From IMG/VR virus record IMGVR_UViG_3300033141_001396, positions 1 through 34,536 of that record: a stretch of DNA of 34,536 nucleotides; one strand, given 5' to 3'. A program made the position numbers and the translations under genes. Below, piece after piece: positions 1 through 34,536 of this stretch (the stretch's first letter is position 1; each line of letters starts with the position of its first letter). Under the pieces are notes generated by a model that was not told where the DNA came from, ran no database searches, and saw only the letters and a program-made list of their open reading frames with translations. The stretch comes from a virus.

Positions 1-185
1 TTGTGCATGGTCTTGAGGCCGTACGCTACATCACGACCGTATCCACCCTCATGGTAGAACTCTGATTCTATCGTGGGGTCTATGCTCTTATCTCGGTAAC
101 GGATATAGTCGGTAGGCTCTACGGCAGTGCCTTTAGAGGCTTGCTTGCCCACCCCTAGATACCCGTCATGTGTGCTATATGCCAT
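1..185 (-). CDS. major tail tube protein, N-terminal fragment
   Basis: The first 61 codons of a gene that runs off the left edge. It begins at an ATG (183-185) behind a GGAGG-type ribosome site. The peptide opens MAYSTHDGYLGVGKQASKGT, which matches the usual start of siphoviral tail tube subunits (a glycine-rich LGVGKQxSKGTA stretch). Its place right after the tail terminator gene and before the tail chaperones and tape measure (which re-enter at the right edge) is the normal place of the tail tube gene. The protein would polymerise into the tail tube around the tape measure. The rest is outside the window, and the right edge does not continue it in frame. Confidence 0.75.
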   Translation of the reverse strand, partial: MAYSTHDGYLGVGKQASKGTAVEPTDYIRYRDKSIDPTIESEFYHEGGYGRDVAYGLKTMH

Positions 186-187
186 TT

Positions 188-598
188 CTAATCCTCCTCT
201 TGAATAGCTGAAAATTCTATCTCGAACATGATCAAGGGGCGGTCACGCTCTAGCACTACCAGCGTTTCGCCCCTCTCCATGAGCGAGGTTATACAGTTGG
301 AATTGAGGCCAGGGTCATCGCGGAGGGCGTTCATCACCTTGGCTACTACGTCTTTCATCTCATCTGCTGCATCTTCTGCATCGTGTAAAGCGAAGTAGAG
401 GCGCAGTATCCAGCGATAGGTGACTGTGTTGGAAGCTACCTCCGTTGCCTCGTTGTCGAAACCCACAAAATCTATGGTGAAAGCCGGCAACTTGCCCAGC
501 TTCTTAGGCTCGTATTTATAAGAGGACTTGACGGGCGTACCTGAAATCCCGTCTATCAACGCCTTGATTCTCGTTTCGCAATCGGTGATAGTCGACAT
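188..598 (-). CDS. tail terminator / tail completion protein
   Basis: 136 aa acidic protein. Its size, its alpha/beta look (N-terminal helix, central strands around YRWILRLYFA, a helix and a final strand) and its location between the HK97 gp10-like gene and the tail tube gene fit the tail terminator family (lambda gpU / SPP1 gp17 type). That protein caps the tail tube and joins it to the neck. Only 2 nt separate it from the tail tube gene. Its start codon lies just downstream of a terminator-like hairpin (611-638). The role is inferred from gene order; the sequence itself carries no diagnostic motif. Confidence 0.6.
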   Translation of the reverse strand: MSTITDCETRIKALIDGISGTPVKSSYKYEPKKLGKLPAFTIDFVGFDNEATEVASNTVTYRWILRLYFALHDAEDAADEMKDVVAKVMNALRDDPGLNSNCITSLMERGETLVVLERDRPLIMFEIEFSAIQEED

Positions 599-610
599 TT
601 AACCTCCACT

Positions 611-657
611 AAAAAAGTGGTCACATTTGTAACCACTTGGGTTGACACGTGACCACT
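611..657 (-). terminator. terminator-like hairpin with a competing upstream arm
   Basis: Read on the minus strand, AAGTGGTTAC (638-629) and GTGACCACTT (624-615) form a 10-bp stem with one G-U pair and a 4-nt loop. A run of six T follows (616-611), then the ribosome site and ATG of the tail terminator gene. A second copy of the left arm, AGTGGTCAC (657-649), can pair perfectly over 9 bp with the same right arm. The element looks like an intrinsic terminator or attenuator inside the late operon, between head-neck and tail genes. The structure is read from sequence; its activity is not known. Confidence 0.6.
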
Positions 658-733
658 ATAGTTTTCCGCGCCAGGCCATCCTGCTTACCTGATGGGTACT
701 GCCACGTTCCCACCATCCCACTCTGAGGGCCAC
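656..733 (-). CDS. possible small basic protein, or readthrough tail of the neck gene
   Basis: The space between the gp10-like gene and the tail terminator holds an open frame in the same frame as the gp10-like gene, directly behind its TAG stop. It runs from 787 to a second TAG at 656-658. The only standard start is GTG at 733, giving 25 aa (VALRVGWWERGSTHQVSRMA and five more residues), with a G-rich sequence upstream. From 787 it would encode 43 residues that look like coding sequence. It could be a small protein, the remnant of one, or a low-level amber readthrough extension. I do not recognise the family. Confidence 0.3.
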   Translation of the reverse strand: MALRVGWWERGSTHQVSRMAWRGKL

Positions 734-787
734 GCGTTGCCCCCCGTTGGCGATAATTAACCCCTCAGCAGGAACGCCTGGACTGCG

Positions 788-1111
788 CTATTTCAACTTC
801 CTTAAAAGTTTCGCAAACCTGCCCGCCACAAGCTCAAATATCTCACGCTCTTTAGCCTTGAGCGCCGGTCTTAGATATTCCCTCATGGGTATGGTCACCG
901 CATGGCCTCTACCCGCTTGCCCCCCGTACTCGTGTATCCTCGCGTAGATAAGCCCCGAACCCACGGCGGCCCTGACACCCGTGCCTTCTCGCCTTACGTC
1001 CTCCTTGATGGAGCGCTTGAGTGTGCCCGTCTTTTTCCACGGCCTGCCAGCCTGGTAGAACTGCACATCGGTTAACTCCCTTGCGCCCTTAGTCCTTAAC
1101 GAAAGCCTCAA
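788..1111 (-). CDS. HK97 gp10-like neck protein
   Basis: 107 aa, basic. The segment YARIHEYGGQAGRG, followed by MREYLRPALKAKE, is the hallmark of the HK97-gp10 / putative tail-component family, which sits at the head-tail junction. The start is a TTG (1109-1111) that overlaps the TGA of the connector gene, so translation is probably coupled. It is on the short side for the family (usually 110-150 aa), lacking some N-terminal sequence. Its stop is TAG, followed in frame by a further open stretch (see 656-733). Confidence 0.8.
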   Translation of the reverse strand: MRLSLRTKGARELTDVQFYQAGRPWKKTGTLKRSIKEDVRREGTGVRAAVGSGLIYARIHEYGGQAGRGHAVTIPMREYLRPALKAKEREIFELVAGRFAKLLRKLK

Positions 1112-1671
1112 CGGAACATCCTGGCCTTGTAGGGGTTTAACAATTGTTTAACACTGTCGGGGATCCCCCGCGCCGGCCCCGCCAGCTCGTGCCCCTCATC
1201 GTAGGTAGCAGAGTAGTCGCTTATGTCACGCCTGAACCAGTAGGACACCAGCTTGATACACGCCTGTTCGAAGTCCTCGGGGATGTTGACCTGTGCCGCG
1301 CCGTAACCGCTGGTGTATGTCACCACCAGGACGCGGTGACCACTTGAGAAACCATCCTCGTAGTATATGTATCCTTCATCAAGATATATGTCGCAGTCGC
1401 TGGTGCTTACGCTATCCCCGTCATCAGTGATAGTGGACACGCTTATAATGGGGTAGTTGTCTAAGAACAGGTAGCAAGTGCCGTCGCCATCATGGGTTTC
1501 CTCGCTGTGTTCCACGTTGATGATGTTCTTGCCTATGTAGGTTTCTATGATGTCTGAAGCGCGGTTGATAAGGTTTTCTAAGGGTGTGTCGTAGTCCTCA
1601 TCGCTGGATTCTATATCCAGATATTCCTTAACCATCGCTACCGTGCATAGGGCGTTCGATGCTAGTGCCAT
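1108..1671 (-). CDS. head-tail connector (gp6/gp15-like adaptor)
   Basis: 187 aa, acidic. The N-terminal helices (VKEYLDI, then LENLINRASDIIETYIGK) followed by a beta-rich centre and a C-terminal helical segment (FEQACIKLVSYWFRRD) are the pattern of the Phage_connect_1 / HK97 gp6 / SPP1 gp15 adaptor family. These rings dock under the portal. Extra beta sequence in residues 60-120 makes it longer than the minimal 100-aa connectors. It overlaps the genes on both sides by a few bases, in the standard order connector - neck - tail terminator. No separate stopper gene was identified. Confidence 0.75.
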   Translation of the reverse strand: MALASNALCTVAMVKEYLDIESSDEDYDTPLENLINRASDIIETYIGKNIINVEHSEETHDGDGTCYLFLDNYPIISVSTITDDGDSVSTSDCDIYLDEGYIYYEDGFSSGHRVLVVTYTSGYGAAQVNIPEDFEQACIKLVSYWFRRDISDYSATYDEGHELAGPARGIPDSVKQLLNPYKARMFR

Positions 1672-2405
1672 TATCCTATCCTCATACTTCTAGTGGGCCA
1701 CTGTGTCATATTGGAAAGCAGGTCTATCTCATCCCCGCTCAACACCCTGTCAAACACCGCTACCCCTATGGGTGCGTTGGCTTGGTAATTTGACCCCGTA
1801 AAACTTCCAATATATAAATCTGTTCCCAAGCTGCTCTCAAGCCCTGTACCTGCTCCAGTATCTACTGTTCCGAACTGTGTTCCATCCAAATAAGCATCTA
1901 GTGTTCCGCTGGAATCACGGGTACATACGATAATATGAACAGTATCAGCAGGCCATTCTGACGATGTAGCCGCAGTAGTACAATATTTAGAAGCCCCCGC
2001 ATTATCATAAACATAATAATTGAGCTGTCCTCCGCCAGTAGAATTGTAATATATCCTAATTCCATTAGTCGCCGCCGCAGCCTCATATACTGTAAAATAA
2101 TGTAATGAAGAATCCCCCCCCGCCCACGGTGTCTTAGTCACCACCACTATGCTCATATCCATCCCAGCGGTTAGGTTTAATCCACTTGAACCTGTGGGGA
2201 ATTTGCAGGAAGTAAAATATGTGGTTTCATCTACCGTGCCGACTATGGGGAATGAGCGGTTGAGAGCGGTGTCAAAGCCTGCATCGCCTGTGGTGGTGGC
2301 GTTTATCATGTGTACCAAGTCCTGTACCGTACCGCCCCCCGTGTCGCTGTTCATGAGCAACACCAGGTTTTTACGGGCTACGGTTAAGCGCTTACTAAGC
2401 ATCAT
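1671..2405 (-). CDS. LamG/concanavalin A-like domain protein, probable capsid or neck appendage
   Basis: 244 aa. From about residue 75 it reads as a LamG/concanavalin A-like jelly roll: a strand-rich stretch with IRIYYNSTGGGQLNYYVYDN, then TLDAYLDGTQ, then DLYIGS and the typical ending IGVAVFDRVLSGDEIDLL. Such domains bind sugars or act as surface appendages. The N-terminal 60 residues may anchor it to the particle. It lies between the beta-sandwich gene and the connector gene, inside the head cluster, so a virion location is likely. The ligand is unknown. Start chosen at the first of two adjacent ATG codons. Confidence 0.65.
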   Translation of the reverse strand: MMLSKRLTVARKNLVLLMNSDTGGGTVQDLVHMINATTTGDAGFDTALNRSFPIVGTVDETTYFTSCKFPTGSSGLNLTAGMDMSIVVVTKTPWAGGDSSLHYFTVYEAAAATNGIRIYYNSTGGGQLNYYVYDNAGASKYCTTAATSSEWPADTVHIIVCTRDSSGTLDAYLDGTQFGTVDTGAGTGLESSLGTDLYIGSFTGSNYQANAPIGVAVFDRVLSGDEIDLLSNMTQWPTRSMRIG

Positions 2406-2410
2406 CCCGC

Positions 2411-2707
2411 CTACCTAAAAGTAAAGGCTTGCAGTGTCGCATCAGTATCACCCACACGCTTGAACTCGAAAGTGTCTCCCGCGTCAGCGTGTAGGGGTAT
2501 AAAGATGATGTCACCAGCTACCAAACGGAACTCATCTGTCACGGTGTCATCCTCGCGTATGTCAACGGAGATACCCCCCGTTTTCTCACGCAAATAGAAA
2601 CCGAATACTTCTTCCGAGAAAGTGAAGGTAGTCCAGTTCTCGTCAGTGGTGGTAACCGCCGCATTGATGCGAAAGTCCTCGTAAATAACGTCATGCGGGT
2701 CAGCCAT
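2411..2707 (-). CDS. small beta-sandwich protein, possible head decoration protein
   Basis: 98 aa, acidic, predicted almost all beta (short alternating strands such as GISVDIRED, DIIFIPLHAD, DTFEFKRVGD). No family recognised with certainty. It starts inside the last codons of the glycosyltransferase gene (8-bp overlap) and is followed 5 nt later by the LamG gene. Size, composition and position two genes after the capsid gene suggest a capsid decoration or spike protein and a possible substrate of the neighbouring glycosyltransferase. This is inference from context. Confidence 0.45.
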   Translation of the reverse strand: MADPHDVIYEDFRINAAVTTTDENWTTFTFSEEVFGFYLREKTGGISVDIREDDTVTDEFRLVAGDIIFIPLHADAGDTFEFKRVGDTDATLQAFTFR

Positions 2708-3638
2708 TGCGCTCGGCAGGCTTGTTAATCAACAGGTGGATAGCGTCTAACCATTCTTGGGGGTCATCGCCCACCAACAGCCCGTTCTTGCCGTGCTTTA
2801 TGGTCAAGTTGTACGGGTGCCTGTCTGAGGCTATGGTGGCTATCCCCATCATGGAGTAGTCCAAAAATTTTAGGTCACTCTTGCCCTGAGTGTTGAAGGG
2901 GTGATCCACCAGGGGGCATAAACCTATATCGAACTCGGCTATCCTCTTGGGATAGTCAGTCACAAAATGGTATATCTCGGGGTCTACCTTTACACCATTC
3001 CACTTGCTGAACTCGGGGAATCCAGGGTCATGCCCCTGCACCTGCACCTGCGCGCCCTCTATGTTGGGCAGGACTTCCCGTAACAGGTCGAGGTCGGACG
3101 TGTGCGTGTCGCAACCTGACCACCCCACTATCATGGTGTGTACCTTGCGCCTCGGCACCTTCCACCTGGAGGCCCACACGTCGAGGTAGTTGGGTACCAC
3201 GTAGGCGGGTTTGTCGAACGTGCTTTCAAGCCACTCTTTCAACCCTGGCGACGGGCAGGTGAACGCATCCACGTGGGGCCATATCTGGCTGAAACCCTTA
3301 TCCCACAACTCGCAGCGCCTCTCGGTCTTGACATCACCAGGCGTTCCCGTGTCGCACCTGTCATCGGTGTCCAGCACGATCTTGGCCCCCATCTTGCGGG
3401 CTATCTTGATAAGGTTGATACTCCCCAACACGTACGACTGCTGGAGCTGTAGTATGTCGCAGGACGCTATGAGGTTGAGGGCGCGTTTACCCAACTCCTC
3501 ATACTCGGGTATAGCCTGCACCAAGTCGGTGTTTATCACCACGTCGGCAAGCCTCATGTTCTGCAGGGTACGGGCCGGCAGGAAACACCTGTAGTACCCG
3601 CAGACATTCTCCCGTGAGTCTAAGTAGAATATCTTCAC
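2700..3638 (-). CDS. GT-B fold glycosyltransferase (GT4-like) within the head gene cluster
   Basis: 312 aa. It has the two Rossmann halves of GT-B enzymes. The N-terminal half contains CDILQLQQSY and KIVLDTDDRCD. The C-terminal half has MIVGWSGCDTHTSDL, the acceptor/donor loop DIGLCPLVDHPFNTQGKSDL with LKFLDYSMMG, and the ending HGKNGLLVGDDPQEWLDAI, where a conserved acid and glycine-rich loop normally hold the nucleotide sugar. The family transfers a sugar from a nucleotide-sugar to an acceptor. Its ATG follows the TAG of the 65-aa gene, and it overlaps the beta-sandwich gene, so it is made together with capsid proteins. Virion protein glycosylation is the most economical role; cell-wall or DNA targets cannot be excluded. 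Confidence 0.8.
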   Translation of the reverse strand: MKIFYLDSRENVCGYYRCFLPARTLQNMRLADVVINTDLVQAIPEYEELGKRALNLIASCDILQLQQSYVLGSINLIKIARKMGAKIVLDTDDRCDTGTPGDVKTERRCELWDKGFSQIWPHVDAFTCPSPGLKEWLESTFDKPAYVVPNYLDVWASRWKVPRRKVHTMIVGWSGCDTHTSDLDLLREVLPNIEGAQVQVQGHDPGFPEFSKWNGVKVDPEIYHFVTDYPKRIAEFDIGLCPLVDHPFNTQGKSDLKFLDYSMMGIATIASDRHPYNLTIKHGKNGLLVGDDPQEWLDAIHLLINKPAERNG

Positions 3639-3835
3639 TACTTCGCCTTGGTCTTGGGCGCGCTCCTTTGTTTGCGGGGTTTCACTACCTCCACGTCATT
3701 ACCGAACTTCTCAAGTATGCGAGTAGCCTCATCGGGGTCTACCTCTACCACTTGGCCTTTCTTCATAGCCCCCACGGTGGAGTAGTGGGTAGTCTGCAGA
3801 AACCTCAGCTTTACCTTGCTGCTTCCCTCTTTCAT
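3638..3835 (-). CDS. small basic protein following the capsid gene
   Basis: 65 aa. A short beta-rich module (KVKLRFLQTT, then GQVVEVDPDEATRILEKFG) with a lysine/arginine-rich tail (PRKQRSAPKTKAK). Similar small proteins of unknown function, with a barrel followed by a helix, are often found directly after capsid genes in HK97-type phages. It has a good AAGGAGG ribosome site that starts right after a hairpin with a T-run (3857-3884). A head accessory or DNA-contacting role is a guess. Confidence 0.55.
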   Translation of the reverse strand: MKEGSSKVKLRFLQTTHYSTVGAMKKGQVVEVDPDEATRILEKFGNDVEVVKPRKQRSAPKTKAK

Positions 3836-3856
3836 CTAAACCTCCTTAAAAGGGTA

Positions 3857-3884
3857 AGGGGAGAAGCGGTTAAGCCTCTCCCCT
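3857..3884 (-). terminator. terminator-like hairpin after the capsid gene
   Basis: On the minus strand AGGGGAGA (3884-3877) pairs with TCTCCCCT (3864-3857). A G-U pair and two G-C pairs extend the stem inward to 11 bp with a 6-nt loop. It is followed by TACCCTTTT and the next gene's ribosome site. The G-U pair forms only in minus-strand RNA. Placed 13 nt after the capsid stop, it could give partial termination, raising capsid mRNA over downstream mRNA, or protect the 3' end of processed capsid message. Confidence 0.6.
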
Positions 3885-3896
3885 ATATGGTTTGTC

Positions 3897-5180
3897 TTAC
3901 AGGGTTACCTTGTATCCGACTGCGGTATGCGTCGCGCTTGAGCTGGTGCCGAAGTCCATCAACGCTATCCTGATACGTGCGTACAGGTTGTAAGCGTCCT
4001 TGTCGGCATCGCGGTCTAGCTCCAGGTCGAGCTGGCGCTTGAAGCCCAACAGCCACGAGTTCTTATGCACCAGCACGATGCTGCCCGTGGTGTTGGACGC
4101 GGCGGTCGCGTTGATGTAACCGTTGGAATCGGTCTTGCCCAACTCCTCGGTGATTATCACGGGGATGCCGTATACCTTGCCCAACTCGCCGTTCATTATC
4201 GTAGCGCTCGGCCCGTACTTATCCACCGTCTCGAACTCGTCAAGAGACAAGGACTTGAGGTAGGTGTATAAGTCGGTGATGAACGCGCAGTTTGAGGGGC
4301 GCGTCGCGTACTTGCCCAGCTTGCCCATGAGCGTGGCGTAATCGGCAACCGCCAGCGAACCCAGGTCGGACTTGCAAGCGGTGTTGTCCACCAGCCCCTG
4401 GTGCCTCAGACCGTCGAACACCAAGTAGCGGTGAGTCGAGGTAATCGAGCTGCCGTAGTAGCTGATGTTCGCGGTGCCGGTTGTCTCATCGCCGTTGACG
4501 ATAACCGCGTCCACCGCATTAGCGATGGCCTGGCTTATGGATGCCCTCACCTCGGGCAGTATGGGGATGATGGAATCCTCCACTAGCTCCTCGGTGAAGT
4601 TGACCTTAGCGGCCAGCTTGACGGCGGTGAGGGTCATTTTCTGGGTTCCCTCATCGCTTGCGGGCGGCGCTGCATTCTCAGCCACCTTGTACACGGTGGG
4701 GTCACTCAGGTTAGCGGGAATGTCGTAGGGGTTGGTGGGCATGTTTACCTCGCGGAACAGCGGCCGGATAAGCGTCTGCTCCTGCCATTCCTCCCACAAC
4801 TGGCCCGCCATTGCGGTGGGCACCCACTCATCGCCTGAGCCTGAGCCGGTCGAGGTCATGGACTTCACGGCAGCCTTGAGTTCCTCGGATGCGGTTTCAC
4901 CCATGATCTCGTTCAGCAGCCACATGTTGGTACGGGAAAGACCCTTGTAATTAACGGTCGATTCCTCGTCGCCGCTGCCAAACTCGTGCTTGCGGTCGAC
5001 CTTCATCTCGGCAAGCTTAGCCCCAAGCTCCTCGGCTACCTTCTCCTGCACCTCAAGCTCGTATGAAGTCTCCATGTCGGCGACCACATCTTCCAGGCTT
5101 TCGATGCGGTTCTTGTACTCGTGGATTATGTTTAGGACATCTTCGTCCATGTCTTCCACTTTCTTCTCTTCGTCAGCCAT
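3897..5180 (-). CDS. major capsid protein, HK97 fold
   Basis: 427 aa. Residues 1-65 are charged and helical (coiled coil around YKNRIESLEDVVADMETSYE), matching the scaffolding delta domain that the prohead protease removes. From about residue 110 the HK97 capsid fold follows: a linker rich in Gly/Ser, the E-loop region, ISQAIANAVDAVIVNGDETT, the P-domain helix, and the closing VHKNSWLLGFKRQLDLELDRD with LYARIRIALMDFG. It forms the icosahedral shell. The protease gene lies just upstream, as usual. Hairpins flank the gene on both sides (5208-5230 and 3857-3884), which suggests that its mRNA level or stability is set separately. Confidence 0.92.
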   Translation of the reverse strand: MADEEKKVEDMDEDVLNIIHEYKNRIESLEDVVADMETSYELEVQEKVAEELGAKLAEMKVDRKHEFGSGDEESTVNYKGLSRTNMWLLNEIMGETASEELKAAVKSMTSTGSGSGDEWVPTAMAGQLWEEWQEQTLIRPLFREVNMPTNPYDIPANLSDPTVYKVAENAAPPASDEGTQKMTLTAVKLAAKVNFTEELVEDSIIPILPEVRASISQAIANAVDAVIVNGDETTGTANISYYGSSITSTHRYLVFDGLRHQGLVDNTACKSDLGSLAVADYATLMGKLGKYATRPSNCAFITDLYTYLKSLSLDEFETVDKYGPSATIMNGELGKVYGIPVIITEELGKTDSNGYINATAASNTTGSIVLVHKNSWLLGFKRQLDLELDRDADKDAYNLYARIRIALMDFGTSSSATHTAVGYKVTL

Positions 5181-5207
5181 TTATCTATCCTCCTTATTTC
5201 GCGCATG

Positions 5208-5230
5208 AAAAAACCCGCCTGGTAGCGGGC
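5208..5230 (-). terminator. intrinsic terminator-like element upstream of the capsid gene
   Basis: Minus strand: CCCGC (5229-5225), 6-nt loop, GCGGG (5218-5214), then six T (5213-5208). This is a textbook short intrinsic terminator, but it lies within the late operon between the protease gene (stop at 5268) and the capsid gene (start at 5180), 28 nt before the capsid ATG. No convincing separate capsid promoter was found between 5180 and 5268, so transcription must pass it, for example with antitermination. It may act after RNA processing. Confidence 0.65.
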
Positions 5231-5267
5231 CTATGGTCGTGGATTTCCCTCTAATACAATGTGTGCA

Positions 5268-5924
5268 TCAACTAAGCTTCAACTGCTTCAAACAGAAATC
5301 CTTATATTTCTTAAGCTCCTTTCTGAGATGACTATTCTCATCGTGGAGCTTTAGAATCTCGGTTAGTATCTCCTTTTCCTCTTCCTCGGTGTAAGTATGG
5401 ATGTTGTCTTTATCAGTCGTGTTGCTCATTCGGGCAACAGCCTTATCCACCAAGTCCGTGCCCCCCTCAAGGCTTTTAGCGATTGAGAAAAGGCACTCGG
5501 TGTTAGCGGGCAGGGTGACTACAGCTATCTCTAAGAGGTTGAGGGCAGCGATATGGTTAGCCACGGGCTCGCCCATCTCGCTTTCCTGTATCTCCTCTAC
5601 CACGGGTTCATAGCCTATGGACAGCGCCCTTAACGTGCCCTCCTTTATCTTTTGCCATACCTTCTCCTCGGTGGAGTCTATGTAACCCGTCACCCACAAG
5701 CCCTCGTCCTTCACGCTCACGGCTTTGACGTGCCCTATGGGATTGTGCCAATCGTGCTGGTAGGTAAGCACGGGATTGCGCATATATTCATCCAGATTAA
5801 GGAAGCCCTCGGGGTGTACTATATCCCCCATGCTGTCAATGTCCTTGGTGCTGGCCCATCCCTCTATCTCGCGCTTCTCGTCGTTCACGCTTTTTATCTG
5901 AGCGTGGAATCTCATCTTGTCCAT
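5268..5924 (-). CDS. prohead maturation protease (U35 family)
   Basis: 218 aa. The herpesvirus assemblin-like fold of phage U35 proteases is visible: REIEGWAST at the start, the His motif NPVLTYQHDWHNPIGHV (catalytic His about residue 57 or 60) and the Ser motif TLRALSIGYEPV (Ser102). After residue 165 comes a charged helical tail that may guide the enzyme into the scaffold. It cuts the capsid delta domain and itself during head maturation. It starts with ATG behind GGAGGAAA, 8 nt after the portal stop. Confidence 0.9.
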   Translation of the reverse strand: MDKMRFHAQIKSVNDEKREIEGWASTKDIDSMGDIVHPEGFLNLDEYMRNPVLTYQHDWHNPIGHVKAVSVKDEGLWVTGYIDSTEEKVWQKIKEGTLRALSIGYEPVVEEIQESEMGEPVANHIAALNLLEIAVVTLPANTECLFSIAKSLEGGTDLVDKAVARMSNTTDKDNIHTYTEEEEKEILTEILKLHDENSHLRKELKKYKDFCLKQLKLS

Positions 5925-5932
5925 GTTTCCTC

Positions 5933-7837
5933 CTATATCACCGGCAGTACGTCACACATGCAATTGGGGTGAGCGGGAGGCCCCGGGATCCCACCCGGGA
6001 AACTCTCTTTTATGCCCACTACCTGCCCTTCTAACGCCTCGCATATATCGCACTCATCCCAGGCGCTTCTTGCCCATTCCTTCTGCGTGACCCCCGCTTC
6101 CTTGTAGCTGTATATGCTTCCATCGGTGTAGGCGCGGGCTGTCTCGGTACGAGCCGCCATCTCGCTGCGCCCCGTCTTGGCATACTCGAATATGTTGTTT
6201 ATACGCTTCTCCAAGTCCTTGATGGTCTCACCGGCTGCAAGTGATTCTGACACCTGCTTCATGATGGACTCGACCGTTGTGTGGTTGATACTCTCGCTGA
6301 ACTTACGCGCCATAGTCTCCACGGCGTTAGCGGCATAAGGCGATCCCACATCGAAGGTTATCTGTGTGCCTACGAACTCGCCCGCCACGTTAGCGCCCTC
6401 CTCCATAGAGGCGAACAGCTCAGGCTTGACAGCCTCGCTGAACTTCTCTATCCACTCCTTCTCGTCGAAGGGTGTGGGGATGGTCTTCAAGCCCTTGCCC
6501 CTTATGTTCCTCAACACCTCTATCTGCTGGTCTTGAAACAGGCGCTTGAGCTTGCGGGTCATCTTCTCGGCAACGGGCTCAAGCACCCTGCGGGGCTGGC
6601 GCTTCTTCACCCTCACCTTCAATGTCTCCTGCTGCTCCACGGGCGTAAAGCCGACGGGCATGAGGTTGAAGGGTTTCCACCACGTATCGCCCCAGGGAAG
6701 GGGGTCGCCTATCTGGTACTTCTCCCTAAACTCGTTTATGGTCATCACGCCCGAGCTGGATACGAGCGCATTGGCTATGTTGGCTACCGATTCCCAATTC
6801 TCCTGCAGCGCCGGCACGCTTGAGGTGTCGAACTTCACCATCACCCCAGGCTCGACCAGGGGCGCTAGTTGCGAGTTTATCTTGCCCTCTATCTTGCGTA
6901 TCTTGGGTATTAATACTTCCTCCCAAAACTGGCGCTTCTGCTCGTTCGAGTTAGCGTAGTTTGCATACTCGAATATGCCCACCATCACGGGAGGCACACC
7001 GAATGCGGCAAGTATCTCCTCGCGGTTCATGCGCTTCAACGCCTCGAACTGCATGTCGGTCAGGGAGAGTCCCACCTGCTTCCACTTCAAACCCCCGGTG
7101 AGTATCAGGGTTCTAAACGCCTTGTCGGTGCCGGCGTGGGCCTTGTTAAACTGCTTCTCTAGGCGCTTGATCTCGCCGGGGTTTATGCCATCTTCAGCCT
7201 CCAGCACGGCACCAGGCACAGCGGCGTTCTGGAAGAAGCGCTTGTTGTGGGTGATGGCGTACGTCTCCTGTATCACGGCCTGCAGCGCGCCGCTTAAAGA
7301 CGACTGCCCGTAGTGGTCTGACCACGGGTTGAAATACTTGAGGTGTAGAACCTCGTCGTTTTCAAAGCGAATGGACTTCTTGTTGACGCTGAGTATGTAC
7401 CCCTGTACCAACTCGGTGGGGTGGGGTATGACCCTCATGCGGTCGGGGCGCAACACATACAGCTCGGCTACCTGCCCCGCGCCGTTACGGGCAAGCTCCC
7501 AATAGTTGTTGCCCGTAAGCTCGAGGTAGACCATCATGGACTCTATGAGGTCGTACCCCGAGCAAAAGGGGTTGGGGTTGTGCAGCAGGTTATAGAGCTT
7601 CCCCTTTTTTTCCTCACCGCTGGCTGTCACGGTCTTTATGGGCACACCCGCTATGTTGTGGGATATGGCGAACACACAGGCGTACACCCAGCAGATATTG
7701 CCGTACGTCTTGACGTAATACTCGTAATCTTCGGGCAGCGACACCCCCCAACGCTCCATATATTCACTAAATAGTAAGGGTGTCTGTTGTGACTCCTTAA
7801 CCTTTGTGGGCCTTCTAAACTTTGATAGGAATGACAT
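5933..7837 (-). CDS. portal protein fused to a MuF/SPP1 gp7-like head morphogenesis domain
   Basis: 634 aa, about 200 longer than a normal HK97-family portal. Residues 1 to about 400 are the portal: WVYACVFAISHNIAGVPIK, LLHNPNPFCSGYDL, then the clip/stem segment and MNREEILAAFGVPPVMVG. After a basic linker (VRVKKRQPRR) the last 190 residues match the phage Mu protein F domain: TARTETARAY-type sequence (here MAARTETARAYTDGS), WDECDICEALEGQ with a CxxC, and the terminal HPNCMCDVLPV. The portal ring is the DNA gate. The MuF part is thought to sit inside the head as a minor protein. Here one polypeptide supplies both in a fixed 1:1 ratio. Confidence 0.9.
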   Translation of the reverse strand: MSFLSKFRRPTKVKESQQTPLLFSEYMERWGVSLPEDYEYYVKTYGNICWVYACVFAISHNIAGVPIKTVTASGEEKKGKLYNLLHNPNPFCSGYDLIESMMVYLELTGNNYWELARNGAGQVAELYVLRPDRMRVIPHPTELVQGYILSVNKKSIRFENDEVLHLKYFNPWSDHYGQSSLSGALQAVIQETYAITHNKRFFQNAAVPGAVLEAEDGINPGEIKRLEKQFNKAHAGTDKAFRTLILTGGLKWKQVGLSLTDMQFEALKRMNREEILAAFGVPPVMVGIFEYANYANSNEQKRQFWEEVLIPKIRKIEGKINSQLAPLVEPGVMVKFDTSSVPALQENWESVANIANALVSSSGVMTINEFREKYQIGDPLPWGDTWWKPFNLMPVGFTPVEQQETLKVRVKKRQPRRVLEPVAEKMTRKLKRLFQDQQIEVLRNIRGKGLKTIPTPFDEKEWIEKFSEAVKPELFASMEEGANVAGEFVGTQITFDVGSPYAANAVETMARKFSESINHTTVESIMKQVSESLAAGETIKDLEKRINNIFEYAKTGRSEMAARTETARAYTDGSIYSYKEAGVTQKEWARSAWDECDICEALEGQVVGIKESFPGGIPGPPAHPNCMCDVLPVI

Positions 7838-7844
7838 AATTCTC

Positions 7845-9044
7845 CTATAGCACTATCACTTGTGGCGCTTTGGCTGTGTTGAGTGCATATCTTAAAGCGT
7901 CCATAGCGTGGTCATTCTGTTTCTCGGGCTGGTCGGTGAACTCGCCCTGCTTCTTCTTCCAGCAGTAGGACTCCAGCTCGCTTATCACATTGACGCATGA
8001 GCGGTGGATGTACAGCGACGGCCTACCGTCACGCTTTACCTTGAGCGCCGCCTTTACCGCGTTTATCCCCGGCATGACGCTGTTGTCGGCCTTGGCTGTG
8101 GGCAAGCCCGCCTGTTGAAACTTGGCTATATGCTCAGGCTCGGACGGGTCAGCATAGAAGCGCTCTATCTCATGCTCCAACCTCTGAGCTTCAGTCACCA
8201 TGTCATCCACGGTCTTGCGCCGCTCGTAGTACTCATCCATCACGTAGGCCCTACCGTCACCGTCGAACCCCACGGTGAGCATGACGGCGGGGTTGGTGTA
8301 GCCCCAGTCAACGCCCACTACGTACCTGTCCAGCTCGGGGTAGTTGTGTATGACGTGTATGTCGCGGTCGAACTCGTCGTATACCAAACCCTCAAGCGTG
8401 ACGAACTCGGCGTAAAGCTCCTGCCTTAGAAACTCACCCGAGTAGCCATCCTCCAGCGATTGTATGAAGTCCTCGGACAAGTGCGGGTTGTCGTGGGTAG
8501 TGGCGCGCACCATCACATACCCGTCTTTAACGTCCTCCACCCAGCGCTTGTGTATCCAGTTTTTACCTTTGGGGGTGGTTCCCAGCGCTACCCACTGCCT
8601 GTAGCCTGGCTGCCTTGCGCGCCCTATGAGTATCCGCCATGCGTCCTCTGATACAAGCGCTCCCTCGTCTAAGTAGGCCCATGCTATGTTCGGCCCCCTC
8701 AACGACTCGGGGTTGTCGCATGAGGCTAAAAATATGGTGCTGCCGTTATGGAGTGTTATAACCCCATCGCTCTTGTTGTGCTGTTTGATAAGCCCCTGCG
8801 CTCGTATATCCTCGTTTATGGTGGGCAACACGATACGGGTAAGCATCTTGTAAGAGGGCGCTACTATCATGCCCCTTGAGCCGGGGTTGTAGACTGCGTA
8901 CTCGAACCCCAACAGGCAACCGGCGAAGGTCTTACCGCTACCTATCCCACCCACGTAAGCGGGGTAGCGATGTTCCCATATAAGCGAGTGGAACTCCTCC
9001 TGCTCGGCGAATAGGCTATGCCTTATTTCCGTTGCCGTTGCCAT
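7845..9044 (-). CDS. terL: terminase large subunit (packaging ATPase and nuclease)
   Basis: 399 aa. ATPase half: Walker A GGIGSGKT at residues 32-39, Walker B ending AYLDE (Asp126, Glu127), and a coupling motif at LGTTPKGKNW. Nuclease half: RNase H-like fold with VVGVDWGYTNP (Asp246), the FYADPSEP segment and the final HAMDALRYAL, which provides the last acidic metal ligand. It powers DNA entry through the portal and cuts the concatemer. It overlaps the small subunit gene by 29 bp and is followed 7 nt later by the portal gene. Confidence 0.95.
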   Translation of the reverse strand: MATATEIRHSLFAEQEEFHSLIWEHRYPAYVGGIGSGKTFAGCLLGFEYAVYNPGSRGMIVAPSYKMLTRIVLPTINEDIRAQGLIKQHNKSDGVITLHNGSTIFLASCDNPESLRGPNIAWAYLDEGALVSEDAWRILIGRARQPGYRQWVALGTTPKGKNWIHKRWVEDVKDGYVMVRATTHDNPHLSEDFIQSLEDGYSGEFLRQELYAEFVTLEGLVYDEFDRDIHVIHNYPELDRYVVGVDWGYTNPAVMLTVGFDGDGRAYVMDEYYERRKTVDDMVTEAQRLEHEIERFYADPSEPEHIAKFQQAGLPTAKADNSVMPGINAVKAALKVKRDGRPSLYIHRSCVNVISELESYCWKKKQGEFTDQPEKQNDHAMDALRYALNTAKAPQVIVL

Positions 9045-9414
9045 ACTCTATAACCAGTTTGGGGAAGTCCTCGCCTGAGTGCTGTACCTTGTGCTTGAGG
9101 TCGCCGAACATCTCGTAGTAGAGGCGTATCGCGGCTACATCACCCTTGCGGGCCTTGCGTATAAGGGCGCTATGTATGGTGGGGTCGTTAGCCTTGCGTA
9201 TCTCGGCACTGCGCTTGTTCATGTACTCTATGGCTTCTTCGCGCTTGAAATACTTGTAAACAGTGGTGCGATCTATGCCCGCTTCTTTGCTTGCACCAAC
9301 AATCGTGCCGGGGCCATCGGGATTAAGATACACGTCAACAAAGGTTTTAAACTTCTCGGGTATCTCCCATTCTGTCGATGTTTGTTGTCCCTCATTCTTC
9401 GTCCTCGTACTCAT
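9016..9414 (-). CDS. terS: terminase small subunit
   Basis: 132 aa from the ATG at 9414 (a TTG four codons earlier, at 9426, is a possible alternative). Residues 30-60 contain a helix-turn-helix (TIVGASKEAGIDRTTVYKYF) that would recognise the packaging site. The rest is helical (RKARKGDVAAIRLYYEMFGD), as in Terminase_2/terS-like proteins that form rings. It lies directly before terL and overlaps it. The end GNGNGNK is low complexity. Confidence 0.85.
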   Translation of the reverse strand: MSTRTKNEGQQTSTEWEIPEKFKTFVDVYLNPDGPGTIVGASKEAGIDRTTVYKYFKREEAIEYMNKRSAEIRKANDPTIHSALIRKARKGDVAAIRLYYEMFGDLKHKVQHSGEDFPKLVIEYGNGNGNKA

Positions 9415-9574
9415 CGTATATCTCAACCCTTAATATCTGTTCCTTGAGGTATGCCAACTTCAACACTTCATCTAAACATGTTTCGGGTACGTCCAGTTGT
9501 ACCCGTGCCCCACCGCTGCCATCCAGCTTGATAGCTGATTGAATGGGTGGTAAGGATGCGATAAATTTAATCAT
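9392..9574 (-). CDS. small conserved protein upstream of the terminase genes
   Basis: 60 aa from the ATG at 9574, which overlaps the TAA of the preceding zinc-ribbon gene (an upstream GTG at 9595 is possible). It begins MIKFIASLPPIQSAIKLDGS and ends in an acidic tail (YDEYEDEE). Proteins with this IQSAIxLDGxGG pattern are seen in phage genomes, where they are usually left as hypothetical. Overlap on both sides places it firmly in the packaging operon. Function unknown. Confidence 0.6.
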   Translation of the reverse strand: MIKFIASLPPIQSAIKLDGSGGARVQLDVPETCLDEVLKLAYLKEQILRVEIYDEYEDEE

Positions 9575-9782
9575 CTCGCTTGACGAACCTACCACACTTA
9601 TAACAAGCCTTAAGCGAAGGACTTTGTTTCACTTCCTCAAGCTCCTTATCGCAGAAAGGACAATAATTTCTAGTTTCCCCAAGGAGTTCTATCATGTGTG
9701 ATAGACCATCCCGCAACGCCCCTAGCACCCTTATAAGGTGTTCAACGTTAATATTGACAGTAGTATTAATTGCTTTTGACAT
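9567..9782 (-). CDS. zinc-ribbon protein
   Basis: 71 aa. The N-terminal half is helical (VNINVEHLIRVLGALRDG). The C-terminal part carries two CxxC pairs, CPFC and CYKC, 19 residues apart, as in a rubredoxin-like zinc ribbon. It overlaps the HNH gene and the 60-aa gene. Partner and role are unknown; a DNA- or protein-docking role near the packaging enzymes is possible. Confidence 0.6.
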   Translation of the reverse strand: MSKAINTTVNINVEHLIRVLGALRDGLSHMIELLGETRNYCPFCDKELEEVKQSPSLKACYKCGRFVKRDD

Positions 9783-10149
9783 GGCTTCTCTCCTTCATCT
9801 CCTTGAGCCGTTGGTTAAACCCCGCGTCCCTGTGCGCCTTCATGTGATGTTCGTAACACAGCGCCATGAGGTTATACGCCTCATCGCTACCGCCCGCTCC
9901 CCTAGTCTTTAAGTGGTGTATCTGCAAGCCGTATGTCCTGCCGCACCACTCGCAGTGCCTATGGGTACATCGGTAATCATGTATAGCCTTGAGGCTTCTA
10001 AGCGTCTTTATCTTGGGAATGGGCTTAACGTAGTCCTCAAGCCCTTCTTCTATGTCGTCTGCTTCCACCCTTATGCGCCTCCCCTTGGGCCAGTGGCATT
10101 TAGCCGGTGGAGGTATGGGGCTGCGTATGTTTAAACTCCCGTGCCTCAT
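9766..10149 (-). CDS. HNH endonuclease associated with the terminase
   Basis: 127 aa. The HNH core is clear: CEWCGRTYGLQIHHLKTRG, then the central Asn in DEAYNLMALCYEHHMKAH, with CxxC plus Cys/His residues for a structural zinc. HNH proteins next to terminase genes (HK97 gp74 type) stimulate the terminase and are needed for packaging in several cos phages, so this gene hints at cohesive-end packaging. It overlaps the methyltransferase gene (ATGA) and the zinc-ribbon gene. The basic N-terminal region has no recognised domain. Confidence 0.85.
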   Translation of the reverse strand: MRHGSLNIRSPIPPPAKCHWPKGRRIRVEADDIEEGLEDYVKPIPKIKTLRSLKAIHDYRCTHRHCEWCGRTYGLQIHHLKTRGAGGSDEAYNLMALCYEHHMKAHRDAGFNQRLKEMKERSHVKSN

Positions 10150-10676
10150 TTCCTAACCACCACCTGCAAGCCTTTGTCCATAAGCTCGTGGGGGTGAAGC
10201 ATCAAAAAAGCGTCCACCGCCTTGTGCACTTCCTCACCTTTGATGTCATGCTGGTAGTCGTCCCATATCATCAGGCCCCCAGGCTTGAGCAGGGGCCAGG
10301 AAAGTATCGAATCCCAGAATACATCGAGGACCACGTGGGAGCCGTCGATATAGACGGCATCAAAGAAGCCCCGCGGGAAAGACCTCAATACATCCTGTGA
10401 ACGCGCCTTGAACTTGGTTACCTTGTCCCGATAGGGTTCGATATTCAAGTCGAAATGCGCCTCATAATCGAAATCGAAGCGCTTGTTGGGCGTAAAGGTG
10501 TCCACACACGTTATCCGCGCGTCCGGGTCGGTGAGAATGTTTTCCAAAAACCACACCGCCGAGCGACCCTCGAAGGAGCCTATCTCAAGGAACTCAGCGG
10601 GCTTATCCTTGAACTCATCCAGCAGCTTATCCCATTTCTCAATGTGGCAGGAAATATAGTCGTGGGTATAGGTCAC
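10146..10676 (-). CDS. SAM-dependent methyltransferase in the glycosylation cassette
   Basis: 176 aa class I methyltransferase. Motif I is FLEIGSFEGRSAVW (residues 29-42), the acidic end of strand 2 is ITCVDTF, the third strand FDAVYIDGSHVVLDVFWDS, and strand 5 region LLKPGGLMIWDDY. The arrangement is that of the Methyltransf_24/FkbM-neighbour group, often acting on sugars or small molecules; there is no DNA-methylase (DPPY or PCQ) motif. It starts with GTG overlapping the GT25 stop (GTGA), so it is translationally coupled to the glycosyltransferases. Capping or O-methylation of a transferred sugar is a reasonable inference. Confidence 0.8.
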   Translation of the reverse strand: MTYTHDYISCHIEKWDKLLDEFKDKPAEFLEIGSFEGRSAVWFLENILTDPDARITCVDTFTPNKRFDFDYEAHFDLNIEPYRDKVTKFKARSQDVLRSFPRGFFDAVYIDGSHVVLDVFWDSILSWPLLKPGGLMIWDDYQHDIKGEEVHKAVDAFLMLHPHELMDKGLQVVVRK

Positions 10677-11275
10677 TTCGTATACCTCGAATTGTAAACA
10701 AAAGCTCCGTCACCATCCGAGTAGTCGTCTATTTGCCATACCAAATGTGGAAAGGCTATGTACACGTTTATCTCGGGATAGACCAGCTCACACATGGTCA
10801 CATCCTTGGGTTTATCCAGGCGCATCACATTATCAAGCATGCGTTGATAGGTACTCGACCTTATCCCGTAGGCGTGGGTACACCAGAATTCATCGACCTG
10901 GTATACCCGCTTGGATAAGAAGCGCTTCTCACCCTTGGGGTTGCATCCCAGAAAAATCATGTCCCAATCATCGGGTACTTGTTCAATGAACTCCTCGAAA
11001 AGCTGGTGAAAATTGCGGTGAAATTCCACATCATCTTCGAATATGAAAATGCTGTCGGCCCCATTTGAGAGCTCTATGACTTTCAAGTGCGACAGCTTGT
11101 TTCCCAGCTTGGCGGGACGTAGGTTGTCGGTACCATACTCGGGCTCTATGGCGGGGAATCTAACCACCCCTATATTTTGCTCCTTGAATATCTCTTCCAT
11201 GCGCTCCCTGCGATCCTCGCGCCTATCGAGGTTGATGTACCAAACAATATCGAAGTGATCATTGAAAGCGCTCAT
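10673..11275 (-). CDS. glycosyltransferase family 25-like protein
   Basis: 200 aa. The family signature IVWYINLDRREDRRERM lies at residues 10-26, and the metal-binding DxD-like segment SIFIFEDDVEFHRNF at 75-89 (Glu80-Asp81-Asp82). DWDMIFLGCNPKG and CTHAYGIRSSTYQRML follow, as in LPS/GT25 enzymes. These are GT-A fold enzymes that transfer hexose to LPS or protein acceptors. The length is close to a minimal GT25 domain. Its ATG overlaps the end of the GT4 gene, and its stop overlaps the methyltransferase start. Confidence 0.82.
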   Translation of the reverse strand: MSAFNDHFDIVWYINLDRREDRRERMEEIFKEQNIGVVRFPAIEPEYGTDNLRPAKLGNKLSHLKVIELSNGADSIFIFEDDVEFHRNFHQLFEEFIEQVPDDWDMIFLGCNPKGEKRFLSKRVYQVDEFWCTHAYGIRSSTYQRMLDNVMRLDKPKDVTMCELVYPEINVYIAFPHLVWQIDDYSDGDGAFVYNSRYTK

Positions 11276-12107
11276 ATATCCCCGCTATCTCATCCGCGAC
11301 GTTCACGATGTCATACTTGCTCATGTCGGCGGGGGGGTGGTGCAAGGCCATGTCCTTGATGTTCCCCTCGAGGTCTATGTCGTAGACATACCCGGGCCTT
11401 CCCATGGCCCATCCCTCTATGGTGGAGCGCCCCAGGAGTACCCCGGCGGTGTGTGTACAACGCTTGACATATTCTTCTATCCACCAAGCCTGGTCGTACC
11501 ACTCGGCATAGTCGGGAAGATCGTCGGCCCACGAGTCGTATTTCTTCCCCACAAAAATGACTTTGAAATTCCCGGCACGGGCCCTCTCCATCAAGTCATA
11601 TGCTGATTCTTTCCGCAGCGGGTCTATGGTGCCCGCGAACAGAACTGTTTTTTTATTGGGCAGCGGAGTGGGCCTGAACCGGGAAAAATCTATGCCGTTA
11701 GGGATGACCCTTACTCTTTTCGAGCCCAACCCGCCTTTTACGAGTTTGAGCGCTACCGATTCTCTTATGCAGATATAAGCCTTTATGCGCGGGTCGTAAA
11801 GGGGTTCCTCACACGGGTACTCGCTGTGTACCGTGGCTACCGCCGGCGCGTTGTATCTCTCTAACGCGAACCGCGCCGGCTCAAGCTCGTTTAAGTGTAG
11901 TATGTCGAATTTCTCGTCGGGGGCATCGTCAAAGCTATAGACATCAACACCGTCATATTGCGCCCGCACAAGTAAATCGTTCCCCACCTTGGGAGCAATG
12001 ATGGTGACGCTGTTGCCCCGCTTCATGAGTTCCCGCGCCAGCTCGTAACAGTACATGGGCGCACCGGTAAGCGCGGAAAAATCAATGAGGGAGATAAGTA
12101 TTTTCAT
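11259..12107 (-). CDS. GT4-like glycosyltransferase, first gene of the late operon
   Basis: 282 aa GT-B enzyme. N-terminal half: MKILISLIDFSALTGAPMYC with YELARELMKRGNSVTIIAPK, then FDILHLNELE and AVATVHSEYP. Linker: RVIPNGIDFSRF. C-terminal half: KKTVLFAGTIDPLRKES and GVLLGRSTIEGWAMGRPGYV, where the E-x7-E position contains the donor-binding Glu. It is shorter than the usual 350-400 aa. It is the first gene after the promoter at 12140-12180 and has no obvious ribosome site, so it may be translated weakly. Downstream genes overlap one another as far as terL. Confidence 0.85.
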   Translation of the reverse strand: MKILISLIDFSALTGAPMYCYELARELMKRGNSVTIIAPKVGNDLLVRAQYDGVDVYSFDDAPDEKFDILHLNELEPARFALERYNAPAVATVHSEYPCEEPLYDPRIKAYICIRESVALKLVKGGLGSKRVRVIPNGIDFSRFRPTPLPNKKTVLFAGTIDPLRKESAYDLMERARAGNFKVIFVGKKYDSWADDLPDYAEWYDQAWWIEEYVKRCTHTAGVLLGRSTIEGWAMGRPGYVYDIDLEGNIKDMALHHPPADMSKYDIVNVADEIAGIYERFQ

Positions 12108-12139
12108 GGTAATAAAAGGGTGGGGTTATATCTCGCGCT

Positions 12140-12180
12140 ATTATAGAAAAAGCATAAAATCCAAAAGCGGGGATTGTCAA
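12140..12180 (-). promoter_or_regulatory. late operon promoter
   Basis: Minus strand: a consensus TTGACA (12180-12175), 18 bp, then TATGCT (12156-12151). A perfect TATAAT follows at 12145-12140 with a poor -35. It lies in the 96-bp gap between the last early gene (stop at 12204) and the GT4 gene (start at 12107), the only sizeable gap upstream of the late genes. It would drive the glycosylation cassette, packaging and head genes. No operator or activator site was recognised. Confidence 0.6.
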
Positions 12181-12203
12181 GCACCCCAAACCTCAACCGC
12201 AGG

Positions 12204-12611
12204 TCATGGCTTATCGGACTCGCTTCGCCCCGCCACAGCCATGAGATAATCCACTTGTTCAACAGAGCGGTTCAAGACTTCAGCTATAGCGATGTTTATC
12301 TCATCAGGATAAGCGAAGTACACCCGCTTCTCGTTATTTCCCTGCATATAAGAACATATTCTTAAGCGCTTTCTGAAGTCCTTCAGCATGTTCTTTATCA
12401 CCAACATAGTAACGTCTGAAGGTGGGCGATTCGGCCCTTGAGTGTTTTCCTTCGTCTTCCCGCAATACCTACATTCCACGTATTTAGCAAGAGGTATGTT
12501 GTTATCCATTATCTCGATGTATTGATGGTTCACCTTTTTAGCCTTGCACTTCTTACACACGAACTTACAATCCTTTCTTCGCTTGCCCCACTCATGCTCG
12601 CATTTAGCCAT
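12204..12611 (-). CDS. zinc-finger protein at the end of the early operon, possible late regulator
   Basis: 135 aa, basic. Cysteines at residues 4, 15, 19 and 22 plus a His form one possible zinc site (CKFVCKKC). A CRYCGK knuckle follows near residue 48. The C-terminal half is helical (DVTMLVIKNMLKDFRKRL, then EINIAIAEVLNRSVEQVDYL) and could contain a helix-turn-helix. No family recognised. It is the last early gene before the late promoter, a place where ArpU/RinA-type late activators are found in phages of Gram-positive bacteria, so a regulatory role is possible but not shown. Confidence 0.55.
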   Translation of the reverse strand: MAKCEHEWGKRRKDCKFVCKKCKAKKVNHQYIEIMDNNIPLAKYVECRYCGKTKENTQGPNRPPSDVTMLVIKNMLKDFRKRLRICSYMQGNNEKRVYFAYPDEINIAIAEVLNRSVEQVDYLMAVAGRSESDKP

Positions 12612-12613
12612 GT

Positions 12614-12850
12614 CTACCCTCCCGTGTAAAATTTAGCCTTAGTGATGTAGTACTGTGCCATATCTTCTATCTCTTGTCTCAAGTCCACTATGGCGGGATT
12701 GATGGGCACTATGGGCCTACGCTTCTTCCCGCCCCTACCGCCAGGCGGCCATATCCTCACGTTGGAATAGCGAAGCTCGCCCAACCTCTCATATTGGTCA
12801 GCTAATTCATCGATTATGTGTTTGTATCTAAGCTCTGAAGGTTTAGGCAT
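12614..12850 (-). CDS. hypothetical helical protein
   Basis: 78 aa from the ATG at 12850, whose A is shared with the TGA of the upstream gene (a GTG at 12889 would add 13 residues). Begins MPKPSELRYKHIIDELADQY. The centre is rich in Gly, Arg and Pro (WPPGGRGGKKRRP) and the end is a helix (AIVDLRQEIEDMAQYY). It could bind nucleic acid through the basic loop. No family recognised; the next gene starts 3 nt downstream. Confidence 0.5.
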   Translation of the reverse strand: MPKPSELRYKHIIDELADQYERLGELRYSNVRIWPPGGRGGKKRRPIVPINPAIVDLRQEIEDMAQYYITKAKFYTGG

Positions 12851-13044
12851 CACTCTTGCCCTCCTATCCAACTCGAATGGCACGACCACTCAAACTTTTT
12901 CAGTAACCCATAATCCCAGAGCAGGTGTATGAATTTAGGCACCACTTCCTCAACACTCAATTCTGGTAGCAACTCGCAAAAGCGTTGCCAGCAGAGCTCG
13001 TAGTCGTCGGGTTCGTCACTATCGGGGTTGTTAAGTTCGGGCAT
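12850..13044 (-). CDS. small acidic hypothetical protein
   Basis: 64 aa from the ATG at 13044, which has AAGGAG ten bases upstream. Earlier in-frame starts overlap a better membrane gene in another frame. It is acidic at first (MPELNNPDSDEPDDYELCWQ), then Trp/Leu-rich. No family recognised. It overlaps the 44-aa membrane protein gene and the next gene. Confidence 0.5.
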   Translation of the reverse strand: MPELNNPDSDEPDDYELCWQRFCELLPELSVEEVVPKFIHLLWDYGLLKKFEWSCHSSWIGGQE

Positions 13045-13165
13045 AAGCTTCATACTCCTTGAACCTGCGCCATATCGTGTATATGTCGTAGAACACCAGG
13101 GCGCAGAGAATAAGCCAAAACAACCCGTTAGCCACAAGTGCCCGCATCACCCATTTACCGCTCAT
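13031..13165 (-). CDS. 44-aa single-span membrane protein
   Basis: ATG at 13165 behind GGAGGAGATAG, overlapping the TGA of the upstream gene. The sequence MSGKWVMRALVANGLFWLIL continues CALVFYDIYTIWRRFKEYEA; one membrane span (about residues 8-28) is followed by a basic-aromatic cytoplasmic-type stretch. It forms a pair with the equally small membrane protein just upstream. Function unknown; possible membrane-stress, exclusion or lysis-control peptide. Confidence 0.55.
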   Translation of the reverse strand: MSGKWVMRALVANGLFWLILCALVFYDIYTIWRRFKEYEAYART

Positions 13166-13368
13166 TTTTCTATCTCCTCCAGCATCATCTCAGCGACTAT
13201 CCTTTCTAACTGTTTAATGCGTTCTACCGCCACCTTGTACTTGCGCTCCCATTCGCAAGCCCTGTTTTCAGCATCAGACATGTTGTAGGCGTAGACCATG
13301 ACAAGGGCGCATAGGAGACACAGTACAAGCACCCCTGCCCCTATTCGCCATAGGCTTGTGTGTCTCAT
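13162..13368 (-). CDS. small membrane protein with a coiled-coil tail
   Basis: 68 aa. A short basic N-terminus (MRHTSLWR), one membrane span (IGAGVLVLCLLCALVMVYAY), and a charged helix (NRACEWERKYKVAVERIKQL and onward) with heptad character. The topology resembles inner-membrane spanins, but no partner lipoprotein lies here and the gene is in the early region, away from the endolysin. Ribosome site AAGGAGGTAACC. Better taken as an early membrane protein of unknown role. Confidence 0.6.
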   Translation of the reverse strand: MRHTSLWRIGAGVLVLCLLCALVMVYAYNMSDAENRACEWERKYKVAVERIKQLERIVAEMMLEEIEK

Positions 13369-13378
13369 GGTTACCTCC

Positions 13379-13939
13379 TTAATAATTTTTCACGATATGG
13401 AAGGGTTCTATAACTCCGCCACTCAACTTGGCAGCAGCTTTCAGGGCAGTTAAAATCTTGTCCTCGGGCTTCATTCGCACCCCTACAGCACTAACCGCCC
13501 ACAGGGCACCAAGGGCATAGTCTTGACCACACCCCATAGCCGCCCAACCACAAGATGCCTCCCCCACTTGAAGGTCATCCCAAATCATAAAAAGCCTCTT
13601 ATTGAGGCCCACCAAAAAAGCGGCGTTTCCAAACCTCTCAACCTCGTTTTCCCTGTAGAGCAACCCGTTAGCTTTGAGAACTTCCCGTAATTCGGGAATG
13701 AAGTTGACGACTAAAAATTTTCTTTCATCTCCTTGACCGTCATAATAGGGAGACGGTGCTAACTGATATTGGATAATATCGAGCATACGAAATGAACCAC
13801 AGCCACCAAATACATATTGGTCTCTCCTAAAAACCTTTTTGTCGGCTCTTTCAGTAACACCCATCCGATTATTAACACCGGCACTATCCCCGCCTATCAT
13901 CACGCCCTCATTGGTGCAAAAACCAACAATGCATGTCAT
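13379..13939 (-). CDS. proteasome/HslV-like Ntn hydrolase
   Basis: 186 aa. It begins MTCIVGFCTNEGVMIGGDSA. If Met1 is removed, Thr becomes residue 1, and the other two catalytic residues fall exactly where proteasome beta subunits and HslV have them: Asp17 in IGGDSAG and Lys33 in ERADKKVF. The later segment MGCGQDYALGALWAVSAVG matches the conserved glycine-rich turn and helix (GSG-YALGA type), and residues ALKAAAKLSGGVIEPFHIV the closing helix-strand. The family is a threonine peptidase fold that assembles into rings. Related stand-alone proteins occur in other phages and remain without known function. Its 5' leader can fold into alternative hairpins (13949-14002). Substrate and an ATPase partner are unknown; no unfoldase is encoded here. 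Confidence 0.85.
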   Translation of the reverse strand: MTCIVGFCTNEGVMIGGDSAGVNNRMGVTERADKKVFRRDQYVFGGCGSFRMLDIIQYQLAPSPYYDGQGDERKFLVVNFIPELREVLKANGLLYRENEVERFGNAAFLVGLNKRLFMIWDDLQVGEASCGWAAMGCGQDYALGALWAVSAVGVRMKPEDKILTALKAAAKLSGGVIEPFHIVKNY

Positions 13940-13948
13940 GACTTACCT

Positions 13949-14002
13949 CCTCTCAAGTCGAGAGGCTCCCGATGCTAGGCGGTGGCTAGCACCAAGAGCC
14001 TC
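13949..14002 (-). promoter_or_regulatory. putative RNA switch in the leader of the Ntn hydrolase gene
   Basis: In the minus-strand transcript two structures exclude each other. One is GAGGCTC (14002-13996) with GAGCCTC (13968-13962), enclosing TGCTAG/CTAGCA (13991-13986 with 13978-13973) with a 4/4 internal loop and a 7-nt loop. The other is CCTCTC (13965-13960) with GAGAGG (13954-13949), which takes in part of the AGGAGG ribosome site of the hydrolase gene (13951-13946). Bases 13962-13965 are needed by both. The first structure would free the ribosome site and the second would hide it. No T-run follows, so control would be at translation. It fills the 86-nt gap between genes. Not matched to a known riboswitch class. 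Confidence 0.5.
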
Positions 14003-14025
14003 ACATTTCGCACAGCTCTACTCAG

Positions 14026-14214
14026 CTATCTAGTGGTTTTGCTCCTCGTGAATAACGAGGGTGTTATCTCCCACCTCCCCTCTCCCGCCTTGGCGTTGGG
14101 GTCGAACCTCATTTTTATAATCCCTCCGCGCTTAGCGGTTTTTTCCATATAGTTCATCCAGGCGATAGCGCCCTGGCGATCCTTATCTAGTTCGCAAAGG
14201 GGGCAGTTGGTCAT
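14026..14214 (-). CDS. small cysteine-containing hypothetical protein
   Basis: 62 aa from the ATG at 14214, which has GGGAGG four bases upstream and overlaps the preceding gene (ATGA). It starts MTNCPLCELDKDRQGAIAWM, with a single CxxC; the remainder is basic (KTAKRGGIIKMRFDPNAKAG). No family recognised. A single CxxC could bind zinc only with other ligands or as a dimer. Confidence 0.55.
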   Translation of the reverse strand: MTNCPLCELDKDRQGAIAWMNYMEKTAKRGGIIKMRFDPNAKAGEGRWEITPSLFTRSKTTR

Positions 14215-14378
14215 TCGGCCTCCCGTCCAAGCCACTGTGAGTAATAGTCGGTTAGTGCTTCGATTGCATCCTTCAATGGATTGTCAGAACAACCATCAGT
14301 AGTCCTAAACACATGGTTGCTAAACCGGAGAGTCGTTTCCCTATTTCCGTCTTCAATGGTTATGAATACATACATCAT
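14211..14378 (-). CDS. small hypothetical protein
   Basis: 55 aa. ATG at 14378 behind GGAGGGTAA; the start overlaps the TGA of the HNH-AP2 gene, and the stop overlaps the next start. Begins MMYVFITIEDGNRETTLRFS and ends with a helix (LKDAIEALTDYYSQWLGREA). No family recognised. Overlap on both sides and the good ribosome site support it as a real gene. Confidence 0.6.
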   Translation of the reverse strand: MMYVFITIEDGNRETTLRFSNHVFRTTDGCSDNPLKDAIEALTDYYSQWLGREAE

Positions 14379-14872
14379 TTACCCTCCAATAACTCTGGGT
14401 TGTCAATTTTATTTAGATAAGCGAATTCTCCGAATAATTCCATGGCTGCTTCGTTATATATTTTGGCGGCTTCTTCTTCTAAATCAAAATACCCAAGATT
14501 CTTCTTTCCCCCATTTATACATATTTGCACCCCCCATTTGTTTGCGTGTTTACTCCAAAAAACACCCTTATATTGTGACGTACCCCCCTTGCCTCTGGCA
14601 TTCATTCTGTTTTGTTGGGGGGTACATATCCTCAAATTCTGACGGCGATTATCTAGGCCGTTGTTGTTTCTGTGGTCAACCCACCTTTTATCATCTCCAA
14701 CTATACCCATAATTTCTCTGTGCATACCCACACTTGATTCATTCCATGGTGCCCTTATGGCATAATATGTATGCTTCCTTTTATCTGCATACCAGGTCCA
14801 TTGTAATAGCCACTCATAGTCTTCATCGTCTACTAGGGCCACCTTGCCCTGTGTTAATGATATCTCTTTCAT
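14375..14872 (-). CDS. HNH homing endonuclease with AP2 DNA-binding domain
   Basis: 165 aa. Middle: HNH core KRWVDHRNNNGLDNRRQNLR (His, two Asn-rich turns). C-terminal: AP2/ERF-type DNA-binding domain, QYKGVFWSKHANKWGVQICI with NLGYFDLEEEAAKIYNEAA. This pairing is typical of free-standing or intron-borne homing endonucleases in phages, which cut a specific site and spread by recombination. The N-terminal part (MKEISLTQGKVALVDDEDYE) is also characteristic of the family. It lies between small hypothetical genes; no intron ends were recognised nearby. Confidence 0.9.
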   Translation of the reverse strand: MKEISLTQGKVALVDDEDYEWLLQWTWYADKRKHTYYAIRAPWNESSVGMHREIMGIVGDDKRWVDHRNNNGLDNRRQNLRICTPQQNRMNARGKGGTSQYKGVFWSKHANKWGVQICINGGKKNLGYFDLEEEAAKIYNEAAMELFGEFAYLNKIDNPELLEGK

Positions 14873-14945
14873 TTTCTTTTCCTGATCTTGTCCACCAAAA
14901 ACGCTAAAATCACATAAAAGATTCCCTCGAAGTGAGAAAGGGGTT

Positions 14946-15122
14946 TTATATTAACAACTTCCTCATGCCTTCTTTAAAAGCACCAAGGGTTATTTTGCCC
15001 TTGTAATACTGTTTAACAAGAGCATCTATCTTCTCGGTGTGTCGCTGATACTCCTCAAGTGTTTTGGTAGCATCCCTTTTACCCTCATAGAATCTGAAGG
15101 TACCATCTGGCCGTGTTCGCAT
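14946..15122 (-). CDS. small basic hypothetical protein
   Basis: 58 aa. ATG at 15122 overlaps the TGA of the upstream gene. Begins MRTRPDGTFRFYEGKRDATK, then a helical, charged body ending KEGMRKLLI. No family recognised. About 70 nt separate it from the HNH-AP2 gene; that gap holds nothing recognisable. Confidence 0.5.
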   Translation of the reverse strand: MRTRPDGTFRFYEGKRDATKTLEEYQRHTEKIDALVKQYYKGKITLGAFKEGMRKLLI

Positions 15123-15454
15123 CACTCACTCCCCTCATTCTCCAGCATGGTTATAAGGGCTAAGGCTACAGCATCTTCTATAGAATTGTCTGAATCTGCA
15201 CCCACTAAATGAGAGGGTATCCACATATCTTTTTTTTCATCTAACTTCCAATAGAAGGGTGAGTAACAATACTTCTTGTTCGCTTGTTTCCTCTTTGTTG
15301 GGTCAGAACACCACGCATGCCAGTTATACCCCTGCTCCTCCACTTCCTCTAGGAGTTGGGAGAGTGGATAAGCCTGTTCCCAATACTGAGCATCGGGATC
15401 ACCAGGCTCTAACCCCAACTCCCTCAACCGCTTAGCATTCTCAAGTGAGATCAT
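15122..15454 (-). CDS. hypothetical phage protein with a helix at the end
   Basis: 110 aa. Aromatic-rich centre (EEQGYNWHAWCSDPTKRKQ, KKYCYSPFYWKLDE) and a closing helix (NSIEDAVALALITMLENEG). The layout of an N-terminal LsxLLEEVE helix, aromatic beta region and DAVALALI helix is common in phage proteins of unknown function from Gram-positive hosts. Sits in the early accessory block; role unknown. Confidence 0.6.
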   Translation of the reverse strand: MISLENAKRLRELGLEPGDPDAQYWEQAYPLSQLLEEVEEQGYNWHAWCSDPTKRKQANKKYCYSPFYWKLDEKKDMWIPSHLVGADSDNSIEDAVALALITMLENEGSE

Positions 15455-15467
15455 GTTAGTCCTCCAA

Positions 15468-15650
15468 TCACATCACGCTGTCATTAATATAACCACTTAG
15501 TAACATTGTGGTATCATTATTTGTGCTAACTGGTATCATTTTTGTACCCCCTTCGGGTACAAACGTACCTTTTATGCGTAAGTTTCGATTATAAGTGGTG
15601 GGTAAATGTTGCAGTAGAAATGCATTATTGCAATCCATCTTACTCACCAC
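15468..15650 (-). CDS. possible small protein after the pentapeptide gene
   Basis: 60 aa from GTG at 15650 (or 57 from ATG at 15641). Start overlaps the end of the pentapeptide-repeat gene, which favours a real operon member, but the sequence (VSKMDCNNAFLLQHLPTTYN and onward) is not recognised and the region contains a strong inverted repeat (15541-15563). It could be non-coding spacer. Low confidence. Confidence 0.35.
   Translation of the reverse strand: MVSKMDCNNAFLLQHLPTTYNRNLRIKGTFVPEGGTKMIPVSTNNDTTMLLSGYINDSVM
15541..15563. repeat. 9-bp perfect inverted repeat
   Basis: TTTGTACCC (15541-15549) and GGGTACAAA (15555-15563) with a 5-nt spacer. It would form a stable hairpin on either strand and lies inside or between poorly supported coding sequence. 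On neither strand is it followed by a T-run, so a terminator is unlikely; RNA stability or a protein site are open options. Confidence 0.6.
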
Positions 15651-16368
15651 CTTGAGTGGAGCTACTCAACCCCAACTCCCCCAAGTCCTTTTCTCCCACT
15701 ATCTTGCACTTCTTCACCCTGAATTTGCCGTCGGACGCTATGGGGATGCACACAATATCCTTTGCGATGAACTCGGCTATGAGGATGCGGTAGCCCTCCC
15801 CCCATCGTCTCATGCACCAATCTAGGGTAGCGAGATTGATACCGGCCCCGCATTGATTATATTCATCTTCATCCCATTCATTTACCGAATAGGATTTATT
15901 CATCTCATATTTGATACCACCATTATACGGCCCTTCGGATTTCTTGTTGACTAGCTTATAGGCTCGTATCTTGCCTACCTGATCTTGGAGGACATAAAGC
16001 GGGGTTGTTCGATATTTACTGATGCCCTTGGCCTCGTAAAGGTTGGCCTCGTAAAGGTTGGCCCCGTAAAGGTTGGCCCCGGAGAGGTTGGCCTCGTAAA
16101 GGTTGGCCCCGGAGAGGTTGGCCTCGTAAAGGTTGGCCCCGGAGAGGTTGGCCTCGTAAAGGTTGGCCCCGGAGAGGTTGACCTTAGAGAGGTTGGCCTC
16201 GTAAAGGTTGGCCCTGGAGAGGTTGGCCTCGTAAAGGTTGGCCCTGGAGAGGTTGACCTTAGAGAGGTTGGCCTCGTAAAGGTTGGCCCTCTTACCATCA
16301 GGTTCATCCAACAACCACTTCGCATGTTTCTCCAATATCTCCGCTAACTTTTCAGGTGTGAATTGCAT
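15640..16368 (-). CDS. pentapeptide-repeat protein with a C-terminal phage-type domain
   Basis: 242 aa. An N-terminal helix (LAEILEKHAKWLLDE) leads into about 17 pentapeptides of the A(N)Lxx type (ANLYE, ANLSG, ANLSR, VNLSK) at residues 26-113. These should fold into a right-handed four-sided beta-helix. The rest (from YRTTPLYVLQDQVGKIRAYK to the end) is a separate domain with YSVNEWDEDEYNQCGAGINL, seen in other phage pentapeptide proteins (DUF5758-like, from memory). Pentapeptide proteins can mimic DNA (gyrase binding by Qnr/MfpA), but that is not established for this group. The coding repeat is nearly identical at DNA level, suggesting recent expansion. Confidence 0.85.
   Translation of the reverse strand: MQFTPEKLAEILEKHAKWLLDEPDGKRANLYEANLSKVNLSRANLYEANLSRANLYEANLSKVNLSGANLYEANLSGANLYEANLSGANLYEANLSGANLYGANLYEANLYEAKGISKYRTTPLYVLQDQVGKIRAYKLVNKKSEGPYNGGIKYEMNKSYSVNEWDEDEYNQCGAGINLATLDWCMRRWGEGYRILIAEFIAKDIVCIPIASDGKFRVKKCKIVGEKDLGELGLSSSTQGGE
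16030..16289. repeat. 15-bp tandem repeats encoding the pentapeptides
   Basis: About 17 copies of a 15-bp unit such as GGCCTCGTAAAGGTT, alternating with GGCCCCGGAGAGGTT, so a 30-bp higher-order unit is visible. Copies differ at only a few positions. The array is prone to slippage and should vary in length between relatives. The open frames seen on the opposite strand here come from the repeat. Confidence 0.9.
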
Positions 16369-16911
16369 TTAGGTTCCCTCCTTAATCGGCTCATAATAAT
16401 GTGTAATCTTTCCCGCTATCCTGCACGGGGTGCCACACCACGGGCAGTTAATGATTTCATTGCAATTGGTAGGCTGTTCACCATTCGTGGAAATATTGTT
16501 ACGCAGTGAACCTTTTTCATTACACAGAGGGCCAATATCACTAATTTTATTAGCGATATCGAACATGATTGTATTAAGGGCTTGGGTGGCTAGGTGTTGA
16601 ACCACAGACATATTTTCTCTACCCCTGATATTCTCCAACGCCTCCCGTGCTTTGGCTAACTCGCCCTTGAGCTTAGGTATCGTGTCGGATGCTATGGATA
16701 GCTTCAGGGATAGCTCGCGGTTGTTTTTTTCCACGACATTTCTATGTTGTTCTAAAAACCTGATTGTTCCTTTCAGCTCCTCGATGCGAAGGTAGAGAGA
16801 TTCTTGCCCTGCCTTAAAACCAGATTGATCGATACGTTGTTCCTGGATTATGAAACCATCTTTATCTTTCCAGTGCGAGATATACGGCTTAAGTCTCCTC
16901 ATCCTCATCAC
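16369..16911 (-). CDS. coiled-coil protein with a C-terminal zinc knuckle
   Basis: 180 aa. Residues 35-100 form a long charged coiled coil (SLYLRIEELKGTIRFLEQ, then KLKGELAKAREALENIRG). The end contains NCPWCGTPCRIAG, a CxxCxxxC zinc knuckle. It shares 17-bp and 16-bp identical DNA stretches with the next gene (16576-16592 with 16925-16941; 16633-16648 with 17034-17049), so the two derive in part from a duplication. Function unknown; a Lar-like or docking protein is possible. Confidence 0.6.
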   Translation of the reverse strand: MMRMRRLKPYISHWKDKDGFIIQEQRIDQSGFKAGQESLYLRIEELKGTIRFLEQHRNVVEKNNRELSLKLSIASDTIPKLKGELAKAREALENIRGRENMSVVQHLATQALNTIMFDIANKISDIGPLCNEKGSLRNNISTNGEQPTNCNEIINCPWCGTPCRIAGKITHYYEPIKEGT

Positions 16912-17176
16912 TCCTTAGTTTCTCAAGGGCTTGGGTGGCTAAAGCCCTTGCCTTCATTGCCCCTGTTCCCCACGTTATGTTTGGGTCTGATTCCTGCTGG
17001 GGGACAATCCCACATACAATAGGGTAGCAAGCCTCCAACGCCTCCCGTAATGTGTTGAGAGCTTGCTGCAACAAATCAACCTTCGCTTTATATCGCTGGG
17101 TACAAACAACGCAGTAGCAACCCCATATCTGTAACTCTTCATCATCCATGAATTTCTTACATTCGTTACAGTTCAT
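16889..17176 (-). CDS. zinc-finger/coiled-coil protein, paralogue
   Basis: 95 aa from the ATG at 17176 (AGGAGAG eight bases upstream; an ATG at 17182 and GTG at 17185 also exist). The N-terminus MNCNECKKFMDDEELQIWGC continues to CVVC, giving two Cys pairs for one zinc. Then a helix (LLQQALNTLREALEACYPIV) and a final ALATQALEKLRSDEDE. It shares sequence with the 180-aa neighbour (LATQAL region) and a start region with the 17424-17666 gene. Confidence 0.6.
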   Translation of the reverse strand: MNCNECKKFMDDEELQIWGCYCVVCTQRYKAKVDLLQQALNTLREALEACYPIVCGIVPQQESDPNITWGTGAMKARALATQALEKLRSDEDEET

Positions 17177-17181
17177 CCCCA

Positions 17182-17427
17182 TCACTCTCCTATCTTTTCA
17201 TACCTAGGCAAAAACACTCCTTTAAAATAGGCAACAGCATCATCAACCTCCGCAAGCAGACTCCGCAGGGTGATTGTATATTCCTTTTCCTTTCTCAATT
17301 CCTTACGCAATTGATTTATTTCCCGTCGCAGAGATTTTAGGTACGCCTCAACATCCAACGCCATCTCTTTCTGTGTCTCAGATTCTTGTAAACCTTTTAG
17401 CCACAAATAAACTTCATTATCTTTCAT
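17182..17427 (-). CDS. small coiled-coil protein
   Basis: 81 aa, largely one charged helix (DVEAYLKSLRREINQLRKEL and onward). It starts with ATG at 17427, overlapping the TGA of the gene before it. It probably works as an oligomer or with the flanking zinc-finger/coiled-coil proteins, whose helices look alike. No family recognised. Confidence 0.55.
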   Translation of the reverse strand: MKDNEVYLWLKGLQESETQKEMALDVEAYLKSLRREINQLRKELRKEKEYTITLRSLLAEVDDAVAYFKGVFLPRYEKIGE

Positions 17428-17666
17428 CCTTCATCACTCCATCTCTGGCGGTAGTTAGCACAAGCCCCATACAGGACGAGGGTATCTATGATGTCGTGGT
17501 CAAGCATGTTTTCTAACAACTTCACCACTTCCTCCGCATCCTTGAGTTGGGAGCGGAGTTGTTTACATTCCTCCCGATAAGCAATGGGGCCACCAGATAG
17601 AAGCCCATAGCACTTCTTGCATATACCCAGTTCCGCATCATTGTCACACTCATAGCATTTATCCAT
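17424..17666 (-). CDS. zinc-finger/coiled-coil protein, paralogue
   Basis: 80 aa from the ATG at 17666 (further in-frame starts at 17672 and 17675). MDKCYECDNDAELGICKKCY holds two CxxC pairs, followed by a helix (CKQLRSQLKDAEEVVKLLEN). The 17 bp covering its ribosome site and start (17664-17680) recur exactly at 17174-17190 in front of the paralogue. Same architecture as that gene; role unknown. Confidence 0.6.
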   Translation of the reverse strand: MDKCYECDNDAELGICKKCYGLLSGGPIAYREECKQLRSQLKDAEEVVKLLENMLDHDIIDTLVLYGACANYRQRWSDEG

Positions 17667-17748
17667 CCCCATCACTCTCCCTTATCTCAATCTCAGTCTC
17701 CTCCTTATTCCCCACCCTCAACACGGGTTCATCGTGGGATATAATCAC
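17659..17748 (-). CDS. possible 29-aa peptide
   Basis: GTG at 17748 overlaps the TGA of the VRR-NUC gene (GTGA), and the stop TAA lies inside the start of the next gene. The peptide reads VIISHDEPVLRVGNKEETEI and ends in an acidic stretch. The overlap pattern and codon look favour a real gene, but it is very short and unrecognised. Confidence 0.3.
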   Translation of the reverse strand: MIISHDEPVLRVGNKEETEIEIRESDGDG

Positions 17749-18113
17749 GTTAATGTCCTTTCTATTTCATCCCAATCCGAGGGCTTCCACACAAAAAACT
17801 CAACAGGGAATTTAGGCCGCATCGCATCATCATGCCAACTCTGATAGCAAACTTCTTTTAATTCCTGCCGCCATTTTTCCTGATGCTCAGTAAGTTTTCC
17901 AGTCTCGGATTTAAGCTCTGCGAATATGAGCTTGCCATTCTTCACCATCACCAAATCAGGGAAACCCCTGCTACTGCGTTTTGCATAATGCTTTTGTTCA
18001 AAGACATGATAAACAAGCCAACCCCTCCACTCGGCATATTCGATGAGGGTGCGGGTAAATTCTTTTTCGGATATGTTGATAGATGGTGGGGTGATTGGGA
18101 TTGTTATTTTCAT
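17745..18113 (-). CDS. VRR-NUC domain nuclease
   Basis: 122 aa. PD-(D/E)xK fold of the VRR-NUC type: Asp53 in RGFPDLVMV, then Glu66 and Lys68 in KLIFAELKSETG, followed by LTEHQEKWRQELKEV, the helix with conserved Gln and Trp. N-terminal ISEKEFTRTLIEYAEWRGW packs on the sheet. Phage VRR-NUC proteins are thought to act on branched DNA (Holliday junctions) or to help degrade or process DNA. It overlaps the next upstream gene by 4 bp. Confidence 0.88.
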   Translation of the reverse strand: MKITIPITPPSINISEKEFTRTLIEYAEWRGWLVYHVFEQKHYAKRSSRGFPDLVMVKNGKLIFAELKSETGKLTEHQEKWRQELKEVCYQSWHDDAMRPKFPVEFFVWKPSDWDEIERTLT

Positions 18114-18433
18114 TCCCCCTCCTTATCAGCTAATATCCCCTTAACATCCTCGAAGGTGGGTAGGGGTTTATCCATCTCCTGGAGTTTTTTGAGGGCTCGG
18201 CATATCAAGCGACTACCACAACCGCCACACTCTTTTTTCTGTTGAAGCTCCTCGTTATATTCCCAACACAAAACAACCCCAACACTCCCTCTCGCCGCTC
18301 TCACCACATCCTCCAACGCATCAATGTAGGCTAGGAGGGCTACTATCTCATCCTTGAACATGAGGCGTGGGCCTTCCATTGTGTCCACGACAGCCCTCAT
18401 CGCATTGACTACCTCCTTGCCGTTGGTGTCCAT
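18110..18433 (-). CDS. hypothetical protein with a small cysteine cluster
   Basis: 107 aa. N-terminal helices (VVNAMRAVVDTMEG, EIVALLAYIDALEDVVRAAR) and a centre with Cys residues (KKECGGCGSRLIC) that could bind one zinc. No family recognised. It is placed directly after the DUF3850 gene with no gap and overlaps the nuclease gene. Confidence 0.55.
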   Translation of the reverse strand: MDTNGKEVVNAMRAVVDTMEGPRLMFKDEIVALLAYIDALEDVVRAARGSVGVVLCWEYNEELQQKKECGGCGSRLICRALKKLQEMDKPLPTFEDVKGILADKEGE

Positions 18434-18703
18434 CTATTTAACCTCCTCTAATCCCAACACCACTAGCCCATACTCCTCTATTTCTTCTTTGCTATAGAAA
18501 CGTTCTGCAACATCTACTTTCATCAGATAACCGATTTCTCGGATTATAGCCCTCCCCGTATATTTACCATAAAGGTCAATCTCATATAGCATGAGGGTAT
18601 CTCCTATTTTGTAATCCCTATCACCAAGACGTATCTCGAAGTTTTTAATATTCATATCTACAAGGCTGTAGTAATCCTCCCGGAGTTTGAGGTGATATTT
18701 CAT
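18434..18703 (-). CDS. DUF3850/ASCH-superfamily protein
   Basis: 89 aa. MKYHLKLREDYYSLVDMNIK leads to NFEIRLGDRDYKIGDTLMLY and then GKYTGRAIIREIGYLM, matching the DUF3850 pattern (HxLKxxPEYF..G.K.FEIR..DRDF..GD.L). This is a PUA/ASCH-like barrel expected to bind RNA or modified nucleotides. These proteins are frequent in phages of Gram-positive bacteria. A duplicated ribosome site lies just upstream (18700-18735). Confidence 0.85.
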   Translation of the reverse strand: MKYHLKLREDYYSLVDMNIKNFEIRLGDRDYKIGDTLMLYEIDLYGKYTGRAIIREIGYLMKVDVAERFYSKEEIEEYGLVVLGLEEVK

Positions 18704-18735
18704 CTATCCAACCTCCTTCATCTATCCAACCTCCC
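18700..18735 (-). repeat. tandem duplication of a translation start region
   Basis: On the minus strand GGAGGTTGGATAGATGAA occurs twice in a row in front of the DUF3850 gene, and GGAGGTTGGATAATGA again before the 18736-18933 gene. The first copy would translate a five-codon peptide (MKEVG, then TAG) ending one base before the real ATG at 18703. It may tune initiation or be a recent slip duplication. Confidence 0.7.
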
Positions 18736-18933
18736 TTATTCCGTATATATAAGCATAAAAGTAAGCACAATAGCTTCTGGTATAACCCATAGAATCCCCC
18801 AACCCATAGTCACCAATCGACGTGCAACATCATTAGTAATATTCGGAATCCAAGGATATGCAGTACCTATTGATATTCCGCAAAATAATATGAGTATTAC
18901 AATGGTAAGAAACAACCTCAGTAAAAACCTCAT
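18736..18933 (-). CDS. two-span small membrane protein
   Basis: 65 aa. Span 1: FLLRLFLTIVILILFCGISI. Span 2: MGWGILWVIPEAIVLTFMLI. A short polar loop with Arg residues lies between. Ribosome site GGAGGTTGGATA, ATG. No family recognised. It could be a holin-like or exclusion protein, but it lies among early genes. Confidence 0.6.
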   Translation of the reverse strand: MRFLLRLFLTIVILILFCGISIGTAYPWIPNITNDVARRLVTMGWGILWVIPEAIVLTFMLIYTE

Positions 18934-19124
18934 TATCCAACCTCCCTTTTCTCCCTACTTGCGTTTTCCGCTATCTCGTATTCCCCTATTACCCGTATCA
19001 TTCGCCTAATGGGGTTAGCCTTCTCCTTGTTAATAAAGGTATTGCCACCTTCATTTGCGCCAAAGGCCTCGCAGCAATACTCAAATAACTTTTCATACAT
19101 CTCGTACTTTATTGAGTCCATCAT
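18933..19124 (-). CDS. hypothetical early protein
   Basis: 63 aa, starting at 19124 within the last codons of the initiator gene (4-bp overlap) and ending at the first base of the next gene. Begins MMDSIKYEMYEKLFEYCCEA, then FINKEKANPIRRMIRVIGEY. No family recognised; coupling to the initiator suggests a replication-module accessory. Confidence 0.5.
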   Translation of the reverse strand: MMDSIKYEMYEKLFEYCCEAFGANEGGNTFINKEKANPIRRMIRVIGEYEIAENASREKREVG

Positions 19125-19942
19125 CCACTCCTTTTCTCCAACAGCTTCATGCAGTCATGGCATAGCCATTCGCCGCTTATCTTCGCAACGGTTGTATCGG
19201 AAAGATTGCACTTGTCGCAATCGCAATGGTGTTTATAGGGATAATCGCTATACCATGTTTCCTTGCTAATTCCTTTCGGGGGTTTCCAGTTTATATAATC
19301 CTCAAATGGTAGGTTTGGGCCAAGGAATGTGGATGGGTGTTTAACAAATCTAATATCATTGTCTTTCTGGGATTTAGCATAGTTTTCTGATGCTTTTATT
19401 AGATCTTCCTTCTTGTATCCTTCCTTGAGGCGTGCTTTCCAGACTTTGAAGGTTCTGAATTTTTCAATCTTGCGAGGATAGGGTTTCCAGAAGACTTCAA
19501 ATTCGGGGGAATATATATTCTTTCTTTTCTTTCCCTTCTTATCTTTCTTTGGAGTGGTATCATCGGTGGTATCATCGGTGGTATCATCGGTGGTATCATC
19601 GGTGGTAGTTTTGGCGGTACCATTCATTTGATATTTCTCGTAATTCACCAGTGTAATGATGCTGTGTTGGTGGTACGTTTGGTGGTCTATCATCTCGTCA
19701 GTTTGGAGGTCTGCTAAAAATCGCCTAACACGGCCCCTGCTCACATTCCACCTTTTTGATAGTGAGTGTATCCCTTCCAACATCTGACCACGTTTAATCA
19801 AAATCACACCGTCCTTTGTTTTGCGTTTTTTGTCTTTCCAGTTGGCCAGCATAATTAGGTCTATCCAGGCCCACAGATACCAGGGGTCTTCCCAAATCCA
19901 ACTCTCTTGAATTGAACGAGCTATAGCTATCCATCCCTGCAA
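19121..19942 (-). CDS. replication initiator / DnaD-like replisome organiser
   Basis: 273 aa from TTG at 19942 behind GGGGGAGGAACC. Residues 1-105 read as the winged-helix domain of phage replisome organisers (WIAIARSIQESWIWEDPWYL, MLANWKDKKRKT, SKRWNVSRGRVRRFLADLQ). Then a linker with four TTDD units, a basic stretch, and FEVFWKPYPRKIEKFRTFKV with WKARLKEG, the common C-terminal domain of such initiators. The end carries HHCDCDKC and WLCHDCMKL, a zinc ribbon. It should bind the origin and recruit the host helicase loader. No phage helicase gene was seen, consistent with this. Confidence 0.8.
   Translation of the reverse strand: MQGWIAIARSIQESWIWEDPWYLWAWIDLIMLANWKDKKRKTKDGVILIKRGQMLEGIHSLSKRWNVSRGRVRRFLADLQTDEMIDHQTYHQHSIITLVNYEKYQMNGTAKTTTDDTTDDTTDDTTDDTTPKKDKKGKKRKNIYSPEFEVFWKPYPRKIEKFRTFKVWKARLKEGYKKEDLIKASENYAKSQKDNDIRFVKHPSTFLGPNLPFEDYINWKPPKGISKETWYSDYPYKHHCDCDKCNLSDTTVAKISGEWLCHDCMKLLEKRSG
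19511..19608. repeat. iteron-like repeats and AT-rich tract, candidate replication origin
   Basis: Within the initiator gene four consecutive 12-bp units GGTGGTATCATC (first unit with A for the leading G) fill 19553-19600, and a partial fifth ends at 19608. Next to them (19511-19550) is an AT-rich, one-strand pyrimidine tract with ATATATATTC. Repeats beside an easily melted region inside the initiator gene is the layout of the lambda origin in gene O. The repeats also encode the TTDD linker, so a purely coding origin is the alternative. Confidence 0.5.
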
Positions 19943-19963
19943 GGTTCCTCCCCCGCATAGAGA

Positions 19964-19994
19964 GAAGCGCCACTGGGGGCGTCAGCGGCGCTTC
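19964..19994 (-). terminator. strong hairpin before the initiator gene
   Basis: GAAGCGCC (19964-19971) pairs with GGCGCTTC (19987-19994), with an inner CTG/CAG pairing after a one-base mismatch on each side. It lies 22 nt upstream of the initiator start and is followed on the minus strand by TCTCT rather than a T-run. Partial terminator, RNA protection or processing site are possible. Confidence 0.45.
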
Positions 19995-20032
19995 TTGTCC
20001 TCATCATGTTTTTCACAATGCCCCCCTACTCT

Positions 20033-20173
20033 CTACATAATCTCCCCATTTTTGCGGTTCCTCTTTGTTTGCTTGATTTTTAGATACGCCCAACTCATCA
20101 GGTATACGGATACGAATATACCCATCAGACATAGACCCTCGGCTATTGCTTCTCCAACACTACCTAAAATCAA
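20033..20173 (-). CDS. 46-aa membrane protein
   Basis: TTG at 20173 with AAAGGA six bases upstream. The peptide LILGSVGEAIAEGLCLMGIF continues VSVYLMSWAYLKIKQTKRNR: one membrane span and a basic tail. The ribosome site and a positive-inside tail support it. A competing 39-aa frame (MSDGYIRIRIPDEL) covers the same stretch and is weaker. Function unknown. Confidence 0.45.
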   Translation of the reverse strand: MILGSVGEAIAEGLCLMGIFVSVYLMSWAYLKIKQTKRNRKNGEIM

Positions 20174-20264
20174 TGGCGATCCTTTCTCTGTGGGCGTTGT
20201 TGTGGATGTGCTGATGAGCGTATGCTAAAAACTCGTTTTGCTCCTTGACCCACCTGTTGTGAGC

Positions 20265-20360
20265 TTACGGGGGTGTATGCAGGTAGCACCCCTCCCTGGT
20301 AACATGTGACTTCGAACACCCCTTTAGCCTTACGCAGTTGTAACAGTATTTTTTAACCAT
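20265..20360 (-). CDS. 31-aa zinc-ribbon peptide, possibly truncated by a stop
   Basis: ATG at 20360 behind GGGGAAG. MVKKYCYNCVRLKGCSKSHV continues TREGCYLHTPP: four Cys in the CxxC...C...C arrangement of small phage zinc-ribbon proteins. After the TAA the same frame stays open for a further 34 codons (AHNRWVKEQNEFLAYAHQHI and onward) with no start codon of its own. The gene may once have encoded a protein of about 66 aa. Confidence 0.5.
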   Translation of the reverse strand: MVKKYCYNCVRLKGCSKSHVTREGCYLHTPP

Positions 20361-20381
20361 CTTCCCCACCCCGGAAAGCAG

Positions 20382-20852
20382 TTAAAAACTAACGTCATCA
20401 TCGCCGTGGGGCGGTATGTCTTCGCCTAAGTCCTCGTTATAGGCTACGTGCGGTACACTCTCAGTTTCACCAAGGGGTCTTATGTCCCCCACATTTTGTC
20501 TTATTGTGCCGCTGCCTACTGGGTATTCCCTGTGCTCGATTCGTACACTGGCCTTTTTGCCGCCTAGTTCATCGAAGTTAAGTTCAAAGATTCCATCTAC
20601 TATGAACCCCAATGCGGTAAGCGTCTTCTTAATGAAGAAGTTTTTATCCTTTGCATCAAGAGCATTGGTAAACCATATCCTGCGATTTTTAAATTCCGCT
20701 GGATTTTGAACCTTGAACTGGAATTCTATTTGCCGGTTTCCATTATCTTTCTCCTTGAGCTTGGCCTCATAAACACTGACCTCGTACCAACCTGGCGGTA
20801 ATAATTCAAACTCCACGTCTCCCGCCTCCCTAGTATCAATGGAAATGGTCAT
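20382..20852 (-). CDS. DUF669-type, SSB-like single-strand DNA-binding protein
   Basis: 156 aa. Beta-rich body with LLPPGWYEVSVYEAKLKEK, QIEFQFKVQNPAEFKNRRIW and FFIKKTLTALGF, typical of DUF669 proteins that accompany phage recombinases. The C-terminus is acidic and ends DDDVSF, much like the DDDIPF tip by which bacterial SSB recruits partners. It should coat single strands for the Sak4-like annealase encoded next. The two genes overlap by 4 bp. Confidence 0.8.
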   Translation of the reverse strand: MTISIDTREAGDVEFELLPPGWYEVSVYEAKLKEKDNGNRQIEFQFKVQNPAEFKNRRIWFTNALDAKDKNFFIKKTLTALGFIVDGIFELNFDELGGKKASVRIEHREYPVGSGTIRQNVGDIRPLGETESVPHVAYNEDLGEDIPPHGDDDVSF

Positions 20853-21550
20853 TTTTTACCCCCTTTACCGTTGATGGTTTTTATCCACTTGCTCACATCT
20901 GGCTCTACTATATTGCCGAGCTTGCCTGACCTATCCTTGGCTATGACCGTGCCCCGCGGTTGTATCAAAACGCTACGCTTTGTCTCGCCCGTGTCCTTTT
21001 CCTCATTGGCGAACATATAACCCACTATGTCCATGTACCCCGATACCTCGTAGGCGAGTTTCCCGGGTAGCGAGGGCAAGCGTGTTATACTCCCGTCCTT
21101 CTCGTCCTTGAGGTCTTGCACCAGGGCGGTCATTATCAGGTTGACGGGCAGGTCGCGGAAACTGCGTATGGTGCGGCGCATAAGCTCGGACACCCTGCCA
21201 TAGTCGGAGAGTGACGGTTGGTCGCTGTACGCCCTGGCGATGTTGGGATTTTTCTTTATCACTTCATCCATGAAGCATTTGTACGTCTCGGTGATGGAGT
21301 CGAAACACACCGTCTTGTACTTGCCGTTTTTCTTGAGTTCCTTCAGGGCGCAGCGTATGTCATCGGGGCTTTCTACCTTCACTATATCCACGTCTTTGCC
21401 CATGAGGGTCAGAGTACCCCCCTCCACGTCAAGCACGAGTACGGGCGCGGGAGCCGTGGCTAGAAGGTAGGTCTTGCCCACGCCGGCATCCCCGTATATA
21501 AGGACGTTGAGCGGGGGCATCTTTATGTCTTTAGCAGATGTTATTTTCAT
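20849..21550 (-). CDS. Sak4-like RecA-fold ATPase (single-strand annealing recombinase)
   Basis: 233 aa. Walker A GDAGVGKT at residues 20-27, strand LVLDVEGG, Walker B-like KTVCFDSITE, and a sensor region LPVNLIMTALVQDLKDE. This is the AAA_24/Sak4 group, a short RecA/Rad51-like core used by phages for annealing, usually with an SSB partner. The partner gene follows directly. Together with the Cas4-like exonuclease two genes upstream it makes a recombination module. Confidence 0.85.
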   Translation of the reverse strand: MKITSAKDIKMPPLNVLIYGDAGVGKTYLLATAPAPVLVLDVEGGTLTLMGKDVDIVKVESPDDIRCALKELKKNGKYKTVCFDSITETYKCFMDEVIKKNPNIARAYSDQPSLSDYGRVSELMRRTIRSFRDLPVNLIMTALVQDLKDEKDGSITRLPSLPGKLAYEVSGYMDIVGYMFANEEKDTGETKRSVLIQPRGTVIAKDRSGKLGNIVEPDVSKWIKTINGKGGKK

Positions 21551-21798
21551 GGCTTCTCCCTCGTTTTTATTGTTTCTACTAATTCTCTTTCCCCGCGATA
21601 TTCACGAGTCAGAGGCCAAGCTATATTCTTTAAATGCCAACGTGCTTTCAGCTTCGCCCCCCATTTAGTTGGAAAATAACCTCTTAACTTTCTACCCTTT
21701 GGCTCGTCATACCAAGGAAAATGTATGAATATCTCTACTTCATAGCCGCTCTTTCCACATTTAGTTATCTCAGCATAGGGGTCTTGTATTTTCATCAA
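21547..21798 (-). CDS. small hypothetical protein of the recombination module
   Basis: 83 aa, basic (ITKCGKSGYEVEIFIHFPWY, then GYFPTKWGAKLKARWHLKNI). It overlaps both the exonuclease and the ATPase genes by 4 bp. No family recognised with certainty; aromatic and basic residues are compatible with nucleic-acid binding. Confidence 0.55.
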   Translation of the reverse strand: MMKIQDPYAEITKCGKSGYEVEIFIHFPWYDEPKGRKLRGYFPTKWGAKLKARWHLKNIAWPLTREYRGERELVETIKTREKP

Positions 21799-22835
21799 AT
21801 TTTCCTTTCCTTAAACATCATCCGTGCCTCAGGCGTGTCCTCTACACATATACTCCTGTAGGGGCACGGCCTCAACTTAGTGCAAAGAGGCGAGGGCGCT
21901 TTGATAGGGGGTATGGAGAGTTCCATCAGCTTATATATCTGGTATAATTCTCGCCCCGCCTCCTCTATTTCCAACTCATTGAAGTAGACGACATCACGCC
22001 TGAAAAACGTGTTGCCCTTGGCATCGAGTATGTCTAGTATCTCGGCGTAATCAGCCTCGTCTAACTTGTTATCCTTTATGGCCTTGCGGTAGACCTCGGG
22101 CGTGGTGTCTATGTCTTTGCGCTTGGACAACCCGCCCTTCTTGAGTTCCTGTGGCACCGCGGGCAGCTTCTTCCTCAAGCCGTTGACTATGAACTCGCTG
22201 GGCATATTCCCCGTCTCCTGCCACCATGCCCATGAGTACCTGCGGAACTGGCGGGATAGGTGGTTCCCCGTCTCCCACCCGCCGTTGAAGGATGACAGGG
22301 TCTTGTGATCCCACAACTGGTAGTGACCGTTGCTCTTAGTCACCATGTCTATCGTGCCTCTAAACCTAGCCACTTCATCACCATCAGGCGATAGGATAGG
22401 CACGTTAAACTCGTGCTCAGTCTCCACCACGTCCAGTTTTTCATCGCCGTAGTAATGGGCGTAGTGTTCGAGCATGGACACGCAGAGTTGCAGTATGTCT
22501 TTCCAGCGTTCCCTATCCTCATCCCACACCTGCGTTGTGGAATCCACTATGAGCTGTACCTGCTTATCCCATTCATCGCACATTACAGCCTGCGCCTTGG
22601 TGAGGTTATCGCCCCGGTAGTGTGCCTCAAGACCGAGGTGTAGAATCCTGCCTAAAAACAGCTCAGGCGCTTCTATGATGGGTTCTATGTTCTGTACGTA
22701 TTTATAATCGTACAGCTGGCGGCACCTTAGGAGCGTGTCTATCATGGAGGAAGATAGAACAGGCACGGGAGGTTTTTCCTTAGGGGTACTCCTCTCTGCA
22801 ATAACGGGACCCCCCGCACCTGGACGAGCCGTCAC
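21795..22835 (-). CDS. Cas4/RecB-like PD-(D/E)xK exonuclease with Fe-S cysteines
   Basis: 346 aa. After a Pro-rich start, SSSMIDTLLRCRQLYDYKYV begins the domain. LFLGRILHLGLEAHY follows. The nuclease core has RFRGTIDMVTKS (metal Asp) and YQLWDHKTLSS (Asp/His-Lys). The end PLCTKLRPCPYRSICVED supplies three Cys which, with the Cys of LLRCRQ, would hold a 4Fe-4S cluster as in Cas4 and AddB. It should resect DNA ends for the annealing proteins. No other CRISPR component is present. Confidence 0.85.
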   Translation of the reverse strand: MTARPGAGGPVIAERSTPKEKPPVPVLSSSMIDTLLRCRQLYDYKYVQNIEPIIEAPELFLGRILHLGLEAHYRGDNLTKAQAVMCDEWDKQVQLIVDSTTQVWDEDRERWKDILQLCVSMLEHYAHYYGDEKLDVVETEHEFNVPILSPDGDEVARFRGTIDMVTKSNGHYQLWDHKTLSSFNGGWETGNHLSRQFRRYSWAWWQETGNMPSEFIVNGLRKKLPAVPQELKKGGLSKRKDIDTTPEVYRKAIKDNKLDEADYAEILDILDAKGNTFFRRDVVYFNELEIEEAGRELYQIYKLMELSIPPIKAPSPLCTKLRPCPYRSICVEDTPEARMMFKERKI

Positions 22836-23212
22836 TTCGCCACCTTCTTAACTTTGCGTTCCCAGTAGGAAGCCATCATGTCATCCTCGCGGTCTGCTAT
22901 CTCCTGGTTGGTAGGCTCTACCACTTCTCCGTATATGTCGCACAACTGCTTATCGTAGTAGTCATAGAGCCTGATTTTTTTAAACGCCCTCTCAAGTATG
23001 GTTATGGTATTAATCCTTTTCGCATAGGCCAGGTCATCATCTAAGGTGTTGAACATCTTGCAGGCGGCTTCCTTGAGTTCGACCATGAGGTCGTCAATGG
23101 TGTCATCCCATGTCTTACCCAGCTCGTTTAACTTGTACTCGCAAGCCACGCAGTAACGGAATGTCCTCGTGCTTATAGATTTGCACCCACATCTCTCACA
23201 CTCGTAAACCAT
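22832..23212 (-). CDS. zinc-finger protein with helical body
   Basis: 126 aa from the ATG at 23212 (other in-frame starts at 23218 and 23242). MVYECERCGCKSISTRTFRY then CVACEYKLNELG gives a four-Cys zinc ribbon. The rest is helical and acidic-basic mixed (TIDDLMVELKEAACKMFNTL). No family recognised. It overlaps its neighbours on both sides. Confidence 0.55.
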   Translation of the reverse strand: MVYECERCGCKSISTRTFRYCVACEYKLNELGKTWDDTIDDLMVELKEAACKMFNTLDDDLAYAKRINTITILERAFKKIRLYDYYDKQLCDIYGEVVEPTNQEIADREDDMMASYWERKVKKVAK

Positions 23213-23363
23213 TCTCATCCCCCCTTGCCTTTTCAGCCTCAAGCCAACGCCTCAACTTTTCCTCACGCTTAATCTGTGCCTTGGTGATGCGGTAACGGCG
23301 CGAGTTGTTCCAGAAGTCAGGAACTATCATCATGCCCTTTTTCGCCCTGGTGATAGTTTTCAT
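23196..23363 (-). CDS. small basic hypothetical protein
   Basis: 55 aa from the ATG at 23363, which overlaps the TGA of the zinc-ribbon gene (ATGA); the longer frame from 23393 would overlap that gene by more. MKTITRAKKGMMIVPDFWNN, then a very basic helix (ITKAQIKREEKLRRWLEAEK). Possibly nucleic-acid binding. No family recognised. Confidence 0.5.
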   Translation of the reverse strand: MKTITRAKKGMMIVPDFWNNSRRYRITKAQIKREEKLRRWLEAEKARGDENGLRV

Positions 23364-23512
23364 CTCATGCTCCCGCACACGGTACATCGCCATTTCCTGG
23401 TGTCCTTGGTATTGTTGAGTCTGTTGTGTAAGCGCTTGCCCTTGCCGTATGTCTTATCCTGAAACTCGTGCTTGCAGTCACAGGTTAAGATCGCCGTGGT
23501 CTTTTCTCTCAC
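23360..23512 (-). CDS. 50-aa phage zinc-ribbon protein
   Basis: GTG at 23512 with GGGGG five bases upstream. The core CDCKHEFQDKTYGKGKRLHN and the end RKWRCTVCG form a two-pair zinc ribbon that recurs, nearly unchanged, in many tailed phages as a small protein of unknown function. Its start overlaps the excisionase-like gene and its stop the following gene. It is short and partly hidden by overlaps. Confidence 0.7.
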   Translation of the reverse strand: MREKTTAILTCDCKHEFQDKTYGKGKRLHNRLNNTKDTRKWRCTVCGSMR

Positions 23513-23681
23513 CGTTACCCCCTAAGTCGTGTGCCGCCTTCAGCACTTCTTCCTCATCGAAGGTCACGCGCTTGCCGAACCGGTAGCACGGTACCTTGCC
23601 CATGCGGGCTAGAGTCAGTAAGTGCGTATGATGTATGCCCACTCTTGGCGCTAATTGTCTTGCTGATAGAAGATGCTTCAA
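23478..23681 (-). CDS. helix-turn-helix protein, excisionase-like
   Basis: 67 aa from TTG at 23681, preceded by AAGGAGAGAG; the longer frame from 23759 would cover the end of the Cro-like gene. LLSARQLAPRVGIHHTHLLT and VPCYRFGKRVTFDEEEVLKA match HTH_17/excisionase (MerR-like winged helix) domains. Such proteins direct excision by bending attachment-site DNA or act as early regulators. It is second in the early operon after the Cro-like gene, where excisionases are often found. Confidence 0.7.
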   Translation of the reverse strand: MKHLLSARQLAPRVGIHHTHLLTLARMGKVPCYRFGKRVTFDEEEVLKAAHDLGGNGERKDHGDLNL

Positions 23682-23701
23682 GGGCTTCTCTCTCCTTCCA
23701 C

Positions 23702-23923
23702 CTATGAAGCCTGGATAATGTCTATCAATGCGTTGCGGTAGAGGTCGCCTACCGTGCAATCAAGCTCACTCGCCATCTTCAAGACAGTCTCCCAATCGGC
23801 TATAGTCCTGCCTGTCTCATAGAAAGAAAGAAGCGTTCGGGATATTCCCAAACGCTCTGCGAGTTGAGCTTGTGTGAGACCCGCCTCTTTCCTCATCATC
23901 CTTATGCCGTTACCTACCCGCAA
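23702..23923 (-). CDS. Cro-like XRE-family regulator
   Basis: 73 aa from TTG at 23923 behind GGAGGAAT. Helix-turn-helix: GIRMMRKEAGLTQAQLAERL, then GISRTLLSFYETGRTIADWE. No C-terminal protease or dimer domain, as expected of a Cro-type repressor. First gene of the minus-strand early operon and divergent from the repressor gene; the operator/promoter region lies between them. Confidence 0.85.
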   Translation of the reverse strand: MRVGNGIRMMRKEAGLTQAQLAERLGISRTLLSFYETGRTIADWETVLKMASELDCTVGDLYRNALIDIIQAS

Positions 23924-23950
23924 AATTCCTCCTTGCGATTGCTAACGCTG

Positions 23951-24003
23951 TTCACATATCTAATATAACAAATATGTAGAGATGTGTCAACATATGTGTA
24001 GAA
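23951..24003 (-). promoter_or_regulatory. early promoter with overlapping operators
   Basis: Minus strand: TTGACA (23990-23985), 17 bp, TATATT (23967-23962): a near-perfect sigma-70 type promoter firing the early operon. Around and inside it are related half-sites CACATATCTA (23953-23962), AATATGTAGAGA (23971-23982) and ACATATGTGTAGA (23990-24002), arranged as partly inverted copies; these are likely operators for the repressor and Cro-like protein. Confidence 0.7.
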
Positions 24004-24008
24004 ATATT

Positions 24009-24037
24009 TTGCTAATCCATCAAAAAAGTAGAATAAT
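24009..24037 (+). promoter_or_regulatory. promoter of the repressor gene (leaderless transcript)
   Basis: TTGCTA (24009-24014), 17 bp, AATAAT (24032-24037). The repressor ATG at 24049 lies only 11 nt after the -10 box, and no ribosome site is present, so the mRNA would begin at or close to the start codon, as for lambda cI made from PRM. Alternating AT sequence fills the gap. Confidence 0.5.
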
Positions 24038-24048
24038 ATATATATACT

Positions 24049-24446
24049 ATGGAAAAATTCGGTGAAGTCCTCGGTAAGTTTCGGAGCCAAAAGGGACTTA
24101 CTCAAGATGATTTAAGTCGTAGAACAAAAACGAAAAACAAAAAGCCAGTTGCCCCAATTCTCGGGTTGAATCAAAAGCTCACTCCATTACCTTAAGCACG
24201 GCAGTAAGACTCATAGAGGCACTTGATTTGAACGACGAGGAAATACACCAATTCGCTCATGAGGTTTTTGGAATACCAACGCTATTTCCTGACCTCAAAG
24301 ACCCATTGCTAAATGAACTTCTAGATTTGATAAAAAGTAAAAATCGTGACCTCTTGTGGGGTTTACTTATAGGCATCCGTTCTATGGATAGAGCATCAGG
24401 GGGTGATGCCGCTGCAATAGGGCCCGCAAAAGAAGGGTTCGGTTGA
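24049..24446 (+). pseudogene. XRE-family lysogeny repressor, disrupted by a one-base frameshift
   Basis: The first 48 codons (MEKFGEVLGKFRSQKGLTQD, a helix-turn-helix N-terminus) end at TAA 24193-24195. The next frame carries a matching continuation (SRVESKAHSITLSTAVRLIE, then ALDLNDEEIHQFAHEVFGIP and a C-terminal helical part) to TGA 24444-24446. Adding one C to CCCC at 24152-24155 joins them as VAPNSRVES and gives 132 aa with a complete HTH. So this is a repressor with a lost base, by mutation or by sequencing error. The linker between helix 2 and helix 3 seems a few residues longer than usual. No RBS precedes the ATG. Confidence 0.7.
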
Positions 24447-24450
24447 CCAG

Positions 24451-24492
24451 GGCGACTCGGAAAGCTGATTCGGATGGGGTTACCGAGTCGCC
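24451..24492 (+). repeat. 10-bp perfect inverted repeat between repressor and lipoprotein genes
   Basis: GGCGACTCGG (24451-24460) and CCGAGTCGCC (24483-24492) with a 22-nt loop, 4 nt after the repressor stop and 35 nt before the lipoprotein start. There is no T-run, so it is not a standard intrinsic terminator. It may stabilise the mRNA end, or act as a regulator site controlling lipoprotein/integrase expression. Confidence 0.6.
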
Positions 24493-24527
24493 GAAAGTTA
24501 CAAGTATAGACGATTATAGGAGGAGCC

Positions 24528-24860
24528 ATGCGTAGGGTAATATTCATTTCATTAATTGCTTTGTTCTTGTTGTCTCTTATCTTCATTGGTTGCAGTTCCG
24601 GTACATCGGAACTTGAAACCAAGATTGCTGAATTAGAATCAGAGAATGAAATCTTGTGGGAACTATTAACAGATATTGCTAGAATACATGGTGGGATGCT
24701 TGCCCACCAGGACACGATTATGGAGCTTGCTTCTGATCCCGATTTAGCGAACGACGTGTGGCTTGAAGATTTCCTCACATCGATTAAAAATCTAAGTGAT
24801 TCCGTGACTGAATTGGGAGATGCTATCTATTCGAATAAACTTGAGCAACTTGAAGAATAA
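24528..24860 (+). CDS. lipoprotein in the lysogeny module, candidate superinfection-exclusion factor
   Basis: 110 aa. Lipoprotein signal: basic start, hydrophobic segment (VIFISLIALFLLSLIF) and lipobox IFIGC (Cys22). The mature part begins SSGTSELETKIAELESENEI and is an acidic coiled-coil helix followed by another helical segment. Ribosome site AGGAGG. Its stop shares a base with the integrase start. Lipoproteins between repressor and integrase in some temperate phages (Ltp of TP-J34, from memory) block DNA entry by related phages, so that role is proposed by position and topology; the sequence shows no Ltp domain. Confidence 0.75.
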   Translation: MRRVIFISLIALFLLSLIFIGCSSGTSELETKIAELESENEILWELLTDIARIHGGMLAHQDTIMELASDPDLANDVWLEDFLTSIKNLSDSVTELGDAIYSNKLEQLEE

Positions 24861-25948
24861 TGCCAGTTTATAAATACTTCCTCGCAAACGGCGACACCCG
24901 CTACATGGTGAAAGTATCCCACCGTAATACTCAGCACAAGAAGATGGGGTTTCGCACCAAGCACCAAGCCGAGGCATACGAACGCGATAAAAAGGATGCG
25001 CTGATTACCTATAAGAAAAAGCGCTGTGCCCCTTCCACCATAAAGGGCTACGAGACACAACTGCGCTTGAGAATACTGCCGGCTATAGGCAAAAAGGGCT
25101 TGGGCGGGATCACCCCCCTTGAGTTACAAACCCTCCTGGACTCCTGCCCCTCCCCGCGCCTCACCAACAAATGCAGGGTGGTCATCGGGTCTATATATAA
25201 GAGCGCCGTTGGGTGGGGGCTTACGAAGTACGATCCCACGCGCGCCCTCCACGGCCTACAGGAGAAAAAGCGGGAGATGCGGTTTCTCACCACCGGGGAA
25301 GCTCAAGCCCTCCTTTTTCACTTTTCCACTTTCGGGCCCGTCATATATTTCTACTTTACCTCCCTGGCCTTGGCAACGGGCATGAGAGTGGGAGAGTTAT
25401 TTGCCCTCGAATGGCTGGACATAGACGAGGAACATATAAGCGTCACTAAATCTTGGGGCAGTGGCAAGATGGGGCCACCCAAGGGCAAGCGCCCCCGTGA
25501 GGTCATTATCCCACCGTCCGTGTTTAAGATGCTCATGCGCTACTACCTCGAATGTGGGAGGCCGTCACCCTCGTCACCCGTTTTCCTGCGCGACAACGGC
25601 AAGCGCTTAGAGGTATGGGTATACCGCTACCAGTTGGACAAGGCTGTTAAAGCTATCGAGATGGAGCATGTGCGCCCCCACGACCTGCGCCACACCTACG
25701 CCGCCTGGTGTATCGCGGGGAACATCAACCCCAAGTTCATACAGAAGCAGTTGGGACACAGCTCAATACTCATCACTATGGACACATACGGGCATATAAT
25801 GAAGGACCTGGAGGAGCACTATATCGAGTGGGCGGAGAAACAAATCGTACCAAATCTGTACCACGGGATACCTTCAGGCTTTGAAGCCTTCCTGGAATCT
25901 GGTAATGGGAAGGTCATTTATCCAGCTAGATGGCGAGATAAAAATTAA
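24860..25948 (+). CDS. int: tyrosine integrase
   Basis: 362 aa. N-terminal arm-binding region (MPVYKYFLANGDTRYMVKVS, AP2-like) and a SAM-like core-binding region (STIKGYETQLRLRILPAIGK). The catalytic domain has Arg176 in GMRVGELFAL, a Lys near 198-210 in the beta hairpin, His274-x-x-Arg277 in HDLRHTYA, His300 in LGHSS and Tyr310 in DTYGH, so all key residues are present. It joins attP and attB. It begins in the last base of the lipoprotein gene (TAATG), so the two are coupled. After Tyr310 the tail is longer than usual (about 50 residues). Confidence 0.95.
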   Translation: MPVYKYFLANGDTRYMVKVSHRNTQHKKMGFRTKHQAEAYERDKKDALITYKKKRCAPSTIKGYETQLRLRILPAIGKKGLGGITPLELQTLLDSCPSPRLTNKCRVVIGSIYKSAVGWGLTKYDPTRALHGLQEKKREMRFLTTGEAQALLFHFSTFGPVIYFYFTSLALATGMRVGELFALEWLDIDEEHISVTKSWGSGKMGPPKGKRPREVIIPPSVFKMLMRYYLECGRPSPSSPVFLRDNGKRLEVWVYRYQLDKAVKAIEMEHVRPHDLRHTYAAWCIAGNINPKFIQKQLGHSSILITMDTYGHIMKDLEEHYIEWAEKQIVPNLYHGIPSGFEAFLESGNGKVIYPARWRDKN

Positions 25949-26119
25949 TGTGTAGATAAATTTAAAAATCCTGTAGAGGAGACAGTATCTTCTTTCCCGT
26001 ATTTTACCTACCAGGGGCTTTGTTTTCGCCCCTTATTTTCCCTGCATTTTTCGAGTTACGCGGAGAATCGGGAGACATTGCATAAAGTAATTCGTACCAT
26101 TTCTGTACCGCAAAATAAA
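25949..26119 (+). other. probable attP region
   Basis: The non-coding gap after int is the usual place of attP. It holds AT-rich stretches and a terminator-like hairpin (26013-26033). A 19-bp sequence at 26092-26110 (TCGTACCATTTCTGTACCG) matches 16 of 19 bases of one inside the int 3' end (25845-25863); these may be arm-type integrase sites. The core cannot be fixed without the host attB sequence. No tRNA-like sequence was recognised. Confidence 0.45.
26013..26040 (+). terminator. integrase terminator
   Basis: AGGGGC (26013-26018), 9-nt T-rich loop, GCCCCT (26028-26033), then TATTTTC. Six-base stem with a moderate T-run, 65 nt after the int stop. Probably the first of two stop signals for the plus-strand module. 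Confidence 0.55.
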
Positions 26120-26177
26120 CCCCGCCCTGCCGCGAGAGAAGCCCCCTGGTGGAAACGGCAAGGCGGGGGTATTTTTT
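26120..26177. terminator. bidirectional terminator between int and the late operon end
   Basis: CCCCGCC, a mismatch, and TGCCG (26120-26132) pair with CGGCA and GGCGGGG (26156-26168): 12 pairs with one C-A mismatch and a 23-nt loop. Plus-strand RNA is followed by GTATTTTTTATT; minus-strand RNA by TTTATTTTG. It would end both the int transcript and the late operon. The plus-strand T-run overlaps the stop codon of the 53-aa gene. Confidence 0.75.
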
Positions 26178-26337
26178 ATTGCAATGGTGACGGAAACAGG
26201 TAGCCTATAGCACCCATGCCTATACCCGTGATGATGGGTATGACAACCTCCGAAGGCACGTCACCCACCATGTTCATAATGGTGAGTAGTATAAGCACCA
26301 CTATCGACAGCGTGAAGGCCATTACGGTTTTATTCAT
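26176..26337 (-). CDS. 53-aa two-span membrane protein, last gene of the late operon
   Basis: ATG at 26337 behind a perfect AGGAGGTGAG. MNKTVMAFTLSIVVLILLTI forms span 1. EVVIPIITGIGMGAIGYLF forms span 2, which is glycine-rich. Both ends face the same side. It is a good holin or holin-accessory candidate by size, topology and late-operon place, although the XhlA-like protein is closer to the endolysin. The stop codon lies in the terminator. Confidence 0.7.
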   Translation of the reverse strand: MNKTVMAFTLSIVVLILLTIMNMVGDVPSEVVIPIITGIGMGAIGYLFPSPLQ

Positions 26338-26348
26338 CTTCTCACCTC

Positions 26349-26546
26349 CTAGTTATTACTAGTCATGGGCATGTATGCGTATCCCAAAAGTCTCCCGTAA
26401 GATAGAAAGCCTATATAGTTGAGCATCATCAACTGCTTGCTGAACGCGGGAGGCACTTCGTAGAACTTCTTGAACCCCACCCACATAGCTCTCAAGCGCA
26501 GGGCTGGTAGCTTATCCACGTTGGGGCCGCTTAGTTTCTCTAGCAT
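26349..26546 (-). CDS. hypothetical protein
   Basis: 65 aa from the ATG at 26546, which shares its A with the TGA of the metallophosphoesterase gene. MLEKLSGPNVDKLPALRLRA, then MWVGFKKFYEVPPAFSKQLM. No family recognised. Hydrophobic and aromatic residues are moderate; it is probably soluble or peripheral. Confidence 0.55.
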   Translation of the reverse strand: MLEKLSGPNVDKLPALRLRAMWVGFKKFYEVPPAFSKQLMMLNYIGFLSYGRLLGYAYMPMTSNN

Positions 26547-27565
26547 CAGTAATCCTTCTCGCGCTGGATATGCCAGTGTAACCATTCAGTCTCCACCTTC
26601 GATATGCCCTTTTCATCAGGATAAATTTTTAGGATTATTGCCGTTGTAGTAGGCCATATCCCCAGGCGCTTCAAGTAGGGTGTCTGCGACTGAAAAGCAC
26701 CCATCAAGAAGCCCTCGACATTCCTGTACTGCGGGATATGACACGATACGTGCCAGTGCCCCAACAGCAGAATATGGGGTTTATTTTCGGGGGTGAAATT
26801 CTCGATGGTCTTTTGCATCCTGTAGGAGCGGGCGTAGGGCTGTGACCTTCCCCCGCCGTGCATGAGGTAGAACTTTATAGGAGGCGCTCCCTTGGTTTTG
26901 AAGTCCACAAAGGCCCCGTACTCGCCCAGGTATTCTATGTCCTCACGCTTCTCCGCGACTTCCTCTAAGACGTTGTGGTTGATGGACTTGACGAAACTGT
27001 TGTCGTGGTTCCCGCCTATGAGCTTGGTGGTTATGCCCTTCTCCTGCGGATAGTTTTCAATCATGTAGTCGCGCTGGGGGTCTGCGCCCTGCAGGAACAT
27101 CTCGAATATCTGACCGTCGTAAACAGTCCCGTCACCGTCTATCGCGTCTCCCGTGTGCAGTACGGTCGTGATACCCCTGTCGGCGCACACCTTGTAGAAC
27201 TCCCTCAAGGCGGTGAGCTGTTGGTAGCGTGAGCCAAAATGGGTACAAGAGATACAGCCTATCTGGAAACAGTCACCCTTGAAGCGGTCTACCTTGACCG
27301 TATACTGTCTGTCGGTTGCCAGCTTCTCGACCTCCACGCTGTAACCACGGCGGGAGAGCTCCGCCATCATGTCTTGGTCGGGAAGGTCTTTAGCGGTTAA
27401 GGGTAAGTCCTGGGGGGCCGAGATGTTACCGTTTCTTCTCTTGCGTATCCTATCCGCTTCAGAGACACACGGGTTACTGCAATACTTCTGGTTCCAGACT
27501 TTAGGTGTGAACTCCTCACCGCATATCTTACAGCGCCTTATGGGGGCTTCTCCTTTACCGTCCAT
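26546..27565 (-). CDS. metallophosphoesterase with an N-terminal zinc ribbon
   Basis: 339 aa from the ATG at 27565, overlapping the amidase stop. An N-terminal zinc finger (CKICGEEFTPKVWNQKYCSN with a further Cys) precedes a calcineurin-like domain: CISCTHFGSRYQQ (normally DxH), LHTGDAIDGDG, IGGNHDNSF, LMHGGGRS and LGHWHVS. So GD, GNH(D), H and GHxH ligands are present, but the first metal Asp is Cys here. Such enzymes cleave phosphodiesters (nucleic acid or nucleotide). Its place after the lysis genes is unusual. Role not known: DNA repair, anti-defence nucleotide cleavage or a wall-related target. Confidence 0.85.
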   Translation of the reverse strand: MDGKGEAPIRRCKICGEEFTPKVWNQKYCSNPCVSEADRIRKRRNGNISAPQDLPLTAKDLPDQDMMAELSRRGYSVEVEKLATDRQYTVKVDRFKGDCFQIGCISCTHFGSRYQQLTALREFYKVCADRGITTVLHTGDAIDGDGTVYDGQIFEMFLQGADPQRDYMIENYPQEKGITTKLIGGNHDNSFVKSINHNVLEEVAEKREDIEYLGEYGAFVDFKTKGAPPIKFYLMHGGGRSQPYARSYRMQKTIENFTPENKPHILLLGHWHVSCHIPQYRNVEGFLMGAFQSQTPYLKRLGIWPTTTAIILKIYPDEKGISKVETEWLHWHIQREKDY

Positions 27566-28407
27566 CACCATGCGCCCCCAACGAGCTTGTGGGGCGAGTG
27601 GATAACCATAGAGGCCACCCCGTTGAGGTCGGGGTATATGGTGCCCACTACATTCATGGCCCCCTTGACATCGGGGTTACCGTATCCCCCGCAGCCGTAA
27701 CCCTCCTTTTTCTTTGTGGGTTGGCCCGCTACGGGGTGAATGTAGATGTCCACGCTGTAGTCATCAGGCACATCAGCGTAGAACGCGAAACTCGTATCCC
27801 TGAACACGGGGTTAGCCGCGTAGACATAGACCCCGCCGCCTTCATACAGCAGTTGTAACGGTGCGTACATTTCTTCTTCCTCCTCTCCTCCACCAGATGC
27901 AGAATCGATAAGACTTAGGATTTTATTTTTATCTGCCTTGCCGGGGCAGGATGTTGAGTTGAGATCACGATGAAAATAGATGCGGGATGCGGGAATGTTA
28001 TACTCGTTCATGCGAGCCTTGCACCAGGCGGCAACAGAACGGTACTGTGCCTCGGTGGGATACCAAGGCATGAGGTCCGAGCCACACATACAGATAGCTA
28101 TGGTGTGGGAATTATGGTGGAGGCAGTGGGTGCCCTGCACGTCCAGGCTTCTCCCCGCCTCTATGGTGCCGTCCTGTCTCACGAGCGCATGGTAGCCTAT
28201 GTACTTGAGCGAGTTAGAACCTCGTGGGGTAAAGCCCCGCCTCATGTGCCATTGGTCTACCATAGACGCGGGGACATCCACGCTGTCGGTGTAGTGGATG
28301 ACTATAGCATCAGGTCTAAACACTGGGCCCCCCTCTCCTGGTTGGGTGGTTAACAGCAATAAAAAAAGCGCCACTAAGGGCGCGTATTTAAAACGCGTTC
28401 GATGCAT
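27565..28407 (-). CDS. endolysin: N-acetylmuramoyl-L-alanine amidase with a signal sequence
   Basis: 280 aa. Residues 1-27 resemble a Sec signal or signal-arrest sequence (YAPLVALFLLLLTT). Amidase_2 domain: His38 in IVIHYTDS, HALVRQDGTIEAGR, HHNSHTIAICMCG, and HRDLNSTSCPGK with His146 and Cys154, which match the zinc ligands of T7 lysozyme (His17, His122, Cys130). A Gly/Glu linker leads to a 100-residue C-terminal domain, beta-rich with many Tyr/Gly, probably wall binding. It cuts the wall at the amide bond. Its gene is next to a holin candidate. Confidence 0.9.
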   Translation of the reverse strand: MHRTRFKYAPLVALFLLLLTTQPGEGGPVFRPDAIVIHYTDSVDVPASMVDQWHMRRGFTPRGSNSLKYIGYHALVRQDGTIEAGRSLDVQGTHCLHHNSHTIAICMCGSDLMPWYPTEAQYRSVAAWCKARMNEYNIPASRIYFHRDLNSTSCPGKADKNKILSLIDSASGGGEEEEEMYAPLQLLYEGGGVYVYAANPVFRDTSFAFYADVPDDYSVDIYIHPVAGQPTKKKEGYGCGGYGNPDVKGAMNVVGTIYPDLNGVASMVIHSPHKLVGGAW

Positions 28408-28655
28408 CAGATGACTTTAAGCGCTGCCAGTATGATGGTGGTAAAGCCTATGACCCACCCGCCCGATACACCTAAAAACTTCAGCCAGTCGGCACGATTC
28501 CAGCGCGCCTTCTCTATGTAGCCATCGAACCCGTTGGCGCGCTTGCTCAAGCCCCTTACCTCTATCTCCAGAGCGGTGATGCGGGTGCCGTTGTTCACGA
28601 CTTCTTTTCTCATGTCTCTCACTTCATCTAGTATGATTTGCTGTAAATCGGGCAT
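28407..28655 (-). CDS. XhlA-like holin/anchor protein
   Basis: 82 aa. Amphipathic coiled coil (IILDEVRDMRKEVVNNGTRI and TALEIEVRGLSKR) then one C-terminal membrane span (FLGVSGGWVIGFTTIILAAL). This is the layout of haemolysin XhlA / phage holin-associated proteins. It overlaps the endolysin start and so belongs to the lysis cassette. Confidence 0.75.
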   Translation of the reverse strand: MPDLQQIILDEVRDMRKEVVNNGTRITALEIEVRGLSKRANGFDGYIEKARWNRADWLKFLGVSGGWVIGFTTIILAALKVI

Positions 28656-28663
28656 GTTGTCTC

Positions 28664-29140
28664 CTAATAACTGTAGAATGGTCGGGCCGAGAGGAATAAC
28701 CTCCGCACTCTTATATAAGCGGGATATGAACCGTTTGATGTTTTTAGATACAAGGCTAGAGCATCGGCTGGTGAATCATCATCCACTTCAAAATTCGGGA
28801 ATGACTTAGATTTATTTTCAGCCGTGGTGGCAGTATCTTCCCAGATGGTTGAGTTATTTGCCATAAACTTGAAAGATGCTGTGCCTCCCGTAGCGCAATA
28901 GACTCGGATATAAATATTCAAACAGCCCTGCATAGCTATTGTCTGGAACTCGCCGCATAACTGGTAGCTTGTTTGGGATGTATGAAGCCATGAACTCGCC
29001 TCTGTGACATTTGAAGATTTGTTGGAAGGATACGACATGGGGATGTAGAGAATGTCATTGGAAAACCTTAGGGCATCTTCCCCCTGTTGGCGGTTTATCC
29101 TGATTATCTCCCCTGCATCGGGCAACCTCAAACTTCTCAT
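28664..29140 (-). CDS. tail-tip or receptor-binding small protein
   Basis: 158 aa from the ATG at 29140, overlapping the stop of the preceding gene. MRSLRLPDAGEIIRINRQQG, then a beta-rich body (CLNIYIRVYCATGGTASFKF, then AYIRVRRLFLSARPF). No family recognised. Immediately after the tail-tip gene and before the lysis genes, it is likely a virion surface protein such as a receptor-binding or baseplate subunit. Confidence 0.5.
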   Translation of the reverse strand: MRSLRLPDAGEIIRINRQQGEDALRFSNDILYIPMSYPSNKSSNVTEASSWLHTSQTSYQLCGEFQTIAMQGCLNIYIRVYCATGGTASFKFMANNSTIWEDTATTAENKSKSFPNFEVDDDSPADALALYLKTSNGSYPAYIRVRRLFLSARPFYSY

Positions 29141-30672
29141 TGGAGCTTCAACCCCACCTTCTCGCCTTCTTGTGTGACCGTCACGTTCATGGCATAAATG
29201 CGCTTTGAATATTCTGTGCCATCCACAACGCAGGTTATGGTATCTCCCGTATCCCAAGGATAAAGCCAACCGCCCTGCATGAGTTCTATATCAAAGATGG
29301 TGGCGGGGTCTTTGTATATGCTCACATACTCACTTGCGGCGTTTTGCACTTCAGTCGAGGACTTGCCTTGAGTGTTGATTATTCTCGCCAGGCGACCATA
29401 GGTATTCATGGCGGTGGTATTGGACTGGGTTGATACAAACGATACTCCAGAACCCCTGGAAAATGCACGGCACATAGTGCGTATGTCAAGTCCGTTTTCT
29501 ATAATACTGTTCACTGCGATATGAGTATCCTGTAAAAGCGCCTGTGATATAGTCCTGCCTTTTTGCGGATACCAAAAGTTAGGGCACATGGGTGGGCGCA
29601 TTTCATAATCGAACTCATATTCACCCTGATATTTGTTGATTATACTGGATGGTGCGACCATTTCTTCCTTGGGAATCGTGTACCCGTCACCAACAGTAGC
29701 TGTGGGATGAAATCCCATCGGCAAGCCTAGGTCGATTCCGAAGCCCTTTTGCTGCCATGAATCAGAGGTATCATAATCATCCGAGTAATGAGTATAATGT
29801 TGGAGGAATTGCAACACATCCCAAGTTTGTCCCGAAGGTATAGTCCAACCCGTGTTAGCAGAATCAAATATCAGACTGAATATGAGATCAGATGTCAAGC
29901 AGGTCAGGATGCAAGATTTGTCAAGATAATTTTTTTCCTTCTTGACCGCTATCCCATCCCATACACACATACCGTTGCGGTAAATGCGTACTGAATCATA
30001 ATAAGTGGGCAAATCATCCCATTCGTCTATGTTAAATTTGAATGTAGCCTGACCGACTTTATTAAGACTTTTCCCATAGGCAAAATTTATGGGTTCCAGA
30101 ATACCAGCATATTCCTGGTTCCTTGAATTAGTCGTGTTGTAGCGCTCAAAATGCTTGATAAGATATGTGGGTTCGAGGTCGAGGTTCTTCGTCCCGTCAG
30201 TCGTGATATAAACATCATCGAGATAAAAATCTGTTGAACTAGATACCTTCCAACCTATTTTAAAAGATTGAAAATTCTCCCGTCTCCTTGTAGAGTCATT
30301 GGTAAACGCATCAAGGGGTTGAGAGAGAAAATTCCAACCGGTGCTGAGGTTGGGTTGAGTATATTCATAGTAAACAAATACCGAACTACTTATGCCCTCT
30401 ATCCTCGGGCCATAGCCATATCTGAAGTAGCCTGAAGCGCCCATAGTTGTGACATCATCCACATAAACCCACATACACAACTTGGCTTTATCGGGATACG
30501 CCGATAAGTCGAATCCCACATGATCCATGCCTCCAACAGATTCCCCTGTGCAACCTGAGATTTTAGCTGAATAGGAGCCCTCTTTATGTGTTCCACTCCT
30601 GCTCCAGCCCCCATGATCGGTATATCTATCTTCAGGAGGATCAAATGTGTGTATTTGTTCCCACCAGCCCAT
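29137..30672 (-). CDS. tail-tip/baseplate hub protein with an N-terminal carbohydrate-binding module
   Basis: 511 aa from the ATG at 30672. Residues 1-165 resemble a carbohydrate-binding jelly roll (KEGSYSAKISGCTGESVGGM, LCMWVYVDDVTT, NFQSFKIGWKVSSSTDFYLD). From about 180 it is ReqiPepy6 gp37-like (GKSLNKVGQATFKFNIDEWD, SVRIYRNGMCVWDGIAVKK, SYSLILSCLTSD-type), the tail-associated domain that folds as a hub. It would bind sugar and hold the tail tip on the cell. Four-base overlaps with its neighbours. Confidence 0.75.
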   Translation of the reverse strand: MGWWEQIHTFDPPEDRYTDHGGWSRSGTHKEGSYSAKISGCTGESVGGMDHVGFDLSAYPDKAKLCMWVYVDDVTTMGASGYFRYGYGPRIEGISSSVFVYYEYTQPNLSTGWNFLSQPLDAFTNDSTRRRENFQSFKIGWKVSSSTDFYLDDVYITTDGTKNLDLEPTYLIKHFERYNTTNSRNQEYAGILEPINFAYGKSLNKVGQATFKFNIDEWDDLPTYYDSVRIYRNGMCVWDGIAVKKEKNYLDKSCILTCLTSDLIFSLIFDSANTGWTIPSGQTWDVLQFLQHYTHYSDDYDTSDSWQQKGFGIDLGLPMGFHPTATVGDGYTIPKEEMVAPSSIINKYQGEYEFDYEMRPPMCPNFWYPQKGRTISQALLQDTHIAVNSIIENGLDIRTMCRAFSRGSGVSFVSTQSNTTAMNTYGRLARIINTQGKSSTEVQNAASEYVSIYKDPATIFDIELMQGGWLYPWDTGDTITCVVDGTEYSKRIYAMNVTVTQEGEKVGLKLQ

Positions 30673-31859
30673 CACTTACCACTCCTCATATAAGCGTACT
30701 GAGACGTAGCGCTTGAGTTCTGGTATACGAGGTTGCACCCTGGACGTATCCACGGCTTGCCAGTTATGGTGATGGAGGGGTCTGTACTGTTGCCCACATC
30801 CTCGTCGTAGTATTTACCTGAGCGCATATCGTAGAAGCCAGCGCTCGTGGAAGCTATTGTCACCTTGGCGGGGTTGCGCACTATGATGTTACCGCCTACA
30901 TATACATCTATGGAGTCGTTAGTGTCGGGGGTGAATAACACGTAGAGGCGCGTGACAGCATTGGTGTCTAGGTTTGCGTCATCCTTTTTGCACTCCCTAA
31001 CAAACACGGGTATCCACGACCACACGTTATCGCTTAAGCGCGTGGTCACGGTAGAGTACCCCGTATCTGTGCCGTCTCCCAAACCTACGCGCACGGTCGA
31101 TAGCTGGTCGGTGTCTGCTAAAAGGGCAACCCATATCGTATAACAGTTCTCAGCGGATAAGTCAGTGGATGCTATTTGCCACTGCAACCCCCCCTCGTTA
31201 CCCGACTGCGAAGCCCCGCTAGTCCACTTGAGACAGCGCACCGCGTCACTCAACAGCTTGTACTCGTACTCATAGGCTACCGAGCCGTACCCCGAAGCGT
31301 CACCCCAGTTAGTTGTAGAGTACGCCGTCGACGCTATACTCTCAGCTATAGCGCCTTCGAGGTCAGAGAATTCAAAGGTCACGGACGCGGTGACGGTCTT
31401 GTGCAAATAGGGGAGGGTGATACCAGGGCCGTTGTTCATCATGGCATAGATGGTATCCTGCGCCAGTTCCTGCGCCGTGTTGGTGTCCACGCTCACGGGG
31501 TCTTCGCTGACAAACTGCGCCTCCCACTCGCATATACGCCTGAAGGTGTTGTCCTCGTCCACGATAAAGGATATACACTGCGCGTAATGGATAGCGCCGT
31601 TATAGTCTATGCGGTACTTCTCGGCACGTGGCCTTAAGTATTTTTGGAAGTTTTCAACGAGAGTGCGCAGGTTGGCCTTAGTATCGGCGTATAACCTGCC
31701 GTATAGCGAGAAGGAATAGCCGGGCGCGAGGTCGGCGCTTACGCGTGAACCGGGCTTAAGTGCAAGGGGGTTTATACGGGGAGTCTGCATGAAACCCCGC
31801 CCCGGCCTTATTCCTAAACAGTAAGAAGTTATATCGGTCTTATCTATGTAGACGCTCAT
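30672..31859 (-). CDS. distal tail protein (Dit-like) with an inserted carbohydrate-binding domain
   Basis: 395 aa. Residues 1-140 match the Dit/ORF46 barrel (LALKPGSRVSADLAPGYSF, TLVENFQKYLRPRAEKYRI). Residues 165-345 form another beta-rich module (SVAYEYEYKLLSDAVRCLKW and YTIWVALLADTDQLSTV) of carbohydrate-binding type, as in evolved Dit proteins. After that come the closing residues. It forms the hub at the tail end and overlaps the tape measure gene (ATGA). Extra sugar-binding parts in two neighbouring tail proteins suggest a glycan receptor. Confidence 0.78.
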   Translation of the reverse strand: MSVYIDKTDITSYCLGIRPGRGFMQTPRINPLALKPGSRVSADLAPGYSFSLYGRLYADTKANLRTLVENFQKYLRPRAEKYRIDYNGAIHYAQCISFIVDEDNTFRRICEWEAQFVSEDPVSVDTNTAQELAQDTIYAMMNNGPGITLPYLHKTVTASVTFEFSDLEGAIAESIASTAYSTTNWGDASGYGSVAYEYEYKLLSDAVRCLKWTSGASQSGNEGGLQWQIASTDLSAENCYTIWVALLADTDQLSTVRVGLGDGTDTGYSTVTTRLSDNVWSWIPVFVRECKKDDANLDTNAVTRLYVLFTPDTNDSIDVYVGGNIIVRNPAKVTIASTSAGFYDMRSGKYYDEDVGNSTDPSITITGKPWIRPGCNLVYQNSSATSQYAYMRSGK

Positions 31860-34210
31860 GCTATCCTCCAGGCTAGTTGGGTAAGGGCGCGGTCAACGTC
31901 TACGTCTGAATGATTCTCGTTGTACACGGTAATATTCTGTGAGCGCCCGAGGGATAAACTATTCAGGGCATTAATGAAATCCTTACCCCCATAGAATTGT
32001 GTTGCCATGCGGTTGATTATACCCTCGCCCTTCTGCGCCCTTATCATCACTTCATCGGGAGCGAGTAGGCCTGAGTGAGCTTTTATCATGCCGCCGGTGT
32101 GCATGCCCCCGCCGCTCGAACTGCTTTCAAGATAGAGGGTTATGTTGGCTGAGAGGTTCTGCTCTATAGCTGATCTGATCCTTTCTATCCATGCATTGAT
32201 ATCGATACCCAGTTTGTCGAGGTGGGCCATGAAGTCAGTAGCATAAGAACTAGCAGTATTAGCGCCTATGGTTCCCGCCTGCCCCTCCAGGCCGAGGAGA
32301 TTCATTATGTCATCTTCAATCTCGATGATTTTCTGCCTGTCTACACCATGTGCATCTGCCATCGACATGAGAAAATCATGCATCCCCTGAGAACCCTTAC
32401 CCCTGTATTCATCGGGATTGGCTATGATATCAAACAGCTGCCCCTTGATGGATTCCATCTCTGGGAAACCAACACCCTGCCATACTGCCATCTTGCCCTC
32501 GATAAAACCCCTTGCACCTTCAGCAGCTAACAAACGCTCTTTTTCATTCTGAGATTTATACATTGAGGTGAGCTGAACATGAAGATTGCCAATGCCCTCA
32601 GCCATGTCCTCACCGAACTGGTTTGCATCTGCTAATTTCTCATCGAATGCGGCGCTACCCACTATCACCGATTCGTCCATAGCATTTTCCCAATTTTCTT
32701 CCCAATTGTTAATGGCCTCGACATTGCAATAAAGGGCATCTTCCAGTTCTAGGATGTCACTGCGAAGGTTATCGTATTCCAAGCTGCCTTCCTTCATGGT
32801 GGCAAGCTCAGCCTTCATAGCCTCGATAGTAGCCTTACGAGCCTCAAGTCCCATATCTCCCCAATTGCCGATAATCTCGCTCTGTTTTTCGTCCATCTCT
32901 TCGAGGTGTTTGTTGCTGGCTTCGATGGCTTTTGCTATCTCAGCAGCAAGTGGAGCGGCAACAGCTAACCCTACTCCTATCAACCCGACCTTGCCCACCA
33001 TCTTACCCATTGCAGTAGCAGCACCAGCAGAGTTTCCTGCTATTTGGAGCATGTGAGTTGTCATGGAAGAAAGGGTGTTTACTATTTTAGAAGCCACAAT
33101 AGCATAGATGACTCCCTTGATAATGCCCATTTGGTCAGCGAATTGAATGACGGGAGTTACAATATCAAGGAAAACATTGAGGAAGTCAGTTGCTATGGGC
33201 AAAATATCCTCAAGTACACTCATGATGTTGTCGGCGAGTATGCTTGCTATCTCCGCTAAATCCTCCAGGATACCGCTCTCAGCAACCTTACTAAATACTG
33301 TACCTAGAAGTTCCCCAAACCTTTCGACCGTCTCTTGGAGTACCGGCCCAAACGCCTCAAGAATATCCCCAACAGCTTCAAATATAGTTTCCATAACGGG
33401 GATAAGATCTTCTATAATCCCGCCTATATTAGAGAATATATCTTCAATCACCCCCGATTCCCCAAACTTGACGAACATATCAGTTAAGGAATCAGTAACA
33501 CTATTGAAGGCGGGTAATACGGAAGTAGCGACTTGCATTTTCAAGCCACTAAAAGAGGACTTCATGCGGTCTACCGAATCTTGGTATTGTTTGAAAGCGG
33601 TGATGTTGTCTTGGGTGAGTACGATCCCCAAGCGCTCGGCTTCCTCGCCCATCTCCTTGATAGCACCTGAGCCTTGTTCGAGGAAGGGTACCATCTCAGC
33701 GCCGCCACGCCCCAGGAGCGTCTTTGCCATCGCCGCTTTCTTGGTAGCATCCGTCTCCTGCTCCATGTAGTCAGCCATCTCCATGAGGACATCGCCCGTG
33801 GATTTAAGCTGCCCCTCGGCATCAGTGACGGTGATACCCATAGCGTCGAACTCGTCTTTGTACTCGGCTACCCCCTCGCCGGCCTCCTTCATGTTTCGCG
33901 AGAGAATAGCCATCGACTTTTCGAGGGTGTCCATCGAGGTGTGTTCCTGCAGGGCTGCGTAGCCTAGCTTCTGCAGTTCGTCAGTAGCCATGCCCGTGGT
34001 CTTAGCCATGCGGTCTATCTGGAGGGCGTAGTCTTTAGTGGAGTTTACAGCCTTGATGGTGGCGGCTGTGAGGGCGGCAACACCAGCGACAGCGGCGACA
34101 CCCGCCACCTTGCCGAATGACTTAAGGGAGGTTCCCGCTCTTTTAAGGGCACCCTGCAAGCCCTTGGTGGTACCGTCTATGATAACTTCAACGCGATTCT
34201 TTTTTGCCAT
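31856..34210 (-). CDS. tape measure protein
   Basis: 784 aa. Begins with DGTTKGLQGALKRAGTSLKS and the tape-measure repeat typical of siphophages (ATGMATDELQKLGYAALQEH). Long helical, Ala-rich body with two hydrophobic segments (MGIIKGVIYAIVASKIV, GLIGVGLAVAAPLAAEIAKA) and a C-terminal region with GGMHTGGMIKAHSGLLAPDE. Length scales to a tail of about 115-120 nm if 0.15 nm per residue holds. The gene starts inside the end of the chaperone fusion gene (23-bp overlap). Confidence 0.92.
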   Translation of the reverse strand: MAKKNRVEVIIDGTTKGLQGALKRAGTSLKSFGKVAGVAAVAGVAALTAATIKAVNSTKDYALQIDRMAKTTGMATDELQKLGYAALQEHTSMDTLEKSMAILSRNMKEAGEGVAEYKDEFDAMGITVTDAEGQLKSTGDVLMEMADYMEQETDATKKAAMAKTLLGRGGAEMVPFLEQGSGAIKEMGEEAERLGIVLTQDNITAFKQYQDSVDRMKSSFSGLKMQVATSVLPAFNSVTDSLTDMFVKFGESGVIEDIFSNIGGIIEDLIPVMETIFEAVGDILEAFGPVLQETVERFGELLGTVFSKVAESGILEDLAEIASILADNIMSVLEDILPIATDFLNVFLDIVTPVIQFADQMGIIKGVIYAIVASKIVNTLSSMTTHMLQIAGNSAGAATAMGKMVGKVGLIGVGLAVAAPLAAEIAKAIEASNKHLEEMDEKQSEIIGNWGDMGLEARKATIEAMKAELATMKEGSLEYDNLRSDILELEDALYCNVEAINNWEENWENAMDESVIVGSAAFDEKLADANQFGEDMAEGIGNLHVQLTSMYKSQNEKERLLAAEGARGFIEGKMAVWQGVGFPEMESIKGQLFDIIANPDEYRGKGSQGMHDFLMSMADAHGVDRQKIIEIEDDIMNLLGLEGQAGTIGANTASSYATDFMAHLDKLGIDINAWIERIRSAIEQNLSANITLYLESSSSGGGMHTGGMIKAHSGLLAPDEVMIRAQKGEGIINRMATQFYGGKDFINALNSLSLGRSQNITVYNENHSDVDVDRALTQLAWRIA

Positions 34211-34536
34211 CTAGCTTCCTCTTTTTCTCAGCGAAGTCCTGTTCATATTCAGCCCATTCCTCCTTGCGCTCCGTGGCGATACGCGCAACGGCCTCATCGA
34301 AGTAAAGGGCTTGTATGGGGTCGGTGATATCCATTAATTCCGAGGGGCGGCAGTTGTAGACGCGGGAGAGGTCAAACAGGCTGATGCAGTAATCTATGCC
34401 TCGTCCGGGGTCACGTTCCCGGAGAAAGGGGCGGCATCATCCTCCAGCTCGGCTACCTTTTGAGCGTAAGGCGCTATCCACCGACCGACGATAAACCCTA
34501 TATCTTCATCGGTGAACTCATAGGATGCGACATAGC
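34188..34536 (-). CDS. tail assembly chaperone GT fusion, 3' part (made by -1 frameshift)
   Basis: The frame after the slippery site continues SRVYNCRPSELMDITDPIQA, then LYFDEAVARIATERKEEWAE and a charged end, to TGA 34188-34190. It lies before and overlaps the tape measure gene, the place of gpGT-type chaperones. After slippage at 34424-34430 the ribosome reads this frame and makes the longer protein, which binds tape measure and tail tube. The upstream part is the G frame (34394-34536); it runs off the right edge. Confidence 0.75.
34394..34536 (-). CDS. tail assembly chaperone G, C-terminal part
   Basis: Zero-frame protein visible as YVASYEFTDEDIGFIVGRWI, then APYAQKVAELEDDAAPFSGN and VTPDEA, stop TAG at 34394-34396. 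Acidic, helical, typical of gpG-like chaperones. Start lies beyond the right edge. Tail genes of siphophages usually encode G and GT together, with G in excess. Confidence 0.7.
   Translation of the reverse strand, partial: YVASYEFTDEDIGFIVGRWIAPYAQKVAELEDDAAPFSGNVTPDEA
34424..34430 (-). promoter_or_regulatory. -1 programmed frameshift heptamer
   Basis: In zero frame the heptamer reads C CCT TTC, exact X XXY YYZ form. Slippage gives CCC TTT and moves into the T frame. It is 28 nt before the G stop. T-frame sequence is closed upstream by a TGA, so it has no independent start nearby. Confidence 0.7.

Follow-up and report, generated by a model that had tools for sequence, protein, structure and literature searches.

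What do three glycosyltransferases and a methyltransferase modify when their genes stand among the packaging and head genes of an uncultured phage? The phage in question is represented by IMG/VR virus record IMGVR_UViG_3300033141_001396, analysed here in its entirety (34,536 bases; hereafter the window). It is siphovirus-like, has an HK97-type head and is temperate, as indicated by an integrase gene on the plus strand (24860-25948); nearly all other genes are carried by the minus strand. On that strand, the order of transcription begins with genes for a GT4-like glycosyltransferase, a GT25-like glycosyltransferase, a Methyltransf_24 protein and an HNH endonuclease, and continues via two small genes to the terminase small subunit (TerS; 9016..9426; phrog_24579, 1.1e-22), terminase large subunit (TerL; 7845..9044; Pfam Terminase_6N, 2.8e-20, and phrog_2, 2.3e-60), a portal protein fused to a MuF-like domain (5933..7837; Pfam Phage_portal, 2e-81, and Phage_Mu_F, 1.7e-14) and the prohead protease (5268..5924; Pfam Peptidase_S78, 4.7e-18). 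After the protease come the major capsid protein (MCP; 3897..5180; Pfam Phage_capsid, 7.2e-16), a 65-aa protein, a third glycosyltransferase (GT-B), a 98-aa protein recognised by position only (2411..2707; Pfam and PHROG searches gave no match above noise), a LamG/concanavalin-like protein (1671..2405; Pfam Laminin_G_3, 1.3e-10) and a connector (1108-1671).

A blastn search against phage records returned no close relative of the window, viral scans with GT4, TerL and GT25 matched a single sister contig (L003), and the GT4 query found no match among genomes. The MCP matched one 4.5-kb Salinibacterium MAG contig (42%) in a genome scan, which is too little for host assignment. Elsewhere in the window, the early region encodes an Ntn-hydrolase-like protein (13379-13939) similar to the phage 'peptidase HslV family' (phrog_1040, 1.4e-17), and positions 15640-16368 encode a pentapeptide-repeat protein (Pfam 1.6e-48) that is possibly gyrase-directed or a DNA mimic.

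An earlier, sequence-only reading had described the four enzymes, and all four open reading frames are indeed present on the minus strand where it had put them; Pfam bears out the identities that it gave to the three upstream proteins. The GT4-like glycosyltransferase (11259..12107, 282 aa) matches Glyco_transf_4 (1.2e-15) with its N-terminal domain only, the C-terminal half giving no Pfam match. We found no match to it in phage records and only a weak PimA match among PDB sequences. The GT25-like glycosyltransferase (10673..11275, 200 aa) matches Glyco_transf_25 (PF01755, 9.6e-12), has an intact EDDV motif, and has as solved relatives R655 and procollagen galactosyltransferase. Among PHROG families it matches phrog_2835 (3.5e-15) and, weakly, phrog_854 (E 0.022), the family of Che8 gp110. 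The third protein (10146..10676) is a class I SAM O-methyltransferase of the Methyltransf_24 family (PF13578, 4.4e-20), with an acidic pattern (IDGSH...DDY) as in metal-dependent O-methyltransferases; its Asp...Asp-Asp pattern aligns with TylF-type proteins in an alignment that includes Che8 gp108 and Wildflower_33. A PDB sequence search with it was empty, and single-sequence AlphaFold models of GT4 and the methyltransferase reached a pLDDT of 34-35, too low to be of use.

Relatives of the methyltransferase lie directly upstream of TerS in ctz7E20 and in another viral contig, L031 (38%). The latter (5760-10353) has a tandem pair of Methyltransf_24 genes immediately ahead of TerS and, between TerS and TerL, four similar glycosyltransferase genes in a row, of which the three scanned are TAGT (PF20691). 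The L031 TerL is itself broken by intein-like insertions, making this an unusual glycosyltransferase cluster within a packaging module.

The cassette genes had also been said to overlap one another and the packaging genes. This is correct: GT4 and GT25 overlap by 17 nt, GT25 and the methyltransferase by 4 nt, and the methyltransferase and the HNH endonuclease gene, which links the cassette to the packaging genes (9766..10149, minus strand; Pfam HNH, 2.8e-5), by 4 nt. All gaps between 12107 and the protease gene (5268) are of 8 nt or less; an interval of 87 nt then separates the protease gene from MCP. The three upstream genes are therefore structurally within the packaging/head run, and their codon use bears no mark of foreign origin.

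Whether this run begins with a late promoter, as the sequence-only reading had it, is less clear. The part of the claim that stands is a plausible sigma-70-like match, TTGACA-18-TATGCT (10/12; 12151..12180, minus strand), found by consensus scan in the 96-nt gap upstream of GT4, which is the only sizeable gap. On the other hand, sites of this kind are not in excess over shuffled sequence (5 found against 7.5 +/- 3.1 expected). The genes upstream of the gap share the strand of the cassette, and a transcription start within the gap is plausible. The GT4 start codon (12107) has no Shine-Dalgarno-like sequence (CCACCCTTTTATTACC-ATG), whereas many other genes of this phage have clear AGGAGG-type sites.

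The third glycosyltransferase gene (2700..3638, minus strand) lies between the capsid and LamG genes, a placement now confirmed by gene calls and Pfam. Its product is a GT-B enzyme (Glyco_trans_1_4, 2e-8) of the phrog_7162 family (2e-29), which is annotated 'glycosyltransferase'; PDB sequences gave no useful match. The window copy is truncated at its C-terminus. The sister contig, 99.96% identical to the window over 12.4 kb, encodes a GT-B of 345 aa (L003, 11451-12488) against 312 aa in the window, which is missing 109 bp at 2708. The truncation point is passed by 79/79 related viral proteins, and Trp334, absent from the window copy, is conserved in 66/80 sequences. Given the 109-bp loss and the extension of every relative beyond the truncation point, the short form in the window results either from faulty assembly or from damage to the gene in this variant. 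Compared with the sister contig, the window is also missing 99 bp in frame at 1072, shortening a gp10-like protein, as well as about 1.05 kb across the record ends, where most of the gene for the major tail protein would lie. Additional genes may be absent from the record, to the extent of about 1 kb at least.

Do the two sites belong together? One could regard the upstream cassette and the downstream GT-B as unrelated morons that do not form one system, with the GT-B perhaps decaying: 6.5 kb separate the two, the glycosyltransferase families differ between them, and the GT-B is truncated in the window record. However, the gene is intact in the sister contig, and its codon use matches that of the head genes. 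Moreover, another viral contig (IMGVR_UViG_3300033512_000056, hereafter L078; 6855-14489) brings GT-B, methyltransferase and GT4 together in a single run. The genes of its compact head cluster are, in order, MCP, GT-B, double methyltransferase, GT4, PIG-L deacetylase, kinase, adaptor, LamG; the GT-B is of the same family as that of the window, and the GT4 is a homologue of the window GT4 (78 bits, E 2e-22). L078 differs from the window in having one block after MCP, an additional PIG-L deacetylase and kinase, and a methyltransferase of FkbM type, and no GT25 was found in it. The shared cluster nevertheless suggests that the window's two separate sites are one functional set, and we regard the unrelated-moron explanation as highly improbable.

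If the four enzymes act together alongside packaging and head genes, the obvious comparison is with phages whose virions carry glycans, a parallel that the sequence-only reading had drawn with actinophages. The parallel holds: Che8, Corndog and Myrna virions are reported to be glycosylated, and Che8 gp110 and Corndog gp38 are described as essential (PMC12363180). In such mycobacteriophage virions, the glycan acceptors are stated to be capsid and tail tube proteins (PMC12363180 and PMC11256854), and both sources cite Freeman et al. 2023 for the Che8 glycosylation genes gp108-gp110. The end of the Che8 genome encodes gp108 (GT2 fused to Methyltransf_24/TylF), gp109 (GT2), gp110 (GT25; PF01755, 1.2e-7), gp111 and gp112 (HNH), and its start encodes TerS-TerL. 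When circularised, Che8 thus has, like the window, an overlapping glycosyltransferase run, a Methyltransf_24 domain, GT25 and HNH, then TerS-TerL. It differs in its GT2 enzymes and GT2-methyltransferase fusion, in place of which the window encodes a GT4 and, as a separate protein, a methyltransferase from a different branch, and in having no GT-B beside MCP. Similarity between the GT25 sequences is marginal: the window GT25 matches the Che8-type GT25 set weakly (hmmsearch E 0.016) and Wildflower_36 with a pairwise E of 6e-4 in a 27-protein set. On these scores, the case for orthology of the window GT25 to Che8 gp110 or Corndog gp38 would be a weak one.

A second arrangement is seen in cluster O. 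Corndog-type phages have an O-methyltransferase and three glycosyltransferases between portal and protease, and, because capsid peptides were under-detected, the authors of PMC4351075 suspected that the Corndog capsid is modified in a complex way by methyl groups and glycans. Wildflower has the order TerS-TerL-portal-O-MT-GT-GT-GT25-protease-MCP, the first gene of its cassette (33-36) being TylF/Methyltransf_24 and the last GT25 by Pfam. Cluster O (Corndog gp35-gp38, Wildflower 33-36) thus resembles the window in having an O-methyltransferase and glycosyltransferases, here three, within the packaging/head run, and differs in that the cassette lies between portal and protease and has a methyltransferase that is TylF-like. 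Several marks of a Che8/Corndog-type cassette are found in the window: a GT25-class enzyme (PF01755, as above), an adjoining glycosyltransferase and O-methyltransferase-type gene (GT4 and Methyltransf_24 both overlap GT25), and packaging/structural placement, with the HNH overlap leading on to TerS-TerL-portal.

The same enzyme classes occur near TerS-TerL or head genes in Che8, Sbash, prophiGD43A-1, Wildflower, Poise and mEp390, though not every class in each. The integrated order in prophiGD43A-1 is glycosyltransferases, GT25, HNH, TerS, TerL, portal; Sbash has GT2, GT25, HNH, and Poise O-MT, GT, GT, GT. Che8, Sbash, mEp390 and prophiGD43A-1 all have an HNH gene after GT25. Glycosyltransferases lie ahead of virion structural genes in QBert, Phabba and Myrna, directly so in the latter two, yet Rabbitrun has glycosyltransferases and HNH with no structural gene within 5 kb. 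Outside actinobacteriophages, the E. coli HK97-like phage mEp390 carries GT, HNH, GT, HNH (gp54-gp57), then TerS-TerL, with gp56 a distant homologue of Che8 gp110. Like the window, it has glycosyltransferases and HNH just before TerS-TerL; unlike the window, it has no methyltransferase, and its glycosyltransferases are of the GT2 family. Part of this mEp390 stretch (L016, 3725-6644) is matched by 13/5426 complete E. coli genomes, 2 of them over at least 80% of its length.

With these enzyme classes at a matching position in Che8 and other phages, decoration of the virion, possibly with methylated sugars, emerges as the best reading, as the sequence-only reading had proposed. We consider it likely that the four enzymes together glycosylate the virion and that their genes are expressed along with those for packaging and head. 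The comparison with these phages supports this reading well.

Enzymes of the GT4 and GT25 families are also used for surface polysaccharides, and those of the window might instead alter a wall or envelope glycan of the host, blocking superinfection or changing serotype. The window phage is temperate, as would suit such a role, and host serotype change by phage glycosyltransferases is established (work cited in PMC10955285). However, the cassette is joined to the packaging/head operon rather than lying beside the integrase, and in Che8 and Corndog, similarly placed cassettes of the same class have the virion as their target (PMC12363180). GtrABC-type seroconversion is further disfavoured because GtrA (PF04138) and GT2/GtrB (PF00535) are absent from the window record, searches with both being empty while controls worked. 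We therefore judge modification of the host surface to be unlikely.

The phage's own DNA is another conceivable target, with sugars and methyl groups being put on modified bases. TAGT, the family found between TerS and TerL in L031, is named for TET-associated DNA glycosylation, and in that contig the Methyltransf_24 relatives adjoin TAGT, PIG-L and PAPS-reductase genes; furthermore, the best PHROG match of the window methyltransferase is labelled DNA methyltransferase. That label looks misleading, judging by Pas34 of phiAsp2 (L020, 3214-5004), which is annotated DNA methyltransferase as well, has Methyltransf_24 as its only Pfam match and lies inside a glycosyltransferase cassette. We thus rejected the PHROG name as the identity of the window methyltransferase, and the label of Pas34, shared with phrog_2675, is probably misleading too. 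DNA modification is also disfavoured because the window has no hydroxymethylase/thymidylate synthase (PF00303), Thy1 (PF02511), C5 methylase (PF00145) or TAGT (PF20691): none of the four gave a window match, controls having worked, which upholds for these families the earlier statement that a base-modification gene is lacking. PF12851 (Tet_JBP), for which controls were silent, stands outside this negative. On balance, DNA hypermodification seems very unlikely.

Returning to virion glycosylation, how might the system work? The glycosyltransferases would draw on host nucleotide sugars - no epimerase was found in the window - and would assemble a short glycan on one of the abundant proteins of the virion; the Methyltransf_24 enzyme would probably methylate a sugar hydroxyl of this glycan, thereby capping it. 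By analogy, capsid and tail tube proteins would be the candidate acceptors; by position, the LamG and 98-aa proteins are candidate decoration proteins or acceptors. Which protein accepts the glycan, how the glycan is built, in what order the enzymes act, that the genes are co-transcribed and how the phage benefits are all points that we infer. The C-terminal tail of the window MCP is Ser/Thr-rich (TSSSATHT). How rich in Ser and Thr the C-termini of the MCP and the tail tube protein are was otherwise uninformative when compared with Che8.

How far does the pattern extend? A search with a four-member GT-B profile added 79 IMG/VR loci to the family; clustering at 80% identity left 62. Among the 55 non-redundant loci with enough flank, scored with home-made profiles of limited sensitivity, an MCP gene ends no more than 1.5 kb upstream of the GT-B relative on the same strand in 13, and downstream in none (0/55); most have no detected adjoining MCP. 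As a statistic the recurrence is strong, with a binomial probability of about 2e-8 if a chance rate of 3.3% is assumed, but approximate, since the loci are not fully independent. Of the 141 immediately neighbouring genes scanned, the commonest encode SU10-type head-tail adaptors, methyltransferases (rhamnosyl O-methyltransferases among them), GT2 and GDP-mannose dehydratase/epimerases. In Streptomyces phage Zuko, a UDP-glucose dehydrogenase and a relative of the window GT-B stand directly before the terminase region; relatives are found also away from head genes, in phAPEC8 and Atuin. It is quite possible, if not quite probable, that capsid glycosylation is widespread among environmental tailed phages, with diverse and often methylated head glycans far beyond the actinobacteriophages, built jointly by a phrog_7162-like GT-B that is conserved beside the capsid gene, sugar-nucleotide enzymes, O-methyltransferases and LamG decoration proteins.

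Glycosylation of phage virions is a recent finding made in mycobacteriophages, whose particles it protects from antibodies (PMC12363180). The Che8/Corndog-type cassette is already known; its wider counterpart among environmental phages merits attention. The presence of such enzyme classes at the packaging-gene position in an unrelated uncultured phage suggests that virion glycosylation extends well beyond mycobacteriophages. Together, the window phage, the related enzymes of an E. coli HK97-like phage and the capsid-side glycosyltransferases of environmental contigs make the generality of glycosylated virions testable, as are their role where antibodies are absent and the question of whether head-adjacent glycosyltransferases should lose their labels as DNA- or host-surface-modifying enzymes.
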